From: Arthrobacter sp. StoSoilB5
Lineage (GTDB): Bacteria; Actinomycetota; Actinomycetes; Actinomycetales; Micrococcaceae
Direction of reading: 5' to 3'
Assembly: GCF_019977235.1 (NCBI RefSeq)
Contig: NZ_AP024646.1
Coordinates: 434,001 to 498,000 of the forward strand
Length of the DNA stretch: 64,000 nucleotides
Shown here: piece after piece, positions 1-64,000 of the stretch
Layout of the letters: each line of letters opens with the position of its first letter
Position numbering within the stretch: position 1 is the stretch's first letter
Translations under genes and position numbers: made by a program
The notes under the pieces: model-generated
Seen by the model: the letters and a program-made list of their open reading frames with translations, nothing else
The model's database searches: none
Told to the model about the DNA's origin: nothing

Positions 1-519
1 GAGCTCTGGGCGACGGATGACACGGCGGCGAAGCTACTGGCACTGCTGATTTGCCGCCCAAAGTCGTATGGGCGTGAGCAGTTGGACACGATGCTGCGCG
101 AGGCCCGTACACCCAAAGTGCACGACTGGCTTGTGAACTACGTGGTCAAGAAGAATCCGCACGTCGAAGAGCTGCGACTGGCCTGGTTTGCGGACAATGA
201 TCCGGTGGTTGCGAGTGCCGGCTGGGCGCTGACGTCAGAGCGTGTCATCAAGGATCCGGCAGGCCTGGACCTTGCCGGGCTGCTTGACGTTATCGAGGCC
301 CGGATGAAGGAAGCCCCAGATCGGCTCCAATGGGCGATGAACACCTGCCTTGCCCAGATCGGAATCGAACATCCCGAACATCGCGCCCGTGCCTTGGCTA
401 TAGGTGAGCGTCTGGAAGTGCTCAAGGACTATCCCACTCCGCCCAACTGCACCTCTCCCTTCGCGCCCACCTGGATCAATGAGATGGTGCGTAGGCAGCA
501 ACCCCCAACAGGCAGCTAG
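1..519 (+). CDS. DNA alkylation repair protein (AlkD-like), 3' end only
   Basis: The reading frame is open from the first base of the window, so the N-terminus lies outside. The visible 172 residues are helix-rich, with segments such as LWATDDTAAKLLALL and WAMNTCLAQIGIEHPEHRARA that resemble the HEAT-like repeats of bacterial DNA alkylation repair proteins (AlkD family), which remove alkylated bases. The TAG stop (517-519) lies inside the 6-bp target duplication of the insertion sequence that follows, so the protein end is intact. Family assignment is from sequence style and remembered relatives, and the active site cannot be judged from the fragment. Confidence 0.7.
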   Translation, partial: ELWATDDTAAKLLALLICRPKSYGREQLDTMLREARTPKVHDWLVNYVVKKNPHVEELRLAWFADNDPVVASAGWALTSERVIKDPAGLDLAGLLDVIEARMKEAPDRLQWAMNTCLAQIGIEHPEHRARALAIGERLEVLKDYPTPPNCTSPFAPTWINEMVRRQQPPTGS

Positions 520-520
520 C
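515..520. repeat. Target-site duplication, left copy
   Basis: GCTAGC directly precedes the left terminal repeat of the insertion sequence and recurs directly after the right one (1593-1598). The hexamer is its own reverse complement and carries stop codons of genes on both strands. Confidence 0.85.
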
Positions 521-557
521 TGTACTGAGTCAGGACGTTGGTTACATCGTGAATAGG

Positions 558-613
558 TGAAGACCTCTTAGGTTGGTGGTTACCACACACAGCCAACGAC
601 TAAGAGGTCTTCA
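558..613 (+). promoter_or_regulatory. Hairpin sequestering the transposase start
   Basis: TGAAGACCTCTTAG (558-571) is perfectly complementary to CTAAGAGGTCTTCA (600-613), and GTTGG (572-576) pairs with CCAAC (593-597). The right arm contains the likely ribosome site AAGAGG and the first base of the ATG at 613. A transcript entering from outside the element would fold this stem and hide the start, a control known from IS10 and IS50. Its role here is inferred. Confidence 0.7.
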
Positions 614-1587
614 TGTCCCACCGTAATGCCCGCTTGACCCCGACCGGTAGGCGGATCCTTATCGAGCGCGTCCTCGCCGGCCGTCCCGTGGCCCATGTGG
701 CCAAAGAAATGGGCATCTCAAGGACCTGCGCGCACCGCTGGATCAGCCGGTACCGCACCCATGGCTGGGCCGGCCTCGAGGACCGCAGCTCCCGCCCAAG
801 GTCGTGCCCACACGCGACTTCTGCTGCGCTGGTTGCCGATGTCCTGACCCAGCGCGTGAAGCACCGCGAAGGGCCAGCGGGCCTGGCAGCCCGGTGCGGG
901 ACGAGCGCCCGGACGGTCTCCCGGATTCTGACCCGCGCGGGCATGCCCCGGCTGTGGGACCTGGACCCGGTGACCGGGGAACGGATCCGGGCATCCCGTG
1001 CCACGGACCGCCGGTACGAGCGCGACGCTCCCGGAGACATGATCCACATCGACGTCAAGAAACTCGGCAGGATTCCCGACGGCGGAGGCTGGCGGGCAGA
1101 CCCGAACCAATCCGCCCGCAACCACTCAACAGGCCATACAAGGGTCGGTTTCGACTACGTCCACGTGGCCGTCGATGACCACACTCGTCTGGCCTACGCC
1201 GAGGTCCTGCCCGACGAGAAAGGCCCGACCTGCGCAGGGTTCCTCACCCGGGCCGCAGCGGCCATGGCAACCCAAGGCGCGCCAGTCAGACGGGTCATGA
1301 CCGACAACGCCTTTGCCTACCGGTTATCGAAAGATTTCCAGGACGCACTCGCTGCACTGGGCGCCAAGCACGTCCTGATCAAACCCCGCCATCCCTGGCA
1401 GAACGGCAAAGCAGAACGCTTCAACCGCACCCTTCAAGAAGGCTGGGCCTACCGGCAACCATTCACTTCCAACCAGGCCCGGACAGACGCCCTGCAGCCA
1501 TGGCTAGACTTCTACAACAACCACCGGCCGCACGGCAGCCTCGGAGGCAAACCACCCATAAGCAGGTGCAAACAACCTACTGACTGA
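613..1587 (+). CDS. IS481-family transposase
   Basis: A 324-residue protein with an N-terminal helix-turn-helix (about residues 18-50, KEMGISRTCAHRW) and an rve-type integrase core. The catalytic DDE residues are visible as Asp147 (in MIHIDVKK), Asp231 (VMTDNAFAY) and Glu268 (NGKAERFNRT), followed by the typical C-terminal YNNHRPHGSLGG. Length and motif order are normal for IS481 transposases and nothing is truncated. The ATG at 613 is preceded by AAGAGG, which is buried in the stem described separately. Confidence 0.95.
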   Translation: MSHRNARLTPTGRRILIERVLAGRPVAHVAKEMGISRTCAHRWISRYRTHGWAGLEDRSSRPRSCPHATSAALVADVLTQRVKHREGPAGLAARCGTSARTVSRILTRAGMPRLWDLDPVTGERIRASRATDRRYERDAPGDMIHIDVKKLGRIPDGGGWRADPNQSARNHSTGHTRVGFDYVHVAVDDHTRLAYAEVLPDEKGPTCAGFLTRAAAAMATQGAPVRRVMTDNAFAYRLSKDFQDALAALGAKHVLIKPRHPWQNGKAERFNRTLQEGWAYRQPFTSNQARTDALQPWLDFYNNHRPHGSLGGKPPISRCKQPTD

Positions 1588-1592
1588 GTACA

Positions 1593-1598
1593 GCTAGC
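1593..1598. repeat. Target-site duplication, right copy
   Basis: GCTAGC follows the right end of the element directly and matches 515-520. It supplies the TAG stop (1596-1594, minus strand) of the neighbouring XRE gene. Confidence 0.85.
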
Positions 1599-2031
1599 CC
1601 CTGTTGCGGTGCATCATCCGGTATGTCAGTTCAGCGAGAAGTTCCTCGTCGGAAAGATGCGAGGCGCGGGCAATGGGGGCCGCAGGTACCACGACCCGCG
1701 GCCCTGAAGACTGCCGCGGGTCGTCGCTGCTGCGCATGTCGTCGGGGGTGATTTGGTCCGGGGCAAAGCTGGATTTTCCCTTGAGAACTTCAGCGACTGA
1801 TCCGGCCCGCCAGCCCAGGGCGTGCTCGAGCTTGCGCTGATTGATTTCCTGGGTGCGGCGAGTGCCTGACTCCAGCGTCCGGACAGTCTTGATGGCCGTT
1901 CCAGCCTGCTTTGCCAACTGCACCTGGCTCAGCCCTTGGGCCAAGCGTTCTTCTTTGATCAGTCGGCCAATGGTCTGGAGTGCTTCAAGTTCATCCACAC
2001 TTCCCACTGTTGCATAGGCAACACTAGGCAA
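1594..2031 (-). CDS. XRE-family transcriptional regulator
   Basis: About 145 residues. The N-terminal third holds a Cro/CI-type helix-turn-helix (about residues 18-75: IGRLIKEERLAQGLSQVQLA, then TAIKTVRTLESG). The rest is a proline- and charge-rich tail ending in a helix (SDEELLAELTYRMMHR). No ligand domain is seen, so a small DNA-binding protein of unknown target is the safest description. The start is uncertain: TTG at 2031 is the longest option, with no clear ribosome site, and in-frame GTG codons lie a few residues downstream. Its stop codon is inside the IS target duplication. Confidence 0.8.
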   Translation of the reverse strand: MPSVAYATVGSVDELEALQTIGRLIKEERLAQGLSQVQLAKQAGTAIKTVRTLESGTRRTQEINQRKLEHALGWRAGSVAEVLKGKSSFAPDQITPDDMRSSDDPRQSSGPRVVVPAAPIARASHLSDEELLAELTYRMMHRNRG

Positions 2032-2209
2032 TCAAATCGGATGGCGCGACTACTCCGCCATAAGCCATGCTGCGCAGTTGGGTTTGAGCCGCCCGCGGCT
2101 GATCGCTGCGGCCTTGCTGCGAGGCAGTTCCCGGATCCCGAGGGAACCCCAGCCTGGCGTGTCGGGCGCGATGCAAAGGTTGCTTTGTATCGTTGCGGTC
2201 ACGTTCGGG

Positions 2210-2223
2210 TGTAAGCGCTTGCA
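2210..2223 (+). promoter_or_regulatory. LacI-type operator upstream of the sugar transporter operon
   Basis: TGTAAGCGCTTGCA is a near-perfect 14-bp palindrome of the LacI/GalR operator type with a central CG. It overlaps a plausible promoter: -35 TTGCAT (2220-2225), 17-bp spacer, -10 TAGTGT (2243-2248). The LacI-family gene at 5799 is the obvious candidate repressor (inference). Confidence 0.8.
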
Positions 2224-2306
2224 TTCTTGCTGCAAGTTTAGCTAGTGTGAGGGCCACCACATCAATTGCGCCACGATTTTCTTGTACTCAGCGAGGAGTC
2301 TCCAGC

Positions 2307-3650
2307 ATGAAAAAAACCAAGTACCTGCTCCCGGTCGCAGCGGCCGGCGTTCTGGCACTTACCCTGTCCGCATGTAGCGGCAACAGCGGCGGCGGCAGCG
2401 CTAGCACCGCGTCGAATGACTGTTCCGCCTACGACACCTACGGCAAGCATGACGGCAAGACCGTCTCGGTGTACTCCACCATTGTTGACGTCGAAGCAAC
2501 AAACCTCGAGGAATCCTGGGCACAGTTCGAAAAGTGCACAGGCATCACCGTCAAGTACGAGGGCAGCAAGGAGTTCGAAACCCAGATCGGTGTGCGTGCA
2601 CAATCAGGCACGGCCCCGGACGTGGCGATCTTCCCGCAGCCTGGCCTCCTTGCCACCCAAGCCCGCGCCGGCTACCTGAAGCCCGCCCCGAAGACTGTGT
2701 CCGATCTTGTGGACAAGAACTGGTCCCCGGACTGGAAGAAGTACGGCACCGTGGACGGCAAGTTCTACGCCGCACCGATGCTCGCGAACGTCAAGGGCTA
2801 CGTCTGGTACTCGCCCAAGACCTTCAAGGACAAGGGTTGGCAAGTCCCCAAGACGTGGGACGAAATGATGGACCTGACCAAGAAGATCGCTGCCGACAAG
2901 ACCATGAAGCCGTGGTGTGCCGGATTTGAGTCGGGCGAAGCTACCGGCTGGCCGGGCACCGACTGGATCGAGGACGTCGTCCTTCGCGCCGAGGGCCCGG
3001 AAGTCTACGACAAGTGGATTACCCACCAGATTCCCTTCAACGATCCCAAGATCGTCAACTCCTTCAACAAGGTTGGCGACATCCTGCTCAACCCGGATTA
3101 CGTCAACGGCGGTTTCGGTGACCCCCGCTCGATCCTGAGCACGGCGTTCGCCCAGGCCGGTCAGCCTGTTCTTGACGGACAGTGCGCCATGCACCACCAG
3201 GCATCGTTCCAGGCAGCCAACTGGCCTGCCGGCACCAATGTTGCCGAGGACGGCGATGTTTGGGCCTTCATGACACCTCCCGTGGATGAATCCAAGGGCA
3301 CAGCCATCACCGGTGGCGGTGAATCCGTTGGCGCCTACAAGGACACCCCCGAGGTCCAGGCCTACCTCGCCTTCATGGCAAGTGCGGACTTCGCCAACAA
3401 CCGCGTGAAGCTCGGCGGTGCCATCAGCGCCAACAAGGGCCTCGACCCGAACAATGCACAGTCCGCTTTGGACAAGCAGTCCATCAAGCTCCTTCAGGAC
3501 CCCAAGACCGTCTTCCGTTTTGACGGCTCTGACCTGATGCCGAGCGCAGTGGGTTCCAACTCGTTCTGGAAGGGCATTGTTGCCTGGATCAACGGCTCCT
3601 CTGCCCAGCAGGTAACGGACAGCATCGAGTCCAGCTGGCCTAAGAGCTGA
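2307..3650 (+). CDS. Carbohydrate ABC transporter substrate-binding lipoprotein (alpha-glucoside type)
   Basis: A 447-residue extracytoplasmic solute receptor. The N-terminus is a lipoprotein signal (MKKTKYLLPV, hydrophobic core, lipobox LSAC with Cys23), followed by a glycine/serine linker. The fold is that of family 1 sugar-binding proteins. Phrases such as EGSKEFETQIGVR and APDVAIFPQPG resemble AglE-type alpha-glucoside receptors, but the substrate cannot be proved from sequence. ATG at 2307 was chosen because GCGAGGAG lies 9-16 bases upstream and the signal peptide begins there; in-frame extension upstream would run through the promoter. Two permease genes follow; no ATPase gene is present, so a shared MsiK-type ATPase is likely. 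Confidence 0.88.
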   Translation: MKKTKYLLPVAAAGVLALTLSACSGNSGGGSASTASNDCSAYDTYGKHDGKTVSVYSTIVDVEATNLEESWAQFEKCTGITVKYEGSKEFETQIGVRAQSGTAPDVAIFPQPGLLATQARAGYLKPAPKTVSDLVDKNWSPDWKKYGTVDGKFYAAPMLANVKGYVWYSPKTFKDKGWQVPKTWDEMMDLTKKIAADKTMKPWCAGFESGEATGWPGTDWIEDVVLRAEGPEVYDKWITHQIPFNDPKIVNSFNKVGDILLNPDYVNGGFGDPRSILSTAFAQAGQPVLDGQCAMHHQASFQAANWPAGTNVAEDGDVWAFMTPPVDESKGTAITGGGESVGAYKDTPEVQAYLAFMASADFANNRVKLGGAISANKGLDPNNAQSALDKQSIKLLQDPKTVFRFDGSDLMPSAVGSNSFWKGIVAWINGSSAQQVTDSIESSWPKS

Positions 3651-3654
3651 CGAT

Positions 3655-3706
3655 AAAGGCGCTGCCTCCCTTGGCTGGTCTGCCCAGCCGGGGAGGCAGC
3701 GCCTTT
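3655..3706 (+). terminator. Intra-operon stem-loop after the binding-protein gene
   Basis: AAAGGCGCTGCCTCCC (3655-3670) pairs perfectly with GGGAGGCAGCGCCTTT (3691-3706), and GGCTGG/CCAGCC can pair inside the loop. There is no U-tract. Such stems after binding-protein genes commonly stabilise the upstream message or partly terminate, giving more receptor than permease. Confidence 0.75.
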
Positions 3707-3746
3707 CCCGGAACCTAGTGATTCACTCACGCCCCGGAGGTTGGGT

Positions 3747-4712
3747 ATGGATTTTATCGGAGGAAAACTCCTTCAAGTAGTGATAGCAATCGCGATCTTC
3801 GCGGCTGTTATCGGCATCATCATGCTGGTGGTGGACAGGGCACCGAAATCGGTCAAGGACAGGGTTACCGTGGCTGGCTTCCTTGCTCCGGCAGCCATCC
3901 TGATGCTGGTGGGCCTCGTTTATCCCGCTGTCCGCACGTCAATGTTGGCGTTCACGGATGCAAGCGGCCAAGGAAACGGATTCGACAACTTCGTCTGGAT
4001 GTTCACGCAGCCGGAGGCTCTGGCCACCTTGCGCAACACCGTTATCTGGACAGTCCTCGTTCCGCTGTTGTCCACCAGCTTCGGACTTGCCTATGCCGTA
4101 TTCATTGACAAGGCCCGCGGCGAGCGGGTCCTGAAGTCACTGGTCTTCATGCCGATGGCGATCTCCTTTGTGGGCGCCGGCATCATCTGGAAGCTCGTTT
4201 ACGACTACCGCGGTCCAGGCATTGAACAGACCGGCGTCATCAACTTTATCCGTGCCGCCCTGGGTATGGACCCCAAACAGTTCCTCCTGGATGCCCCGGA
4301 AAACACGCTCTTCCTGATCATCGTGATGGTCTGGATCCAGACTGGCTTCGCCATGGTGATCCTGTCTGCGGCCATCAAGGGTGTCCCGGTGGAACTTATT
4401 GAGGCAGCCCGCCTGGATGGGGCAAATGCCTGGCAGCAGTTCCGCAACGTCACGGTCCCCGGCATCCGCGGGGCCTTGGTGGTGGTACTGACCACCATTA
4501 CGATCGCCACGCTGAAGGTGTTCGACATTGTTCGAACCATGACGGCCGGAAACTACGACACCTCGGTTGTGGCCAACGAAATGTACACACAGGCTTTCCG
4601 TGCCGGTGAGCCAGGACGCGGTGCTGCACTGGCCCTGATCCTGTTCCTTATGGTGCTGCCAATTGTGGTGTACAACGCTCGAGTCCTTCGCAAGCAAAGG
4701 GAGATCCATTGA
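3747..4712 (+). CDS. Sugar ABC transporter permease (AglF/MalF type)
   Basis: A 321-residue integral membrane protein with about seven hydrophobic segments, including an N-terminal pair. The EAA loop typical of importer permeases is VELIEAARLDGANAWQQFRNV, which contacts the ATPase. It resembles AglF-type permeases and pairs with the downstream AglG-like protein. ATG at 3747 follows GGAGG (3736-3740) by six bases; a TTG at 3741 abuts the ribosome site and is unlikely. Its TGA overlaps the TTG start of the next gene. Confidence 0.88.
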   Translation: MDFIGGKLLQVVIAIAIFAAVIGIIMLVVDRAPKSVKDRVTVAGFLAPAAILMLVGLVYPAVRTSMLAFTDASGQGNGFDNFVWMFTQPEALATLRNTVIWTVLVPLLSTSFGLAYAVFIDKARGERVLKSLVFMPMAISFVGAGIIWKLVYDYRGPGIEQTGVINFIRAALGMDPKQFLLDAPENTLFLIIVMVWIQTGFAMVILSAAIKGVPVELIEAARLDGANAWQQFRNVTVPGIRGALVVVLTTITIATLKVFDIVRTMTAGNYDTSVVANEMYTQAFRAGEPGRGAALALILFLMVLPIVVYNARVLRKQREIH

Positions 4713-5674
4713 CAGCCACGCCAGCCCCGAAAGAGGCCTCGACGGTCCCGACTCGGCAGCGTCCTGGATCCGATCCCACGGAGGACGCCCAGCCGATCAT
4801 GCGCAGGGTCAAGACCAAGCTCACGTCCAAGTGGGCAACAGCGGCAGCGATCATCATCGCCGTCGTATGGTCTGTACCGACGTTCGGTCTCCTTGTTACC
4901 TCGTTCCGTCCCGCGCCGAAGCAGGTGGGTCCCCGCTCAAACGGTTGGTGGAATGCCTTCCTGGACTGGGACTTCACCTTCAAGAACTATGTAGACGTCG
5001 TTACTCCCGCGGGCTCGCAGTCGGCCAACCTGTCCCAGTACTTCGTCAACTCCATAGCGATCGTCATCCCGGTCACCATTTTTGTGCTGGTGCTGGCTTC
5101 CATGGCGGCCTACGTTTTCGCATGGGGGAAGTTCAAGGGCCGCGACGCGCTCTTTATCTTCGTTTTTGCCCTGCAGATCATCCCGCTCCAGATGGCACTG
5201 ATTCCGCTCCTGCAGTTCTTCACGCAGACCCTCCACCTTCCGGCGGGTTCGTACGCGCAGCTGTGGATCGCGCACACCATGTTCGGGCTTCCCTTGGGCA
5301 TCTTCCTCCTCCACAACTTCATCTCCGAGATTCCGGGTGAGGTTATCGAGGCGGCGAGGGTTGACGGTGCCGGACACAGCACCATTTTCTGGCGGATCAT
5401 CCTTCCGCTGTCCGTTCCGGCGTTGGCATCGCTGGCCATCTTTCAGTTCCTGTGGGTCTGGAACGACCTGCTTGTGGCCTTGGTGTTCTCCGGAGGTACG
5501 GCGGACGTCGCGCCTATTACGCAGCGTCTTGCGGAAATTTCCGGTACCCGCGGTGCAAGGGATTACCTGAACCCTGCCGCAGCATTCGTCTCGATCATCG
5601 TCCCGCTCCTGGTGTTCTTCGGCCTCCAGCGGTACTTCGTCAGGGGCCTGCTGTCCGGCGGCCTTAAGGGCTGA
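4709..5674 (+). CDS. Sugar ABC transporter permease (AglG/MalG type)
   Basis: A 321-residue permease with a hydrophilic N-terminal tail of about 45 residues and six predicted membrane spans. The EAA loop reads GEVIEAARVDGAGHSTIFWR near residue 212. The start is TTG in the TTGA overlap with the preceding stop, with GGGAG just upstream, which argues for translational coupling. It completes a binding-protein/two-permease set. Nucleotide-binding subunit not encoded here. Confidence 0.88.
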   Translation: MTATPAPKEASTVPTRQRPGSDPTEDAQPIMRRVKTKLTSKWATAAAIIIAVVWSVPTFGLLVTSFRPAPKQVGPRSNGWWNAFLDWDFTFKNYVDVVTPAGSQSANLSQYFVNSIAIVIPVTIFVLVLASMAAYVFAWGKFKGRDALFIFVFALQIIPLQMALIPLLQFFTQTLHLPAGSYAQLWIAHTMFGLPLGIFLLHNFISEIPGEVIEAARVDGAGHSTIFWRIILPLSVPALASLAIFQFLWVWNDLLVALVFSGGTADVAPITQRLAEISGTRGARDYLNPAAAFVSIIVPLLVFFGLQRYFVRGLLSGGLKG

Positions 5675-5685
5675 TAATTGCAGCT

Positions 5686-5721
5686 TTGGTTACGCAGCGG
5701 ATGGCTCCGCTGCGTAACCAA
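5686..5721 (+). terminator. Stem-loop after the sugar transporter operon
   Basis: TTGGTTACGCAGCGGA (5686-5701) and TCCGCTGCGTAACCAA (5706-5721) form a perfect 16-bp stem with loop TGGC. There is no clear U-run, so termination efficiency is uncertain. Confidence 0.7.
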
Positions 5722-5798
5722 GGCCTGCACAAAATAGACTGTTTCTTCGCCGTAAGAAAGAAATCGGCGAATCCAAAGGCAGCCGGAGAGGGGGGCCT

Positions 5799-6854
5799 GT
5801 GACACGAACAACGGGTAGGTCCCAACGCGGTGGCCACACAGGCGTCAGCATCGAAGACGTGGCGGCGGCCGCCGGAGTGTCTACTGCCACTGTGTCCAGG
5901 GCCGTCAGGGGACTGCCCCGCGTCTCGCCAGCAACCCGTGAGAAAATTCTGGAAGTCGCGGCGTCCCTTGGTTACGTGGCCTCGTCCTCGGCTTCGGGGT
6001 TGGCCACCGGACGCACGCGCACCATCGGTGTCCTGGCGCCGTTCGTCTCCCGATGGTTCTTCTCGAAGGCCATCGAAGGCGCGGACAGGGAACTGCATTC
6101 GCGCAAGTACAACCTCTCCTTGTTCAACCTCGGGGGCCACGGCAGTAATCGCGAGCGGCTTTTCAGCTCCACCATGGTCTACAAGCAGATCGATGCCCTG
6201 CTGGTGCTTTGTATGGCGCTCAGTGAGGAGGAATTGGAACACCTTCACAAGATCGATATCCCGCTTGTGGTGGTTGGCGGGCACGTCGAGGATTGCGCGT
6301 ACATCGGCATCAACGATTACGAAGCCGCCTCAACGGCTGTGCGGCACCTGCTGGATTTGGGCCACACGGACATTGCTTTGCTCCACGGCGATGACGAAAC
6401 GGACCTGAACTTCGACGTTCCGCGTGTCCGCATCCGGGCCTTCCAGGAGGTCATGGCCGACGCCGGCTTGAAAGTACGCCCCGAGTGGGATGAATGGGGC
6501 GACTTCACCGTTGCCAGCGGGCAGCAGGCGTTTGTTCGACTATGGAACCAGCCCGGGCCAAAGCCGACAGCTATTTTCTGTTCTTCGGACGAAATGGCCA
6601 TGGGGGTCATCTTCGAGGCCGCCCGTCACGGCGTTCGAGTGCCCGGGGATCTCTCGGTCATCGGCATTGACGATCACGATTTTTCCGCGTCGTTGGGCCT
6701 CACAACCGTGGGCCAACGGCCCGACAACCAGGCTGAACTGGCCACCAAAATGCTCCTCGACGAGCTGGATGGGATTGCGGGTGCCGTGCATTCAGAGGTG
6801 GCGCCGCATCAATTGATTGTCAGGGAGACAACAGCGCCGCCTTGCAGGTCCTGA
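5799..6854 (+). CDS. LacI-family transcriptional regulator
   Basis: A 351-residue repressor. The helix-turn-helix and hinge occupy about residues 17-70 (SIEDVAAAAGVSTATVSRAV, then VSPATREKIL), followed by a periplasmic-binding-protein-like effector domain with PTAIFCSSDEMAMG and LSVIGIDDHDF. The start is GTG at 5799. It lies directly downstream of the alpha-glucoside-type transporter, in the same orientation, and a LacI-type operator overlaps that operon's promoter at 2210-2223, so local repression relieved by the transported sugar is the likely role. It ends six bases before the convergent gene at 6861. Confidence 0.9.
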   Translation: MTRTTGRSQRGGHTGVSIEDVAAAAGVSTATVSRAVRGLPRVSPATREKILEVAASLGYVASSSASGLATGRTRTIGVLAPFVSRWFFSKAIEGADRELHSRKYNLSLFNLGGHGSNRERLFSSTMVYKQIDALLVLCMALSEEELEHLHKIDIPLVVVGGHVEDCAYIGINDYEAASTAVRHLLDLGHTDIALLHGDDETDLNFDVPRVRIRAFQEVMADAGLKVRPEWDEWGDFTVASGQQAFVRLWNQPGPKPTAIFCSSDEMAMGVIFEAARHGVRVPGDLSVIGIDDHDFSASLGLTTVGQRPDNQAELATKMLLDELDGIAGAVHSEVAPHQLIVRETTAPPCRS

Positions 6855-6860
6855 CCCAAG

Positions 6861-7784
6861 CTACGAAGCCCGCGCCAACTGCCGGATGGGGATCCACCGT
6901 GAGGCGAGTCGACGATAAGCAGCGGCAGCGCCGGTCATGTCACCCTCAGCCAAGCACTCGATCCCAAGGCGCACATCCATCGGGGATTCGTCCGGATACA
7001 CCTTATCCGCCACGGCGCCGTAGTCCAGCTCCACCATGGACTGGACGTGGAACAACTCCAGCCATTCGGTGAGCTGCGTCAGGTCATCCAGCATGTCCAG
7101 GTCCGGAGCTGCCAAGGCCAGATGGGCTACGGCAAAGCGCGCCCGGTCCAGGGCGTCCGTCAATGGTGTCCACACCCGGACGGTGAGGATATGCCCATCC
7201 GACTCCACCACGTCCTTGCGGTCAGACTCTGCGAACAGCGAGAACCAGCTGAACGGGATACCCCAGGTGGAGGCCCGGGTGTGTACCCGCTTGGCTTCTT
7301 CCCCTGCGTTGATCCGATCGATCCTTGCTTGATGCTTGTCCCGCTGGGAAACCGGAATCAGCAGATCAGCCAGCGGGCTGTGCACACCATCCATGAGGGC
7401 ATTCGCCGCCAACCCGGCCCGAATCACCAGTTGGCTGGGGCAATAAAGCAGCCGTCCGGCGTCGTGGGCTTCTTTATCCTGCGGCGACTTTCCGGTTGTT
7501 TCGTCCGCGGCACCGTCCACCGCGGTGTGCCGCCCGCCAGGGACCCGCGTCATGCGCACCAAATCAGTCCGCCCGGTGGGGAAGGGGTCCCCGCCGGTCC
7601 GCGTGATGCGGCCCAGCGAGGCTTGGAGTTCCGCATTTTCGACGGCGGCGCGGGAACCTATCTTGCTGCTGTCCGCCACGAGCTGGCGCTGCTGCTCGGG
7701 AGGAAACGCCTCAAGGGGCTCGTAAATGCGCAGGGACGAAGAGAACGGCAGTCCTGCCTGGCCCCGATACAGGTTTCCATTCAT
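6861..7784 (-). CDS. Conserved hypothetical protein
   Basis: A 307-residue soluble protein that I do not recognise. It begins MNGNLYRGQAGLPFSSSLRIYEP, contains a long acidic helical middle with HTRASTWGIPFSWFSLFAE, and ends in alanine- and leucine-rich helices that look repeat-like (GIECLAEGDMTGAAAAYRRL, reminiscent of a TPR-type hairpin). No signal peptide, membrane segment or catalytic motif is apparent. It lies 33 bp downstream of the exonuclease III gene on the same strand and may be co-transcribed. The ATG at 7784 is clear. Confidence 0.75.
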   Translation of the reverse strand: MNGNLYRGQAGLPFSSSLRIYEPLEAFPPEQQRQLVADSSKIGSRAAVENAELQASLGRITRTGGDPFPTGRTDLVRMTRVPGGRHTAVDGAADETTGKSPQDKEAHDAGRLLYCPSQLVIRAGLAANALMDGVHSPLADLLIPVSQRDKHQARIDRINAGEEAKRVHTRASTWGIPFSWFSLFAESDRKDVVESDGHILTVRVWTPLTDALDRARFAVAHLALAAPDLDMLDDLTQLTEWLELFHVQSMVELDYGAVADKVYPDESPMDVRLGIECLAEGDMTGAAAAYRRLASRWIPIRQLARAS

Positions 7785-7817
7785 GTCCAGCCGGCCCCTT
7801 TCGTCCTTTAGCGGTGA

Positions 7818-8630
7818 TTAGTCTGCAAGCTCCACGATCACGGGAGCGTGATCCGAAGCGCCCTTGCCCTTGCGTTCCTCACGGTCGATGGAGGCACCAG
7901 TAACCCGGGCAGCCAACGCGGGGGAGGCCAGGCAGAAGTCGATGCGCATGCCTTCCTTCTTGGGGAAGCGCAGCTGCGTGTAGTCCCAGTAGGTGTAGAC
8001 GCCGGGGCCTGGTGTGTAGGGGCGGACGACGTCGGTGTAACCGGCAGCCTCGAAGGCGTGGAAAGCGGCGCGCTCGGGTTCGCTCACGTGGGTGAAGTTG
8101 TTGTTGCGGAACAGCTCGATGTCCCAGACGTCGTCGTCAAAGGGGGCAATGTTCCAGTCGCCCATCAGCGCGACCTGGGCTGACGGAGCAGACTTCAGCC
8201 ATTCCGAGGCGTTGCCTTGAAGGACGTCCAGCCACTTGAGTTTGTACGGCATGTGTTCGTCGTCAAGCGAGCGGCCGTTCGGAACGTAGAGGCTCCAGAT
8301 GCGGATGCCGCCACAGGTAGCGGCGATGGCACGGGCTTCCTGAGCTGGATCCTTGCCTGCCTTGCCGAACATTGGCTGGTCCAGGAAGGTGCGCTCAACA
8401 TCCTCCAGTCCTACGCGGGAGGCGATGGCGACGCCGTTCCACTGGTTCACGCCGAAGTGCGCAACCTCGTAGCCCATGCGCTCAAAGAGCTCCCACGGGA
8501 AGTTATCGTCCTTGCACTTGGTCTCCTGGATGGCCAGGACATCACAGTCACTGCGCTCAAGCCACGCTTCAACGCGGTCGGCACGGGCACGGAGGGAGTT
8601 CACATTCCAGGTAGCTATCTTCACAGCCAC
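7818..8630 (-). CDS. xthA: Exodeoxyribonuclease III / AP endonuclease
   Basis: A 270-residue member of the endonuclease/exonuclease/phosphatase fold that cleaves DNA at abasic sites and trims 3' ends in base excision repair. The hallmark segments are all present: ATWNVNSLRAR at the N-terminus, IQETK with metal-binding Glu36, GDWNIAP, and the C-terminal GASDHAPV with the catalytic His. Length is normal. ATG at 8630 fits the conserved N-terminus. A second repair gene (photolyase) lies about 39 kb away with no evident link. Confidence 0.93.
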   Translation of the reverse strand: MAVKIATWNVNSLRARADRVEAWLERSDCDVLAIQETKCKDDNFPWELFERMGYEVAHFGVNQWNGVAIASRVGLEDVERTFLDQPMFGKAGKDPAQEARAIAATCGGIRIWSLYVPNGRSLDDEHMPYKLKWLDVLQGNASEWLKSAPSAQVALMGDWNIAPFDDDVWDIELFRNNNFTHVSEPERAAFHAFEAAGYTDVVRPYTPGPGVYTYWDYTQLRFPKKEGMRIDFCLASPALAARVTGASIDREERKGKGASDHAPVIVELAD

Positions 8631-8706
8631 TAACTTACCGAACTTGGCGCCCAGCGCATCCCCTCATGAAGGATTGCCCGCCGTGACAACTTCACTGCAG
8701 GGGCGA

Positions 8707-9273
8707 TCAGTGGGCGTACATGAAGGCGGACGAGGCGCCCCTGCGCATCTTGATCCCGCAAACGATCAACAACAGCCCCGCAACAGCGGAGAATGCTGCC
8801 AGCAAACCCACCATGCCCAGGAAGCCGAGACCAGGGTTGATCAGGACGAAGAGGCCAAAAAGCGCAGTCACAAGACCCGTGAGCACCCAGACTCCCCAGC
8901 CATTGACGGAGTTCCTTGCAGCAAACGCGAAGATGATCTCGGAAAGCCCCAGGACCAAGGCCCAGAGTCCAATCAGCACGCCAAGCGCTGCTGCTGTGAT
9001 ACCCGGCCACGCAACTGCGACCAAACCCGCGGCGATGGAGATGAAGCCTCCCACCATCGTCCAGCGGGAATGGCGTGAAGGGTCATAAAAGTAGTGGGCC
9101 ACATTGGTGAGGCCGTCCACGATTGCGAAGAGCCCGAACACGAGAACCAGTCCGAAGACCGTGGCTACTGGCAAAGATGCCACGAGGAAAGCAAAGAGCA
9201 CGGCCAGGATTCCGCGGAACAGCAGGGCGGTTCCGGAGTGCTTGAACATCTTGCGTCCTGAGGCGTCGGACAT
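8707..9273 (-). CDS. HdeD/DUF308-family membrane protein
   Basis: A 188-residue protein composed almost entirely of six hydrophobic segments in three similar pairs (for example GILAVLFAFLVASLPVATV and GGFISIAAGLVAVAWPGIT), the arrangement of HdeD-like proteins. E. coli HdeD is tied to acid resistance; the role in actinobacteria is unknown. It has no catalytic motif. The gene is upstream of the response regulator on the same strand, separated by 70 bp, so it may or may not belong to that operon. Confidence 0.85.
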   Translation of the reverse strand: MSDASGRKMFKHSGTALLFRGILAVLFAFLVASLPVATVFGLVLVFGLFAIVDGLTNVAHYFYDPSRHSRWTMVGGFISIAAGLVAVAWPGITAAALGVLIGLWALVLGLSEIIFAFAARNSVNGWGVWVLTGLVTALFGLFVLINPGLGFLGMVGLLAAFSAVAGLLLIVCGIKMRRGASSAFMYAH

Positions 9274-9343
9274 AGTGCCAGCTTAACCGAATGCGGGCCG
9301 CGGATATATAGGAAAGGGCGCCCAATCCGGGGCGGAGAAGGTC

Positions 9344-9970
9344 CTACCGCATGCCTTCGCGGCGAATGGCGGTTGCGATCGCCGCGGCCCGCGTCTCCAC
9401 GCCGAGCTTGGCGTAGATATGGGCCAGATGGGTTTTGACGGTTGCTTCGGAAATGAAGAGGCGTTTGCCCAGGTCGCGGTTGCTGAGGCCCTCAGTCAGG
9501 AGACTGAGGAGCTCCGCCTCCCGGGGCGTGAGGACTTCGTCGGGGTTCCGCAGTTGTTGGAAAAGCCGGGATGCTACCGGCGCGCTCATCACGCTTTTAC
9601 CCTGCACGGCACCCCTTACTGCGGCGAAAATCTCCTCAGGCGCAGCGTCCTTGAGCAAGTACCCCATGGCGCCGGCGTCCACCGCGCGGACAATATCGGC
9701 GTCGGAGTCGTAGGTGGTGAACACGATCACGGCTTGCCGGGGATTGCGTTGCCGCAACTGCTTGATGGCCTCGATGCCGTCCATTCCCGCACCCATCGCA
9801 AGGTCCATGAGAATCACTGCGGGTGAGTGTTGTTGCGCTGCTTCCAGCGCTTCCTCACCGGATGATGCTTCACCGACGACGGCGATATCGGCCTGCGTGC
9901 CCAACAGCGCCTTGAGTCCGCTCCGGACTACGGTGTGGTCGTCCACAAGGAGCACGGAAATGGTGCTCAC
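9344..9970 (-). CDS. NarL/LuxR-type response regulator (SenR-like)
   Basis: A 208-residue regulator. The receiver domain (residues 1-120) has acidic residues DDH at 10-12 and the phosphoacceptor Asp56 in VILMDLAMG. A linker leads to a C-terminal LuxR helix-turn-helix (about 145-200: TPREAELLSLL, then LFISEATVKTHLAHIYAKL). The ATG overlaps the stop of the histidine kinase gene by four bases, so the two form a cognate pair. The pair faces a secreted HbpS/GlcG-like gene, the arrangement of the Streptomyces SenS/SenR-HbpS haem and redox sensor. Confidence 0.92.
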   Translation of the reverse strand: MSTISVLLVDDHTVVRSGLKALLGTQADIAVVGEASSGEEALEAAQQHSPAVILMDLAMGAGMDGIEAIKQLRQRNPRQAVIVFTTYDSDADIVRAVDAGAMGYLLKDAAPEEIFAAVRGAVQGKSVMSAPVASRLFQQLRNPDEVLTPREAELLSLLTEGLSNRDLGKRLFISEATVKTHLAHIYAKLGVETRAAAIATAIRREGMR

Positions 9971-11304
9971 AGCGACTCCTTCGACGTATCTTGGGGCGAG
10001 GTATCTTCGGCAAGCGTATTTTCGGGCAGAGCCGGCAGCGGAAGCTGCGCGGCAATGATGGTGCCTTCTCCCGGTGTGCTTTCCACGCTCAATTCTCCGC
10101 CCAATTGCTCAATGCGTTGCCGCATGGCGCGCAAACCGTATCCTCCCGTTTCCGAGGGCGGAGGTACCGATCCGGGATCAAAGCCGCGGCCGTCGTCGAA
10201 CACGTCCAGAGTGACTGCATCAGGAAGGTAGCCAAGCGTCACGCTGGCACGGTCTGCGTTGGCATGTAGCTTGATGTTGGCCACGGCGCTCTGCGTCACC
10301 CGGAGCAGGGCGTGCCGAACTTCTGCAGGGACGGGCCGCGCGACGCCCGTGACTTGCACTCGGATGGTATCCACGTATTGCCGGGCAGCCTGTTCCAGGG
10401 CCTGCGGGAGGGGACCGGATTCGAGGCCGGGCGCGGAGAGTTCGTGCACCAGGCTGCGGGTGTCGGCGAGATTCCCGCGGAGGAGGCTGGCAGCTTTGCG
10501 CACGTCATCGTGGGCGTCGGCGTCAGGCCAGGACCGTTGGGCGGCCTCCAGGAGCAGCAGGCTGCTGGCGAGTCCCTGCGTGACGGTATCGTGGATTTCG
10601 CGGGAGACGCGCTCGCGTTCGGCGGCGACTCCTGCTTCCCGTTCACTCGCGGCCAGCTGTTCCTGAGTCTTGGAGACTTGGCTAAGCAGCTTGCGTTGAA
10701 GCTCGGCATCCCGCTCGATCTTGTCGTAAACCAGCGTCAGCAGCGCGCCTGCGGCCAACGGTCCCAGCAGCATGGCGACGTCGGTCCAGTCGCTCATGCG
10801 GAAGAGCCCGACGGCGGTGGCCGCCGCCGTCGCGCCTCCCGCCAGATACGCCGCCCACCCGCTTAACGCAGTGCGGACAAGGAAGAAGATGGCGAAGGAA
10901 CACCACGCGAAACTCGGGGCGACGATGACCAGCGCTGCCCAGGCTGCCACCAAAGCGAACATCCAAGGCATCCAAGGCTGGCGGTGCTGCTGTTTTTGGC
11001 GACGCTGGCAGAGGACCGCAGTGACGGCGTACAGCGCGCACACTGCCGCAGCCAAGGCCACGGTCCAGAGGTTGTCCGCAGGGGAATGGCGCATGACGTA
11101 GCGGACGGCAGACGCGACCATCAACACGGCGAAACCAAGGTGCACCACGGCGTCGATGCGGTTATCGATCCGGCTGCTGGGATCGGGCCTTCTGCTTGGA
11201 TCGGGCCTTTGAGGGGCTGCTGGCATTGGGGGTCCCGTTTCCGTTCCGGTCGGTGGTAGGCGCTCTTTCCATGCTAGATCCCTTGCGGTTGCTGGTCTCT
11301 CCAC
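9967..11304 (-). CDS. Sensor histidine kinase (SenS-like, HisKA_3 family)
   Basis: About 445 residues. A proline-rich cytoplasmic start is followed by about five membrane segments (residues 52-195), a coiled region, the dimerisation/phosphoacceptor motif SREIHDTVTQGLASSLLLLE with His238, and a C-terminal ATPase domain (DDGRGFDPGS, then GGYGLRAMRQRIE). The partner is the overlapping response regulator. Loops between membrane segments are short, as in SenS, which senses through the secreted protein HbpS. The start is uncertain: GTG at 11304 gives the longest form; an internal ATG at 11226 would remove 26 residues. Neither has a strong ribosome site. Confidence 0.88.
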   Translation of the reverse strand: MERPATARDLAWKERLPPTGTETGPPMPAAPQRPDPSRRPDPSSRIDNRIDAVVHLGFAVLMVASAVRYVMRHSPADNLWTVALAAAVCALYAVTAVLCQRRQKQQHRQPWMPWMFALVAAWAALVIVAPSFAWCSFAIFFLVRTALSGWAAYLAGGATAAATAVGLFRMSDWTDVAMLLGPLAAGALLTLVYDKIERDAELQRKLLSQVSKTQEQLAASEREAGVAAERERVSREIHDTVTQGLASSLLLLEAAQRSWPDADAHDDVRKAASLLRGNLADTRSLVHELSAPGLESGPLPQALEQAARQYVDTIRVQVTGVARPVPAEVRHALLRVTQSAVANIKLHANADRASVTLGYLPDAVTLDVFDDGRGFDPGSVPPPSETGGYGLRAMRQRIEQLGGELSVESTPGEGTIIAAQLPLPALPENTLAEDTSPQDTSKESL

Positions 11305-11432
11305 CTTTTGGCTGATACGGCTGGCGGAACGGATGAGCTTGGACCCAGCACATGGCCGATGTGGCCTGAGAGGTGCTCCGGAAGCATGGATGTGTACCCG
11401 AAATTGCCAATGAACGCCATGAGGAGCACTCC

Positions 11433-12011
11433 ATGAAGAAGTCCAACAAGATGATCGCCGCCGCAGCCGCCGGAGCGCTGTTGCTCACTGGCGGGGTCAC
11501 CGCTGTGGCCAACGCAGTGGCTCCCGAAGCCGCACCTGTTACCGCACCCGCCGCGCCGGTAGCAGCCGAAGTCCAGCCCGCAGCTGAGAATGTGGTTGCC
11601 CAGAACCGTATCGCCGTCGGAGCGTCGAGCGCGGCGGTAAATGCGGCGCTTGCCAAGTGCCAGGCGGACAAGCTTCCGTTCGTGACCGTCGCCTTGGTGG
11701 ATCGCTTCGGTACCGTCCAGGCCCTTCTCCGCGGCGACAACGCAGCCGAGCACACCATCGAGGCCGCCAAGCAGAAGGCTTACACCGCAGCTGCTTTCGG
11801 TGCGCCCACCAGTGAACTGGCCAAGCGCATCAACGGCAATGGACCGTCCATTGCTGACCTCCCCGGCACGCTCTTCCTGGCCGGTGGTGTCCCACTGAAG
11901 GTCAACGGCGTGTCCGTGGCTGGCATCGGCGTCGGCGGCGCTCCCGATGGCGCCTTGGACGAGGCTTGCGCCACCGCCGGTGCCGAGGCCTTGGCTGTAG
12001 CTGCGAAGTAG
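11433..12011 (+). CDS. Secreted HbpS/GlcG-family haem-binding-type protein
   Basis: A 192-residue exported protein: signal peptide about residues 1-29 (MKKSNKM, hydrophobic core, cleavage near ANA), an alanine/proline-rich spacer, then a GlcG/HbpS domain (AAVNAALAKCQADKLPFVTV, VALVDRFGTVQALLRGDNA, a glycine-rich VAGIGVGGAPDG, and DEACATAGAEAL). HbpS of Streptomyces is a secreted oligomer that binds haem and modulates the sensor kinase SenS. ATG at 11433 follows GAGGAG by six bases. It is divergent from the kinase/regulator pair and followed after 10 bp by an ankyrin lipoprotein gene, probably in one operon. Confidence 0.85.
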   Translation: MKKSNKMIAAAAAGALLLTGGVTAVANAVAPEAAPVTAPAAPVAAEVQPAAENVVAQNRIAVGASSAAVNAALAKCQADKLPFVTVALVDRFGTVQALLRGDNAAEHTIEAAKQKAYTAAAFGAPTSELAKRINGNGPSIADLPGTLFLAGGVPLKVNGVSVAGIGVGGAPDGALDEACATAGAEALAVAAK

Positions 12012-12021
12012 CCTCGACGGT

Positions 12022-12720
12022 ATGAGTTCCATGAAGGCGCGCGGTCTGGCTGTGAGCTCGGCAATCAGTGCGGGTTTACTGATTGCCGGGCTTGTGGCTG
12101 GCTGCGCGCCGTCCTCGCCTGTCGAGACACCGTCGTCTGCGGGGCCACCGACGCCGGGTTCGCCGTCGAGCGTGGGCCCTGTCCCGGCGTCGTCCGTTGC
12201 CCTGCCGCCCAAACTGTCACCGGAGGCCCAAATCGAAACCGACCGACTCCTGATCCTCGCGGCGAAAGCCAACGATCCCGTGCGGGTCCGCGAACTCATC
12301 GACGCTGGCGGCAACGTCAACGCCAAGGACGACATCCAGGACTCTGCGTTTCTTTATGCAGGCGCGGAGGGCTTCAACGAGGTGCTGCAACTGACTTTGG
12401 CGGCTGGAGCGGACGTGGGCAGCATCAACCGATACGGCGGCACAGCCCTCATTCCGGCGAGCGAACACGGGCACACCGAAACGGTGCGGATCCTCATCGC
12501 AGCTGGCGTGCCCGTGGACCACGTCAACAACCTCGGCTGGACCGCCATGCAGGAAGCCATCCTGCTCAACAACGGCGGCCCCAACCAGCAGGACGTGGTC
12601 CGGCAGTTGCTGGCCGCGGGAGCTGATCCGGATATCCGTGATCCCCAAGGCCGAACCGCCCTGCAGAACGCAGAGCGGCTAGGGTTTACGGAGATCGCGG
12701 CGCTGATCCGGAACCGCTGA
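12022..12720 (+). CDS. Ankyrin-repeat lipoprotein
   Basis: A 232-residue protein with a lipoprotein signal (lipobox LVAGC, Cys28), a proline/serine-rich spacer of about 40 residues, and four to five ankyrin repeats (residues about 75-232; for example DPVRVRELIDAGGNVNAKDD and HTETVRILIAAGVPVDHVNN). Ankyrin repeats mediate protein contacts; here they would sit on the outer face of the membrane. It probably shares a transcript with the HbpS-like gene. In other bacteria similar proteins accompany catalase genes, but none is visible here. Confidence 0.85.
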   Translation: MSSMKARGLAVSSAISAGLLIAGLVAGCAPSSPVETPSSAGPPTPGSPSSVGPVPASSVALPPKLSPEAQIETDRLLILAAKANDPVRVRELIDAGGNVNAKDDIQDSAFLYAGAEGFNEVLQLTLAAGADVGSINRYGGTALIPASEHGHTETVRILIAAGVPVDHVNNLGWTAMQEAILLNNGGPNQQDVVRQLLAAGADPDIRDPQGRTALQNAERLGFTEIAALIRNR

Positions 12721-12728
12721 CCCAACTG

Positions 12729-12778
12729 AGTCGCAGCTGTGCGCGTTTTCAGCCCTCAAAACGCGCAGTGCTGCGACT
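12729..12778. terminator. Bidirectional stem-loop between convergent genes
   Basis: AGTCGCAGC and GTGCGCGTTTT on the left are mirrored by AAAACGCGCA and GCTGCGACTT on the right around a short loop (cagccctc), with a one- to two-base bulge. It separates the ankyrin gene from the convergent thiolase gene. Confidence 0.75.
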
Positions 12779-12786
12779 TACTTGGG

Positions 12787-14001
12787 TTAGACCGCCTCCA
12801 GCACGCTCACGTAGTTGGCGATGCCCACGCCGCCCATGTTCTGAACTGCTCCGCGCCGGGCGTTGGGAAGTTGCATGGCGCCGGCGGTCCCAGTGAGTTG
12901 CATGGCCGCGATGACGTGCTGCGACACGCCGGTGGCGCCGACGGGGTGGCCCTTGGCCTTCAGCCCGCCGGAGACGTTGACGGGCAGCTTGCCGTCCTTG
13001 TAGACCCAGCCCTCTTTGACGGCGCGCGAACCTTCGCCGCGCGGTGTCAGGCCCATGGCCTCGTACATGATGAGCTCGGCGATGGTGAAGCAGTCGTGCA
13101 CCTCGGCGAAGTCCAGGTCCTCAATACCCACCCCGGCCATGCCCAACGCACGCTCCCAGGAAACACGCGTGGCCGCGAATTCGGTGGGGTCGCGGCGTTC
13201 TGCCGGGAAGAAGTCGTTGGCATGTCCGAAACCGGCCAGGCGGACCGGTGCAGTTGCACCGGCGGTTGCCGACGTTGAAATCACGACGGCGGCAGCACCG
13301 TCCGAGACCGGCGAACAGTCCGTGCGGCGCAAGGGTTCGGCAACCATGGGGTTCTTGTCTGAAACGGTTCGGCAGAATTCTTCGCCGAAGTCCCGGTGCA
13401 TCTGGGCGTAGGGGTTGTCCATGCCGTTGTGGTGGTTCTTTGCGGCGATGGAACCTAGGACATCACCCAGTCCGGCCTCGTAACCCGGGCCGCTGATGGA
13501 CGAGCGGTAGCGCTTCCCGTAATGCTTGGCGACCTCGGCGAACAGCCCGGTGAACCCGGTGGTTGAGGCCTTTCCGGCCATTTCGTAGGAAGCGCCAAGG
13601 AGGGCTGCTCCCACCACGTCCGCCCCGGCGTCGGTCATCTTTTCGGCGCCGATCACCAAAACATTGCGCGCAGTCCCGGCGAGCACTGCCTTCACGCCTT
13701 GCTGGAACGCGGCGGAACCGGAAGCACAAGCATTCTCGGTGCGCGTCGCGGGAACGTTGGCCAGATCCCCTGAGAGCTGGAGTGCCAAGGACGACGTGAA
13801 ACCCAGCGGCTGCATGCCTGAGTTGAACTGGCCGAGGTAGATCTCGTCGATGTCCTTCGGCTCCAGCCCCGAGTTACGGATGGCTTCGCCAGCCACCTGC
13901 ACTATCAGGGACTCCAAGGTCTCATCTGTGAGCTTGCCAAATTTGCTGTGTCCCCATCCTGTGAGCAGGACGTCCTTGCCGAACTGGTCTTTCAGGCTCA
14001 T
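12787..14001 (-). CDS. Thiolase (acetyl-CoA acetyltransferase, SCP-x-like)
   Basis: A 404-residue thiolase that would cleave a 3-ketoacyl-CoA with CoA. The nucleophile is Cys92 in TENACASGS, with the His motifs [10 protein letters not shown] and [14 protein letters not shown] present. The domain style resembles SCP-x/lipid-transfer-type thiolases more than PcaF, so beta-ketoadipate degradation is not implied. Its ATG overlaps the CoA-transferase B subunit stop by four bases. Together with the transferase it would convert a 3-oxoacid to acyl-CoA and cleave it to acetyl-CoA units. Confidence 0.9.
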
Positions 14002-14687
14002 GCGCTTACTCCTTCGAGGGTGCTTTCTTCTTCAGACTCGAGCGCGACAGCGAATTCCGCCTCGGTCTTGCTGCGGATCTCTTCCACGGTGACTCCCGGG
14101 GCGAGGCGGGTCAGCAGCAGGCGCGTACCGCCGTCGTGGTTGTCCTCGATGTCGAAAACGGCGAGGTCCGTGATGATCCGGTCAACGCACTTCAGCCCCG
14201 TCAGCGGGAGCGTGCATTCGGTGACGATCTTGGCCGAGCCGTCCTTGGCGTTGTGCTCGGTGAGGACCACCACTCGCGGTGTCCCCGCCACCAGGTCCAT
14301 CGCGCCGCCCATGCCCTTGACCATCTTGCCGGGGATGGTCCAGTTGGCGAGATCGCCGCTGCCCGACACCTGCATCGCGCCAAGGATGGCCACCTTCACG
14401 TGGCCGCCGCGGATCATGCCGAACGAGGTAGCGGAGTCGAAGATGCTGCCGCCGGAAGTGATGGTGACCGTCTGCTTGCCAGCGTTGATGAGGTCGGCGT
14501 CTTCCTCGCCCTCATACGGGAATGCGCCCATGCCCAGCAGGCCGTTCTCGCTCTGAAGGACAACCCGCACGTCCTCGGGCAGGTTATTGGCCACCAGTGT
14601 GGGGATGCCGATGCCGAGGTTGACGTAGTCGCCGTCGTGCAATTCTTCAGCCGCGATGGCGGCCATCTGGTCTCGTGTCCAAGCCAT
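13998..14687 (-). CDS. scoB: 3-oxoacid CoA-transferase subunit B
   Basis: A 229-residue beta subunit of a family I CoA-transferase that moves CoA from succinyl-CoA to a 3-oxoacid such as acetoacetate. It carries [10 protein letters not shown] and the active-site glutamate Glu47 in [10 protein letters not shown], and the C-terminal [15 protein letters not shown] typical of the family. It lies 27 bp downstream of subunit A and overlaps the thiolase gene. PcaJ-type activity on 3-oxoadipate is a possible alternative, but no other beta-ketoadipate gene is present. Confidence 0.92.
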
Positions 14688-14714
14688 GATTGTGCTCCTT
14701 GTTCCTGGTAAGCG

Positions 14715-15431
14715 TTAGACGGCCAGTGCTTCGGGCCGGGGGCGGACTGTTCGCTGTTCGATGTCCTTGACCCGTGCGCTGGCCTGCACAAGCCTTTGGA
14801 CGTAGACGCCCGGGGTGACGATGTGATTGGGGTCAAGCTCGCCGGGCTGCACAATGACCTCTGCCTCCGCGATGGTGATGGCGCCCGCGGTCGCCACCAC
14901 AGGATTGAAGTTGCGGGCGGTGTAGCGGTAGATCAGGTTTCCGTCCGTGTCCGCGGTGTGGGCATGAACCAGTGCGACGTCGGCGGTGATGGCGCGCTCG
15001 CGGACGTACGTTACGCCGTCGAACTCTTCCAGCGGCTTGCCCTCGGCAACCAGGGTGCCCACGCCGGTCCGCGTGTAGAAGGCGGGGATGCCGGCGCCGC
15101 CGGCGCGGAGACGCTCCGCCAGTGTGCCCTGCGGAGTGAATTCGACTTCGAGTTGGCCTGCGAGATACTGCTCTGCGAAGAGCCTATTCTCACCGACGTA
15201 GGATGCGATGACCTTCCGGACCTGGCCGGACTCGATCAGCACACCCAAGCCCTTGCCATCCACGCCCATGTTGTTCGAGACGATAGTTAGGTCCTTGGCC
15301 CCCGACTCGCGGACGGCGTCGATCAGGTCCGCGGGGATGCCACTCAGGCCGAAACCCCCGACGGCGATGGTCAGCCCGTCTGCCATCAGGTCCTGGAGCG
15401 CTTGGGCTGCGCTGGCGTGCATCTTCGACAT
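14715..15431 (-). CDS. scoA: 3-oxoacid CoA-transferase subunit A
   Basis: A 238-residue alpha subunit with the glycine-rich CoA-binding VGGFGLSGIPADLI near the N-terminus and conserved ENRLFAEQYLAG and PQGTLAERLRAGG. It is the first gene of scoA-scoB-thiolase. The promoter region (15432-15609) is shared with the divergent IclR gene and contains repeated GTGGA/TCCAC half-sites. ATG at 15431 is preceded by a GAGGAG-type ribosome site. Confidence 0.92.
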   Translation of the reverse strand: MSKMHASAAQALQDLMADGLTIAVGGFGLSGIPADLIDAVRESGAKDLTIVSNNMGVDGKGLGVLIESGQVRKVIASYVGENRLFAEQYLAGQLEVEFTPQGTLAERLRAGGAGIPAFYTRTGVGTLVAEGKPLEEFDGVTYVRERAITADVALVHAHTADTDGNLIYRYTARNFNPVVATAGAITIAEAEVIVQPGELDPNHIVTPGVYVQRLVQASARVKDIEQRTVRPRPEALAV

Positions 15432-15456
15432 GTGGAACTCCTCTTTGAGTCTTCGT

Positions 15457-15588
15457 GGTGGATGTATCCACTTTGTGGACGGGGTGACCTGTAGAGGAGC
15501 CTAGGATTCATCCCGGGCCGCGTCAACGGTCGCAATGCTTGGCTACTCATGGTGTGGACGGTAGGCTCGATTGTGTCCATATTGTGGA
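15457..15588. promoter_or_regulatory. Cluster of GTGGA/TCCAC palindromes (putative IclR operators)
   Basis: TCCAC-TTT-GTGGA (15467-15479) is a perfect palindrome and TCCAT-ATT-GTGGA (15576-15588) a one-mismatch copy. A further GTGGAT half-site at 15457-15462 forms a second dyad with ATCCAC, and another GTGGAC lies at 15553. One palindrome is close to scoA and the other close to the IclR gene, as expected for a divergently acting IclR regulator. Confidence 0.7.
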
Positions 15589-15609
15589 TGAAATCTTTAG
15601 GAGCTGGCT

Positions 15610-16395
15610 TTGACGGAGCAGAAATCGTTGCAGAGCCCGGTGCAGGGCGCCCAAGTGGTGGGCCGCGTTGCCCTGCTGCTGAGGTTGGTGGGGCGCAAGC
15701 CTGACGGGACCTCGCTGTCCGGATTGGTTCGGGAGTCAGGGCTGACCAGGCCAACTGTGCACCGACTCCTGACGTCCCTTGCCGCTGAGGGCTTGCTGGA
15801 ACACGATTCCGCCGCGGGGAAATGGGTTCTTGGTCCTGAAATCTTCCTGCTGGGTTCGGTAGCTGCCGCCAGGTTCCCCATGGAGGACCTGGCCCGGCCG
15901 TCGCTGCGCAGATTGGCCGCCGAGACTGGCGAGAGTGCCTTCTTCTCCATCCGTCGTGGGAACGAAACCGTCTGCGTGCTGCGCGAGGAGGGCTCGTTCC
16001 CTGTGAGGTCCTTCGTGCTGCATGAAGGCGTGCGCTTTCCGCTGGGAGTCGCCTCCGCGGGGACGGCCATTATGGCTTTCCTGCCGCCTGAGGAACAGGA
16101 AGCATTGCTCGCCGACTGGGACATGCATGCTGGTGACTTCGCTGCCGGCCACACGGCGGACGTGGTGCGGGCCAACCTGGAGAGCACCCGTCTGGCGGGT
16201 TATTCAGTGAATCCCGGCCTGGTCCTGGAAGGCAGTTGGGGGATGGGGGCTGCGGTTTTTGACCAACAAGGGCGGCCGGCGTGGGCCTTGTCCTTGACAG
16301 GGATCGAACCCCGCTTCCGTCCGGATCGGCAGGACGTCCTGGGCAAATTGCTGCTGGAGGAAGCCCACCGAATGACGGCGAAACTGCAAGGCTGA
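15610..16395 (+). CDS. IclR-family transcriptional regulator
   Basis: A 261-residue regulator with an N-terminal winged helix-turn-helix (about residues 17-70: SGLTRPTVHRLLTSLAAEGL) and a C-terminal effector domain (residues 80-255, with LREEGSFPVRSFVLHEGVRF). It is divergent from the scoA-scoB-thiolase operon, which it most likely controls through the shared palindromes. The start is TTG at 15610, seven bases after TAGGAG; no better in-frame start exists. Confidence 0.9.
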   Translation: MTEQKSLQSPVQGAQVVGRVALLLRLVGRKPDGTSLSGLVRESGLTRPTVHRLLTSLAAEGLLEHDSAAGKWVLGPEIFLLGSVAAARFPMEDLARPSLRRLAAETGESAFFSIRRGNETVCVLREEGSFPVRSFVLHEGVRFPLGVASAGTAIMAFLPPEEQEALLADWDMHAGDFAAGHTADVVRANLESTRLAGYSVNPGLVLEGSWGMGAAVFDQQGRPAWALSLTGIEPRFRPDRQDVLGKLLLEEAHRMTAKLQG

Positions 16396-16409
16396 CTCAG
16401 CTGCAAGGG

Positions 16410-16982
16410 TTAGCGCAGGTTCAGGCGCATGAGGACCCTCGGGAAGCCGTTGAGGATGGACGTTGTTTCGGCGACCTTTGTGAAGCCGGCTTTCTCGAAC
16501 AGCCTGCGGGTGCCAACGTACGCCATGGTCAAGTCCACTTTGCTGCCCTTGTTGTCCACGGGGTAGCCCTCAACGGCTGGCGCACCATACTCGCGGGCCA
16601 TATCAATGGCACCCTTCAACAGATGATGGGAGATGCCCTTGCCTCGATGCCCAGGCCGCACCCGGATGCACCAGATGGACCACACATTGGCGTCGTCCAC
16701 GTGTGGGATCTTTCGGTTGGTTGCGAAGCTGGTGTCGGCGCGTGGGTGAACGGCTGCCCACCCAACTACTTCGCCGCCGTCGTAAGCGAGAACCCCTGGC
16801 GGCGGATCCTCCGCCACCAGCTTCTCGACGAACTTTCCCCGCTCTTCCCGCTGGAGCGCAAGATTTTGCTTCGAAGGAATCCGATAGCTCAGGCACCAGC
16901 ACACGTTGGCGTCCGGACGTTTGGGGCCGACCATTGTTCTCACGTCATCGAACTCGGTTGCGGGGCGAACCTCGATTGCCAT
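16410..16982 (-). CDS. GNAT-family N-acetyltransferase
   Basis: A 190-residue acetyltransferase. The acetyl-CoA-binding motif A is clear (IWCIRVRPGHRGKGISHHLLK, about residues 102-122), preceded by the beta strand VVGWAAVHPR and followed by GFTKVAE near the C-terminus. An N-terminal CWCLSYR segment resembles GNAT proteins with a Cys-rich start. The substrate is unknown. It is convergent with the IclR gene, 14 bp apart. The 123 bp upstream hold no gene that I can support. Confidence 0.85.
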   Translation of the reverse strand: MAIEVRPATEFDDVRTMVGPKRPDANVCWCLSYRIPSKQNLALQREERGKFVEKLVAEDPPPGVLAYDGGEVVGWAAVHPRADTSFATNRKIPHVDDANVWSIWCIRVRPGHRGKGISHHLLKGAIDMAREYGAPAVEGYPVDNKGSKVDLTMAYVGTRRLFEKAGFTKVAETTSILNGFPRVLMRLNLR

Positions 16983-17105
16983 GCCGCCATCCTGTCACCG
17001 GCGTCCAGCCCTCCGCTAGACGGCTGGACGTGATGACCGGATCGGGCTTTGGCCCTGCACGGATTGGCTACCCGGCCGACCTCTGACGCGCTCTGGCAGC
17101 AAGGC

Positions 17106-18878
17106 TTATCCGAACGTGAACGAGTACGCTTGGATGCCCTCCGGGATCCTGACTTCGAGCTTGCCCTCGCGGATGTCGGTGTCGTCCACAATTTTGTAAA
17201 GGGTGGGCGTTCCTGACACTGGAACGGACGTCGTCTTGCCGTCCCGGACAACGTCAATCATTCCTTCGCCACTGACCACGATGTACACCTGCTTGGCGTG
17301 GTAGTTCAGGGCAATGGAGGAGCCGGCTCCGGCGGGTGTGATGGACTGCGTACCCAGATCCCAGCCGCCCGCAAGTGCGAAACTGTCTGCTGCTTGGTCG
17401 GCCGGGGCCGTGTATTCACCGGCTCCGGCCTTGTACGGTTGGGTACCGGCATAGTTGACCTTCTTGGTGGTGCCCAAATATGTCTCGGGAGTGGTGGCAC
17501 CTGCTACCGGGCCGTCGTCGGACGCTTCAATGGGTGCGGGGAGCGTCACCGAAGGGTTGGCCTGTTGCAGGAGTTCGCGGATCAGCTTCTCCGTGGTCTG
17601 ATAGCCGCCCTCGCCGAACTTGATGTGCCGCACCGTGCCCTCGGAATCGATCAGGTAGTGCGCCGGCCAGTAGCGGTTGCGGTAGTTGGTCCACGTTGAG
17701 AGGTTGTTGTCGATGGCCACCGGGTAGCTGATGCCCAAGCCCTGAGCGCCGGACATAACGTTGCGGGTCTCTTTCTCGAACGCGTACTCGGGGGAGTGGA
17801 CGCCGATGATCTCCAGGCCGGACTCCTTGTACTTGCTGTACCAAGCGGTCAGGTGCGGAACGGAGCGCTGGCAGTTGATGCAGGAGTAGGCCCAGAAATC
17901 CACCAAGACCACCTTGCCTTTGAGGTCCTTCAGGTTCACAGCCTGGTTACCGGGAGTGTTGAACCACTCCTGGATGCCCTTGATATCTGGTGCCGTACCG
18001 CAGGATTCAAGCTCGGTGCCGCCGTTGCTGCACTTGTCCAGATCCCGGTTCTGGTCGTTAACCAGTCCGCCCAGATCCAGCGCCTTCTTCACGGACTCGT
18101 TATCCTGGACCTGTTCCTGCAGTGTGGAGGTGTAGTCCGGGACAAGTTTCTGGAGCAGCTGCGGGAGGTTGAACACCAGGCCGATAGCCAGTGCGATCAT
18201 CATGACGCCGCCGGCGATCCGGATCTTGCGCTGGTTCTTGCGGAAGGCCTTGACCCGCTCTGCCACACGGCGGCCAGCCAACGCAAACACCAGCAGGGGA
18301 AGGGCCGCACCCACGGCAAACGTCAGCGTGAGGACGATTGTTTCGGCGCCAACCTGACCGGTGGCGCCGGCCACGGCAATCGCAGCAAGCACTGGTCCTG
18401 CACAGGGCACATAGACGACGCCGAGCGCCAGCCCCAGCACCAGTCCGCCGTTTTCCGTGCCCACCTTGCGCTGCGGGATCCACGAGAACGGCTTTTCCAG
18501 GATGTGCTGGAAACGGTCGAAGATCAGGCCGAGCCCAATCAGAACCAGGACCACCAGGCCGATCCACCGGAGCAGATCCTGTGGCAGGTTCACCAGGCTC
18601 AGCAGGAACGAACCAACCAAGGTGAACGTGCTGAAGCTGATCACCAGGCCGAGGATCACCAAGTACGGGCGCCAGCCGGCTTGACTACGTTGCCTGGCTT
18701 GGGCCTTAAGCTCGACGGCGGTTGGCCGGGTTTCGGTGGCCACGGAACCACTACCAGTGACCTTCCGGGCGCCCTGTACACCTCCGGAAAGAAAGATGAC
18801 AGGCAGGACAGGCAGGATGCAGGGCGAAATCCCTGTGATTAGCCCGCCCAGCAGGCCGATAAGTGCTAATTGCAGCAT
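17106..18878 (-). CDS. dipZ: DipZ-type thiol-disulfide protein (CcdA-TlpA fusion)
   Basis: A 590-residue fusion. The N-terminal half is a DsbD/CcdA-like electron-transfer membrane domain of six or more spans with cysteines Cys20 ([11 protein letters not shown]) and Cys159 ([10 protein letters not shown]). After an extracytoplasmic linker comes a TlpA/thioredoxin-like domain with catalytic Cys333-x-x-Cys336 in [13 protein letters not shown], then a C-terminal beta-rich domain. It would move reductant across the membrane to exported proteins. The start was set at ATG 18878, six bases after GGGAGA; the TTG five codons upstream has no such site. It is divergent from the fasciclin lipoprotein gene. 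Confidence 0.9.
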
Positions 18879-19118
18879 TGCGTCTCCCAATGTTGCCGGG
18901 CCGACGGTGAGGGGGCGGCTCCGGATATCTGTAGGCAGTTCGGAGCCGAAGCCGCGACGGCTTGGTTCAAATCTTTTTCAATCCGCACCCATCCACACCA
19001 CTGCAACCTCCGAATAGCTGGTGAGGCACAAACGCCGGTAACGCAAAAGCAACACCGGGCAGCCAGTGCCCACACCCAATGGACCCAACGCCCTGGTTCC
19101 AAAAACAAGGAGAATGAC

Positions 19119-19796
19119 ATGTTGTCCACAAAGCGCCCCGCCCTCGCCTTCGTTGGCCTCACTGCAGCCGCCCTTCTCGGACTCACGGCCTGTGGTGGTA
19201 CAAGCAGCTCCAGCACACCTTCGTCATCGTCCGCAGCCCCGGAGATGACCTCCGCGGCGCCGTCGCCGTCGGCTTCAGCCATGACCAGCGCTGCCATGGA
19301 CCCGGCCCGCGATCTTGTTGGCCCCGGCTGCGCCGGTTATGCCGCAAAGGTTCCTGACGGCGCCGGCTCGGTAGTGGGCATGGCCCAGGACCCCGTTGCG
19401 GTGGCCGCCTCCAACAACCCGCTACTCAAGACCCTCACGGCTGCCGTTTCGGGTCAGCTCAACCCCAAAGTGGATCTGGTCTCAACCCTGAATGGCAGTG
19501 AGTTCACTGTCTTCGCACCGGTTGACGACGCCTTTGCCAAGATCGATGCCGCCACGATTGAGACGCTCAAGACGGACGATGCCCTACTGAGCAAGATCCT
19601 CACCTACCACGTGGTCCCGGGCCAGCTGACTCCGGACCAGGTAGTCGGAACGCACAAGACAGTACAGGGTGGCGAAGTGACCGTTGGCGGCACCAAGGAT
19701 GCCCTCACCGTTGACGGCGCCAACGTGATCTGCGGCGGCGTGCACACGGCCAACGCAACGGTCTACCTGATCGACTCGGTCCTGATGCCCAAATAG
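19119..19796 (+). CDS. Fasciclin (FAS1) domain lipoprotein
   Basis: A 225-residue exported protein with lipobox LTAC (Cys25), a serine/alanine-rich spacer to about residue 65, and one FAS1 domain (about 75-225: [34 protein letters not shown], and terminal [14 protein letters not shown]). It resembles MPB70/MPT83 of mycobacteria, with an adhesion-like or unknown role. ATG at 19119 follows AAGGAG; longer in-frame starts upstream lack a signal peptide. Divergent from dipZ, so a redox-linked role is possible but unproved. Confidence 0.88.
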
Positions 19797-19832
19797 TCCT
19801 GAGATCCAAATAGTCCTGGGGTCCAAAGCAAG

Positions 19833-19879
19833 ACAACAAAGAAGCAGGCGCCGGAATCCGGCACCTGCTTCTTTGTTGT
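19833..19879 (+). terminator. Rho-independent-type terminator
   Basis: A 22-bp stem with one mismatch: arms 19833-19854 (begins ACAACAAAGAAGC) and 19858-19879 (ends GCTTCTTTGTTGT), loop AAT. The T-rich right arm and its position 37 bp after the fasciclin stop make it a convincing terminator. It can serve both strands. Confidence 0.85.
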
Positions 19880-19899
19880 ATTCGAAGGGGGTTGGGCGG

Positions 19900-20079
19900 T
19901 CAGCGCTGGCCCAGATCGCTGTCGACGTATGAGCCGGGCCGGCTATGTTCCGAGCCGCAGGGGCAATGGTCAACCTCAAGCCGGACTGTCATGGGTTTGG
20001 ACGCGTCCAGGGTGAGAGTCACATCGTTTGTGGCTTCGTTGCTGAGACGGAGGGTGCCTTGAGCAGGGTTGTTGGACAT
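19900..20079 (-). CDS. Small Cys-containing protein downstream of the betaine transporter
   Basis: A 59-codon gene, ATG at 20079, TGA at 19902-19900. The product begins MSNNPAQGTLRLSNEATND, has beta-like TLTLDASKPMTVRLEVD, and contains the metal-ligand-like cluster HCPCGSEHSRP near residues 38-48. AAGG lies eight bases before the ATG. It starts 42 bp after the BCCT transporter stop on the same strand and ends just before the terminator stem, so it fits as the last gene of that operon. I do not recognise the family. Confidence 0.6.
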   Translation of the reverse strand: MSNNPAQGTLRLSNEATNDVTLTLDASKPMTVRLEVDHCPCGSEHSRPGSYVDSDLGQR

Positions 20080-20121
20080 GGTGGACCTTACTGGTGTGTG
20101 GATTGGTCGGCCAAAAGCTGG

Positions 20122-22143
20122 TTAGTTATCGGTTGGCTCCGGGCGCGGAGACCGAACGGTGGGAATGCTCCCCGTGGGGGTTCCGCCGGGACAGTCGGTA
20201 TCCGGGCAGTTCTCCGCGCAGTCGTGCTTGGTCACGAGGTCGAACTGGACACCGCGGTGTTGTTCAACACCGGTGCGGATGGCCCGTTCAACAACGGATG
20301 TCGCCAGGCGTCTGCGCAATGCCAGAGGATCGCGGCGCAGGTCCTTGGTCAGGGCGAAACAGAGCAGCAACATGACTACGACGAAGGGTAGTGCCGCCAC
20401 AATGGTGACTCTTTGAAGCCCGGCCAAGGCCTCAGATGGTTCGTCGCCGCCGGCCAATAGCATGACCGCTGCTACTGCACCGGTGAGGCTGCCCCAGAAG
20501 ATCACTACCGCACGCCGCGGGTGTTCTGCTCCATTGGAGCTGAGGGATCCCATGACGATGGAGGCTGCGTCGGCACCGGTGATGAAGAAGATCGCCACCA
20601 GGACCATGGCCAGCACGATGACGGCTGCTGTGAGCCAGCCAGGCATGCCGAGGTTCTTCACGAGGTCGAAGAGTGCGCCGTCGAAGTTGACTGATGGGAC
20701 CCCGTTGGTCGTGGTCACCAGGCCCGGTGTGCCGGCTTTGTCGGCTTCCTGCTGCACGTGGAATGCGGCCCCGCCGAAGATGCCGAACCAGATTACACTG
20801 ACCACGCTGGGCACCAGCAGTACGCCGGTAACGAACTGGCGGATGGTGCGGCCGCGGCTGATGCGTGCAATGAAGAGGCCTACGAAGGGCGTCCAGGAGA
20901 TCCACCATGCCCAGTAGAAGATGGTCCAGCTCGTCATCCAGCTACGAAGCGCATCGTCGCCGACCGCTTCGGTCCGGGACGACATCTCTGCCAAGTCCCG
21001 GGCGTAGTCGCCGACGGCTGACGGGATCAGGTTCAGGATGAACAAAGTAGGGCCGGCAACGAAGACGATAAGGGCAAGTACGACGGCCAGGACCATGTTG
21101 ATGTTGGAAAGCCACTGGATGCCGCGGCTGATGCCCGAGACGGCTGAAGCAACGAAGCAGAAAGTCAGAATGGCCACGATGACCACCAGCACGGGAGTAC
21201 CGATTTCACCCATCCAGCCGTTGGAGGTCATGCCACTGCCGATCTGAAGGGCGCCAAGGCCCAGGGAAGCAGCGGTTCCAAACAGGGTGGCAAAGATAGC
21301 GAGGATGTTGATGAACTTCCCGATCGGCCCTTCGACCATCCTGATGCCGAACAGCGAAGTGAACGCTGCCGAGACCAGTTGCCGGCGGCCAAGGCGGTAC
21401 GTGCCGTAGGCCATGGCGATGCCCACCACTGCGTACATGGCCCAAGGGTGCAGGGTCCAGTGGAAGATCGATGTGGCCATGGCGGTCTGGATGGCAGCGG
21501 GTGTGCGGCCGTCCACAGTGCCCGGTGGTGGCGAGATGTAGTGGTACAGCGGTTCAGCCACGCCGTAGAACATGAGGCCGATGCCCATGCCGGCGGCGAA
21601 CATCATCGCTACCCAGGAGACGGTTCGGAATTCCGGCTTCTCGCCGTCCTTGCCCAGTGGGATGTTTCCGAACTTGCCCAGGGCGAGCCACAGGACGAAG
21701 ACGACGAACAAGGAGGCGAGGACCATGAAGAGCCAGCCGGTGTACTCCATGACCCAGTTCAGGGCACCCTTGGACGTCTCAGAGAGGCTGTCCCGGCCGA
21801 CGAAGCCCCAGACCACGAAGGCGACGGCGATGGCGCCCGTGATTCCGAAGGTGACTTTGTCGAGCGTAAGTTTCTGGTTCCGGCGTGCCGATACGGCCTG
21901 CTCGGTCTTTGCGGAGCGCAGTTCTTCGAGGATCTGTTCGTATTCTTCAGCATCCGGGAGGAGTTCTGCACCTCCATCCTCAGCGTCGAGGACTGCGGGG
22001 TTGGTTTCGTCAGGGGAGACGCTGATGAATTCTTCAGAGATCTCCGTACGTGCGGTCTTACGTGTCGCGGGAGTGTCTGCCAAGCGGTCGTCGGCAGGTA
22101 ACTCCTCTGGCGTTAGGGGTTTGGTGTCACTGTTTATAGCCAT
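20122..22143 (-). CDS. BCCT-family glycine betaine/choline transporter
   Basis: A 673-residue secondary transporter. About 115 acidic hydrophilic residues precede twelve membrane segments. BCCT signature stretches are visible: MMFAAGMGIGLMFYGVAEPLYH, the tryptophan-rich WTIFYWAWWISWTPFVGLFIARISRGRT in the central helices, and FFITGADAASIVMG. The C-terminal tail is cysteine-containing (HDCAENCPDTDC). ATG at 22143 follows AAAGGA; longer readings add a non-conserved segment. At one end of the betaine-degradation island, it probably imports glycine betaine. Na+ coupling is assumed from the family. Confidence 0.92.
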   Translation of the reverse strand: MAINSDTKPLTPEELPADDRLADTPATRKTARTEISEEFISVSPDETNPAVLDAEDGGAELLPDAEEYEQILEELRSAKTEQAVSARRNQKLTLDKVTFGITGAIAVAFVVWGFVGRDSLSETSKGALNWVMEYTGWLFMVLASLFVVFVLWLALGKFGNIPLGKDGEKPEFRTVSWVAMMFAAGMGIGLMFYGVAEPLYHYISPPPGTVDGRTPAAIQTAMATSIFHWTLHPWAMYAVVGIAMAYGTYRLGRRQLVSAAFTSLFGIRMVEGPIGKFINILAIFATLFGTAASLGLGALQIGSGMTSNGWMGEIGTPVLVVIVAILTFCFVASAVSGISRGIQWLSNINMVLAVVLALIVFVAGPTLFILNLIPSAVGDYARDLAEMSSRTEAVGDDALRSWMTSWTIFYWAWWISWTPFVGLFIARISRGRTIRQFVTGVLLVPSVVSVIWFGIFGGAAFHVQQEADKAGTPGLVTTTNGVPSVNFDGALFDLVKNLGMPGWLTAAVIVLAMVLVAIFFITGADAASIVMGSLSSNGAEHPRRAVVIFWGSLTGAVAAVMLLAGGDEPSEALAGLQRVTIVAALPFVVVMLLLCFALTKDLRRDPLALRRRLATSVVERAIRTGVEQHRGVQFDLVTKHDCAENCPDTDCPGGTPTGSIPTVRSPRPEPTDN

Positions 22144-22792
22144 GAGCGGGTCCTTTGCTCGGCGGGTCATGGGTTTGCGTTTATACATGGCCCTGAAGTG
22201 TGCGTCCGGGAGGAAGGTTGGGGGCTTCCTCCGATTCGATGACCATGATGGTGCGGTGCGCGTACCGCCGTTCTGGAAATTCCTGCCTTCTGCCGGCATG
22301 GAAAACGGCGATCGGCGGAGCTGTGTCGAGCCCTGACGCCTCCCCGGGAGCAAGTGCACTGAGGGGGCAGGCCTTATGCATCTTGCACCTCATTTGGTTA
22401 GTGAGACGGGTTGGTTCGGCGCCGGGCTCTAGGCCTTACGAGCGTTCCGCATGAATCAACAACATTCGCGCTAAGCAACAGAGTGCGCCCGGTCACAGTC
22501 AAAGTCAAGAACTTTTCCATGTTGGCCGATACCTTGACAGGGTGGCCGGAATTGATCATCCATGTTGCATATCGTGATGGTTGTTGCGTAGAAAGCGTTA
22601 TCGGCTCATGAATTCCGGGCATAGGAGGGGCAAGCTTTTGAACCCGGTCTCAGCTCTTGGAAGGCCGAAATATTACGCTCTGCGGCGTCATTATTGCTAC
22701 TACACTCGTTGCCGCAATCTGCTGCGCCGAACATCGGCTGGCTTCGAGGCGTGCGAACCTCACGTGGCCGTCATCCGCGAGGCGTCGCGGCC
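22144..22792. other. 649-bp intergenic region upstream of the BCCT gene
   Basis: No convincing gene. Short open frames lack ribosome sites. It should hold the BCCT promoter (minus strand). TTGCCGCAA at 22709-22717, a 4-1-4 palindrome, recurs at 27948-27956 upstream of the HbpS-like/fdhA operon and may be a regulator site, possibly for the neighbouring IclR protein. Confidence 0.5.
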
Positions 22793-23599
22793 TTATCGGT
22801 GTCTGTAGCCCATACGGGCGCTGATGGCCAGCCCGGCCTCGCGGAGGCCGTCGATGAGGCCTGGCTGGTCCTCCGGCGAGAAGCGGAACGCCGGGCCGGA
22901 GATACTGACAGCGGCGATGACACTTCCCTCGTGGTTGAAAATGGGCACCGCGATGGCGGTGAGGCCGATTTCAAACTCCTCGTGGACGGTGGCGTACCCC
23001 TTGCGGGCCACGTCCAGCAACTGCTTTTCCAGCTCCCCACGGTTTGTCACGGTCCGAGGCGTGCGCGCGGGAAGGCCGACTGCCTTAAAGACCTGGCTTC
23101 TTTCGTCGACGGTCAGTGCAGCCAGGAGGACTTTGCCGCTGGAGGTGGCGTGCAGCGGCGTCAGGCTGCCCACCCAGTCGTAGGTGGCCAGCGTTGACGG
23201 TCCCATCGCCTGGTCCACATTGACGGCATAGTTTGACCTCAGCACGGCGAGGTTGACGGTTTCCTTGTATTCGGCTGCCAGCGCCTCCAGGACTTCCCTC
23301 GCCTCATGCACCACGCTCAGCCGGCCGGGGATGGAAGATGCCAGGCGGAGGATCCCAAAGCCCAGCTGGTACTTGCCCCGTTCGCTGTTTTGCCGGACCA
23401 GGTCACGGCCCACCAGGGAGCCGACCAGCCGGGACACGGTGGACTTATGGACGCCCATCTCCTCAGCGATCTCGCTCACTCCGGCATCGCCTTCCCGGGC
23501 CAGGATTTCCAGGATTTGGAGTGCACGGTCTACTGACTGGACGCCTCCGGCCTGGGCGTCCGGGTCTTTGTCGATGTCCGGGTTGTTGCGTGCGGCCAT
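22793..23599 (-). CDS. IclR-family transcriptional regulator of the betaine/one-carbon island
   Basis: A 268-residue IclR regulator: winged helix-turn-helix at about residues 22-75 (SEIAEEMGVHKSTVSRLVGS) and an effector-binding domain with LTPLHATSSGKVLL and GLTAIAVPIFNHEG. It sits between the BCCT transporter and fdhD, all on the minus strand. Regulation of betaine uptake or catabolic genes is inferred from position only. ATG at 23599 starts a 20-residue hydrophilic lead-in before the DNA-binding domain. Confidence 0.9.
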   Translation of the reverse strand: MAARNNPDIDKDPDAQAGGVQSVDRALQILEILAREGDAGVSEIAEEMGVHKSTVSRLVGSLVGRDLVRQNSERGKYQLGFGILRLASSIPGRLSVVHEAREVLEALAAEYKETVNLAVLRSNYAVNVDQAMGPSTLATYDWVGSLTPLHATSSGKVLLAALTVDERSQVFKAVGLPARTPRTVTNRGELEKQLLDVARKGYATVHEEFEIGLTAIAVPIFNHEGSVIAAVSISGPAFRFSPEDQPGLIDGLREAGLAISARMGYRHR

Positions 23600-23725
23600 G
23601 ATGCCTCGTGTCGTTGTCCAGGCAGGCGGCCCTGGGCTGGAAGCCCTGTCCTGCCTGCACCCTCGTCTTTTCTCATCCTAGACGGAGTTTTCCACGGACC
23701 CTTTCACATCATGGGGCACGCGCGA

Positions 23726-24604
23726 TTACGCGCTGATGGCGGCCTTCGGCACCGCCTTTCGCGAGCTGGCCAGCCGGTCTCTTCCTGAGTAGACATTCAA
23801 GCTGTGTCCCCGGCTGAAACCCACCAGCGTCAGCCCGGTCTCGGTAGCCAGATCAACAGCCAGGCTTGAGGGTGCGCTGACCGCGGACAGGACGGGAATG
23901 CCAGCCAGGGCGGCCTTCTGGACGAGTTCGAATGACGCCCTGCCGGAAACCTGCAGGACCAGGCCAGTCAACGGCAGCAAGTCCTGGCGGAGCGCCCACC
24001 CCACCACTTTGTCTACGGCGTTATGGCGGCCTACGTCCTCGCGCAGGCACAGCAGCTCCGGGATGGGACCGTCTACCTTGAAGAGTCCTGCAGCATGGAC
24101 GCCGCCGGTTCTGTCGAAAACGGCCTGGGTTTCACGGAGGCGCTCCGGTAGCTCGGCGAGGAGATCGACGGGAACGCGTAATTCGTCCAGGGATGGATCG
24201 AAGTGGATGGTCTTGCGCACGGCCTCAATGGAGTCCGTGCCGCAGATGCCACACGAGCTGGAAGTGTAGACGTGGCGCATGGTGTCCGGCATGGGCACAT
24301 CCGGCCGAAGCTGTGCTTCCACCACGTTGAAGGTCTGCATCCCGTCCTTTTCACCAGCACAGAAGCGCAGGGAGACCAGCTCCGAGTGGCTGCGGATGAT
24401 GCCCTCAGATACCAGGAAGCCAGCCACCAGATCAAAGTCATCCCCCGGCGTCCTCATGGTCACGGCGAAGGACGAGCCTCCAATCCTGATTTCCAAGGGT
24501 TCCTCGGCGGCCAGAACGTCCTCCTTGAACCGCACGGGATGTTCGGTGCCCGGCCCGTCCAGTACGAAGCGATGGATTTTCCTGCGCTGCGTCATGCGTG
24601 CCAT
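23726..24604 (-). CDS. fdhD: Formate dehydrogenase accessory sulfurtransferase FdhD
   Basis: A 292-residue FdhD protein, which transfers sulfur to the molybdenum cofactor of formate dehydrogenase. The conserved cysteine motif SSCGICGTDSIE is near residue 120, with EDVGRHNAVDKV and LVLQVSGRASFELVQKA following. ATG at 24604 is preceded by AGGAAGG at eight bases; a second ATG at 24595 overlaps the moeA stop as ATGA and is a possible alternative. It belongs to the glcG-like/fdhA/moeA/fdhD series and supports the fdhF-type enzyme encoded just upstream. Confidence 0.93.
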   Translation of the reverse strand: MARMTQRRKIHRFVLDGPGTEHPVRFKEDVLAAEEPLEIRIGGSSFAVTMRTPGDDFDLVAGFLVSEGIIRSHSELVSLRFCAGEKDGMQTFNVVEAQLRPDVPMPDTMRHVYTSSSCGICGTDSIEAVRKTIHFDPSLDELRVPVDLLAELPERLRETQAVFDRTGGVHAAGLFKVDGPIPELLCLREDVGRHNAVDKVVGWALRQDLLPLTGLVLQVSGRASFELVQKAALAGIPVLSAVSAPSSLAVDLATETGLTLVGFSRGHSLNVYSGRDRLASSRKAVPKAAISA

Positions 24605-25920
24605 CCGGAGTGCCTTCCTCTCTGGTTCGCGGAGCTGATGGGCGCTGTCCACGGCAGCGGCAGGACGGGAACCGGATCGCCAGCCGATACGCCTTCAGGG
24701 GGAACAGCCATGTATCCGTCTGCCCAGGCAAGCCCACGCATCATCCCGGGGCCGATGTGGGAGGCGGGGAACGCGAGTTCGTGGACAAAAGCGCAGGGTA
24801 CCAGCCGTGTTTTTCCCGGGGTGGGTTCCAGGTCGGCGCCGGAGAGCGCGTGCGAGATCCCTTGGAAACGGCGGTTTCCCAAGGCAGCCAACAGGGGTTC
24901 GCCAAGGGTCATGAGTGCCAGCATGGCGGCCAGTGGATTTCCCGGCAGGCCGATGATGAAACGGCCATCCGGAAGTTCCGCCAACACTGCAGGATGACCC
25001 GGCCGCATGGCGATCCCGTCCAGGAGGAGCCGCCCACCGAGCGCCGCCACGGCGTCGCGGAAGTGGTCTGTCCCGGATTTCCCGGTTCCGCCGGTGGTGA
25101 TCGTCACGTCGGGCCGCTCGCCCTGGTGGGCGCCAGCCAGCGCTGTCAGCCACTCATCGTACGAGTCGCCTATCCGGAGCTGGCCACCCGGCACTCCGCC
25201 CAATTGCGAAATGACCGCGTCCAGCTGTGGGCCGAACGCGTCGCGCACCTGGCCCGGTGCAGGCTCACCCGATGTCACTACCTCCGAGCCCGTCAGTACG
25301 ACGGCGACCCTGGGCTTGCGCTGTACGTGCAGGTGATCGTGCCCAGCCACAGCGGCGAGGGCAATGTGTGCAGGGTTGAGGAGCGTCCCTGCGGGTATGA
25401 GGACATCGCCCGCTGTGGCTTCTTCGCCGGCTGGACGAATGTGCCTGCCGGGGAGTGTCTCACCCAGCTTCGCGTCGTGCCTGAGCGAGAGCTGCACGTC
25501 CGCGGAGACCTGCCCACTCTCCTTGCGGAGAATGGCCGTGGCGCCGGGAGGAACCCGCCCACCGGTGGCGATTACGTTGGCTTCACCAGCTGAAAGGGGG
25601 CGGCCCGACTCTGTGATGGTCCATGGACCGCCGCCGTTGATGGCCCAGCCGTCCATGGCCGACGAAGCATAGTGGGGAAGGTCCTGGTGGGCGATGACGT
25701 CGGTGGTCAGCGTGCAGCCGATGGCTTCAGCGAGGGTGACTTTCAAGGACGGGAGCGGTGCGGCGCAGTGGTAGGCCAGCTGCCGTGCTTCCGCCCACGT
25801 GGGTGCATGCTTCCGCTGGAGGCTGGCCGTCAACTCCCGGCTGTGCCTTGACTCCCTGCTGTCAGTCAACTCCTGTTCGTGGAAGAGGGGAGTGCTGGCG
25901 GCGACTTCTTGTGCAAGCAT
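24592..25920 (-). CDS. moeA: Molybdopterin molybdenumtransferase MoeA
   Basis: A 442-residue MoeA that inserts molybdate into adenylylated molybdopterin. The N-terminal region carries DLPHYASSAMDGWAI and the MoCF-biosynthesis core holds VTITTGGTGKSGTDHFRDAV and the motif IIGLPGNPLAAM. An N-terminal extension of about 50 residues is not conserved. The ATG at 25920 follows CAGGAAG. Its stop overlaps fdhD. The presence of dedicated MoeA and FdhD genes argues that the nearby FdhF-type protein is a real molybdoenzyme. Confidence 0.92.
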   Translation of the reverse strand: MLAQEVAASTPLFHEQELTDSRESRHSRELTASLQRKHAPTWAEARQLAYHCAAPLPSLKVTLAEAIGCTLTTDVIAHQDLPHYASSAMDGWAINGGGPWTITESGRPLSAGEANVIATGGRVPPGATAILRKESGQVSADVQLSLRHDAKLGETLPGRHIRPAGEEATAGDVLIPAGTLLNPAHIALAAVAGHDHLHVQRKPRVAVVLTGSEVVTSGEPAPGQVRDAFGPQLDAVISQLGGVPGGQLRIGDSYDEWLTALAGAHQGERPDVTITTGGTGKSGTDHFRDAVAALGGRLLLDGIAMRPGHPAVLAELPDGRFIIGLPGNPLAAMLALMTLGEPLLAALGNRRFQGISHALSGADLEPTPGKTRLVPCAFVHELAFPASHIGPGMMRGLAWADGYMAVPPEGVSAGDPVPVLPLPWTAPISSANQRGRHSGWHA

Positions 25921-26027
25921 GGATGTCCGCTTCCTGAGGTGGTGCTTCTGGTGTGCGCAGATATCGGTGACTGCACGGCATTCCCGTAATTCTTGCCGCG
26001 CAGTCCCCGGTATCTGTTTGGTGCGTA

Positions 26028-27245
26028 CTAAGCCTTCACGTAGCCGTTGGGGTTCAGCACGAACTTCGTTGCCGCCCCGGCGTCGAATTCTGCGTAGCCG
26101 CGCGGAGCGTCCTCGAGCGGGATGGCCTTGGCATTGACTGCCTTGGCGATCTGGACCTTGTCGTGAAGGATGGCCATCATCAGCTGACGGTTGTACTTCA
26201 TGACAGGGCACTGCCCGGTGGTAAACGACAACGACTTTGCCCAGCCGGTGCCCAGGGACAGCGAGAGGGAACCGTGCTTGGCTGCCTCGTCAATTCCACC
26301 CGGATCGCCCGTGACGTAGAGGCCGGGGATGCCAAGCGCGCCGCCAGCGGCGGTGATGTCCATGAGGGAGTTCAGTACAGTGGCAGGGGCTTCGTGCGAA
26401 GCGTCCTTTCCGTGGCCACGGGCCTCGAATCCTACGGCGTCCACGCCGCAATCCACTTCGGGTACGCCCAGGATCTGTTCGATCTGGTCCTTCGGGTTTC
26501 CGTTGGACACGTTGACCGTTTCGCAGCCGAATGAGCGTGCCTGTGCCAGGCGGTCTTCGTTCATGTCGCCCACAATCACGACGGCGGCGCCAAGCAACTG
26601 GGCGCCGACGGCAGCAGCAAGGCCCACTGGACCGGCACCGGCGATGTAAACCGTGGAACCTACGCCCACGCCGGCGGTAACGGCACCGTGGAATCCGGTG
26701 GGGAAGATGTCCGAGAGCATGGTCAGGTCCATGATTTTTTCCAGGGCCTGGTCGCGGTCCGGGAAGCGCAGCAGGTTCCAGTCAGCGTAAGGGACCAGGA
26801 CGTACTCCGCCTGTCCACCTACCCAGCCACCCATGTCCACATAGCCGTAAGCGCTGCCGGGCCGGTCCGGGTTGACGTTGAGGCAAATGCCGGTCTTCTG
26901 TTCCTTGCAGTTCCGGCAGCGGCCACAGGAGATGTTGAACGGCACCGAGACGATGTCGCCCACCTTGATGAATTCGACGTCGGGACCCACCTCCACCACT
27001 TCTCCGGTGATCTCGTGACCGAGGACCAGGTCTTGCGGGGCTGTGGTGCGGCCACGGACCATGTGCTGGTCGGAACCGCAGATGTTGGTTGTTACGGTGC
27101 GGAGGATCACTCCGTGCGGCACCTTCCGTCCCACGTTGGCCGGGTTGACGCCCGGTCCGTCCTTGAGTTCGAACGTCGGGTAGTCGGTGTTGATGATTTC
27201 GACGACACCGGGTTCCTTGTAGGCGACTGCTCTGTTTCCGGACAT
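26028..27245 (-). CDS. fdhA: Glutathione-independent formaldehyde dehydrogenase
   Basis: A 405-residue zinc-dependent medium-chain dehydrogenase of the Pseudomonas putida FDH type (NAD+, no added thiol), oxidising formaldehyde to formate. The catalytic-zinc region TNICGSDQHMVRGR and the structural-zinc cysteines SCGRCRNCKEQKTGIC are intact, as is the nucleotide-binding VYIAGAGPVGLAAAVGAQLLG. The ATG at 27245 follows AAGGAG by five bases. It would detoxify formaldehyde released by betaine demethylation. The 171 bp between it and the preceding gene contain a strongly structured RNA element. Confidence 0.95.
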   Translation of the reverse strand: MSGNRAVAYKEPGVVEIINTDYPTFELKDGPGVNPANVGRKVPHGVILRTVTTNICGSDQHMVRGRTTAPQDLVLGHEITGEVVEVGPDVEFIKVGDIVSVPFNISCGRCRNCKEQKTGICLNVNPDRPGSAYGYVDMGGWVGGQAEYVLVPYADWNLLRFPDRDQALEKIMDLTMLSDIFPTGFHGAVTAGVGVGSTVYIAGAGPVGLAAAVGAQLLGAAVVIVGDMNEDRLAQARSFGCETVNVSNGNPKDQIEQILGVPEVDCGVDAVGFEARGHGKDASHEAPATVLNSLMDITAAGGALGIPGLYVTGDPGGIDEAAKHGSLSLSLGTGWAKSLSFTTGQCPVMKYNRQLMMAILHDKVQIAKAVNAKAIPLEDAPRGYAEFDAGAATKFVLNPNGYVKA

Positions 27246-27286
27246 GGACACTCCTTGGTACATATGGCTGGTGCGGAAAATGAATT

Positions 27287-27375
27287 CTGTCCACTTGCCC
27301 GAGAGCGGTGCTTCGATGAGGAATACCTCCCCAGGTTTCAGGCCACCGAAGCACCAGTCACGGACAAGTGGACAG
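27287..27375 (-). ncRNA. Structured leader RNA of fdhA (candidate cis-regulatory element)
   Basis: On the minus strand, 15 bases at 27375-27361 (CUGUCCACUUGUCCG) pair with 27301-27287 (CGGGCAAGUGGACAG): 14 Watson-Crick pairs and one U-G. The plus-strand version would have a C-A clash at that position, which favours a minus-strand RNA. Inside lies a second perfect 9-bp stem, GGUGCUUCG (27355-27347) with CGAAGCACC (27315-27307), and an apical GAGG-UAUU-CCUC (27329-27318). The element ends about 30 bases before the fdhA ribosome site. No known riboswitch class was recognised. Confidence 0.6.
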
Positions 27376-27386
27376 CTTTCTTTTGA

Positions 27387-27412
27387 GGTTGGGCTGCGCG
27401 TGGAGCCCAACC
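27387..27412 (-). terminator. Stem-loop between the GlcG-like gene and fdhA
   Basis: GGTTGGGCT (27412-27404, minus strand) pairs with AGCCCAACC (27395-27387) around eight bases. It starts four bases past the upstream stop and is followed by TCAAAAG, not a U-run, so partial termination or mRNA processing is as likely as full termination. Confidence 0.55.
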
Positions 27413-27416
27413 CCCA

Positions 27417-27839
27417 TCAGAGCTGGGCTGCGCCCTGAAGCTGTACGGCGGCGCCTGCGGACGCTACCGTGTGGTCGTTCTCCACAGTGCTGCCGCTGAC
27501 GCCGATTGCACCGATCACGGTGCCGTCTTCGGCGCGCAGTGGAAGGCCGCCCGGGAAGGTAATGAGTCCGCCGTTGGAGACCTCGATGTTGTAAAGCGAT
27601 CCACCCGGTTGCGAGAGCTCGCCGATTGCGCCCGTGGGCATGTCAAAGAACCGGGCAGTGCGTGCCTTCTTGACGGATATGTCGATGCTGCCCAGCCAGG
27701 CCCCGTCCATGCGGGTGAAGGCCTTGAGGTTTCCGCCGGCGTCCACCACAGCGATGTTCATTGCGGTCTCGGTTTCACGGGCAGCGTCGCGCGCTGCGGC
27801 AAGTACTGCATCTGCTTGGACTTGGGTGATATCAGACAT
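27417..27839 (-). CDS. Cytoplasmic HbpS/GlcG-family protein
   Basis: A 140-residue single-domain GlcG/HbpS protein without a signal peptide: [57 protein letters not shown], and [21 protein letters not shown]. Members of this family bind haem or small ligands; the function in this setting is unknown. ATG at 27839 follows GGAGA. It is the first gene of the series leading to fdhA, moeA and fdhD, behind a GATATATC-containing control region. A second, secreted family member is at 11433. Confidence 0.85.
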
Positions 27840-27938
27840 TGTTTCTCCATTGATTGATGTCTTCATGAACTGGCTGGTCTGCATGGGCCGGATGGTCTGG
27901 AGGGGCCTGGCTGGCGAAGAGCCCGAGCACCCCCGGCC

Positions 27939-27973
27939 CTGATATCTTTGCCGCAACGGGAAAGATATATCAG
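27939..27973 (-). promoter_or_regulatory. GATATATCAG-type inverted repeat upstream of the GlcG-like/fdhA operon
   Basis: CTGATATCTTT (27939-27949) and AAAGATATATCAG (27961-27973) face each other, flanking TTGCCGCAA (27948-27956). Related TGATATAT elements lie on both sides of the GntR gene (36009-36019 and 36837-36847), suggesting one regulator for several units of the island. Confidence 0.6.
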
Positions 27974-28012
27974 TCACATACTATGGCACGAATCACACAG
28001 TGTCCAGAGTTT

Positions 28013-30331
28013 TCAGGCCCTCTCCAGACGAACGATGACGGACTTGGACGTCGGCGTCCCACTGGTATCGGCAACCGAGTCCAGCGGCACAAGGACGTTG
28101 GTTTCCGGGTAATAGGCGGCCGCGCAACCCTTGGGCGTGGAGTAGGAGACGATGCGGAAGTGTTCGGCCCGACGCTCGGTTCCTTGGAATTCGGAAACAA
28201 GGTGGACCATCTCACCATCGGCAAAACCCAGTTCGGTAATGTCCGCTTCATTGATGAGGACTACCCGCCGGCCGCCGTGGATGCCGCGGTAGCGATCGTC
28301 CTTGCCGTAGATGGTGGTGTTGTACTGGTCATGCGAACGGAGCGTCTGCAGGACCAGGCGGCCGGGCGGAGTCTTGATGAATTCCAGCTCGTTGCCCGTG
28401 AAGTGCGCCTTGCCGGATGGCGTATCGAACTTCCTGGCATCCCGCGGAGGGTGGGGCAGCACGAAGCCGCCGGGGTGCTGGATCCGCTCCTCGAAGTTCT
28501 CGAAGCCATCGAAGACGGCCTCGATGTGTTTCCGGATCAGCGAGTAGTCATCCCGCATTGCAAGCCACGCCGCATTCGGCGTATTCGGCAAACGGCTGTG
28601 TCCGTCCGTAAAGAGCCGGTAGGCGAGGTTGCAGACGATGGCTACCTCGGAGTGGAGGTAATCGCTTGCGGGTTTGAGGCGGCCCCGCGAGGCGTGGACC
28701 GCGCTCATGGAGTCTTCCACAGTGACCCTCTGGTCTCCCGTCAGCTGGGTGTCTTTCTCGGTCCGTCCCAAAGTAGGCAGAATCAGCGCCCGCCGTCCCG
28801 TGGAAAGGTGCGAGTGGTTGAGTTTGGTGGAGATCTGGACGCTCAGGTTTGTGTTGGCCAGTGCTTGCTCGGTGACCTCCGAGTCAGGGGCGGCGCGAAC
28901 AAAGTTGCCACCCATTCCCATGAAGAAGCGAACCTTCCCGTCCCGCATGGCGCGGATGGCGGCAACGGTGTCGTAGCCATGCTCGCGTGGTGACAGGAAC
29001 CCGAATTCATGGTCCAAGCGGTCGTGGAATTTCTCCGGCATCTTCTCGAAGATGCCCATGGTGCGGTCACCTTGGACGTTCGAGTGTCCGCGCACCGGGC
29101 AAACGCCGGCGCCGGGCTTGCCGATGTTGCCTTGGAGCAGCAGGACGTTGACCACGTCCCGGAGCGTGGGAACCGAATGCTTATGCTGCGTCAGCCCCAT
29201 GGCCCAGCAGACGATCGTGGCATTCGAAGCCAAAAGCCGTTCACCTGTGGCATGGATCTGCTCCAGGGTGAGGCCTGTGGCTTCAACAATGTCCTCCCAC
29301 GCCACCTTTTCGAGGAATCGCAGGTATTCATCGATGCCAACCGTGTGGTCATTGATGAACCCATGGTCGAGCACGGTGTCCAGGCCAGGGGTCTTGCGGC
29401 CCGCGGTTTCAGCCTCAAGGAGATATTTGCCCAGGCCCTGGAAGAGGGCCTGATCGCCGCCGGCGCGGATTTGCAGGAAATCATCCGTCAGCTGCGTGCC
29501 CACCACCATGCCGGATACATGCTGAGGATTTTCAAAGTGCAGGAGTCCGGCTTCGGGAAGGGGATTGACGGACACGATGATCGCACCGTTCTTCTTTGCC
29601 TTCTCCAAGGCGCTGAGCATGCGCGGGTGGTTGGTGCCCGGGTTTTGGCCTGCCACGAAGATCAGCGACGCCGTCTCCAAGTCCGTCAGGCTGACTGAAC
29701 CCTTGCCGATGCCGATGGTTTCCACCAGCGCGGAGCCGGAGGATTCGTGGCACATGTTGGAACAGTCCGGGAGGTTGTTCGTGCCCAGGCCCCGCACCAG
29801 GAGCTGGTAAACGAAGGCTGCCTCGTTCGAGGTACGGCCGGATGTGTAGAAGACAGCTTGATCCGGGTGGTCCATGCCCCGGAGTTCCCCGGCCATGAGG
29901 TCGTAAGCGGCGTCCCACTCAATCGGCTTGTAGTGGGTGGCGCCTTCATCGAGGAACATCGGGTGGGTCAGCCGGCCTTGCTGGCCCAGCCAGTAGTCAT
30001 CTCGGGTCTTCAGGTCAGCGACGGAGTGCTGGGCGAAAAACTCCGGCGTGACCCGGCGTCGGGTGGCTTCCTCGGCAACAGCCTTGGCGCCGTTCTCGCA
30101 AAACTCCGCGGCATTTCGCTTTTCATGCTCGGGCCAGGCGCAGCCCATGCAGTCGAAGCCATCGATCTGGTTCACTGCCAGCAGCGTCTGCACGCTCCGA
30201 ACCGGACCCATTTGTTCCAGCGAAATCTTCAGGGCGTTGGCAACAGCAGGAATGCCGACAGCCTTTGTCTTGGGTTTGGTGACGGTCAGCTTCGACTCGT
30301 CGATGTTTTCACGGGGGGCTTTGGAAGCCAT
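28013..30331 (-). CDS. Formate dehydrogenase-type molybdopterin oxidoreductase (FdhF/YdeP family)
   Basis: A 772-residue molybdopterin enzyme. The N-terminal DCMGCAWPE with Cys61, Cys64 and a later Cys78 suggests an iron-sulfur site. The pair Cys194-His195 in SNMCHESSG aligns with the selenocysteine-histidine pair of E. coli FdhH, so a cysteine-ligated formate dehydrogenase is plausible. The C-terminal dinucleotide domain has NTTIYGKDDRYRGIHGGRRV. No partner electron-transfer subunit is adjacent, so the acceptor is unknown. FdhD and MoeA genes are close by. It would oxidise formate made by PurU or FdhA. Confidence 0.85.
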   Translation of the reverse strand: MASKAPRENIDESKLTVTKPKTKAVGIPAVANALKISLEQMGPVRSVQTLLAVNQIDGFDCMGCAWPEHEKRNAAEFCENGAKAVAEEATRRRVTPEFFAQHSVADLKTRDDYWLGQQGRLTHPMFLDEGATHYKPIEWDAAYDLMAGELRGMDHPDQAVFYTSGRTSNEAAFVYQLLVRGLGTNNLPDCSNMCHESSGSALVETIGIGKGSVSLTDLETASLIFVAGQNPGTNHPRMLSALEKAKKNGAIIVSVNPLPEAGLLHFENPQHVSGMVVGTQLTDDFLQIRAGGDQALFQGLGKYLLEAETAGRKTPGLDTVLDHGFINDHTVGIDEYLRFLEKVAWEDIVEATGLTLEQIHATGERLLASNATIVCWAMGLTQHKHSVPTLRDVVNVLLLQGNIGKPGAGVCPVRGHSNVQGDRTMGIFEKMPEKFHDRLDHEFGFLSPREHGYDTVAAIRAMRDGKVRFFMGMGGNFVRAAPDSEVTEQALANTNLSVQISTKLNHSHLSTGRRALILPTLGRTEKDTQLTGDQRVTVEDSMSAVHASRGRLKPASDYLHSEVAIVCNLAYRLFTDGHSRLPNTPNAAWLAMRDDYSLIRKHIEAVFDGFENFEERIQHPGGFVLPHPPRDARKFDTPSGKAHFTGNELEFIKTPPGRLVLQTLRSHDQYNTTIYGKDDRYRGIHGGRRVVLINEADITELGFADGEMVHLVSEFQGTERRAEHFRIVSYSTPKGCAAAYYPETNVLVPLDSVADTSGTPTSKSVIVRLERA

Positions 30332-30363
30332 GCGATCTTCCCTTCGGATCTGGGTAGGCGGCT

Positions 30364-30884
30364 AAGGTCGTTGAAGCTGTAGACGTGGAAGCCAGCGAAC
30401 AGCGGATGGTCGGCAAGTGCCATGTGAACGTCGCTGATCAGGCCGGAGCTGTCGTAGCGCAGGACGTCGCCGCCACCCAGGAGGGCCTTGGCCATTCCTG
30501 TGCCGCGGGCCAACTTGGCGAGAACTCTTCCGAGAAGGCCTTGACGTCCTCCATGAGCTGGCCGCTCCAGGAATAGGGACCGGCCGGGGTGCTGCGGTCT
30601 CCGGCAATGAGGAAAAGTTCCGAGACGCCCTCGTGGCGCAGTTGCTTCAGGAACAAGTGCAGCTCAGCCTGGCTTGCGATGCTCCGTGCAGCCAAGTGCG
30701 GGACAACGTCGTAGCCGAGCCGGGCGAGTTCAACCGACGCAGCCACAGTCCTGGCCGGACCATGATGCGGCAGGCACGTCACGCTGACCATGCCCGGTGC
30801 TTCGTATGCGAGGGGCAGTTGACGGGCAAGGCCAGCGGATGGGCTTACCTCCAGCCGAACCGGGACGCCGGATTCCGGGTTCAT
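30364..30884 (-). pseudogene. Methylenetetrahydrofolate reductase-like gene, internally deleted and frameshifted
   Basis: The first 110 residues (RLEVSPSAGLARQ, APGMVSVTCLPHHG, VPHLAARSI, LFLIAGD) look like the N-terminal half of a methylene-THF reductase. Near 30515-30510 the frame fails (…AFSEEF then unrelated SPSWPAAQ), while the typical C-terminal segment (ALADHPLFAGFHVYSFNDL) continues in another frame. About 100 central residues are missing, so an internal deletion with net frameshift best explains it. It starts two bases after folD and runs into the fdhF-like start. Loss of reductase would stop methyl-THF formation from this locus. Confidence 0.7.
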
Positions 30885-30886
30885 CG

Positions 30887-31777
30887 CTAGCCAGCGGTTC
30901 CCAAGACCAAGGCAGCTGGATCCAATGCGCCAGCCTGTTTCCGCGCCGCCTCAGCAGTGTGCAGCAGCAACAACGCAGTGGTGACCGAGCCAACCCCGCC
31001 CGGGACCGGTGACAGGGCAGCGGCCACGCCGGTGACGCTGGCTTCGTCAACGTCCCCAACCAGGGAACCGTCGGGCAGTACGTTCGTTCCGACGTCGATC
31101 ACTACCGACGCGGACGAAACGTGGCTGCCGGTCAGCAGCCCGGTGCGCCCGGCGGCAACAACAACGACGTCGGCTGGCTGGGTGTAGCGCCCAAGCTCGC
31201 CTGATTTCGAGTGGCAGATGGTGACCGTGGCGTCCTTTTCGAGCAGGAGCAAGGACAGCGGCTTGCCCACCACGGCGGAACGCCCGACGACGGCTACGTT
31301 CCTTCCCGCAAGCGGAACCTGGAAGTGCTCGAGGAGTTCGACGACGGCGCGTGCGGTAGCCGGAGCGAAGGCGGGTTGCCCCACAGCCAAGCGGCCCAGG
31401 CTGAGTGGGTTGGCGCCGTCGATGTCCTTTTCCGGGGCAATGAGCCCAACCAGTTCGTCCGTTCGAACGCCCGCGGGCAGCGGCGTCTGAAGAATGATGC
31501 CACTGACGGAAGGCTCAGCACTGAGGTCTTTCAATACGGTGGCCAGCACTTGTTCCGTGGCGTCATGCCCCAGATCAAGGATCCGGCAGCCAATACCGGC
31601 GCGTTCTGCGGCGCGCTCTATGGACCGGACATACCAGTGCGTGGCTTCGACGTCGGTTGCTACCACCACAGCGAGGGAGGGGCGCAGTCCTTCGCTTTCA
31701 AGGCGGCGCGCTTCATCCTGCGCCCGTTGCCGGATGAGTGCGGCAAGCCCCTTTCCGGAAAGCACTTCTGTACTCAC
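30887..31777 (-). CDS. folD: FolD-type methylene-THF dehydrogenase with altered active site
   Basis: A 296-residue FolD homologue (5,10-methylene-THF dehydrogenase/methenyl-THF cyclohydrolase). The fold motifs are present: IILQTPLPAGV, PEKDIDGANP, GRSAVVGKPLSLLLL, and SPVPGGVGSVTTALL. However, the catalytic YxxxK motif of FolD reads Tyr49-Val-Arg-Ser-Ile53, so the usual lysine is isoleucine. In human enzyme studies that lysine is needed for cyclohydrolase activity. The preceding gene encodes a different cyclohydrolase-type protein, overlapping by four bases, which may supply that step. Confidence 0.9.
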   Translation of the reverse strand: MSTEVLSGKGLAALIRQRAQDEARRLESEGLRPSLAVVVATDVEATHWYVRSIERAAERAGIGCRILDLGHDATEQVLATVLKDLSAEPSVSGIILQTPLPAGVRTDELVGLIAPEKDIDGANPLSLGRLAVGQPAFAPATARAVVELLEHFQVPLAGRNVAVVGRSAVVGKPLSLLLLEKDATVTICHSKSGELGRYTQPADVVVVAAGRTGLLTGSHVSSASVVIDVGTNVLPDGSLVGDVDEASVTGVAAALSPVPGGVGSVTTALLLLHTAEAARKQAGALDPAALVLGTAG

Positions 31778-32400
31778 GCGAGGATCCTTTCGCGTACGCG
31801 CTTTACAAGGGAATCGGCGGCGAGAACCACCTTTTCCTCGAGGCCGTCCGTCTGTTCGGCCAAGCGGGAGCGGGCAGCGTCATCCTTGATGGCCACTACG
31901 TTGATGTCGATGTTGACCCGGGCAGTGGTGGCGGCAGCGCGGGCGGCATCGGCTGCCGCGGCGACATCGCTGATGACGTTGGGATTTGCCACGTCAAACA
32001 GTTCCGCGGCAAGTTCCACCACCTCACCGGCAAGCTTGATGAGGTGGGCAGGGGTTTGGGCTGCCTGGATCAGCGCGTCCACAATGCCCGCAGCCCGGGC
32101 AGCCTTGAGTTCCTCGGTCCCGGTCGGGAGCTTGTATGAATCAATGACACCTTGGAAAGCGTGCTCGTCAGCGTCCGCGAGGCGCAGTGCTTCAACGATC
32201 AAATGGTCGGCTGCGCTGGTGATCCGGGTGACCAGTGCTTCGTGCTGCGCATACTTTTCGCCGGTGGTGTAGCGGGCCACCATGGCCACCAAGGCGGCGC
32301 CCTGAGCGGCGTGAAGGGCGGCTGCAGCGCCTCCACCCGGGGTGGGCTGGCGGGCAGCGAGCCTGGCGAGGTAGTCGTTGATGGTTTCTGAACTGATCAT
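31774..32400 (-). CDS. Cyclodeaminase/cyclohydrolase-family protein (FTCD C-terminal type)
   Basis: A 208-residue all-helical protein of the formiminotransferase-cyclodeaminase/FchA family, which converts methenyl-THF to formyl-THF or deaminates formimino-THF. The N-terminal ARQPTPGGGAAAALHAAQGAALVAMVARYT is the folate-binding signature, and FDVANPNVISDVAAAADAARAA near residue 135 is conserved. No formiminotransferase gene is adjacent, so the cyclohydrolase role fits best. ATG at 32400; its TGA overlaps folD as ATGA. Confidence 0.88.
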   Translation of the reverse strand: MISSETINDYLARLAARQPTPGGGAAAALHAAQGAALVAMVARYTTGEKYAQHEALVTRITSAADHLIVEALRLADADEHAFQGVIDSYKLPTGTEELKAARAAGIVDALIQAAQTPAHLIKLAGEVVELAAELFDVANPNVISDVAAAADAARAAATTARVNIDINVVAIKDDAARSRLAEQTDGLEEKVVLAADSLVKRVRERILA

Positions 32401-32450
32401 GTGTCTTCCTGGACTGGCTGAAGAAGAAAGGCTGAAGAATACGGGAAAGG

Positions 32451-32494
32451 CAGCGGCCCGGACTCGGTTGCGAGGTTGGGAGTCCGGGCCGCTG
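32451..32494 (-). terminator. Stem-loop after the dimethylglycine oxidase gene
   Basis: CAGCGGCCCGGACTC (32451-32465) pairs perfectly with GAGTCCGGGCCGCTG (32480-32494), loop 14 bases. On the minus strand it lies about 20 bases past the stop and is followed by CCTTTCCCGTATTCTTC. Confidence 0.8.
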
Positions 32495-32516
32495 GCCGTC
32501 TAATGGTTAGGCAGCC

Positions 32517-35973
<3,457 letters not shown>

Positions 35974-35982
35974 GTCGCCTCC

Positions 35983-36019
35983 TTTAGATATATTCTTGGG
36001 TCCTGAACTGATATATTAG
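35983..36019. promoter_or_regulatory. Paired ATATAT elements between purU and the GntR gene
   Basis: TTTAGATATATTC (35983-35995) and TGATATATTAG (36009-36019) lie in the 119-bp divergent region. The second is identical, inverted, to 36837-36847 upstream of pdxS. They overlap AT-rich promoter-like sequence, so the adjacent GntR protein is the likely binder. Confidence 0.6.
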
Positions 36020-36092
36020 GATTGGAATCAGCGTATACTGGTGTCCGAAGCAGGTCAATAGATTTTTCGGTTTTGAAGAAGGGGCTGGCGCT

Positions 36093-36773
36093 GTGGCTTT
36101 TGGAACTCTTGCAAGCATCGGCGATGCCACCCGGAAATCTTTGGCTGACGTCGCCTACGAGCGGCTGCGCGACCGGCTGCTCATGCTGGACATTAAGCCC
36201 GGCGACCTCCTCAACGATGACCAGCTCGCCAAGGAGCTGGAGATCGGACGCACTCCAGTTCGGGAGGCCCTGAAGCGACTGGAGCTGGACCGGCTGGTGA
36301 TTACCTACCCGAGGCGTGGGACGTTCGCCACCCGTGTGGAAGTGACGGACCTCGCTTTTATTTCCGAGATCCGGGCCCAACTGGAACCGCTCGCCGCCGC
36401 GCGTGCGGCGCGGGTTGCTTCGGCGGCCACCAGGGAACACCTGCGGGAAGTAATGCGCGCAGTTGAGAACTTTGATGTCAGCGCCGCGTCGGTGGTTGAA
36501 ACACTGCGCCTTGACGCAAGCGTTCACCAGGGAATCTATGCGGCTGCTGCGAATCCACACCTGGAGGACGTTCTGATTCGCTACGACAACCTGGCCACGC
36601 GTATCTGGTGCATGGTGCTGGACCGCTTGCCGGATCTTGAGCATCACGTGCGCGAGCATTTGGATCTTTTGCGGGCTGTCATCGATGGGAATGAAGAAGA
36701 AGCCGCTGAACTTGCCCGCGTACATGTCAGTGGCTTCGAGCGCGCCGTCCGTGAGGCACTCTTCGCCGCCTAA
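36093..36773 (+). CDS. GntR-family regulator (FCD type)
   Basis: A 226-residue regulator. The winged helix-turn-helix (about residues 18-80) includes [23 protein letters not shown]. The C-terminal all-helical FCD domain keeps the metal-ligand pattern Asp and His in [12 protein letters not shown], then [12 protein letters not shown] and [10 protein letters not shown]. The start is GTG at 36093 with GAAGGGG upstream. Divergent from purU/dmg and upstream of pdxS, it is flanked by TGATATAT elements and is the best candidate regulator of the demethylation genes; the ligand is unknown. Confidence 0.9.
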
Positions 36774-36836
36774 GGGCAGCATTCACCTTTAGGGCGGTTG
36801 ACTCCGCGCCGGGCCGCCAGCATACTGGACCTCACA

Positions 36837-36859
36837 CTAATATATCACTCGGATATCAG
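36837..36859 (+). promoter_or_regulatory. TGATATAT-type inverted repeat upstream of pdxS
   Basis: CTAATATATCA (36837-36847) is the exact reverse complement of 36009-36019, and a second GATATCAG half-element follows at 36852-36859. It lies about 75-100 bp before the pdxS start. Confidence 0.6.
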
Positions 36860-36934
36860 TGCTTGGCGGCTGGCAAAGCACTCGATCCGGGAGCTGGTGA
36901 TGAAAACGCAGCCCTTCAGTCCTCGGAGTATAAC

Positions 36935-37849
36935 GTGACTACAAGACCCTTCCTGTTCGAACACATTCCGCTCACGGGCAGCAGCCGTGTCAAGCGGGGC
37001 ATGGCGGAGATGCTCAAGGGCGGCGTCATCATGGACGTCGTTAACGTCGAGCAGGCCCGCATCGCCGAGGACGCCGGTGCCGTGGCGGTCATGGCGCTTG
37101 AGCGCGTGCCCGCCGATATCCGCGCCCAGGGTGGCGTGTCCCGGATGTCCGATCCCGACATGATCGATCAGATCATCGCTGCCGTGTCCATTCCGGTCAT
37201 GGCCAAGGCCCGTATCGGCCACTTCGTCGAAGCCCAGGTCCTGCAGTCCCTCGGTGTCGACTACATTGACGAGTCCGAGGTCCTGACCCCGGCCGACTAC
37301 GTCAACCACATCGATAAGTGGAACTTCACTGTTCCCTTCGTTTGTGGCGCCACCAACCTGGGTGAGGCGTTGCGCCGCATCAACGAGGGCGCGGCGATGA
37401 TCCGTTCCAAGGGCGAAGCCGGTACCGGTGACGTTTCCAACGCTACGGGACACATGCGCAAGATCCGTGCCGAGATCGCCAAGCTCGCCGCACTTCCCGA
37501 GGACGAGCTGTACGTTGCGGCCAAGGAACTGCAGGCCCCGTACGAGCTGGTCAAGGAAATCGCGGCCACGGGCAAGCTCCCGGTAGTGCTGTTCACCGCC
37601 GGTGGCATCGCCACCCCGGCCGATGCTGCGATGATGATGCAGCTCGGCGCCGACGGCGTGTTCGTTGGTTCCGGCATCTTCAAGTCCGGCAACCCCGCCG
37701 AGCGCGCTGCCGCCGTCGTGAAAGCCACTGCTTACTACGATGACCCCGACGTCATCGCCAAGGTCTCCCGCGGCCTGGGCGAAGCGATGGTCGGCATCAA
37801 CGTCGACGAAATCCCGCAGCCCCACCGCCTCGCAGAACGCGGCTGGTAG
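36935..37849 (+). CDS. pdxS: Pyridoxal 5'-phosphate synthase subunit PdxS
   Basis: A 304-residue PdxS that builds pyridoxal phosphate from ribose 5-phosphate, glyceraldehyde 3-phosphate and ammonia. The two active-site lysines are in [10 protein letters not shown] and [11 protein letters not shown], and the C-terminal [14 protein letters not shown] binds phosphate. GTG at 36935 was preferred because GGAG lies just before it; a TTG at 36863 would add 24 unconserved residues. The glutaminase partner PdxT is not in the window, which is unusual. The location suggests a link to glycine/serine handling by PLP enzymes. Confidence 0.92.
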
Positions 37850-37887
37850 GGCGAAAAGTTGGATACGAAGCCGTTGAAGACCATGTC

Positions 37888-38004
37888 ATGACTGGCGTGG
37901 TTGAGCAGGCGGCGGACGACGACTCTGTCCTATGGATCGCCGCCGCGGGAGCAAGTACGCGGCGGCTTTTCGATCAGTCCACCGGATATCAGGTCTGGGT
38001 TTGA
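37888..38004 (+). CDS. Possible 38-residue protein downstream of pdxS
   Basis: ATG at 37888 to TGA at 38002-38004, product beginning MTGVVEQAADDDSVLWIAAAG and ending STGYQVWV. The composition looks protein-like and the gene is on the pdxS strand, 38 bp downstream. The ribosome site is weak. The frame stays open back toward the pdxS stop, so it could also be a remnant of a longer gene. No family recognised. Confidence 0.3.
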   Translation: MTGVVEQAADDDSVLWIAAAGASTRRLFDQSTGYQVWV

Positions 38005-38030
38005 CCTACCCCTCCATGGTGCCTGCGATG

Positions 38031-38963
38031 TCAGAGATCATCTTCGGGCCGGGCGGCAAGGATCCGGTTGGCGTTGATCTGCAGGATGCCGAGCGACTCC
38101 TGGATCAGGGGCGATGCGATGCTGCCCCTGCGCATCGCAGCGACAATGCGCCGCGCGGGTTTCCCCTTGCCGGTAATACGTAGTCGAACCACGTTTTCGG
38201 CACTGTGCAGCGGCGCCAGCCGCGGCAGCAGGCCCACGCCCAGCCCTGCACCCACGAAGGCGATTTGGGTTTCCCACTCAACGGCCTCGTGGGCAATCCG
38301 CGGTGTCACCCCGACTGCCGTGAATGCCGCTGTAAAGAGGGCATGGTAGGTGGAACCGACGGCCTCCGTGATCCAGGGTTCCGACGCCAGTTCTTCCAGC
38401 GTCACTGTTTCCCGCGACGCCAACGGATGGTCGGCGGGAATGATCACGTCCAGCGGATCGTCGAGCAGGACTCTCTGCTCGAAGCGCGGATCGTCCTCAC
38501 CATAAGTGTCGGACTGCATGGCAACGATGACCGCGAGGTCGATTCTCTCCGCAACCAACAAGTCGAAGCAGCGGGCCGGGTTGGCCTCAAGTACCTGTAC
38601 CTCCAGCAAGGGGCGGGTGGAGCGCAGGGTAGCGGCCAGCGGCGCGAGCAACTGCGCGGCCGCCGTGGAGAATCCGCCGAGGCCAAAATGGGACTGCACT
38701 TGGTCGCCGGCCTCCATGGCTGCAGCGCGCAGGCTCTCCCATTCGGCAATGAGGGTGTCCGAGCCCGCCACCAGAAAGCGCCCCGTGGCGGTCAACCGGA
38801 CGCCGCGGCCGTCCTTGGTCAGTAGCTGCATTCCCAGCATGCGCTGGAGCTCCCGCAACTGTGCGGAGACGGCGGAGGGAGAATATCCTGTGAGTTCCGC
38901 CGTTGCGCCGATTGTGCCGCATCGGGCAAACACGCGAAGGGTTATGAGCCTTGGATCGATCAT
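38031..38963 (-). CDS. LysR-family transcriptional regulator
   Basis: A 310-residue regulator with the N-terminal helix-turn-helix (residues 1-60: GATAELTGYSPSAVSAQLRELQ) and a substrate-binding effector domain (from about residue 90, with DLAVIVAMQSD and GAGLGVGLLPRLAPL). ATG at 38963 (MIDPRLITLRVF) matches the usual LysR start; a GTG at 38978 would lie inside the palindrome TGCAC-TGATT-GTGCA. It is divergent from gbcA/gbcB and is their likely activator. Confidence 0.9.
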   Translation of the reverse strand: MIDPRLITLRVFARCGTIGATAELTGYSPSAVSAQLRELQRMLGMQLLTKDGRGVRLTATGRFLVAGSDTLIAEWESLRAAAMEAGDQVQSHFGLGGFSTAAAQLLAPLAATLRSTRPLLEVQVLEANPARCFDLLVAERIDLAVIVAMQSDTYGEDDPRFEQRVLLDDPLDVIIPADHPLASRETVTLEELASEPWITEAVGSTYHALFTAAFTAVGVTPRIAHEAVEWETQIAFVGAGLGVGLLPRLAPLHSAENVVRLRITGKGKPARRIVAAMRRGSIASPLIQESLGILQINANRILAARPEDDL

Positions 38964-38972
38964 GCACCCATC

Positions 38973-38989
38973 ATGCACTGATTGTGCAT
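38973..38989. promoter_or_regulatory. Perfect palindrome between the LysR gene and gbcA
   Basis: ATGCAC-TGATT-GTGCAT (38973-38989) is a perfect 6-5-6 inverted repeat of the T-N11-A kind bound by LysR regulators. It lies next to the lysR start and 144 bp before gbcA. An extra CATGCACCC half-site is at 38961. Confidence 0.7.
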
Positions 38990-39132
38990 GGTTATCTCCT
39001 AAATATTGCGCTTTTGTTGCAGTTCATTCGTCCCTAATCTCGTACTACGAAGACTTCGATAACGCCGGTCGCGATGACGCACCAGCGGTCTCCACAAAAT
39101 GCACACTCATCCAGCCTCCCGGGAGGAAACCC

Positions 39133-40437
39133 ATGACTGCTCCAGTGAACTTGCCCCTGAAATCACGCGGAAAACTCGCTTCATCATTGCCTGCTGAGCA
39201 GCTGGCGGAAATCGCCGGGTTGTTCGACTTCCGTCGTACGGGCTACTCCCTCGATGCCCCCTTCTACACAGACCCGACGATTTTCAAGATCGACATGGAA
39301 GCCATTTTTGGCCAGCACTGGATCTTTGCCGCCAGCGTGGCCGAGCTGCCGGAGCCGGGAGACTACGTCACCGTCGATTACGGGCCCTACTCCCTGATCG
39401 TCCTGCGCAACGACGATGGCGACGTTAACGTCCTGCACAACGTGTGCCGCCACCGCGGTGCCCGCGTCCTGACCGAAGCTGCCGGTTCCACCGGAAACCT
39501 CGTATGCGGCTACCACTCCTGGACCTATTCCCCCGAGGGCAACCTGATCCACGCCTCCGCTCCCGGCGAAGCCAAATTCGACAAGAACTGCTTCGCCCTC
39601 AAGCGTGCCCACAGCCGCATGGTCGCCGGACTCATCTTCGTCTGCATTGCCGACGAACCGCCAACCGACTTCGACGAAACCTCAAAGATCTTCGAGCCGT
39701 ACCTCGCGCCCCATGATCTGTCGAAGACGAAGGTCGCCTACCAGCAGAACATCATCGAGGAGGGCAACTGGAAGCTCGTCATGGAGAACAACCGTGAGTG
39801 CTACCACTGCGACGGACACCCGGAGCTTGCCTGTTCCCTCTTTCCCACCTGGGGCCTGACGGAGGGCCTGATCCCGGCCCATCTCGAAGAAGTGTGGGAC
39901 CGCAACAAGGAAGCCCAGTCCTCCCTCGAGGAGCGTTGCCGCCGCTACGGCCTGCCCTACGAGGTGGTCGAGGAGCTGGACACCCGTATTGCCGGTATCC
40001 GCATTTCCCGCGAATCCCTGGACGGCGAAGGCGAATCGTTCTCGGCCGATGGGCGCAGGCTCTCCAAGAAGCTGCTCGGCGACCTGCCGGACTTCCGCCT
40101 TGGCCGCTGCTCGATGCACCTGCAACCCAACAGCTGGTTCCACTTCCTGGGCGACCACGTGATCACGTTTGGTGTCTTCCCGATCAATGAGCACCAGTCC
40201 CTGGTCCGCACCACCTGGCTGGTAGCTGATGACGCCGTGGAAGGCGTTGACTACGACCTCGACAAACTCACCTACACCTGGAAGCAGACGAACCTGCAGG
40301 ACAAGGCGTTCGTGGAGTTGTGCCAGCAGGGTGCCGGCAGCCCGGCCTACGAGCCCGGCCCGTACATGAAGAGCGAGTACCAGGTAGAGGCGTTCATCAA
40401 CTGGTACGTGCAGCGGGTCCAGGAGCACTTGGCATGA
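39133..40437 (+). CDS. gbcA: Glycine betaine monooxygenase, Rieske oxygenase component
   Basis: A 434-residue Rieske non-haem iron oxygenase. The [2Fe-2S] ligands are Cys105-x-His107 (VCRHRGA) and Cys125-x-x-His128 (VCGYHSW). The mononuclear iron motif is NRECYHCDGHPE with His225 and His229. It resembles GbcA, which hydroxylates a betaine methyl group so that dimethylglycine and formaldehyde form. ATG at 39133 follows GGGAGGAAA. It is coupled to the reductase gene by an ATGA overlap. Context (dmg, betaine transporter, formaldehyde enzymes) supports betaine as substrate over other trimethylamines. Confidence 0.92.
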   Translation: MTAPVNLPLKSRGKLASSLPAEQLAEIAGLFDFRRTGYSLDAPFYTDPTIFKIDMEAIFGQHWIFAASVAELPEPGDYVTVDYGPYSLIVLRNDDGDVNVLHNVCRHRGARVLTEAAGSTGNLVCGYHSWTYSPEGNLIHASAPGEAKFDKNCFALKRAHSRMVAGLIFVCIADEPPTDFDETSKIFEPYLAPHDLSKTKVAYQQNIIEEGNWKLVMENNRECYHCDGHPELACSLFPTWGLTEGLIPAHLEEVWDRNKEAQSSLEERCRRYGLPYEVVEELDTRIAGIRISRESLDGEGESFSADGRRLSKKLLGDLPDFRLGRCSMHLQPNSWFHFLGDHVITFGVFPINEHQSLVRTTWLVADDAVEGVDYDLDKLTYTWKQTNLQDKAFVELCQQGAGSPAYEPGPYMKSEYQVEAFINWYVQRVQEHLA

Positions 40438-41852
40438 TTGAACTCCTCACTGAGACGGCAATCCACCAAGAGCCACAGCGCATTCGCGGTCTTGAGATGC
40501 CATGGAACAGGGTCATGGGCAGCACCGAGGCACCCGCTCGTGCTGCACGTGCACTGGGCCCCTGGCATCCACAGGAGTTCATGGCCGAATGTGTGGAGAC
40601 CGTTCCCGAGGCGGGCGGCTTGATGACCTTCGTGTTCCGCCGCTGCGACGGTGCGCCCCTGGCGTTCCGTGCGGGCCAGTATGTAAACGTCGCTTTTCCC
40701 GTGAACGGCCAGGACCAGGAACCGGTGGACCGCAGCTATTCGCTGTCCAGTTCCCCAACCGAGCCTTGGACCTTCAGCATCAGCGTCAAACGCGACGCCA
40801 CAGGACTCGTCTCACCGTGGGTGCACGAGAACGTCAAACCCGGGACTGTGCTCGAGATGCTCGGACCGGTGGGCGCATTCCACTTGCCCGATGCCGACCG
40901 GCGGGCGCGGTACCTCTTCTTGGCCGCCGGCGCCGGCATCACCCCCATCATGTCCATGCTGCGGACCATCCATTCCCTGCCCGGGCATGCCGATGTTGTG
41001 GTGCTCTATCACGGAGCGGAGGCCGGAGGCTTTGCCTTCCACAAGGAGTTGGCCTACATCGCCTCCGTGGACTCTCGCGTCAAGGTCTTCTACTCCCTGG
41101 GTGACCGCAGCAAACCCGAGGGATGGGAAGGGCTCAGTGGAAGGTTGACGGCAGCCATGCTGGACGAGGTTGCCCCGGATGCCAACGGCCGCCAGGTCTA
41201 TGCCTGCGGCCCCGAGGGTTACCTGAACACAGCCACCGAGCTCCTGGGCAAAGTTGGCGTCGACGACACTTCCATCTACATGGAATTCTTCTCGGGTGAT
41301 CGCCAGACGCTCCTTGAATACCAGGCGGAGCTCGCGCTTGCGGCAGACATCGCAGAGGAAATCGCTGAGGAAATCGCCGATTCCGCCGAGGACTACTACG
41401 AAAGCCAGCCCACCGCCTTCGGACTCTACGAGCCTGGCTACGACGCGGAGGGAACCCTGCAGGCCACGGGCCTGCCGCTGGAAACCGTCGACCCGGACGC
41501 GCCCGGTTCCGAGGCACCCGACGGCGGTTCGGGGCCGGCGCCGGAGGCCGAAGCACCCGATGCCTCGACCTTCGACACGGTGGGGACGGGAAGCCTCACA
41601 CTGTCCTTCATGCGCACCGGCATCAATGTTCGCATCGACCCCAGCGAACACATCCTCGGGGTGGCGCAGCGTGCAGGCGTTCGGATCGGCGCGAACTGCA
41701 AGGAAGGCATGTGTGGCTCGTGCAAGGTGGTCAAGCTTTCCGGGGAGGTCGAGATGAACCACCAGGGCGGAATCCGCGCACGGGAAATCGAGGCCGGGAA
41801 GTTCCTGCCCTGCTGCTCCACCGCGCAGACCGATTTGGTGATCGACGCCTAG
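40434..41852 (+). CDS. gbcB: Glycine betaine monooxygenase, reductase component
   Basis: A 472-residue flavin/iron-sulfur reductase supplying electrons from NAD(P)H to GbcA. An FAD domain (RSYSLSSSP near residue 102), an NAD domain (FLAAGAGITPIMSMLRTI, YACGPEGYLNTA) and a C-terminal plant-type ferredoxin (NCKEGMCGSCKVVK, then FLPCCSTAQ) are in order. The linker before the ferredoxin is unusually long, roughly 90 acidic Ala/Glu/Pro-rich residues (AEEIAEEIADSAEDYYES, PAPEAEAPDAS), making it about 100 residues longer than typical GbcB. ATG 40434 is preceded by AGGAG and overlaps the gbcA stop. Confidence 0.92.
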   Translation: MIELLTETAIHQEPQRIRGLEMPWNRVMGSTEAPARAARALGPWHPQEFMAECVETVPEAGGLMTFVFRRCDGAPLAFRAGQYVNVAFPVNGQDQEPVDRSYSLSSSPTEPWTFSISVKRDATGLVSPWVHENVKPGTVLEMLGPVGAFHLPDADRRARYLFLAAGAGITPIMSMLRTIHSLPGHADVVVLYHGAEAGGFAFHKELAYIASVDSRVKVFYSLGDRSKPEGWEGLSGRLTAAMLDEVAPDANGRQVYACGPEGYLNTATELLGKVGVDDTSIYMEFFSGDRQTLLEYQAELALAADIAEEIAEEIADSAEDYYESQPTAFGLYEPGYDAEGTLQATGLPLETVDPDAPGSEAPDGGSGPAPEAEAPDASTFDTVGTGSLTLSFMRTGINVRIDPSEHILGVAQRAGVRIGANCKEGMCGSCKVVKLSGEVEMNHQGGIRAREIEAGKFLPCCSTAQTDLVIDA

Positions 41853-41886
41853 CCGCTTCCAGCTGCCCTGGCTGAAAAGCAAGCGA

Positions 41887-43152
41887 CTACCGGAGTCCCG
41901 CACTGTGTGCCAACGCAATGGCCTCAGTGCGGGACCGGACGTCCAGCTTCCGGAAGAGGTTCCGGATATGAAATTTCACAGTATTTTCGCTGACATTGAG
42001 TTCAGCGGCGATGGCCCGGTTACGCTGGCCGGCGGCCAGCAATTGAAGGACTTCCAGTTCTCTTGCGGCAAGGCCCCACGCTGAGACATCACCAGCGGGT
42101 GCCGATGGTGGATCCAGCGGCAGCACCACAGAGATATCTGCTCCCCAGCCCTGCATGACATCTACGCTCATCCTGCCATCCACGGCCTGCACCCGTTGGC
42201 GCAACCGTTCGATGTTGGGGGAATCGGGGGACAGCTCGCCCCGGCCATCGTCCCGGACGTTGATAAGCAGGTTTTCACCATCGCAGTCCCACTGGGCCCG
42301 GACACGGTGCACATCAGGTTGCTCGGCTATTGCGAGCACCAGGCCCCGGACCACGGCACGGGCAGCGTGGGCTACTTCTCCTGGCAATGCCCTGCCATTC
42401 GCAGGCGGTTCAATGAACTGGATGTCGATGTTGCTGAAGTGCATTAGCGGCCGGAGGTCCACGCGAAGCCGCTCGAACGCCGTGCTGACTGGTTCCTCCA
42501 CGAGATCGCTTGTGCGGTCGTTAAGGGTTCTCAGGCCGATCAGCGCCTTGGCAGTCATGTCGGTTACGAAAGCACGGGTTGCGTGATCGTCCATGCTGTT
42601 GGACCGCAGCGCGGCGAGCACGGTTTCCAGCGTGGTGGAGTGCTGGTCCACCAGCTCGGCCGTCACCCGGATCCGCTCCGCTGATGCGGCACGGGACTCC
42701 AACAGATACGACGGCGGCGCATCAGAGACCTTCTCCTGGATACGTGCCGCGGTGAGCCGCCAAAGGTAGGAGAGGACGCGCAGGGATTCGCTGTCCTGTC
42801 CAACTCCGGGATCAGTCAAGACCAACAGCGCATTGCTGGGTGCGTACGCCAAAGCCAGGACATCCCGTTCCTCCCCGGCGACGGTAGCTTTGGCGCGCCA
42901 TGGACCCTCGTCCGGAATCGCGGCCCGTACCTTATCCAACTCCGGGATGGAGACCCTGCTGACAATGCTTTCCTCGCCTGCCTTCTTCTGGGGGCGGCCA
43001 GTGCAGTCCTCGGTGAAGATGACCAAGGCACTGGACTTGACGTAGGGCAGCAGGGCTGTTCGCAGGCTGTCCGCTATACGCATGAGAGGTGCCTGGGTGA
43101 TGTCTGCGATGGCATTTAAAAGCTGCCAGGGGATGACGGTGGGCTCGGACAT
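41887..43152 (-). CDS. LuxR-type regulator with histidine-kinase-like ATPase domain
   Basis: A 421-residue protein with an unusual order: an N-terminal GAF-like sensory region (about 1-150), a helical region similar to a kinase dimerisation segment but without an obvious phospho-acceptor histidine (RVTAELVDQHSTTLETVLAAL), an ATPase-like segment (LLINVRDDGRGELS, about 285-330), then a C-terminal LuxR helix-turn-helix (LAARELEVLQLLAAG, NVSENTVKFHIRNLFRKLDV). It thus merges kinase-like and output domains without a receiver. It is divergent from hxlB/hxlA; a palindrome in the shared promoter suggests it controls formaldehyde fixation. Confidence 0.85.
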   Translation of the reverse strand: MSEPTVIPWQLLNAIADITQAPLMRIADSLRTALLPYVKSSALVIFTEDCTGRPQKKAGEESIVSRVSIPELDKVRAAIPDEGPWRAKATVAGEERDVLALAYAPSNALLVLTDPGVGQDSESLRVLSYLWRLTAARIQEKVSDAPPSYLLESRAASAERIRVTAELVDQHSTTLETVLAALRSNSMDDHATRAFVTDMTAKALIGLRTLNDRTSDLVEEPVSTAFERLRVDLRPLMHFSNIDIQFIEPPANGRALPGEVAHAARAVVRGLVLAIAEQPDVHRVRAQWDCDGENLLINVRDDGRGELSPDSPNIERLRQRVQAVDGRMSVDVMQGWGADISVVLPLDPPSAPAGDVSAWGLAARELEVLQLLAAGQRNRAIAAELNVSENTVKFHIRNLFRKLDVRSRTEAIALAHSAGLR

Positions 43153-43183
43153 GCTCCCAAGCCTAAACGAAGTAGGCCGCGTG

Positions 43184-43203
43184 TACTACCCAAAAGGGTG
43201 GTA
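43184..43203. promoter_or_regulatory. Palindrome in the LuxR/hxlB divergent promoter
   Basis: TACTACCC-AAAA-GGGTGGTA (43184-43203) is an 8-4-8 inverted repeat with one mismatch, 32 bp before the LuxR-type start and about 100 bp before hxlB. Size and symmetry suit a LuxR-type dimer. Confidence 0.65.
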
Positions 43204-43301
43204 GCAACTGCTCTTTTTCAGCGTTCCACCTACCCGAACTGACCGGGAGACTTGATTGCAGGCCCGAAAGGCTCGAGCACCCTATACACGAAGGAGTGAA
43301 T

Positions 43302-43892
43302 GTGAACGTCACCGCAGAAACAGCAACTGCCACGAGCACGGACGTAGCCAACAATGTGTCCCTGATCCTCGGCGAAGTCGCTGACACTACTTCTGGGATT
43401 GAGTACGCTCAGTTGGCCCATCTTGCGGACAGGATCAGTGGGGCCGGGCGTGTGTTCCTCGCCGGAGCTGGACGCAGCGGCCTGGTCCTCCGGATGGCGG
43501 CCATGCGCCTGATGCACCTCGGCCTGACTGTCCACGTGGCAGGTGACACCACCACGCCCGCCATCAGTTCCGGCGATTTGCTGGTGGTCGCGTCCGGTTC
43601 AGGTACGACCTCCGGTGTGGTCAAGGCTGCGCAAACCGCGCTTGAAGCAGGTGCACAGGTTGCCGCCATCACCACCAACCCGTCCTCGCCGTTGGCCGGG
43701 CTGGCCGACGTCGTGGTGGTTGTCCCGGCCGCCCAAAAGACGGACCACGGTTCCAACATTTCGCGCCAGTACTCCGGCAGCCTGTTCGAGCAGGCGCTGT
43801 TCCTTGCCACCGAGTCGGTTTTCCAGACTCTTTGGGACGCCGCGGACGAACCCGCTGAGCAGCTCTGGTTGCGTCACGCCAACCTCGAATAA
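43302..43892 (+). CDS. hxlB: 6-phospho-3-hexuloisomerase
   Basis: A 196-residue SIS-domain isomerase of the ribulose monophosphate pathway, converting hexulose 6-phosphate to fructose 6-phosphate. Motifs VFLAGAGRSGLVLRMAAMRLMHLG and VVASGSGTTSGVVKAAQTAL define the sugar-phosphate site, and SNISRQYSGSLFEQALFLATES is typical of PHI. GTG at 43302 was chosen, five bases after AAGGAG; the GTG at 43296 abuts that site. With hxlA it fixes formaldehyde onto ribulose 5-phosphate. Confidence 0.93.
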   Translation: MNVTAETATATSTDVANNVSLILGEVADTTSGIEYAQLAHLADRISGAGRVFLAGAGRSGLVLRMAAMRLMHLGLTVHVAGDTTTPAISSGDLLVVASGSGTTSGVVKAAQTALEAGAQVAAITTNPSSPLAGLADVVVVVPAAQKTDHGSNISRQYSGSLFEQALFLATESVFQTLWDAADEPAEQLWLRHANLE

Positions 43893-43970
43893 GCCCAACC
43901 AAGTAGCCAATTTCTTTGGCTCGATTCCAACTCACCAACACCGACAACCCACAAGGAAAGTAAGAAAACC

Positions 43971-44594
43971 ATGAAACTTCAAGTCGCACTGGACCTCCTC
44001 ACCACCGAGGCCGCCCTGGAACTGGCCGGCAAGGTAGCCGAGCACGTTGACATCATCGAGCTGGGCACGCCGCTCATCAAGGCCGAGGGCCTCTCAGCAG
44101 TGACCGCCATCAAGGAAGCACACCCCACCAAGATCGTCTTCGCCGACATGAAGACCATGGACGCCGGAGAACTCGAAGCCGACATCGCCTTCAAAGCGGG
44201 AGCCGATCTGGTCTCGGTGCTCGGAACGGCTGACGACTCCACCATTGCGGGTGCGGTCAAGGCGGCACAGTCGCACAACAAGGGCATCGTTGTGGACCTG
44301 ATCGGTGTTGCCGACAAGGTCACCCGTGCAAAGGAAGCCCGGGCCCTCGGGGCCAAGTTCATCGAGTTCCACGCAGGCCTGGACGAGCAAGCCCAGCCTG
44401 GCTACGACCTGCGCGGCCTCCTTAACGCCGGCGAGGAAGCCCGCGTACCGTTCTCCGTCGCAGGCGGCGTCAACGCCTCCACCATCGCGGCAGTGCAGCT
44501 GGCTGGTGCAGACGTAGCCGTGGCCGGCAGCGCCATTTACAGCGCCGAAGATCCGGAGCTTGCCGCCAAGGAGCTCAAAGCCGCCATCCAGTAG
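43971..44594 (+). CDS. hxlA: 3-hexulose-6-phosphate synthase
   Basis: A 207-residue member of the orotidine decarboxylase superfamily that condenses formaldehyde with ribulose 5-phosphate. The family motif ADMKTMDAGELEADIAFKAGAD (about residues 59-80) and IIELGTPLIKAEG are intact, with VAGGVNASTI and DVAVAGSAIYSA at the C-terminus for phosphate binding. It follows hxlB by 78 bp on the same strand, behind AAGGAAAG. It provides a carbon-conserving alternative to FdhA for formaldehyde. Confidence 0.94.
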   Translation: MKLQVALDLLTTEAALELAGKVAEHVDIIELGTPLIKAEGLSAVTAIKEAHPTKIVFADMKTMDAGELEADIAFKAGADLVSVLGTADDSTIAGAVKAAQSHNKGIVVDLIGVADKVTRAKEARALGAKFIEFHAGLDEQAQPGYDLRGLLNAGEEARVPFSVAGGVNASTIAAVQLAGADVAVAGSAIYSAEDPELAAKELKAAIQ

Positions 44595-44645
44595 GGCCTG
44601 CGACCACCGCACTAACCTGGTTGACGTCGTCAGCCAGTTGGTGTC

Positions 44646-44695
44646 GCCGCCCGGGAAAGTACCCACTCAAAGGTGCTTTTCCGGGCGGCTTTTCC
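44646..44695 (+). terminator. Rho-independent terminator after hxlA
   Basis: GCCGCCCGGGAAA (44646-44658) pairs with TTTCCGGGCGGC (44678-44689) and is followed by TTTTCC. It probably also limits readthrough into the convergent debranching-enzyme gene. Confidence 0.8.
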
Positions 44696-44704
44696 TTTCC
44701 GGGC

Positions 44705-46858
44705 TCAGGTTTCCGGGCTCGGAAGGTGCGCCTCTTCCAGTAGCTCCGTGAGCCAGGGCCGCTGCGCGTGGTGGAAGGTCAGCCCGTTCGGCAGGCCATG
44801 GACCGTGGGCTTCGAGCCGACAACGTCGATCGTGATGCGGCCACTTCCCATGGGGGCGTTGCCGATGTGGAGGTCTCCGAAGGACGGCGGCAAAACGGGG
44901 TCCAGCCAGACGCCGCCCAACGAAATGTGGGCGTCGTAGCGCATGAGACCCGTGACCAGTTGAATGGGCGTTGTGGCAGCCCATGCTTGCGGTGAGCAGG
45001 CGGTTGGATAGGGAACCGGTTCGCTGAACTGTTTCCGGTCGAAGCCACAGAAGAGTTCCGGGAGCCGGCCGCCTGAATACTCGGCCGCTTCCAGCAAAGC
45101 TGTGGCAATCCGTTGTGCTTCGTCCACAAAGCCGTACCGCAGCAGCCCTTGGACAATCAACGCATTGTCGTGAGGCCAGACTGAGCCATTGTGGTAGCTG
45201 GCCGGGTTGTAGGCGCCCATGTTGCTTGCCAACGTCCGGACTCCCCAACCACTGAACATCTCGGGGGACATCAGGTGCTCCACCATAGAGGGGGCCTTGT
45301 CCTCATCCACCAAGCCAAACCACAAGCAGTGGCCCATGTTCGAGGCGCACGCGTCCACAGGCCGCTTGTCTCGGTCCAACGCGACGGCATAATAGCCCTT
45401 GTCCGGAAGCCAAAACTCTTCGTTGAACTTCTGCTTGAGGCGGTCCGCGCGTTCTTGGAACTCCGCAGCCAAAGTGAGGTCGCCGGCGTCGTACGCCATC
45501 CAGGCCCGGGAGGTATAGGCGCCGTGCACGTACGCCTGGACTTCGCACAGCGCCAAGGGCGGTTCCGCCAGGGTGCCATCGGCAAAGTTGATGCCGTCCC
45601 AGGAGTCCTTCCATCCTTGGTTGATGAGCCCGTGGGCATTGGGACGACCGTACTCAACAAAGCCGTCGCCATCCCGGTCGCCGTAATCGCGGATCCACTC
45701 AAGGGCGCGGTCGGCGTTGGGCAGGAGGGCGGCGATGGTGTCCTTGGAAAATCCCCAACGGCTGACCGATCCCAGGACAACCACGAAGAGCGGTGTTGCA
45801 TCAACGCTGCCGTAGTAAGCGGACTTTCCGCCGAGAGCCAGGCCGCTGGAGACGTCGAGCCTCACCTCATGCAGGATCTTGCCCGGTTCTTCCTCGCTCA
45901 CCGCATCCACTACTGTTCCTTGGAGATCGGCCAACGTCCGGAGCGTCCCCAAAGCGAGGGAGGGGTCAACGGGCAACGCCATCTCGGATGCCCAGAGGGA
46001 GTCGCGGCCGAACAACGTCATGAACCATGGAGCGCCGGCGGCCACCACCACCCTGTCCGGATGGTCCGGGTCCTGGATCCTGAGGGCGCCGAGGTCCTCG
46101 TAGCTGCGCCGCAGGGTCCGCTCGATGGATCGATTGCCCATCTGCACGACCGGGATCTTGTCCACCCACTCCTGCCGGCGCCTGTCGCTGGCGGACATTT
46201 CGCCGCGTGACGGATGGGCGAAAGGTGCTTGGGTCCCATCAGCAGTTGGCAAAACGCTCACGCGGGTGCTCCATTGCCCGAATGGTGGAATCGTGGTCCT
46301 GAAGCCCAAGGCCTTTGCCCCTGCGCCTGCACCGTCTGCCTGGATCACAACGCTTTTTCGATAACCCTCCCACCTACCGCGAATTTCCAGGGAATCCCCT
46401 TCAGGCAGCCGGGTCTCGGTCCATTGGCGGGTAATCCGGGCTTCCTTCACTTCAAAGAGGTCCGCGAAATCAGACTCGACCGTCAGCAGGATCCGGCAAT
46501 CCGCTGCATTGGTGGAGTAATTCCGGACTGTGATCGTCTCCAGGATTCCGGCGCCCACCTCACGCAGCCGCTCCACCAGCAGCGGACTGTCCGCGTATCC
46601 ATCGGGCCGGGGCACCCGGCAGGCAAAGAGCGCACGGTAAGGCTCCTTGGTCTCTGCGGCAAGTGGTTCAAGCGGTTGTCCGTTGACCGTCAATTCCCAT
46701 TTGGACAGGATCCGGGTGTCCATATGGAAGACACCCTGCGGTAGATCGGGACGGATGTCTCCGTTGGCGGCAGAGATGCAGAAGGACGAGCCCTCAACCA
46801 GAGTGACCGTGCCTGAGCCAAGGGGCCCGGCTGCAGTATCGGCATTCCATCCAGCCAC
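44705..46858 (-). CDS. Glycogen debranching-type amylo-alpha-1,6-glucosidase
   Basis: A 717-residue protein with an N-terminal beta-rich domain (VEGSSFCISAANGDIRPDLPQGVFHMDTRIL) and a C-terminal (alpha/alpha)6 glycoside hydrolase barrel (from about residue 270: GAPWFMTLFGRDSLWASEMAL, INQGWKDSWDGINF, SYHNGSVWPHDNALI). This is the pattern of bacterial amylo-alpha-1,6-glucosidase/GDE-like proteins acting on alpha-glucan or related oligosaccharides. The start is GTG at 46858 with no strong ribosome site. Just upstream is a triplicated 18-bp repeat. Convergent with hxlA; unrelated to the one-carbon island. Confidence 0.88.
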   Translation of the reverse strand: MAGWNADTAAGPLGSGTVTLVEGSSFCISAANGDIRPDLPQGVFHMDTRILSKWELTVNGQPLEPLAAETKEPYRALFACRVPRPDGYADSPLLVERLREVGAGILETITVRNYSTNAADCRILLTVESDFADLFEVKEARITRQWTETRLPEGDSLEIRGRWEGYRKSVVIQADGAGAGAKALGFRTTIPPFGQWSTRVSVLPTADGTQAPFAHPSRGEMSASDRRRQEWVDKIPVVQMGNRSIERTLRRSYEDLGALRIQDPDHPDRVVVAAGAPWFMTLFGRDSLWASEMALPVDPSLALGTLRTLADLQGTVVDAVSEEEPGKILHEVRLDVSSGLALGGKSAYYGSVDATPLFVVVLGSVSRWGFSKDTIAALLPNADRALEWIRDYGDRDGDGFVEYGRPNAHGLINQGWKDSWDGINFADGTLAEPPLALCEVQAYVHGAYTSRAWMAYDAGDLTLAAEFQERADRLKQKFNEEFWLPDKGYYAVALDRDKRPVDACASNMGHCLWFGLVDEDKAPSMVEHLMSPEMFSGWGVRTLASNMGAYNPASYHNGSVWPHDNALIVQGLLRYGFVDEAQRIATALLEAAEYSGGRLPELFCGFDRKQFSEPVPYPTACSPQAWAATTPIQLVTGLMRYDAHISLGGVWLDPVLPPSFGDLHIGNAPMGSGRITIDVVGSKPTVHGLPNGLTFHHAQRPWLTELLEEAHLPSPET

Positions 46859-46870
46859 GTCTGTGCCTCC

Positions 46871-46920
46871 AATCAGCGCGGAACAGTCAATCAGCGCGGA
46901 ACAGTCAATCAGCGCGGAAC
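46871..46920. repeat. Tandem 18-bp repeat upstream of the debranching gene
   Basis: Units of AATCAGCGCGGAACAGTC begin at 46871 and 46889, and a third copy (first 14 bases) at 46907. The array is 13 bp upstream of the GTG start, so copy number could change the leader or promoter of that gene. The remaining sequence to 47180 holds no gene I can support. Confidence 0.9.
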
Positions 46921-47180
46921 AATGCCCTCACAAACCGTTGCCTGGCCCGCCTGAAGTCCGGGGTGCAGCCGTATGTGTGGACGTATCCGAAGCTACGCCG
47001 ATGCTGCGGTTGGCACCAGAGCCTGAACGCTCGTTTGGCGGCCGCGCCACATCAAATGCAATCCAGAGTTAACCTACCTGCCGGTACGGACGAACTTCAG
47101 GAGGGCTATAGTGGGTGAACAGGACATTCGCTGATGCAGCCCGGCGGCCCGTTTTTTCTTCCGCCACCGGAGGCCCCGCA

Positions 47181-47522
47181 ATGACCGACACCCAAATCAG
47201 TAGTTTTCTGAGTGACTGTGTGGTGTTTGACGACGACACCGAGAAGGGGCTGGATTTCGACACCCTCTACGGCCTCTACATCAGTTGGTGCGTCCTGGGA
47301 CGCAAAGTGCCCGTTCCTGATTCCGCTTTCAGGACCGCCCTTGAACTTGAAGGATTGCGCGCCAGGAAAGATCACGGCCAACGCATCTACCCCGGCTTGA
47401 ACATGGTTGGCCCTGCAGCCAGGGATTACGTGATGAACAGTGTTCCCGTCTGGACTGGTACAGAGACCAGCGCCCCAGCAATGCCCCAACTAGATGAAGA
47501 CTCGGTACCTTCCTTGGGGTAG
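47181..47522 (+). CDS. Small protein resembling a primase-associated winged helix
   Basis: A 113-residue protein. Residues 5-80 (ISSFLSDCVVF, LYGLYISWCVLGRKVPVPDSAFRTALELEGL) resemble the winged-helix region at the C-terminus of P4-type phage/plasmid primases (DELYxxYxxWC, then a basic helix). It has no primase or helicase part, so it may be a domesticated DNA-binding domain. ATG at 47181 follows GGAGG by eight bases; a GTG at 47115 would add 22 residues. It is 25 bp upstream of the photolyase gene in the same orientation. Assignment is tentative. Confidence 0.6.
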   Translation: MTDTQISSFLSDCVVFDDDTEKGLDFDTLYGLYISWCVLGRKVPVPDSAFRTALELEGLRARKDHGQRIYPGLNMVGPAARDYVMNSVPVWTGTETSAPAMPQLDEDSVPSLG

Positions 47523-47547
47523 CCCCCTCCGAGGAAGCAGGTAATAA

Positions 47548-48945
47548 GTGAAGCCGTCCGTCGTCTGGTTCCGCGACGACCTAAGGGTCCGGGACAACCC
47601 AGCCTTGCATGCCGCCGTCGATGACGGCGGGGCGGTGGCCCTTTACGTACTGGACGAAGAATCGCGCGGTGTCCGGCCCCACGGCGGTGCCGCGCGGTGG
47701 TGGCTTCACTACTCTTTGACGGCGCTGCGGGACGATCTCGCGGCCATCGGAGTACCGCTTCTGCTGCGTCGAGGACCGGCCGGCCCGGTTGTTCAGGAAA
47801 TCACGACGGCGATCGGCGCCGGCGCGTTGTTCTGGAACCGCCGGTACGGTCCGGCGGAGCGGACGGTCGACGCCGGGATCAAAGCGTGGGCGCGTGGGGC
47901 CGGCATGCATGTAGAGAGCTTTCAGGCGTCCCTGCTTCATGAGCCGTGGGAAGTCACCACCAAGACCGGCGGGCAGTACAAGGTTTTCACCCCTTTTTGG
48001 CGGACTGTTTCATCGCAGGACTTCCGGGATCCTTTGGCTGTACCGGCTCATGGCCACGGCTACGCGGGCGAACTGCCCGGCTGCGATTCGTTGGAATCCT
48101 GGCACCTGTTGCCCACCAACCCGGACTGGTCCGCAGGGTTGGTGGAGGCATGGACGCCGGGATCGGCTGCAGGGCACCAGCGGCTCAATAAATTCGTGAC
48201 TGACGGACTCACAAACTACAGCGAAGGCCGTAATCGCCCGGACGTCGATGGCAGCAGTTGCCTTTCGCCATACCTGCGTTGGGGTGAGCTCAGCCCGTTC
48301 GAGGTGTGGCATGCCCTGGCTTCCAATAGATCGGAAAGCACAAGTATTTTCGCCTCCGAACTCGGCTGGCGCGAATTCTGTTGGCACCAGTACTTCCATA
48401 ACCCGGATCTGGCCACAGCGAACCTGCGTAAGGAATTTGACCGATTCCCGTGGGCTTGGCCGGATGGCTCCGGCTCCCGCCCCGCGAAGGCTCACGCTGG
48501 TCACGAGACTGCGGCCGCGGAACTCCGCGCCTGGCAGTTGGGCCGCACCGGTTTTCCCTTGGTGGACGCAGGACAGCGGCAACTCTGGCAGACGGGGTGG
48601 ATGCACAACCGGGTGCGCATGGTCGCGGCCAGCTTCCTTGTGAAGAACCTGGGCATTCATTGGCAACTCGGCGAGCAGTGGTTCTGGGACACCTTGGTGG
48701 ACGCTGACCCGGCGTCCAACCCGGCGAACTGGCAGTGGGTGGCGGGCTCGGGGGCAGACGCTTCCCCGTTCTTCAGGATCTTCAATCCGGAGGCCCAACG
48801 CATCAAGTTCGATCCCCGGGGAAAATACATTGCCCAGTGGATCCAGGAGTTCGGCACACCCGAGTATCCGGAGGAGATCGTGGATCTCAAGACCACCAGG
48901 CAGGATGCCTTGGAAGCCTACAAGGGACTCAAAGAAGTGCACTAG
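47548..48945 (+). CDS. phr: Deoxyribodipyrimidine photolyase
   Basis: A 465-residue photolyase that repairs cyclobutane pyrimidine dimers with light. The N-terminal antenna domain starts PSVVWFRDDLRVRDNPAL. The C-terminal FAD domain has SCLSPYLRWGELSP, ELGWREFCWHQYF, and the signature TGFPLVDAGQRQLWQTGWMHNRVRM, followed by NPANWQWVAGSG. Length is typical of class I CPD photolyases. GTG at 47548 follows GAGGAAGCAGG. No neighbour suggests a (6-4) photolyase or cryptochrome role. Confidence 0.94.
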   Translation: MKPSVVWFRDDLRVRDNPALHAAVDDGGAVALYVLDEESRGVRPHGGAARWWLHYSLTALRDDLAAIGVPLLLRRGPAGPVVQEITTAIGAGALFWNRRYGPAERTVDAGIKAWARGAGMHVESFQASLLHEPWEVTTKTGGQYKVFTPFWRTVSSQDFRDPLAVPAHGHGYAGELPGCDSLESWHLLPTNPDWSAGLVEAWTPGSAAGHQRLNKFVTDGLTNYSEGRNRPDVDGSSCLSPYLRWGELSPFEVWHALASNRSESTSIFASELGWREFCWHQYFHNPDLATANLRKEFDRFPWAWPDGSGSRPAKAHAGHETAAAELRAWQLGRTGFPLVDAGQRQLWQTGWMHNRVRMVAASFLVKNLGIHWQLGEQWFWDTLVDADPASNPANWQWVAGSGADASPFFRIFNPEAQRIKFDPRGKYIAQWIQEFGTPEYPEEIVDLKTTRQDALEAYKGLKEVH

Positions 48946-49114
48946 CTTCTGCATGTTGTTGAGCAGGGACCGGAAAACGCCCTCTGGAAATTAGTAGGAA
49001 GTCCGAGTATATTCGATTCAGAGATGACCCGGATCACAGTCGCTGAGGCGTTCCTGCCGATTACTGCAACCCAGCGCCACGGTAGTCATTCACGATGCAA
49101 AGGAGCATTCCATC

Positions 49115-50614
49115 ATGGTGCGCGAGCTTTCACATTACGTAGACGGCCAGAGGATCGAAGGCACGTCCGGCCGCTTCAGCGATGTCTACGATCCCTGCAC
49201 GGGTGAAGTGCAGGCGCGGCTTCCGCTGGCCAGCGCGGACGAGGTCCGCAACGCCGTCGCAAACGCCGAAAAGGGCCAACTCGAATGGGCGGCGATGAAC
49301 CCGCAACGCCGGGGACGCATCCTGCTCAAGTTTGTGGACCTGGTGAACGAGAACATTGACGAACTCGCCAAGCTGCTGTCCTCCGAACACGGCAAGACGC
49401 TTGCCGATGCCAAGGGTGACATCCAGCGGGGGATCGAGGTAGTTGAATTCTCGGCAGGGGCACCGCACCTGCTCAAGGGTGAATTCTCGGACAACGCTGG
49501 GCAGGGCATTGACGTTCACTCATTGCGCCAACCGCTGGGCGTAGTCGCGGGCATCACGCCTTTCAACTTCCCCGCCATGATCCCGCTATGGAAGTCGGGC
49601 CCCGCGCTCGCAGCCGGTAACGCGTTCATCCTCAAGCCGTCCGAGCGGGATCCCTCCGTTCCGCTGCGGCTCGCCGAGCTGTACAGCGAGGCCGGTGTTC
49701 CCAACGGCGTCTTCAACGTGATCAACGGTGACAAGGAGGCCGTCGACGCCCTCCTTGAGGACCCTCGGGTCAAGGCCATTGGATTCGTTGGTTCCACGCC
49801 GATCGCCCAGTACATTTACGCCACCGCGGCTGCGCACGGCAAGCGCGCGCAGTGCTTCGGCGGCGCGAAGAACCACATGGTGATCATGCCCGACGCCGAT
49901 CTGGACATGGCTGCCGACGCCCTGATTGGTGCCGGGTACGGTTCCGCCGGCGAGCGCTGCATGGCCATCTCCGTGGCGGTGCCCGTTGGCCAGGAGACCG
50001 CGGATGCCCTGGTGGCAAAGCTGACCGAGCGCGTCAAGGACCTCAAGGTGGGCCACAGCCTGGACAAGGACTCGGATTTTGGACCTGTCGTAGCGCAGTC
50101 CGCAAAGGAACGGATCGAGGGTTACATCCAGTCCGGCGTGGACGAAGGCGCCACCCTGGTCACCGACGGCCGTGGGCTCACAGTGGACGGTTACGATGGC
50201 GGCTTCTGGGTTGGTCCCACGCTCTTCGACAACGTCACGAAGGACATGAAGATCTACAAGGAAGAGATCTTCGGTCCCGTCCTCAGCGTGCTGCGCGCGG
50301 CTGACTACGACGAAGCGCTAAGGCTCTGCAGCGAGCACGAGTTTGGCAACGGCGTCGCAATTTTCACCCGCGACGGCGACTCCGCCCGCGACTTCGCCAG
50401 CCGCGTCGAGGTCGGCATGGTGGGCATCAACGTGCCCATTCCCGTGCCGATCGCGTACTACACGTTCGGCGGCTGGAAGGCCTCCGGGTTCGGCGACCTC
50501 AACCAGCACGGCGCCGACGCCTTCCGCTTCTACACCAAGACCAAGACGGTGACGTCGCGGTGGCCTTCCGGCATTCGCCAGGGCGCCAGCTTCATCATGC
50601 CGGCAGGCAGCTGA
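49115..50614 (+). CDS. mmsA: Methylmalonate-semialdehyde dehydrogenase (CoA-acylating)
   Basis: A 499-residue aldehyde dehydrogenase converting methylmalonate semialdehyde to propionyl-CoA in valine degradation. Conserved blocks include GITPFNFPAMIPLWKSGPAL, FVGSTPIAQYIYATAAAHGK, and the catalytic Cys in GSAGERCMAISVAVPVG. ATG at 49115 follows AAAGGAG. First gene of mmsA-hydrolase-mmsB-enoyl-CoA hydratase; its TGA shares a base with the next ATG. Upstream 48946-49114 holds the promoter region, with AT-rich GAGTATATTCG at 49005. Confidence 0.95.
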   Translation: MVRELSHYVDGQRIEGTSGRFSDVYDPCTGEVQARLPLASADEVRNAVANAEKGQLEWAAMNPQRRGRILLKFVDLVNENIDELAKLLSSEHGKTLADAKGDIQRGIEVVEFSAGAPHLLKGEFSDNAGQGIDVHSLRQPLGVVAGITPFNFPAMIPLWKSGPALAAGNAFILKPSERDPSVPLRLAELYSEAGVPNGVFNVINGDKEAVDALLEDPRVKAIGFVGSTPIAQYIYATAAAHGKRAQCFGGAKNHMVIMPDADLDMAADALIGAGYGSAGERCMAISVAVPVGQETADALVAKLTERVKDLKVGHSLDKDSDFGPVVAQSAKERIEGYIQSGVDEGATLVTDGRGLTVDGYDGGFWVGPTLFDNVTKDMKIYKEEIFGPVLSVLRAADYDEALRLCSEHEFGNGVAIFTRDGDSARDFASRVEVGMVGINVPIPVPIAYYTFGGWKASGFGDLNQHGADAFRFYTKTKTVTSRWPSGIRQGASFIMPAGS

Positions 50615-51675
50615 TGGAGGCCGTGGACGCGGACGAAGTTCTCTTCGAGCGCCGCGGTCATCTTGGCATCGTGACGCTCAACCGGCCCCGGGCAGTCAAC
50701 GCCCTCAGCGCGGGAATGGTGAAAGCCATGCTCCAGCAGTTGGCTGCCTGGGCTGACGACGACGCCGTGGCAACCATCCTGGTACGCGGCGCCGGCGACC
50801 GTGGGCTGTGTGCCGGCGGGGACATCGTGGCCATCTACAAGGACATGTTGCATGGCGGTCAGGAAACGGCAGAGTTTTGGGCCGACGAGTACCGGCTGAA
50901 CTCACTCATTGCCCGGTATCCAAAGCCTTATGTCGCTTTCATGGATGGGCTGGTGCTGGGTGGCGGCGTGGGGATTTCGGCGCACGGCTCGTTCCGCGTA
51001 GTCACTGAGCGGACGCGCACCGGCATGCCCGAGACCACCATTGGATTCGTGCCCGACGTCGGCGGCACCTTTTTGCTGTCCCGCTCGCCGGGGGAGACGG
51101 GAACCCATGCGGCACTGACGGGCGCCCATCTCTCCGGGGCGGATGCCTTGTTCCTTGGACTCGCGGACCACTTCGTGCCGTCCGAAAACCTCCCCGCGCT
51201 GGCAGAGGCGTTGGAAAGCTCGACGGCGGAGGCCGCCGTCGAGCGTTTTGCCCAAGCGGCGCCGGACTCGGCCCTGGCGGGCCAGCGGGAGTGGATCGAT
51301 GCCGCATACGCCTATGACGATGCGGAGGAAATTGTGCGGAGTTTGCGTTCCCTCGGGGCGGAGGCAGTTGCCGCGGCCGACACGATTGATTCGAAGTCGC
51401 CTACCTCCGTGAAGGTCACTTTGGAGTCCTTGCGGCGCGTGCGGGGGATGTCGCTGGAGGAAGCGCTGGACCAGGAGTACCGGGTGGGACTGCGCTGCCT
51501 GGCCGGGCCCGATTTCCGGGAGGGGATCCGCGCCCAGGTAGTGGACAAGGACCGGAACCCGCAATGGAAGCCTCCCACTTTGGCTGACGTGCACGAGTCC
51601 GACGTCGAGGGCTACTTTGCCTCGCTCGGTGAGCGCGAGTTGGGCCTCGCCGCCTTGGGCGCTGACGCCACGTGA
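50614..51675 (+). CDS. 3-hydroxyisobutyryl-CoA hydrolase
   Basis: A 353-residue crotonase-fold protein. The N-terminus (VLFERRGHLGIVTLNRPRAVNAL), oxyanion region (RGLCAGGDIVAIY) and PYVAFMDGLVLGGGVGIS with PETTIGFVPDVGGTFLLS match 3-hydroxyisobutyryl-CoA hydrolases, and the C-terminal extension beyond typical hydratases (EEALDQEYRVGLRCL) is characteristic. It would release 3-hydroxyisobutyrate, the substrate of MmsB. ATG at 50614 overlaps the mmsA stop (TGATG), implying coupled translation. Confidence 0.9.
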   Translation: MEAVDADEVLFERRGHLGIVTLNRPRAVNALSAGMVKAMLQQLAAWADDDAVATILVRGAGDRGLCAGGDIVAIYKDMLHGGQETAEFWADEYRLNSLIARYPKPYVAFMDGLVLGGGVGISAHGSFRVVTERTRTGMPETTIGFVPDVGGTFLLSRSPGETGTHAALTGAHLSGADALFLGLADHFVPSENLPALAEALESSTAEAAVERFAQAAPDSALAGQREWIDAAYAYDDAEEIVRSLRSLGAEAVAAADTIDSKSPTSVKVTLESLRRVRGMSLEEALDQEYRVGLRCLAGPDFREGIRAQVVDKDRNPQWKPPTLADVHESDVEGYFASLGERELGLAALGADAT

Positions 51676-51731
51676 CCCATCTTGTCCACCCGCCTGTCCA
51701 GCCAGTTTGTTAGCCAGTTGAAGGAGACGAC

Positions 51732-52655
51732 ATGACAGAGAACGCAGCATCGGCAACGGGACTCATCGCTTTCCTCGGACTCGGCCATATGGGCGGACCC
51801 ATGGCGGCCAACCTGATCAAAGCCGGACACGACGTGATCGGTTATGACCCCGTGCCAGCCGCCGTCGAGGCCGCCAAGGCTCACGGTATTCCCATGGCAT
51901 CCACGGCCCAGGAAGCCGTGGACGGCGCAGCCGTGGTGTTGACCATGTTGCCCAGCGGCAAGCACGTGTTGGACGCGTACCGCGGGGTTGACGGGCCCGG
52001 GCTGCTGTCTGTTGCAGGGCCGAATACCCTGTTCCTGGATTGCTCCACCATCAACGTTGACGAGGCCCGGGAGGCCGCCGTCATTGCTGTGGAAGCGGGC
52101 CATCGTTCAGTGGATGCCCCGGTTTCCGGCGGTGTAGTGGGCGCCGAAGCCGCCACCTTGACCTTTATGGTGGGGGCCTTGCCGGAGGATTTCGAGACCG
52201 TCAAACCCATCCTGGAACTCATGGGCAAGAGGATCGTTCACTGCGGCGATCACGGTGCCGGGCAAGCAGCCAAGGTCTGCAACAACATGATCCTGGGCGT
52301 GTCCATGATTGCTGTTGCCGAGGCCTTCGTGCTCGGGGAGAAACTTGGACTCACGCATCAGGCACTCTTCGACGTCGCTTCCAACGCTTCCGGCCAGTGC
52401 TGGGCACTGACCACCAACTGTCCGGTTCCCGGTCCCGTGCCCACCAGCCCGGCAAACCGCGACTACCAGCCAGGCTTTGCCGGGGCGCTGATGGCCAAGG
52501 ACCTGAGGCTGGCCGTCAATGCCTTGGAAAGCACCGGCGTTGCTGCGGAAATGGGGCCGCTTGCTTCACGTATCTACGATGCCTTCGCGGCCGGGGAGGG
52601 TGCCGGACGTGACTTCTCAGGCATCATCACGGACATACGCGACAAGTCTGCGTGA
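51732..52655 (+). CDS. mmsB: 3-hydroxyisobutyrate dehydrogenase
   Basis: A 307-residue beta-hydroxyacid dehydrogenase. The N-terminal NAD-binding motif FLGLGHMGGPMAANLIKAGHD, the substrate motif SVDAPVSGGVVGAEAATLTFM, and the catalytic Lys in GAGQAAKVCNNMILG are intact. It oxidises 3-hydroxyisobutyrate to methylmalonate semialdehyde, which MmsA uses. ATG at 51732 is preceded by AAGGAG. Spacing to the genes on either side is 56 and 39 bp. Confidence 0.95.
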   Translation: MTENAASATGLIAFLGLGHMGGPMAANLIKAGHDVIGYDPVPAAVEAAKAHGIPMASTAQEAVDGAAVVLTMLPSGKHVLDAYRGVDGPGLLSVAGPNTLFLDCSTINVDEAREAAVIAVEAGHRSVDAPVSGGVVGAEAATLTFMVGALPEDFETVKPILELMGKRIVHCGDHGAGQAAKVCNNMILGVSMIAVAEAFVLGEKLGLTHQALFDVASNASGQCWALTTNCPVPGPVPTSPANRDYQPGFAGALMAKDLRLAVNALESTGVAAEMGPLASRIYDAFAAGEGAGRDFSGIITDIRDKSA

Positions 52656-52694
52656 GAGATTCTGTATATGACGACGTTGAGTGAGAGGGAGAGA

Positions 52695-53474
52695 ATGACG
52701 GAGCAGTACGGAAACATCCTGGTGGAACGTCGGGGCCGCGTAGGTTTGGTGACGTTGAACCGGCCGGAAGCGTTGAATGCGCTGAACACCGCACTCATGA
52801 ACGAACTGGTGGACGCCGTGACGGCGATGGACACCGATCCTGGGATTGGTGCCGTGGTGATCACGGGATCCGCCAAGGCGTTCGCGGCAGGTGCAGACAT
52901 CAAGGAGATGTCCTCCAAGAGCTACATGGAAATGTATGCGGCGGACTGGTTCCGCCGCTGGGAGGACCTCACCCGACTCCGCATCCCCGTCATCGCTGCC
53001 GTCTCCGGCTTTGCCCTCGGCGGAGGTTGCGAACTGGCGATGATGGCGGACTTCATCATTGCCGGGGATAATGCCAAGTTCGGCCAACCGGAAATCAACC
53101 TGGGTGTCATCCCAGGCATGGGCGGCTCGCAGCGGCTCACGCGTGCCGTGGGTAAGGCCAAAGCGATGGACATGGTCCTCACAGGCCGTTTCATGGACGC
53201 CGAGGAAGCTGAACGCTCCGGACTTGTCTCCCGGATTGTCCCGGCAGCAGAAGTGATTGACGAGGCCGTGAAAGCCGCTGACGTTATCGCTTCCAAGTCC
53301 AAGCCCGCAGCCATGGTGGCCAAGGAAGCCGTCAACGCCGCGTTTGAAATGGGCCTGGCGCAGGGCGTGCTTTTCGAACGGCGGGTGTTCCACTCACTGT
53401 TCGCCACCGAAGACCAGAAGGAAGGCATGGCCGCGTTCAGCGGGAAGCGGCAGCCCGAGTTCAAGCACCGCTAG
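52695..53474 (+). CDS. Enoyl-CoA hydratase
   Basis: A 259-residue crotonase. Residues include [16 protein letters not shown], the oxyanion-hole [26 protein letters not shown] with a catalytic Glu, and the second Glu in [19 protein letters not shown]. It would hydrate methacrylyl-CoA in valine catabolism or act in general beta-oxidation. ATG at 52695 has GGGAG close by and matches the usual N-terminus; ATG at 52668 would add nine residues. Last gene of the operon. Confidence 0.9.
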
Positions 53475-53484
53475 GTGTTCTTGC

Positions 53485-53547
53485 GTTGTGGGGCCTGCTC
53501 TGCGCGTCATATCCGACGCGAAGCGCGCAGAGTGGGCCCCGCAACGA
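53485..53547 (+). terminator. Stem-loop after the valine operon
   Basis: Left arm 53485-53507 (CGTTG-GGGGCC-CTCTGCGCG pattern) and right arm 53525-53547 form a 23-bp stem with three mismatches. No U-tract. It lies 11 bp after the enoyl-CoA hydratase stop. Confidence 0.7.
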
Positions 53548-53602
53548 GGAATCGTGTGCCACCCGGATAGACTCGGGGCACTAACCAATGGGGGAGAGAT
53601 CA

Positions 53603-53899
53603 ATGTCCGTGCAGAACACTGAGACCACTCAGACACAGGCACCCGTCCAGCCGATCAACCGTTTGGCACTTGTGGCGGTGGCGATGGCCGCAGTAGCAGT
53701 TGCCGGCCTGTTCCTCTCCGGAATGGCCGTCATAGCCGTCTTTGTGGTGGGCGCGGGCCATGTAGCCCTCACCCAGATCCAGCAGGGAACCGAGCGGGGC
53801 AGGGGTCTGGCGATCACCGCCCTGGCAATCGGCTACGCTATCGCATCGTTCGCGTTGGTCTCTGCGATCATTTACGCGTTCACACTCGCCTCGCAATAA
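53603..53899 (+). CDS. Small two-span membrane protein (DUF4190-like)
   Basis: A 98-residue protein with a polar Gln/Thr-rich start and two or three hydrophobic segments (NRLALVAVAMAAVAVAGLFL, VAVFVVGAGHVALTQI, and GLAITALAIGYAIASFALV). The pattern of a GHxALxQI loop followed by RGxGLAITALxIGY is that of DUF4190 proteins, common in actinobacteria and of unknown function. ATG at 53603 follows GGGAGAGA; an ATG five codons upstream lies before that site. Confidence 0.8.
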   Translation: MSVQNTETTQTQAPVQPINRLALVAVAMAAVAVAGLFLSGMAVIAVFVVGAGHVALTQIQQGTERGRGLAITALAIGYAIASFALVSAIIYAFTLASQ

Positions 53900-53982
53900 T
53901 TTCCTGCGTTTTTCCCGTCATGACCCGGCTGTTGGCTCGTCCTATATAAGGACACCAACACGGCTATGACTGAGAGACGCAA

Positions 53983-54123
53983 ATGACGTGGCAATTCTGC
54001 AATAACGACGACTGCCTGGACAGCTGGCACTGGACTGATTTGGGGGAGACCACCGCCGCCTGCCCAGACGCCGCTGAAAGTATCCACCTCGCCGGGGTTG
54101 TCGCCCGACGCTTCCCGGCGTAG
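53983..54123 (+). CDS. Possible 46-residue Cys/Trp-containing protein
   Basis: ATG at 53983, TAG at 54121-54123. The product begins MTWQFCNNDDCLDSWHW and has three cysteines and several tryptophans in its first half. GAGAG lies eight bases upstream and an AT-rich CCTATATAAGG at 53941 could be a promoter. It occupies the gap between the DUF4190-like gene and tenA. No family recognised; moderate support only. Confidence 0.4.
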   Translation: MTWQFCNNDDCLDSWHWTDLGETTAACPDAAESIHLAGVVARRFPA

Positions 54124-54191
54124 GCTCCCGCGGCGCATGACCCGCCACTTCTGGAGCTCAGGGAACTGAACAACAAAGCCCGGAAGAAGGG

Positions 54192-54854
54192 CTAGCGGAC
54201 CGCCGTAGGCAGCACAGCCGCGTCGAAGAATTCGCGCTCCAGCCGCACGGCCTCATAGAACGTCTCGGCGACCCTGTTTCGATCTTCCGGGTTGCTGGGT
54301 TCGGCGGCGTTGAACTCTGCCCGCAACCATTGCACCCACGCGTTGTATTCGGGGTTGTTGTGCAGGCGGATCCACTCGGAGTGCTTTGTTTGGGCCGGCC
54401 ACGTGGAGGCGTCGCCAGCCCGCGCTGCCCAGTCTCCGTAGAGCCACTCCGCCACGAGCAGCACAGCCAGGACGTCCGGGTAAGCGCCCGTAGCCAGGGC
54501 GCTGCGCATGAGGGCGTCGAAGTCGCGCGTCACGGGACCCAGTGCCGGCGCGCTCCGGTCAGGATCGGGAACCGACAGTTCGTCGAAGCAGTCTTGGAAG
54601 TACGTGTTCTCATCCGAAGCGAAAGCCCCGAGCACCCGTGCGAACACCAACCGTGAAGGCAGCGAGGGTGCCGAGGCAACAGCCTGTCCAAGCAGCGCAA
54701 CGAAGGCGTCGCAGAACTGATAATCCTGTACGAGGTAGTGGCGGAGTTCATCATCCGGAAGGCTGCCGTCCAAGAGCTTATCCACGAACGGATGATTGAC
54801 GGCGGCGTACCAATCTGCGGCGCAGTTGTTTCTGAGTTCTTCGGCAAAGCCCAC
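54192..54854 (-). CDS. tenA: TenA-family aminopyrimidine hydrolase (TenA_E-like)
   Basis: A 220-residue helical protein of the TenA/thiaminase II family, which salvages thiamin pyrimidine breakdown products. LRHYLVQDYQFCDAFVALLG near residue 37-56 carries the conserved Asp44. At the position where classical TenA has a catalytic cysteine, this protein has Glu136 in LLVAEWLYGDWA, as in the TenA_E group. GTG at 54854 follows GGAGG. No thiamin biosynthesis gene or THI-box sequence was seen nearby. Confidence 0.85.
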   Translation of the reverse strand: MGFAEELRNNCAADWYAAVNHPFVDKLLDGSLPDDELRHYLVQDYQFCDAFVALLGQAVASAPSLPSRLVFARVLGAFASDENTYFQDCFDELSVPDPDRSAPALGPVTRDFDALMRSALATGAYPDVLAVLLVAEWLYGDWAARAGDASTWPAQTKHSEWIRLHNNPEYNAWVQWLRAEFNAAEPSNPEDRNRVAETFYEAVRLEREFFDAAVLPTAVR

Positions 54855-55017
54855 GGTGTTTCCTCCTGGAAGTTCAGAAACGGAGCCTAGCAGCCGCCGG
54901 TGGTGGCTGCGGCTGCATGACGCGACAGATGTCGCCGGCTCAGGCATCCATAGCTCGCTCCGAAATGGGTTCTGGGAGCTCATGTAGCCTTGGCGGAAAT
55001 GTGCGCCTTCGGTCAAC

Positions 55018-55062
55018 ACGACGCCGGCCGGACAGTCAGACTGACTATCCGGCCGGCGTCGT
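55018..55062. terminator. Strong GC-rich stem-loop upstream of tenA
   Basis: ACGACGCCGGCCGGACAGTC (55018-55037) and its near-perfect complement (55043-55062) leave a five-base loop; one mismatch. On the plus strand it is followed by TTATGTTTC; on the minus strand it closes the small gene at 55091-55225. Confidence 0.75.
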
Positions 55063-55090
55063 TTATGTTTCTTGGGCGGTGTGCCGCCCC

Positions 55091-55225
55091 TCAGCAGACT
55101 ATCCGGCTCCTTTCCGCGTGCATCGGGTCCGGCCAGTTGCCGACCAAGTCGGGCCAAAAGCCGATACGTCGGCTGGCGGATGCCTTTGCGTGGTTGCGGA
55201 CGGGGACCTGGATTTTGCGAAGCAT
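55091..55225 (-). CDS. Small 44-residue basic protein
   Basis: ATG at 55225 is preceded by a perfect AGGAGG (55231-55236, read on the minus strand) at five bases; TGA at 55093-55091. The product begins MLRKIQVPVRNHAKASASRR, contains FWPDLVGNWPDP, and ends in Cys. It is followed by the strong stem-loop at 55018-55062 and lies downstream of the repeat-rich secreted protein on the same strand. The ribosome site and terminator make it one of the better-supported tiny genes here. No family recognised. Confidence 0.55.
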   Translation of the reverse strand: MLRKIQVPVRNHAKASASRRIGFWPDLVGNWPDPMHAERSRIVC

Positions 55226-55303
55226 GGGTGCCTCCTGACTGATGTCTTATGCCTGCGTCGGTTGGCGCAGGTGGTGGTGCCTGCCAAAGCAGGAGCCACC
55301 GCA

Positions 55304-56335
55304 TCAGTCAGGTCGGGACCCTGGATCGAACGAAGGTTGTGGTGATGCCGTTCGCTGCGGGTCCGTCACTGGACCGGCTCTCGGAGGCGGCAGCGGTGAG
55401 AGGACGTCCGGGATGTCGGACGCCCCGGGGGCCGAAGTGTTTGAGCCGCCCGCTCCGGATACGCCTGTAGTGCTTGGCGTCGGTACCGGATGAAGCGGCG
55501 CGCCGGGAACCGGGCTGCCGGGTGCGAGCATCGCGGCGGGCGGAACAGCTGCTGGATCAAAAGTCGGTAAGGGCTGCGGGACGCCGGGGCCTCCAAACAG
55601 AGGCGCCGCTGCTTGCGTGGTTTGGAGTACGACGGCGAGTGGCAGCGTCGGAGCCCCTGCTGGCGAAGTTGTGGCTGCAGGGGAGGTTGATACCTCAGGC
55701 GGGGCGACGCCGCCGAGCGGGTCCGGCGTGGTGCCAGGTAGCGGAGGAAGCGGAGGGGCAGTAAGCCCCGGCAAGTCGGGCGCCTCGGGTAAGCCGGGCA
55801 CTTCCGGGAGCGCAGGCACTTCGGGGAGCGCAGGCACTTCGGGGAGCGCAGGCACTTCGGGTAAGGGGAGCACGTCCGTGACTTCGGGCAGGAGCTCCAG
55901 AACATCCTCCACCACAGGAAGTTTCTGTACCTCGGGAACCTGGCCGACGACCGGAACCTGGGGGACGCCCGGAACTTGGGGGACGCCCGGAACTTGGGGG
56001 ACGCCCGGAACTTGGGGGACGCCCGGAACTTGGGGGACGGTCACCGTCGGTAGCGCGGGAACCGTGGGAGCCTCAGGCAGCGTGGGAACCTCCGGCAACG
56101 GATCCAGAGTGGAGGCCACTGAGTCCGCAGCATCGGCTACGGATGTGATCGAGGGCGCCTGCAGGGTCTGCGTGAGCGTCGTGGTGCCGCTGGGTAGCGG
56201 AGGTATTACGGGCACGATATCCGCCGCGGCTGCCGAAGGCGCGGTCAGCCACAGCATCACGGCGGATGACCCCAGCATGGCCGCGAGGAGAGGGCGCAGA
56301 AGAACGCTGCGGCGCTGTCCCTGGTCCTTGGCCAT
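55304..56335 (-). CDS. Secreted proline-rich repeat protein
   Basis: A 343-residue exported protein: a twin-arginine-free signal peptide (KDQGQRRSVLLRPLLAAMLG, hydrophobic, cleavage near AAAA about residue 38), then a low-complexity body rich in Pro, Val, Leu and Ala. It has five PQVPGV-type units and about four ALPEVP-type units, encoded by near-identical 18-bp repeats. No LPXTG anchor, enzyme motif or membrane anchor is seen, so a cell-surface or wall-spanning structural role is a guess. ATG at 56335 was preferred over 56374 because the signal peptide begins there. A short hairpin lies at 55273-55300 after the stop. Confidence 0.75.
   Translation of the reverse strand: MAKDQGQRRSVLLRPLLAAMLGSSAVMLWLTAPSAAAADIVPVIPPLPSGTTTLTQTLQAPSITSVADAADSVASTLDPLPEVPTLPEAPTVPALPTVTVPQVPGVPQVPGVPQVPGVPQVPGVPQVPVVGQVPEVQKLPVVEDVLELLPEVTDVLPLPEVPALPEVPALPEVPALPEVPGLPEAPDLPGLTAPPLPPLPGTTPDPLGGVAPPEVSTSPAATTSPAGAPTLPLAVVLQTTQAAAPLFGGPGVPQPLPTFDPAAVPPAAMLAPGSPVPGAPLHPVPTPSTTGVSGAGGSNTSAPGASDIPDVLSPLPPPRAGPVTDPQRTASPQPSFDPGSRPD
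55797..55868. repeat. Tandem 18-bp repeats encoding ALPEVP units
   Basis: GGCACTTCGGGGAGCGCA at 55815-55832 and 55833-55850, a one-base variant at 55797-55814, and a partial copy from 55851. In frame with the secreted protein, so copy changes would alter length without frameshift. Confidence 0.9.
55951..56039. repeat. Tandem 18-bp repeats encoding PQVPGV units
   Basis: CCCGGAACTTGGGGGACG occurs four times without change at 55968-56039, with a diverged copy at 55951-55967. Identity at the DNA level indicates recent expansion or homogenisation. Confidence 0.92.
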
Positions 56336-56421
56336 GCTCCACCCCCACTGCGGCAATGGAGCTTTAGGATACAACCGTTAGCGCTTTGAGTCACTCCCGC
56401 GCTGGGTCACTCCCGCGTTGG

Positions 56422-56931
56422 TCACTCCTCTGTGAAGTCCCCGGCGTCCCGGCGGAAGGTGCCAAGAACCCGGATGAGGTGATCGACGTCGTCGGGCCCG
56501 AAGCCTGACTTGCCGAAAACCTCGGAGTTGAGTGCCGCCGTCGCCTTCTTGGCGAGGGTGCGGCCCTCGGCGGTGAGCTCGATCAGGGTGGTGCGGCCGT
56601 CGGTGGGATGTGGCGAACGGGCCACGAGTGCGGCCTTTTCAAGACGGTCGACGGCGTTGGTCACCGAGGTGGGATGCACCTGCAGGAGCGCGCTCGCCTT
56701 GTTCATGGGGAGCGCGCCGCTGCGAGCGAAACTCAGTAGGGCGAGGAGTTCGTAGCGTGCGAAGGTCAGCCCGAACGGTTTGAGGACCGTCTCGATGCGT
56801 GCAAGCAGGATCTGCTGGGTGCGCATGATCGCGGTGATGGCAGCCATGGGCGCGGCGACATCGCCCCAGCCATGCCGTTCCCAGTTGCGTTGGGCGTCGG
56901 CGATGGGGTCGCGGGGGAGTGGGGTGCCCAT
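56422..56931 (-). CDS. MarR-family transcriptional regulator
   Basis: A 169-residue MarR protein. The winged helix-turn-helix is at about residues 60-115 (YELLALLSFARSGALPMNKASALLQVHPTSVTNAVDRLE, wing HPTDGRTTLIELT), flanked by dimerisation helices. It lies 24 bp downstream of the acyl-CoA synthetase gene on the same strand and may control that gene and the divergent acyl-CoA dehydrogenase. ATG at 56931. Confidence 0.9.
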   Translation of the reverse strand: MGTPLPRDPIADAQRNWERHGWGDVAAPMAAITAIMRTQQILLARIETVLKPFGLTFARYELLALLSFARSGALPMNKASALLQVHPTSVTNAVDRLEKAALVARSPHPTDGRTTLIELTAEGRTLAKKATAALNSEVFGKSGFGPDDVDHLIRVLGTFRRDAGDFTEE

Positions 56932-56955
56932 GGGCCTCCTTCGTTGCTCGGTAGG

Positions 56956-58674
56956 CTAGTCTTTCAGATTCGGGAACTCTTCCTCTGAATACTCCAAGCC
57001 CAGGCCTGCCGGCAGTGGTCCGGCACCGTGCCTCGCCACTTCTGTTCCACGCAGTTCAACTCGCCTGATCTTGCCTGAAATGGTCTTGGGCAGTTCACCA
57101 AATTCGAGTCGCCGGATCCGTTTGAAGGGCGCCAGGTGCTGGCGGCAGTATCGCAGGATGTCCTCCGCAACAGCGGGCCCGGGTTCGTAGCCGGCGGCGA
57201 GCACCACGAACGCCTTCGGCACCGACAGCTTCACCGGGTCCGGGGAGGGTACGACGGCGGCCTCCGCCACTGCGGGGTGTTCGATCAGTACGCTTTCAAG
57301 CTCGAAAGGCGACAATCGGTAGTCGGAGGACTTGAAAACGTCGTCATCCCGGCCGACATAGGTGATGACGCCGTCAGCGTCACGGCTGGCCATGTCGCCG
57401 GTGTGGTAATAACCGTCGCGGAACGCCTCGGCCGTCTTGGCTTCGTCGCCGAAGTAGCTCTTCATGAGCCCCACGGGGCGAGGGTCCAGGCGCAGGCAGA
57501 GCTCGCCGTCGTCGGCTTCCTCGCCGGTGAGAGGATCGACGAGGACGACGTCGTACCCAGGCAGCGGCCGGCCCATGGAACCGATCTTTACCGACTGGGC
57601 CGGCGTATTGGCGATCTGCACCGTGGATTCCGTCTGGCCGAAACCGTCGCGGATTGTGACGCCCCACGCTTCCTCCACCTGGCCGATGACCTCGGCATTG
57701 AGCGGTTCGCCGGCGGACACCACTTTGTGCGGCGGTGCGGTCAACTGCGTGAGGTCTGCCTGGATGAGCATGCGCCAGACGGTGGGCGGCGCGCAGAAAC
57801 TCGTGACTCCTTCGCGGCCCATTTGGTCCATGAGGGCGGCGGCGTCGAAGCGTTGGTAGTTGTAGATGAAGACGCAGGCCTCGGCGATCCACGGCGTGAA
57901 GACGTTGGACCAGGCGTGCTTTGCCCAACCGGGTGAGGCAACGTTGAGGTGCACGTCGCCGGGTTCAAGGCCAATCCAATACATCGTGGACAGGTGGCCA
58001 ACGGGGTAGGACGTGTGCGTGTGCTCCACGAGTTTGGCGCGGGAGGTGGTGCCTGACGTGAAGTAGAGCAGCAGTGTCTCGTCTGCGCGGGTGGGGGCAT
58101 CGGGCGTGAAGTCCGTGCCGGCGTCGTACGAATCCGCGTACTGGAGCGCCTGGGCGTTGGCGCGGTCCGCCCCGACCTCAATCAGCGTGTAATCACCAGC
58201 GACGTCCGCGAACTTGCCGATGTTGGCACTGCCCACGGCCACCCAGTTGGCCCCGCCCCGCTCGACGCGGTCCTGCAGATCCCGGGCGCCCATGAGCGTG
58301 GTGGTGGGGATCATGACGATGCCCAGCTTGATGCCCGCCAGCATGAGCTCCCATAGCTCCACCTGGTTGCCGAGCATGATGATCATATGGTCCCCGCGCT
58401 TCACGCCCTGGCCGCGCAGCCAGTTGGCGAGTTGGGAGGACCGCTGCGAAAGGTCCGCAAACGTGCGCCGTGTGGAACTGCCATCCTGCTCAACGATGAC
58501 CAATGCGGGCTTGTTGCCGCGTTCGGGATCCGCCGCGATGTGGTCAAACCAGTCCAGGGCAAAGTTGAACTCCTCGAACCGTGGCCATTCGAATTCGCTG
58601 TGCGCCTGCTTGTAGTCCTCACGCAGTTCCAGCAGCCGGTCCCGGGCCGCGCGGAAGTCTTCTGTGACTGTCAT
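56956..58674 (-). CDS. Acyl-CoA synthetase (AMP-forming, AcsA/medium-chain type)
   Basis: A 572-residue adenylate-forming ligase. Core motifs: P-loop-like LLLYFTSGTTSRAKLVEHTH, DGFGQTESTVQIAN, the hinge DYYHTGDMASRD-type region (GYYHTGDMA) and YVGRDDDVFKSSDYRLSPFE, and the C-terminal catalytic Lys in LPKTISGKIRRVEL. Overall it resembles acetyl/medium-chain acyl-CoA synthetases rather than long-chain FadD; the acid is not predictable. Divergent from an acyl-CoA dehydrogenase, so the pair may start degradation of one carboxylic acid. ATG at 58674. Confidence 0.9.
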   Translation of the reverse strand: MTVTEDFRAARDRLLELREDYKQAHSEFEWPRFEEFNFALDWFDHIAADPERGNKPALVIVEQDGSSTRRTFADLSQRSSQLANWLRGQGVKRGDHMIIMLGNQVELWELMLAGIKLGIVMIPTTTLMGARDLQDRVERGGANWVAVGSANIGKFADVAGDYTLIEVGADRANAQALQYADSYDAGTDFTPDAPTRADETLLLYFTSGTTSRAKLVEHTHTSYPVGHLSTMYWIGLEPGDVHLNVASPGWAKHAWSNVFTPWIAEACVFIYNYQRFDAAALMDQMGREGVTSFCAPPTVWRMLIQADLTQLTAPPHKVVSAGEPLNAEVIGQVEEAWGVTIRDGFGQTESTVQIANTPAQSVKIGSMGRPLPGYDVVLVDPLTGEEADDGELCLRLDPRPVGLMKSYFGDEAKTAEAFRDGYYHTGDMASRDADGVITYVGRDDDVFKSSDYRLSPFELESVLIEHPAVAEAAVVPSPDPVKLSVPKAFVVLAAGYEPGPAVAEDILRYCRQHLAPFKRIRRLEFGELPKTISGKIRRVELRGTEVARHGAGPLPAGLGLEYSEEEFPNLKD

Positions 58675-58731
58675 AGTCCACCTTTCGCTGGGGGATCTTG
58701 CCTTGGCGTCGTCGCCGGAGCATCCCGCCTA

Positions 58732-58758
58732 GTGATCCTCATCACCTTGCAATATACT
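58732..58758 (+). promoter_or_regulatory. Promoter and palindrome before the acyl-CoA dehydrogenase
   Basis: GTGAT-CCTC-ATCAC (58732-58745) is a perfect 5-4-5 palindrome lying directly before a good -10 element TATACT (58753-58758). A regulator bound here would block the plus-strand promoter; the local MarR is a candidate. Confidence 0.55.
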
Positions 58759-58810
58759 AGGACATCCAAGGGTTTGGAAGAGCCTGCGTTGGACATGACG
58801 AAGGGGTCAA

Positions 58811-60031
58811 ATGCTCGACGAAAAAGCAGCTGCCGGAATCGCTACCAGCGGCGCACTGACAGAAAGTATCCTGCCTCCTTATCCGGAGGCGGACCTTATG
58901 CATGTGGTGGACCTGCTTCCCCCGGGGGAGCGTGCGCGGTACATGGAGGTGCGGGAGTTCCTCCAGGCGCGGATCCGGGCTGCCAGCATCGAATACTGGA
59001 ATCGGGAAGAGTTCCCCTTCGGGCTCCTGGCCGAGATGGCCGCGTTCGGGCTCGGCGGACTGCAGACCGATGGCTCCTCCAAGCTATTCAAGGGCCTCAT
59101 GTACACCGAGGTAGCTCGCGCCGACGTCTCGCTGTCCGCGCTCGTGGGCATCCACAACGAGCTCATCGTCGGGATGATCCATGAGCTCGGCTCTTCCGAA
59201 CAGAAGCAAAAGTGGCTGCCCGGACTGGAGGCCTTCACGCAATTGGGTGCTTTCGCGCTCACGGAACCGGATCACGGCTCGGACATTGCCGGAGGACTCT
59301 CGACGACGGCGCGGCGCGACGGCGGCGAATGGGTCATCAACGGTGCCAAGCGCTGGATCGGGGCCGGCACGATCGCCGACTTTGCCTTGGTGTGGGCGCG
59401 TGACGTGTCCGATCACCAGATCAAGGGTTTCATTGTGGAGACTGACCGGGCCGGCTATTCAGCCACTAAGATCACCAACAAGATCGGCCTCCGCATCATG
59501 CAGAATGCGGACATCGCGTTGGACGAAGTCCGTATTCCTTTGGATAACCTGTTGCCCGGAGCTACGGCGTTCTCGCGGGCCAATGACCTGCTGAGGGATT
59601 CGCGGGCCTGGGTTGGTTGGCAGGCCTCGGGCATCCAGTTGGCGGCCTTCGATATTGCGCGGTCCTACGCCCTGGAACGCAAGCAGTTCGGCAAGGAATT
59701 GGCCCGCTTCCAGCTCATCCAGCAGCAACTCGCGGACATCCTGGGCAACGCCAACGCTTCACTGTCCATGATGGTGGAACTCGCACGCATCCAACAAGCC
59801 GGGAAACTGGAAATGGTGCAGGCAGCGATGTGCAAAGCGACCACAACGCGTTTGGCGCGCTCGTCCGTGGCCATGGGCCGATCCTTGATGGGCGGAAATG
59901 GCATCACCACGGATTACGAGATGGGCAAACTTTTTGGCGACGCCGAAATCCTGTACACCTACGAGGGCAGCTATGAGATCAACTCGATGATCGTGGCCAG
60001 GGCGGTAACGGGGAAGTCCGCCTTCGTCTGA
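58811..60031 (+). CDS. Acyl-CoA dehydrogenase
   Basis: A 406-residue flavoprotein dehydrogenase. It has the N-terminal helical domain, AFALTEPDHGSDIAGGLSTT (FAD/substrate loop), GAKRWIGAGTIADFALVWA, and the C-terminal catalytic Glu region TYEGSYEINSMIVARAVTG, resembling glutaryl-CoA-type and related dehydrogenases. ATG at 58811 follows GAAGGGG. Electrons would pass to ETF. The divergent acyl-CoA synthetase and MarR suggest a common pathway; branched-chain or aromatic-derived acids are possible. Confidence 0.9.
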   Translation: MLDEKAAAGIATSGALTESILPPYPEADLMHVVDLLPPGERARYMEVREFLQARIRAASIEYWNREEFPFGLLAEMAAFGLGGLQTDGSSKLFKGLMYTEVARADVSLSALVGIHNELIVGMIHELGSSEQKQKWLPGLEAFTQLGAFALTEPDHGSDIAGGLSTTARRDGGEWVINGAKRWIGAGTIADFALVWARDVSDHQIKGFIVETDRAGYSATKITNKIGLRIMQNADIALDEVRIPLDNLLPGATAFSRANDLLRDSRAWVGWQASGIQLAAFDIARSYALERKQFGKELARFQLIQQQLADILGNANASLSMMVELARIQQAGKLEMVQAAMCKATTTRLARSSVAMGRSLMGGNGITTDYEMGKLFGDAEILYTYEGSYEINSMIVARAVTGKSAFV

Positions 60032-60045
60032 GGCAACAACCAAAA

Positions 60046-60084
60046 AGCATCCCTCCGCCGGTGGAACGCTGGCGGAGGGATGCT
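60046..60084. terminator. Bidirectional terminator stem
   Basis: AGCATCCCTCCGCC (60046-60059) and GGCGGAGGGATGCT (60071-60084) form a perfect 14-bp stem between the convergent dehydrogenase and permease genes; CAAAAA precedes the left arm, giving a U-run on the minus strand. Confidence 0.85.
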
Positions 60085-60109
60085 CGTTGGGGAACTGCTG
60101 ACGTGACTG

Positions 60110-61693
60110 CTACGAACTTTGGACTACGACTTGGGCGGGCTCCGGTTCCGGGGCCGGGGTCACCGCGGCGTGCTCGGCCAGGACTCCTGTCCGGTGCCTG
60201 ATGCGGAGGCGGTAAAGGAGCGTTCCGCCGATGACTACCGCGGCAACAAACATGACGCCGCCCCACTGCAGGTACCACTCGAACGGCGGCACCGAGTTGT
60301 AAATCTCCGGCCGTGGCCAGATCAGGTTCACTGTCATGGCACCACCCCAGAGCACTGCCAGGATGTTCACGGGCAGCCCCCATTTGCCGAGGCTGAACCC
60401 CGGTTCTGACCCGTCGTCCTTCAGGGGCCACTTCTTCAGGAACCGGCGCCGCAGCATCGGCACCGTCACCAGCAGGTAGGAGAGGTAGATCAGGACGATG
60501 CTGATGCTGGAGAGAATGGTGAAGATGGCCGGCTGGGAGATGTTAACGATCAGCGGAATCACAGCCACTACACCGATAACGATGGCAGCCACTGTGGGGG
60601 TTTTCCGGGTAGGGTGCACTTTGCTGAGCTGGCGGCTGAAGGGAAGGTTGTTGTCCCTGGCCATGGCAAACATCATCCGGATAGCTGCTGCATGGACGGC
60701 AAGCGTGCAGACGATCACTGCCACCACGATGCAAACCAGGAAGGCCTTGCCGAAGGGGCCGCCCAGCACGGAAAGCACGATGTACTGGAGTCCGCCATCG
60801 GCAGCACCGAGCTTGGGATCGGACAGGTCGGGCGCGGCCAGGATCCCGCCCAGGAGGAGCAGTCCCCCCAAGAGGAATGACGCGGTCACGGCGCGCAGGA
60901 TGGCCTTGGGAGCCGTGCGCTTGGGATCTTTGGTTTCCTCGCCCAGGGAACTGGCCGTGTCGAACCCGTACATGACGTAGCCGGAAGCCATGGCGGCAAT
61001 CATGAACACTCCGAAGAAGCCCAGGGGATGTTCTTCGCCGAATCCGGCAGTGTCCAGGAGGACTTCCGGTCCCCGTACGCTATGCCATATCAGCGCCGCG
61101 ATCAGCAGTACGGCCGCAACCAGTTCCACGAACACGCCCACGCTGTTGATCATGGTCATGAGTTTCACGCCGAATGCGTTGATGAGTGTGGAAATGCCGA
61201 TCATGATGCTGGCGAGGATGACGCCGTTGACGGCGAAGTCGTAGGGACCTGTTCCATCGCCCACAAGCTGGAAGCCGCTCCAGATCTGCGGCAAGGTGAT
61301 TTGAAGGGCCAAGGCAACGGACCCCAGAGCCATGATCGAGGAAAGCAACAGCAACCACCCTGCCAGCCAGGCCCAGGTTCCGGTCGAGAGCCGCTTGGCC
61401 CAGTTGTAGACAGATCCTGCCACGGGGTACCGCCCCGCCAGTTCCGCGAAACACAAGGCGACCATCAATTGACCGACAAAGACGATGGGCCACGACCACG
61501 CGTAGGCGGGTCCAGCCGTGGAAAAGCCAAAGTAGAAAAGTTGGAAAACGCCGGTGAGGATGGATATGTAGCTGACGCCGGCGGCGAAGCTGGCAAACTT
61601 ACCGATGCTGCGGTCGAGGGTTTGGGCGTAGCCAAACTCGTCCATGCCGCTTGTATCGCTCTTGCTGGGTCCTATTTTGCTGGGTTCTAACAT
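60110..61693 (-). CDS. APC-superfamily amino acid/choline permease
   Basis: A 527-residue permease with twelve predicted membrane segments. ASFAAGVSYISILTGVFQLF near residue 33 matches the first-helix motif of APC permeases, and GYVMYGFDTASSLGEETKDPKRTAPKAI is the loop typical of amino-acid/GABA/choline permeases of this superfamily. Next to choline oxidase and behind two BetI-like palindromes, choline is a reasonable substrate guess. ATG at 61693 follows AGGAG. Cytoplasmic tails are charged and unremarkable. Confidence 0.85.
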   Translation of the reverse strand: MLEPSKIGPSKSDTSGMDEFGYAQTLDRSIGKFASFAAGVSYISILTGVFQLFYFGFSTAGPAYAWSWPIVFVGQLMVALCFAELAGRYPVAGSVYNWAKRLSTGTWAWLAGWLLLLSSIMALGSVALALQITLPQIWSGFQLVGDGTGPYDFAVNGVILASIMIGISTLINAFGVKLMTMINSVGVFVELVAAVLLIAALIWHSVRGPEVLLDTAGFGEEHPLGFFGVFMIAAMASGYVMYGFDTASSLGEETKDPKRTAPKAILRAVTASFLLGGLLLLGGILAAPDLSDPKLGAADGGLQYIVLSVLGGPFGKAFLVCIVVAVIVCTLAVHAAAIRMMFAMARDNNLPFSRQLSKVHPTRKTPTVAAIVIGVVAVIPLIVNISQPAIFTILSSISIVLIYLSYLLVTVPMLRRRFLKKWPLKDDGSEPGFSLGKWGLPVNILAVLWGGAMTVNLIWPRPEIYNSVPPFEWYLQWGGVMFVAAVVIGGTLLYRLRIRHRTGVLAEHAAVTPAPEPEPAQVVVQSS

Positions 61694-61702
61694 TCGGAAC
61701 TC

Positions 61703-61894
61703 CTAACTCAGACATGCACGAATGGTGATGACCTGCGGCCGCCATTGGACGCAGTCGAAATCAAAAGGCCGGGCACCACTGTGTGCCTCCGGCTGTTTCC
61801 CCCATTGTTGTTGCGTGGCTTGCTGGACCTCGATGTAGTCGAAGTCCGGTCCATGCCCGCCAAGCCGCAACCGTTTGGGTGTGGCGTGGGTCAT
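61703..61894 (-). CDS. Possible 63-residue leader protein before the permease
   Basis: An open frame from ATG 61894 to a stop nine bases before the permease start. The product begins MTHATPKRLRLGGHGPDFDY and is rich in Gln, His and Arg. It has no ribosome site, but begins about 20 bases after the operator region and would be transcribed with the permease. It could be a leader peptide or chance; no family recognised. Confidence 0.25.
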   Translation of the reverse strand: MTHATPKRLRLGGHGPDFDYIEVQQATQQQWGKQPEAHSGARPFDFDCVQWRPQVITIRACLS

Positions 61895-61914
61895 AAGAAG
61901 CAGATTAGTTCAGA

Positions 61915-61954
61915 TTGAACAGGCGTTCAAGACTTGCGCATGAACAAATGTTCA
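61915..61954 (-). promoter_or_regulatory. Two BetI/TetR-type palindromes upstream of the permease
   Basis: TTGAAC-AGGC-GTTCAA (61915-61930) is a perfect 6-4-6 palindrome and TGAAC-AAAT-GTTCA (61941-61954) a perfect 5-4-5 copy, centres 25 bp apart. Size and sequence are like BetI operators (choline-responsive TetR). No betI gene is in the window; it may lie beyond the right edge. The remaining sequence up to choline oxidase (61955-62065) shows nothing else. Confidence 0.7.
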
Positions 61955-62065
61955 AGAATAATGCGGGCGCATTTCCAGCCCCTGATTGCCCGCGAGGGCA
62001 CGAAAAACGCCGGTGGGGGTGCGGGCACCCTTCACCGGTGTTTCCGTTCAGCGGCGATCGCCTGC

Positions 62066-63706
62066 TCAGGCAAGGGACAAGCTGAAGTCCGCCTCCGCCG
62101 TCGTTGTTTCATCCGTCCGGCTGGCCCGGATGAGGTCCGCGCACCGCTCGCCGATCATCATGACGGTGATGTTGGGGTTTACCGTGACGTGTTCAGGCAT
62201 GACAGAGGCGTCGGCCACGCGCAGGCCGGTAACGCCCTTGACACGTAGCTCGGGATCCAGCGGTGACAACTGGTCGTCCACTGGCCCCATGCGGACCGTA
62301 CCCACCGGGTGGTAGACGGTGTTGTGCGTCTTGCGGATGTAGTCCTGCAGTTCCTCGTCGGTCTGTGCCTCGATGCCAGGGGAGAGCTCCCGGCCGGTCC
62401 ACTCAGCCATGGCCGGCTGCGCGGCGATCTCCCGGGCCTTGCGGATCCCGGCAACCATGACGCGCATGTCGTGCCCCTCCGGATCGGTGAAGTACCGGGG
62501 GTCGACCATGGGCTTATCGCGGAAGTCCCGGCTGCGCAGCCGGACGGTCCCGCGTGAACGGGCGTGGGTGACGTTCGGCGTGAGGCTGAAGCCGTTCTCC
62601 GTTGTGGGGTAGCCGTACCGCAGGGTGTTCATGTCGAACGGGACAGAGCCGTAGTGCATCATCAGGTCCGGGCGGTCCAAACCCTCTTCGGTGGGAGTGA
62701 AGATGCCGATCTCCCACCACTGGGTGGATGTCTGCACCATGGGCTGCTTGGCCTCGAACTGCACCACGCCTTCAGGGTGGTCCTGCAGGTGCTCGCCGAC
62801 GCCGGGGGAATCGACCAGGACCTCGATGCCGTGCTGCTCGAGGTGCGCCGCCGGGCCGATGCCGGAGAGCATGAGGAGCTTGGGGGAGTCGATGGCGCCG
62901 GTGGACAGGATGACCTCCTGATGCGCTGTGAGCCTGTGGGTCCGGCCGAAAGCCGAGTCAACGACGTCGACGCCGGTGCAGCGCTTGTCTGCGTCGAACA
63001 CCAGTTGGCGGGCACGAAGGCCGGTCAACAGCGTGAAGTTTTCGCGATCGATGATGGGGTGGATGTAGGAAACCGAGCTGGAGGAACGTGTCCCGTCAGA
63101 GCGGCGGTTGATCTGGAAGAAGTTGGCACCGTTGACCACGGTTGCGCCTGTGTTGAACTTGGTGCGCGGGATGCCGGCTTCTTCGCAGGCATCAAGGAGC
63201 GCGACGCCGGCGGGGTCCGCCGGGGGCACGTTCATCAAGTGCACGGGTCCTGAGTCGCCATGGTGGGGTGCGTCCGGGCCGGCGTCCTCGTTGGTCTCCA
63301 GCCGCTGGTACAGCGGCCAGGCGGTGGCAGCGTTCCATCCGGTGGCCCCGTACTTGGACTCCCACTCGTCAAGGTCTTCGCGCGGGGCCCAGAAGGCGAT
63401 GCAGGAGTTGTGGCTTGAGCAGCCGCCCATGACCTTGGCGCGCGAGTGGCGCATGAACGAGTTGCCGTTTTCCTGCGGCTCGATCGGGTAGTCCCAGTCG
63501 TATCCCGACTCCAGCAGTTCCATCCAGCGGTCAAGCTGCAGTATCTCTGGAAGGCCGCGGTCATCCGGACCGGCTTCAACCAGCGCCACGGAAACGGAAG
63601 GATCCTCGCTCAGTCGGGCGGCTACAGCGGCTCCGGCAGAGCCGCCGCCGATGACGACGTAGTCGAATCCTCGGTCATTGAGGTTCTCGATGTTGTCAGT
63701 GTGCAT
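62066..63706 (-). CDS. codA: Choline oxidase
   Basis: A 546-residue GMC-family flavoenzyme, the same length as Arthrobacter globiformis choline oxidase and very similar along its whole length as far as I can recall it. It has the FAD motif VIGGGSAGAAVAARLSEDP, His99 in GGCSSHNS (the covalent FAD site), and the C-terminal NTVYHPVGTVRMG and VNPNITVMMIGERCA. It oxidises choline to glycine betaine with two O2, producing H2O2. ATG at 63706 directly follows the stop of the aldehyde dehydrogenase gene (TAGATG) with AAGGAG upstream. Confidence 0.96.
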   Translation of the reverse strand: MHTDNIENLNDRGFDYVVIGGGSAGAAVAARLSEDPSVSVALVEAGPDDRGLPEILQLDRWMELLESGYDWDYPIEPQENGNSFMRHSRAKVMGGCSSHNSCIAFWAPREDLDEWESKYGATGWNAATAWPLYQRLETNEDAGPDAPHHGDSGPVHLMNVPPADPAGVALLDACEEAGIPRTKFNTGATVVNGANFFQINRRSDGTRSSSSVSYIHPIIDRENFTLLTGLRARQLVFDADKRCTGVDVVDSAFGRTHRLTAHQEVILSTGAIDSPKLLMLSGIGPAAHLEQHGIEVLVDSPGVGEHLQDHPEGVVQFEAKQPMVQTSTQWWEIGIFTPTEEGLDRPDLMMHYGSVPFDMNTLRYGYPTTENGFSLTPNVTHARSRGTVRLRSRDFRDKPMVDPRYFTDPEGHDMRVMVAGIRKAREIAAQPAMAEWTGRELSPGIEAQTDEELQDYIRKTHNTVYHPVGTVRMGPVDDQLSPLDPELRVKGVTGLRVADASVMPEHVTVNPNITVMMIGERCADLIRASRTDETTTAEADFSLSLA

Positions 63707-64000
63707 CTATTTCTCCTTGCTGCGGTCAGCGAACCAGCCGGTTACCTGCGGGTTGGTGTTCTGGTAGATGTGCTTGGCTTCCTGGTATTCAGCGAGTCCG
63801 GTGGGACCGAGCTCGCGGCCGACGCCGGACTGGCCGAAGCCGCCCCATTCGGCCTGTGGAAGGTAGGGGTGGTAGTCGTTGATCCAAACGGTGCCGTGCC
63901 GCAGCCGGCCTGCTACCCGCTGCGCCTTGCCTGCATCCTGGGTCCAGACGGCGCCGGCCAGTCCGTAGATGGTGTCGTTCGCGGTGGCTACGGCTTCGTC
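63707..64000 (-). CDS. betB: Betaine aldehyde dehydrogenase, C-terminal part
   Basis: The frame is open to the window edge, giving the last 97 residues of an aldehyde dehydrogenase: DTIYGLAGAVWTQDAGKAQR, GTVWINDYHPYLPQAEWGG, FGQSGVGRELGPTGLAEYQEAKH. The INDYHPYLPQAEWGG segment is typical of betaine aldehyde dehydrogenases. Its TAG touches the ATG of codA, so the two are one operon. It would complete choline to betaine conversion. The catalytic Cys and Glu lie outside the window. Confidence 0.9.
   Translation of the reverse strand, partial: DEAVATANDTIYGLAGAVWTQDAGKAQRVAGRLRHGTVWINDYHPYLPQAEWGGFGQSGVGRELGPTGLAEYQEAKHIYQNTNPQVTGWFADRSKEK

Follow-up and report, generated by a model that had tools for sequence, protein, structure and literature searches.

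A conserved RNA hairpin associated with formaldehyde and one-carbon genes in Arthrobacter and related bacteria

The window analysed here, a stretch of 64,000 nucleotides from Arthrobacter sp. StoSoilB5, contains a minus-strand gene array in which fdhA, encoding a glutathione-independent formaldehyde dehydrogenase (26028-27245; TIGR02819, 756 bits, cut-off 637), is followed downstream by a moeA-like gene (24592-25911) and fdhD (23726-24613; NF001943, 334.5 bits, cut-off 269), and is preceded by an HbpS/GlcG-like gene (27417-27842; PF03928, 134.2 bits, cut-off 25) and a gene for an oxidoreductase of the FdhF/YdeP family (28013-30331; TIGR01701, 954 bits, cut-off 582). The same array also holds demethylase/oxidase-like, FchA-like, FolD-like, IclR-type, and BCCT genes. 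FdhA, FdhD, the FdhF/YdeP and BCCT subfamilies, and the HbpS-like protein score above curated cut-offs, and all other names in the array, including that of the moeA-like gene, reflect similarity below such cut-offs. An ORF of 148 aa without Pfam match (30438-30884) is located between the FdhF-like gene and folD. Directly downstream of the HbpS/GlcG-like gene and upstream of fdhA, the minus strand contains an 89-nt hairpin (27287-27375), so that the intercistronic position given in the initial annotation is correct for this genome; as also stated there, the hairpin ends about 30 nt ahead of the ribosome site AAGGAG of fdhA (27251-27256, predicted unpaired probability 0.61; ATG at 27245).

From 27375 to 27287, the minus strand forms one long unbranched hairpin. 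The outer stem P1 (5' arm 27361-27375, 3' arm 27287-27301) comprises 15 bp with one U-G pair, exactly as had been reported, and is followed by a 5x5 internal mismatch that can accommodate two pairs and by the inner stem P2 (5' arm 27344-27355, 3' arm 27307-27318), whose nine perfect base pairs had also been recognised and which reaches 12 bp with G-U pairing. The apical part reads GCCUGAA-ACCU-GGGG-AGGU-A-UUCCU. Here a GAGG/CCUC hairpin had been proposed, but both the fold and all 31 aligned sequences favour ACCU-GGGG-AGGU (P3, 27325-27336): the GAGG/CCUC pairing is found in 84% of cells with zero two-sided changes and is unsupported, whereas ACCU and AGGU are paired in 100% of cells and three of their four pairs never vary. 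The segment CCUGGGGAGGU is invariant in 31/31 aligned sequences, and the P3 12-mer is exact in 104 of the 113 loci described below. The element alone folds at -60.7 kcal/mol (z -8.5) and the 126-nt stretch around it at -76.1 kcal/mol compared with a shuffled mean of -42.0 (z -10.1), with none of 200 shuffles as good in either case. In all five copies folded, a single fold dominates: the ensemble energy lies within 1.5 kcal/mol of the minimum, and the hairpin is retained in the centroids. A separate 9-bp stem-loop past the stop codon of the HbpS/GlcG-like gene (27387-27412, minus strand), previously described as preceding the element, is indeed present in the window, but by eye it was not seen in the three best-matching relatives (L010-L012) and was therefore left out of the conserved element. 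No T run lies behind it.

A nucleotide search of 198 genomes of the genus (E up to 6.1e-5, copies counted by hand) detected the element in 118 genomes with a total of 122 copies, four genomes having two each. Thirty loci were retrieved by this search and 80 by place, and 109 of these 110 contain the element (it is absent from L116); the 109, which are part of the 122 genus copies, together with four from another genus of the family constitute the 113 loci used throughout. With a covariance model, the element was found in four of 297 genomes of the order, all from its own genus, and in 15 of 295 genomes of the family (11 from its own genus and four from one other genus), in addition to one and two chance palindromes, respectively; these searches applied stricter filters and scored 14 candidates per genome, so that weak copies may escape. 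Weak matches in G307 and G649, like that in L116, were discarded as chance palindromes once read. An exact-pattern scan of 84,980 species returned 69 stretches, which come only from Arthrobacter, Pseudarthrobacter, Paenarthrobacter, and Sinomonas. True copies score 59-99 bits under the covariance model; at the lower end, the copy of Sinomonas gamaensis (L138) is related by its core and its score of 59.1 bits, folds weakly (z -2.7, 3/200 shuffles as good), and may be decaying. In agreement with the previous statement that no known RNA class fits, no family of Rfam 15 exceeds its gathering cut-off in the window, and the sole match of the element itself is mir-1001 (21.4 bits, 100 required). None of the titles and abstract openings covered by our literature search, which lay outside most subscription papers and preprints, describes such an element before fdhA. 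A 94% identical element is carried by a 1.0-Mb plasmid of Arthrobacter sp. StoSoilB13 (L226; NZ_AP024649.1, 458252-458341), whose record is unannotated around this place.

Covariation was examined in a MAFFT alignment (A1) of 31 of the 107 distinct sequences, picked at under 91% identity, with L095 and L113 set aside owing to an insertion. Compensatory changes in related genomes, the check that the initial annotation had proposed, are evident: 18 of 36 pairs show two-sided changes, doubly changed cells number 62 compared with 19.5 in shuffles and at most 29 in slid versions, and none of 500 shuffles equals the alignment on any of five measures, all of which drop when the partner strand is slid. 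These changes are characteristic of P1, whose letters vary while pairing is largely kept; P2 and the apical hairpin are nearly fixed in sequence, and the sequence constraint is centred on P2, the 5' side of the apical loop, and P3. On the minus strand, G-U cells outnumber A-C cells by 96 to 12 in the 31 sequences, and the RNA strand is therefore the minus strand, as had been argued from the wobble pair in the outer stem. The covariance model, whose training sequences include this copy, likewise gives 99.4 bits on the minus strand and 48.1 bits on the opposite one. Judged from the aligned copies, pairing of the outer stem is under selection on the minus strand.

The same data bear on two readings that do not involve an RNA element. 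Because the DNA is nearly palindromic, a mobile or DNA-level palindrome (REP/MITE, operator, or cruciform) was considered, but it appears very improbable: the element has one copy in the genome, other matches elsewhere extend to at most 30 bases, its copies are tied to one-carbon genes, its sequence changes while pairing persists, and the G-U excess is confined to one strand. Instead of the many dispersed copies of REP/MITE sequences, there are 122 copies over 118 genomes. The other reading takes the hairpin as part of a protein, namely an in-frame N-terminal extension of FdhA within the ORF 26028-27410, whose frame is open into fdhA and looks protein-like (VRDWCFGGLKPGEVFLIEAP). We give it practically no credence, as the distance between the P2 arms is spread over all three mod-3 classes (52, 29, and 32 of the 113 loci) and the first position of the family model aligns with residue 2 of the protein starting at 27245. 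Since indels in relatives break the frame, this open frame is best regarded as an annotation trap.

The gene following the element is fdhA in 72 of the 113 loci (including a remnant in L096 and a two-piece copy in L115), a moeA-like gene in 30 (including L051, which also retains fdhA pieces, and L104 and L105, which were counted on a moeA or fdhD match), and neither in 11. The gene preceding it is fdhF-like in 59 loci, folD in 21, HbpS-like in 11, demethylase-like in three, and none of the window's genes in 19, and in several loci a folE-like gene appears by eye to intervene upstream. The earlier suggestion that the element controls fdhA only is thus at odds with the 41 of 113 loci in which another gene or none of these follows, and also with the 43 of 118 element-bearing genomes that have no listed copy of the linked fdhA type, although three of them (G091, G094, and G132) retain broken fdhA pieces. 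A pure fdhA leader fails at the 30 moeA-like loci. The 11 loci with neither fdhA nor a moeA-like gene downstream raised the possibility of a pure 3'-UTR element belonging to the upstream operon; this reading fails at 17 loci in which the element precedes fdhA with none of the window's genes upstream; in the nine of these 17 that were read by eye the upstream genes appear unrelated, and in four named loci of this kind an opposing gene follows fdhA.

The proposed tie to one-carbon metabolism is borne out by gene content. Each of the 118 carriers encodes FchA (folate cyclohydrolase; E up to 1e-60) or FdhA of the linked type, and of the 124 genomes with either one, 118 contain the element and six do not; the Fisher values for this co-occurrence ignore shared ancestry and are descriptive only. 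This co-occurrence implies that the element belongs to the pathway and not to fdhA alone. Two elements and two FchA copies each are present in G062, G111, G129, and G138, and two FchA copies with one listed element in G102. Two sorts of FdhA can be distinguished, 78 listed copies with at least 92% identity and others with at most 91%. The element lies directly upstream of 74 of the 78 (places compared by hand); the four exceptions have no upstream element, and in G035 and G026 the element is found before the moeA-like gene. In G182 and G041, the element is missing between the fdhF-like gene and fdhA, and the ribosome site and genes are retained, so that it is dispensable there. None of the 16 stretches examined upstream of second-type fdhA (at most 91% identity) contains the element, the highest model score being 19.7 bits. 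In six of the 16 (L231, L232, L233, L235, L236, and L237), a different long hairpin of the ACGGAAGGYCTGA...TCAGGCCTTCCGT type is located within some 80 nt ahead of second-type fdhA, with apparent compensating changes by eye. On these comparisons among genomes, the hairpin is a real conserved RNA family with a defined structure, strand, and pathway link.

Further observations concern where its transcripts might begin. Upstream of the HbpS-like gene in the window, a perfect palindrome CTGATAT...ATATCAG (CTGATATATCTTT-N-AAAGATATCAG, 27939-27973), the sole exact site in the genome, adjoins a promoter-like TGGACA-17-TAGTAT on the minus strand (27978-28006; one found in 27240-28040, 0.1 expected). 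With two mismatches allowed, the palindrome (CTGATATATC...ATATCAG) is present upstream of the element in 56 of the 113 loci; the site in L084 looks like a chance match. Its distance from the element is about 2 nt or less in 11 loci and reaches about 700 nt in others. In the other 57 of the 113 loci, it was not found in the retrieved stretch. It is perhaps the operator of a putative regulator. By eye, a GntR-type-like gene is located near the palindrome in L096. With this arrangement, the element would be part of the leader in some genomes and would follow one gene in the window genome.

Among the 11 loci with neither gene downstream, an MFS transporter gene follows the element in nine, six of the own genus and three of Sinomonas type, with a conserved TTGACA-type block ahead of it. 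Since this block separates the element from the same-strand transporter, an obvious downstream target is lacking at these nine loci, yet the element is still well folded there, and by eye a compensated change in P1 is seen in the copies of Sinomonas type. The block, CTTGACATTGAGTGTGACCTAGCGCACGATTTTGTTGCAT..., is promoter-like by eye and lies between the element and the MFS gene in L066, L071, L076, L086, L087, L089, L134, L135, and L136. L066 retains an apparent moeA-like remnant (by eye), and part of the neither-gene class therefore reflects recent loss. Although possibly remnants, these loci argue against a simple role as a leader.

It is conceivable, though in our judgement unlikely, that the element is a riboswitch whose apical loops bind formate, a folate-bound one-carbon unit, a molybdenum-cofactor precursor, sarcosine, or betaine and which controls fdhA or the moeA-like gene and fdhD. 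Riboswitch classes usually precede different genes of one pathway, which is also true of the element, and a conserved core flanked by a covarying stem is found as well. However, direct support for the metabolite sensing suggested in the initial annotation is lacking, and no expression platform was recognised: the terminator scan, which covered the window, found no intrinsic terminator, short T runs occur soon after the element in 15 of 113 loci (window included), and the fdhA ribosome site is not clearly buried, with a mean unpaired probability of 0.48 and values below 0.3 in only three of 71 fdhA loci. A weak terminator role may exist in some genomes. The variable spacing between element and start codon (about 26 to 155 nt), the one dominant fold in five copies, the confinement to one bacterial group, the 11 loci with neither gene after the element, and the element-free G182 and G041 also argue against a riboswitch. 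Among the closest described systems is the Moco RNA motif, a candidate molybdenum-cofactor riboswitch, which also precedes molybdenum-cofactor genes and has a conserved core and covarying stems; its multistem junction is surrounded by as many as five paired elements, and it has a GNRA tetraloop with its receptor and apparent expression platforms (PMC2408646). In contrast, the element is a single unbranched hairpin with a GGGG loop (31/31) and no platform seen. The branched P1-P5 architecture and the GNRA tetraloop/receptor that define the motif (PMC2408646) are lacking, and there is no Rfam match, so membership in the Moco RNA motif was rejected.

The good fold that persists where a transporter with its own promoter-like block follows, and a core that stays constant whatever the neighbours, would suit a small RNA cut from leader, intercistronic, or 3' positions of one-carbon messages and acting in trans on other mRNAs. 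A precedent is s-SodF of Streptomyces, a small RNA derived from the sodF 3' UTR (PMC3919588); like it, the element would be released from the mRNA of an enzyme in an actinobacterium. Its release would be hypothetical, and the one target tried, second-type fdhA, was negative: using one fixed 27-nt core and mononucleotide shuffles, complementarity went beyond 95 of 100 shuffles in only one of 16 genomes (L232, with two of 100 shuffles as good). Action in trans on second-type fdhA thus gives no consistent signal over the 16 genomes, and we think a released small RNA rather improbable. An alternative is a plain double-stranded processing or stabilising stem (an RNase III site or barrier) with no specific partner. 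Stabilising 5' hairpins of mRNAs and intercistronic RNase-processing stems such as those of ompA and puf are not known to require a strictly conserved apical sequence. The element resembles such stems in being a stable stem in a leader or between genes, with a long duplex containing a short internal mismatch, and the occurrence by eye of a different hairpin before second-type fdhA in six of 16 stretches is compatible with this reading; it differs from them in its strictly conserved apical sequence. A plain stem leaves the conserved P2 sequence and apical hairpin unexplained, and it seems to us an unlikely account.

The fixed stem and tip sequence resembles a recognition site and no classical switch was seen; for these reasons, we tentatively prefer, at somewhat less than even probability, a hairpin in the mRNAs for betaine demethylation and formaldehyde and formate metabolism whose tip is bound by a putative trans factor and which sets message stability or processing. 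In falling order of probability, it is placed ahead of the riboswitch, the plain duplex, and the released small RNA. Both recognition by the factor and its effect on the message are what we infer. The hairpin would be transcribed within the mRNAs of this betaine-demethylation/formaldehyde/formate module, ahead of fdhA when this gene is on its own and between genes in longer arrays. A putative trans-acting factor, protein or RNA, might then bind the invariant tip, which the outer stem would display while blocking or directing RNases, and the stability or processing of the surrounding message would thereby be adjusted, presumably altering the amount of FdhA or of formate-dehydrogenase maturation proteins. 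Structured mRNA elements recognised by a protein are known in actinobacteria, including Arthrobacter, in the form of ANTAR targets, which consist of two stem-loops with hexanucleotide loops carrying A1 and G4 (PMC8164766). The element has one stem and a four-base loop. It was accordingly rejected as an ANTAR-target RNA, since the two stem-loops with hexanucleotide loops that define this class (PMC8164766) are absent.

A well-supported RNA family outside Rfam, with more than 100 examples, is thus tied to a single toxic-intermediate pathway of common soil bacteria. With its narrow distribution, its invariant tip, and no switch in sight, it is a promising starting point in the search for an undescribed actinobacterial RNA-binding regulator or a new sensing RNA. 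As a speculation to which we assign a low probability, it could be the first RNA class dedicated to formaldehyde stress, sensing formaldehyde, formate, or a folate- or cofactor-bound one-carbon intermediate, directly or via an RNA-binding protein, and controlling formaldehyde dehydrogenase and formate dehydrogenase maturation. Genomes without the element between the same genes (G182 and G041), together with changes of partner genes, offer natural comparisons for experiments. In Sinomonas gamaensis (L138/L193), the element comes after genes for a transporter resembling ProP and a betaine oxygenase resembling GbcA, neither of which reaches curated cut-offs, and in L054 a folE-like gene precedes it (by eye).
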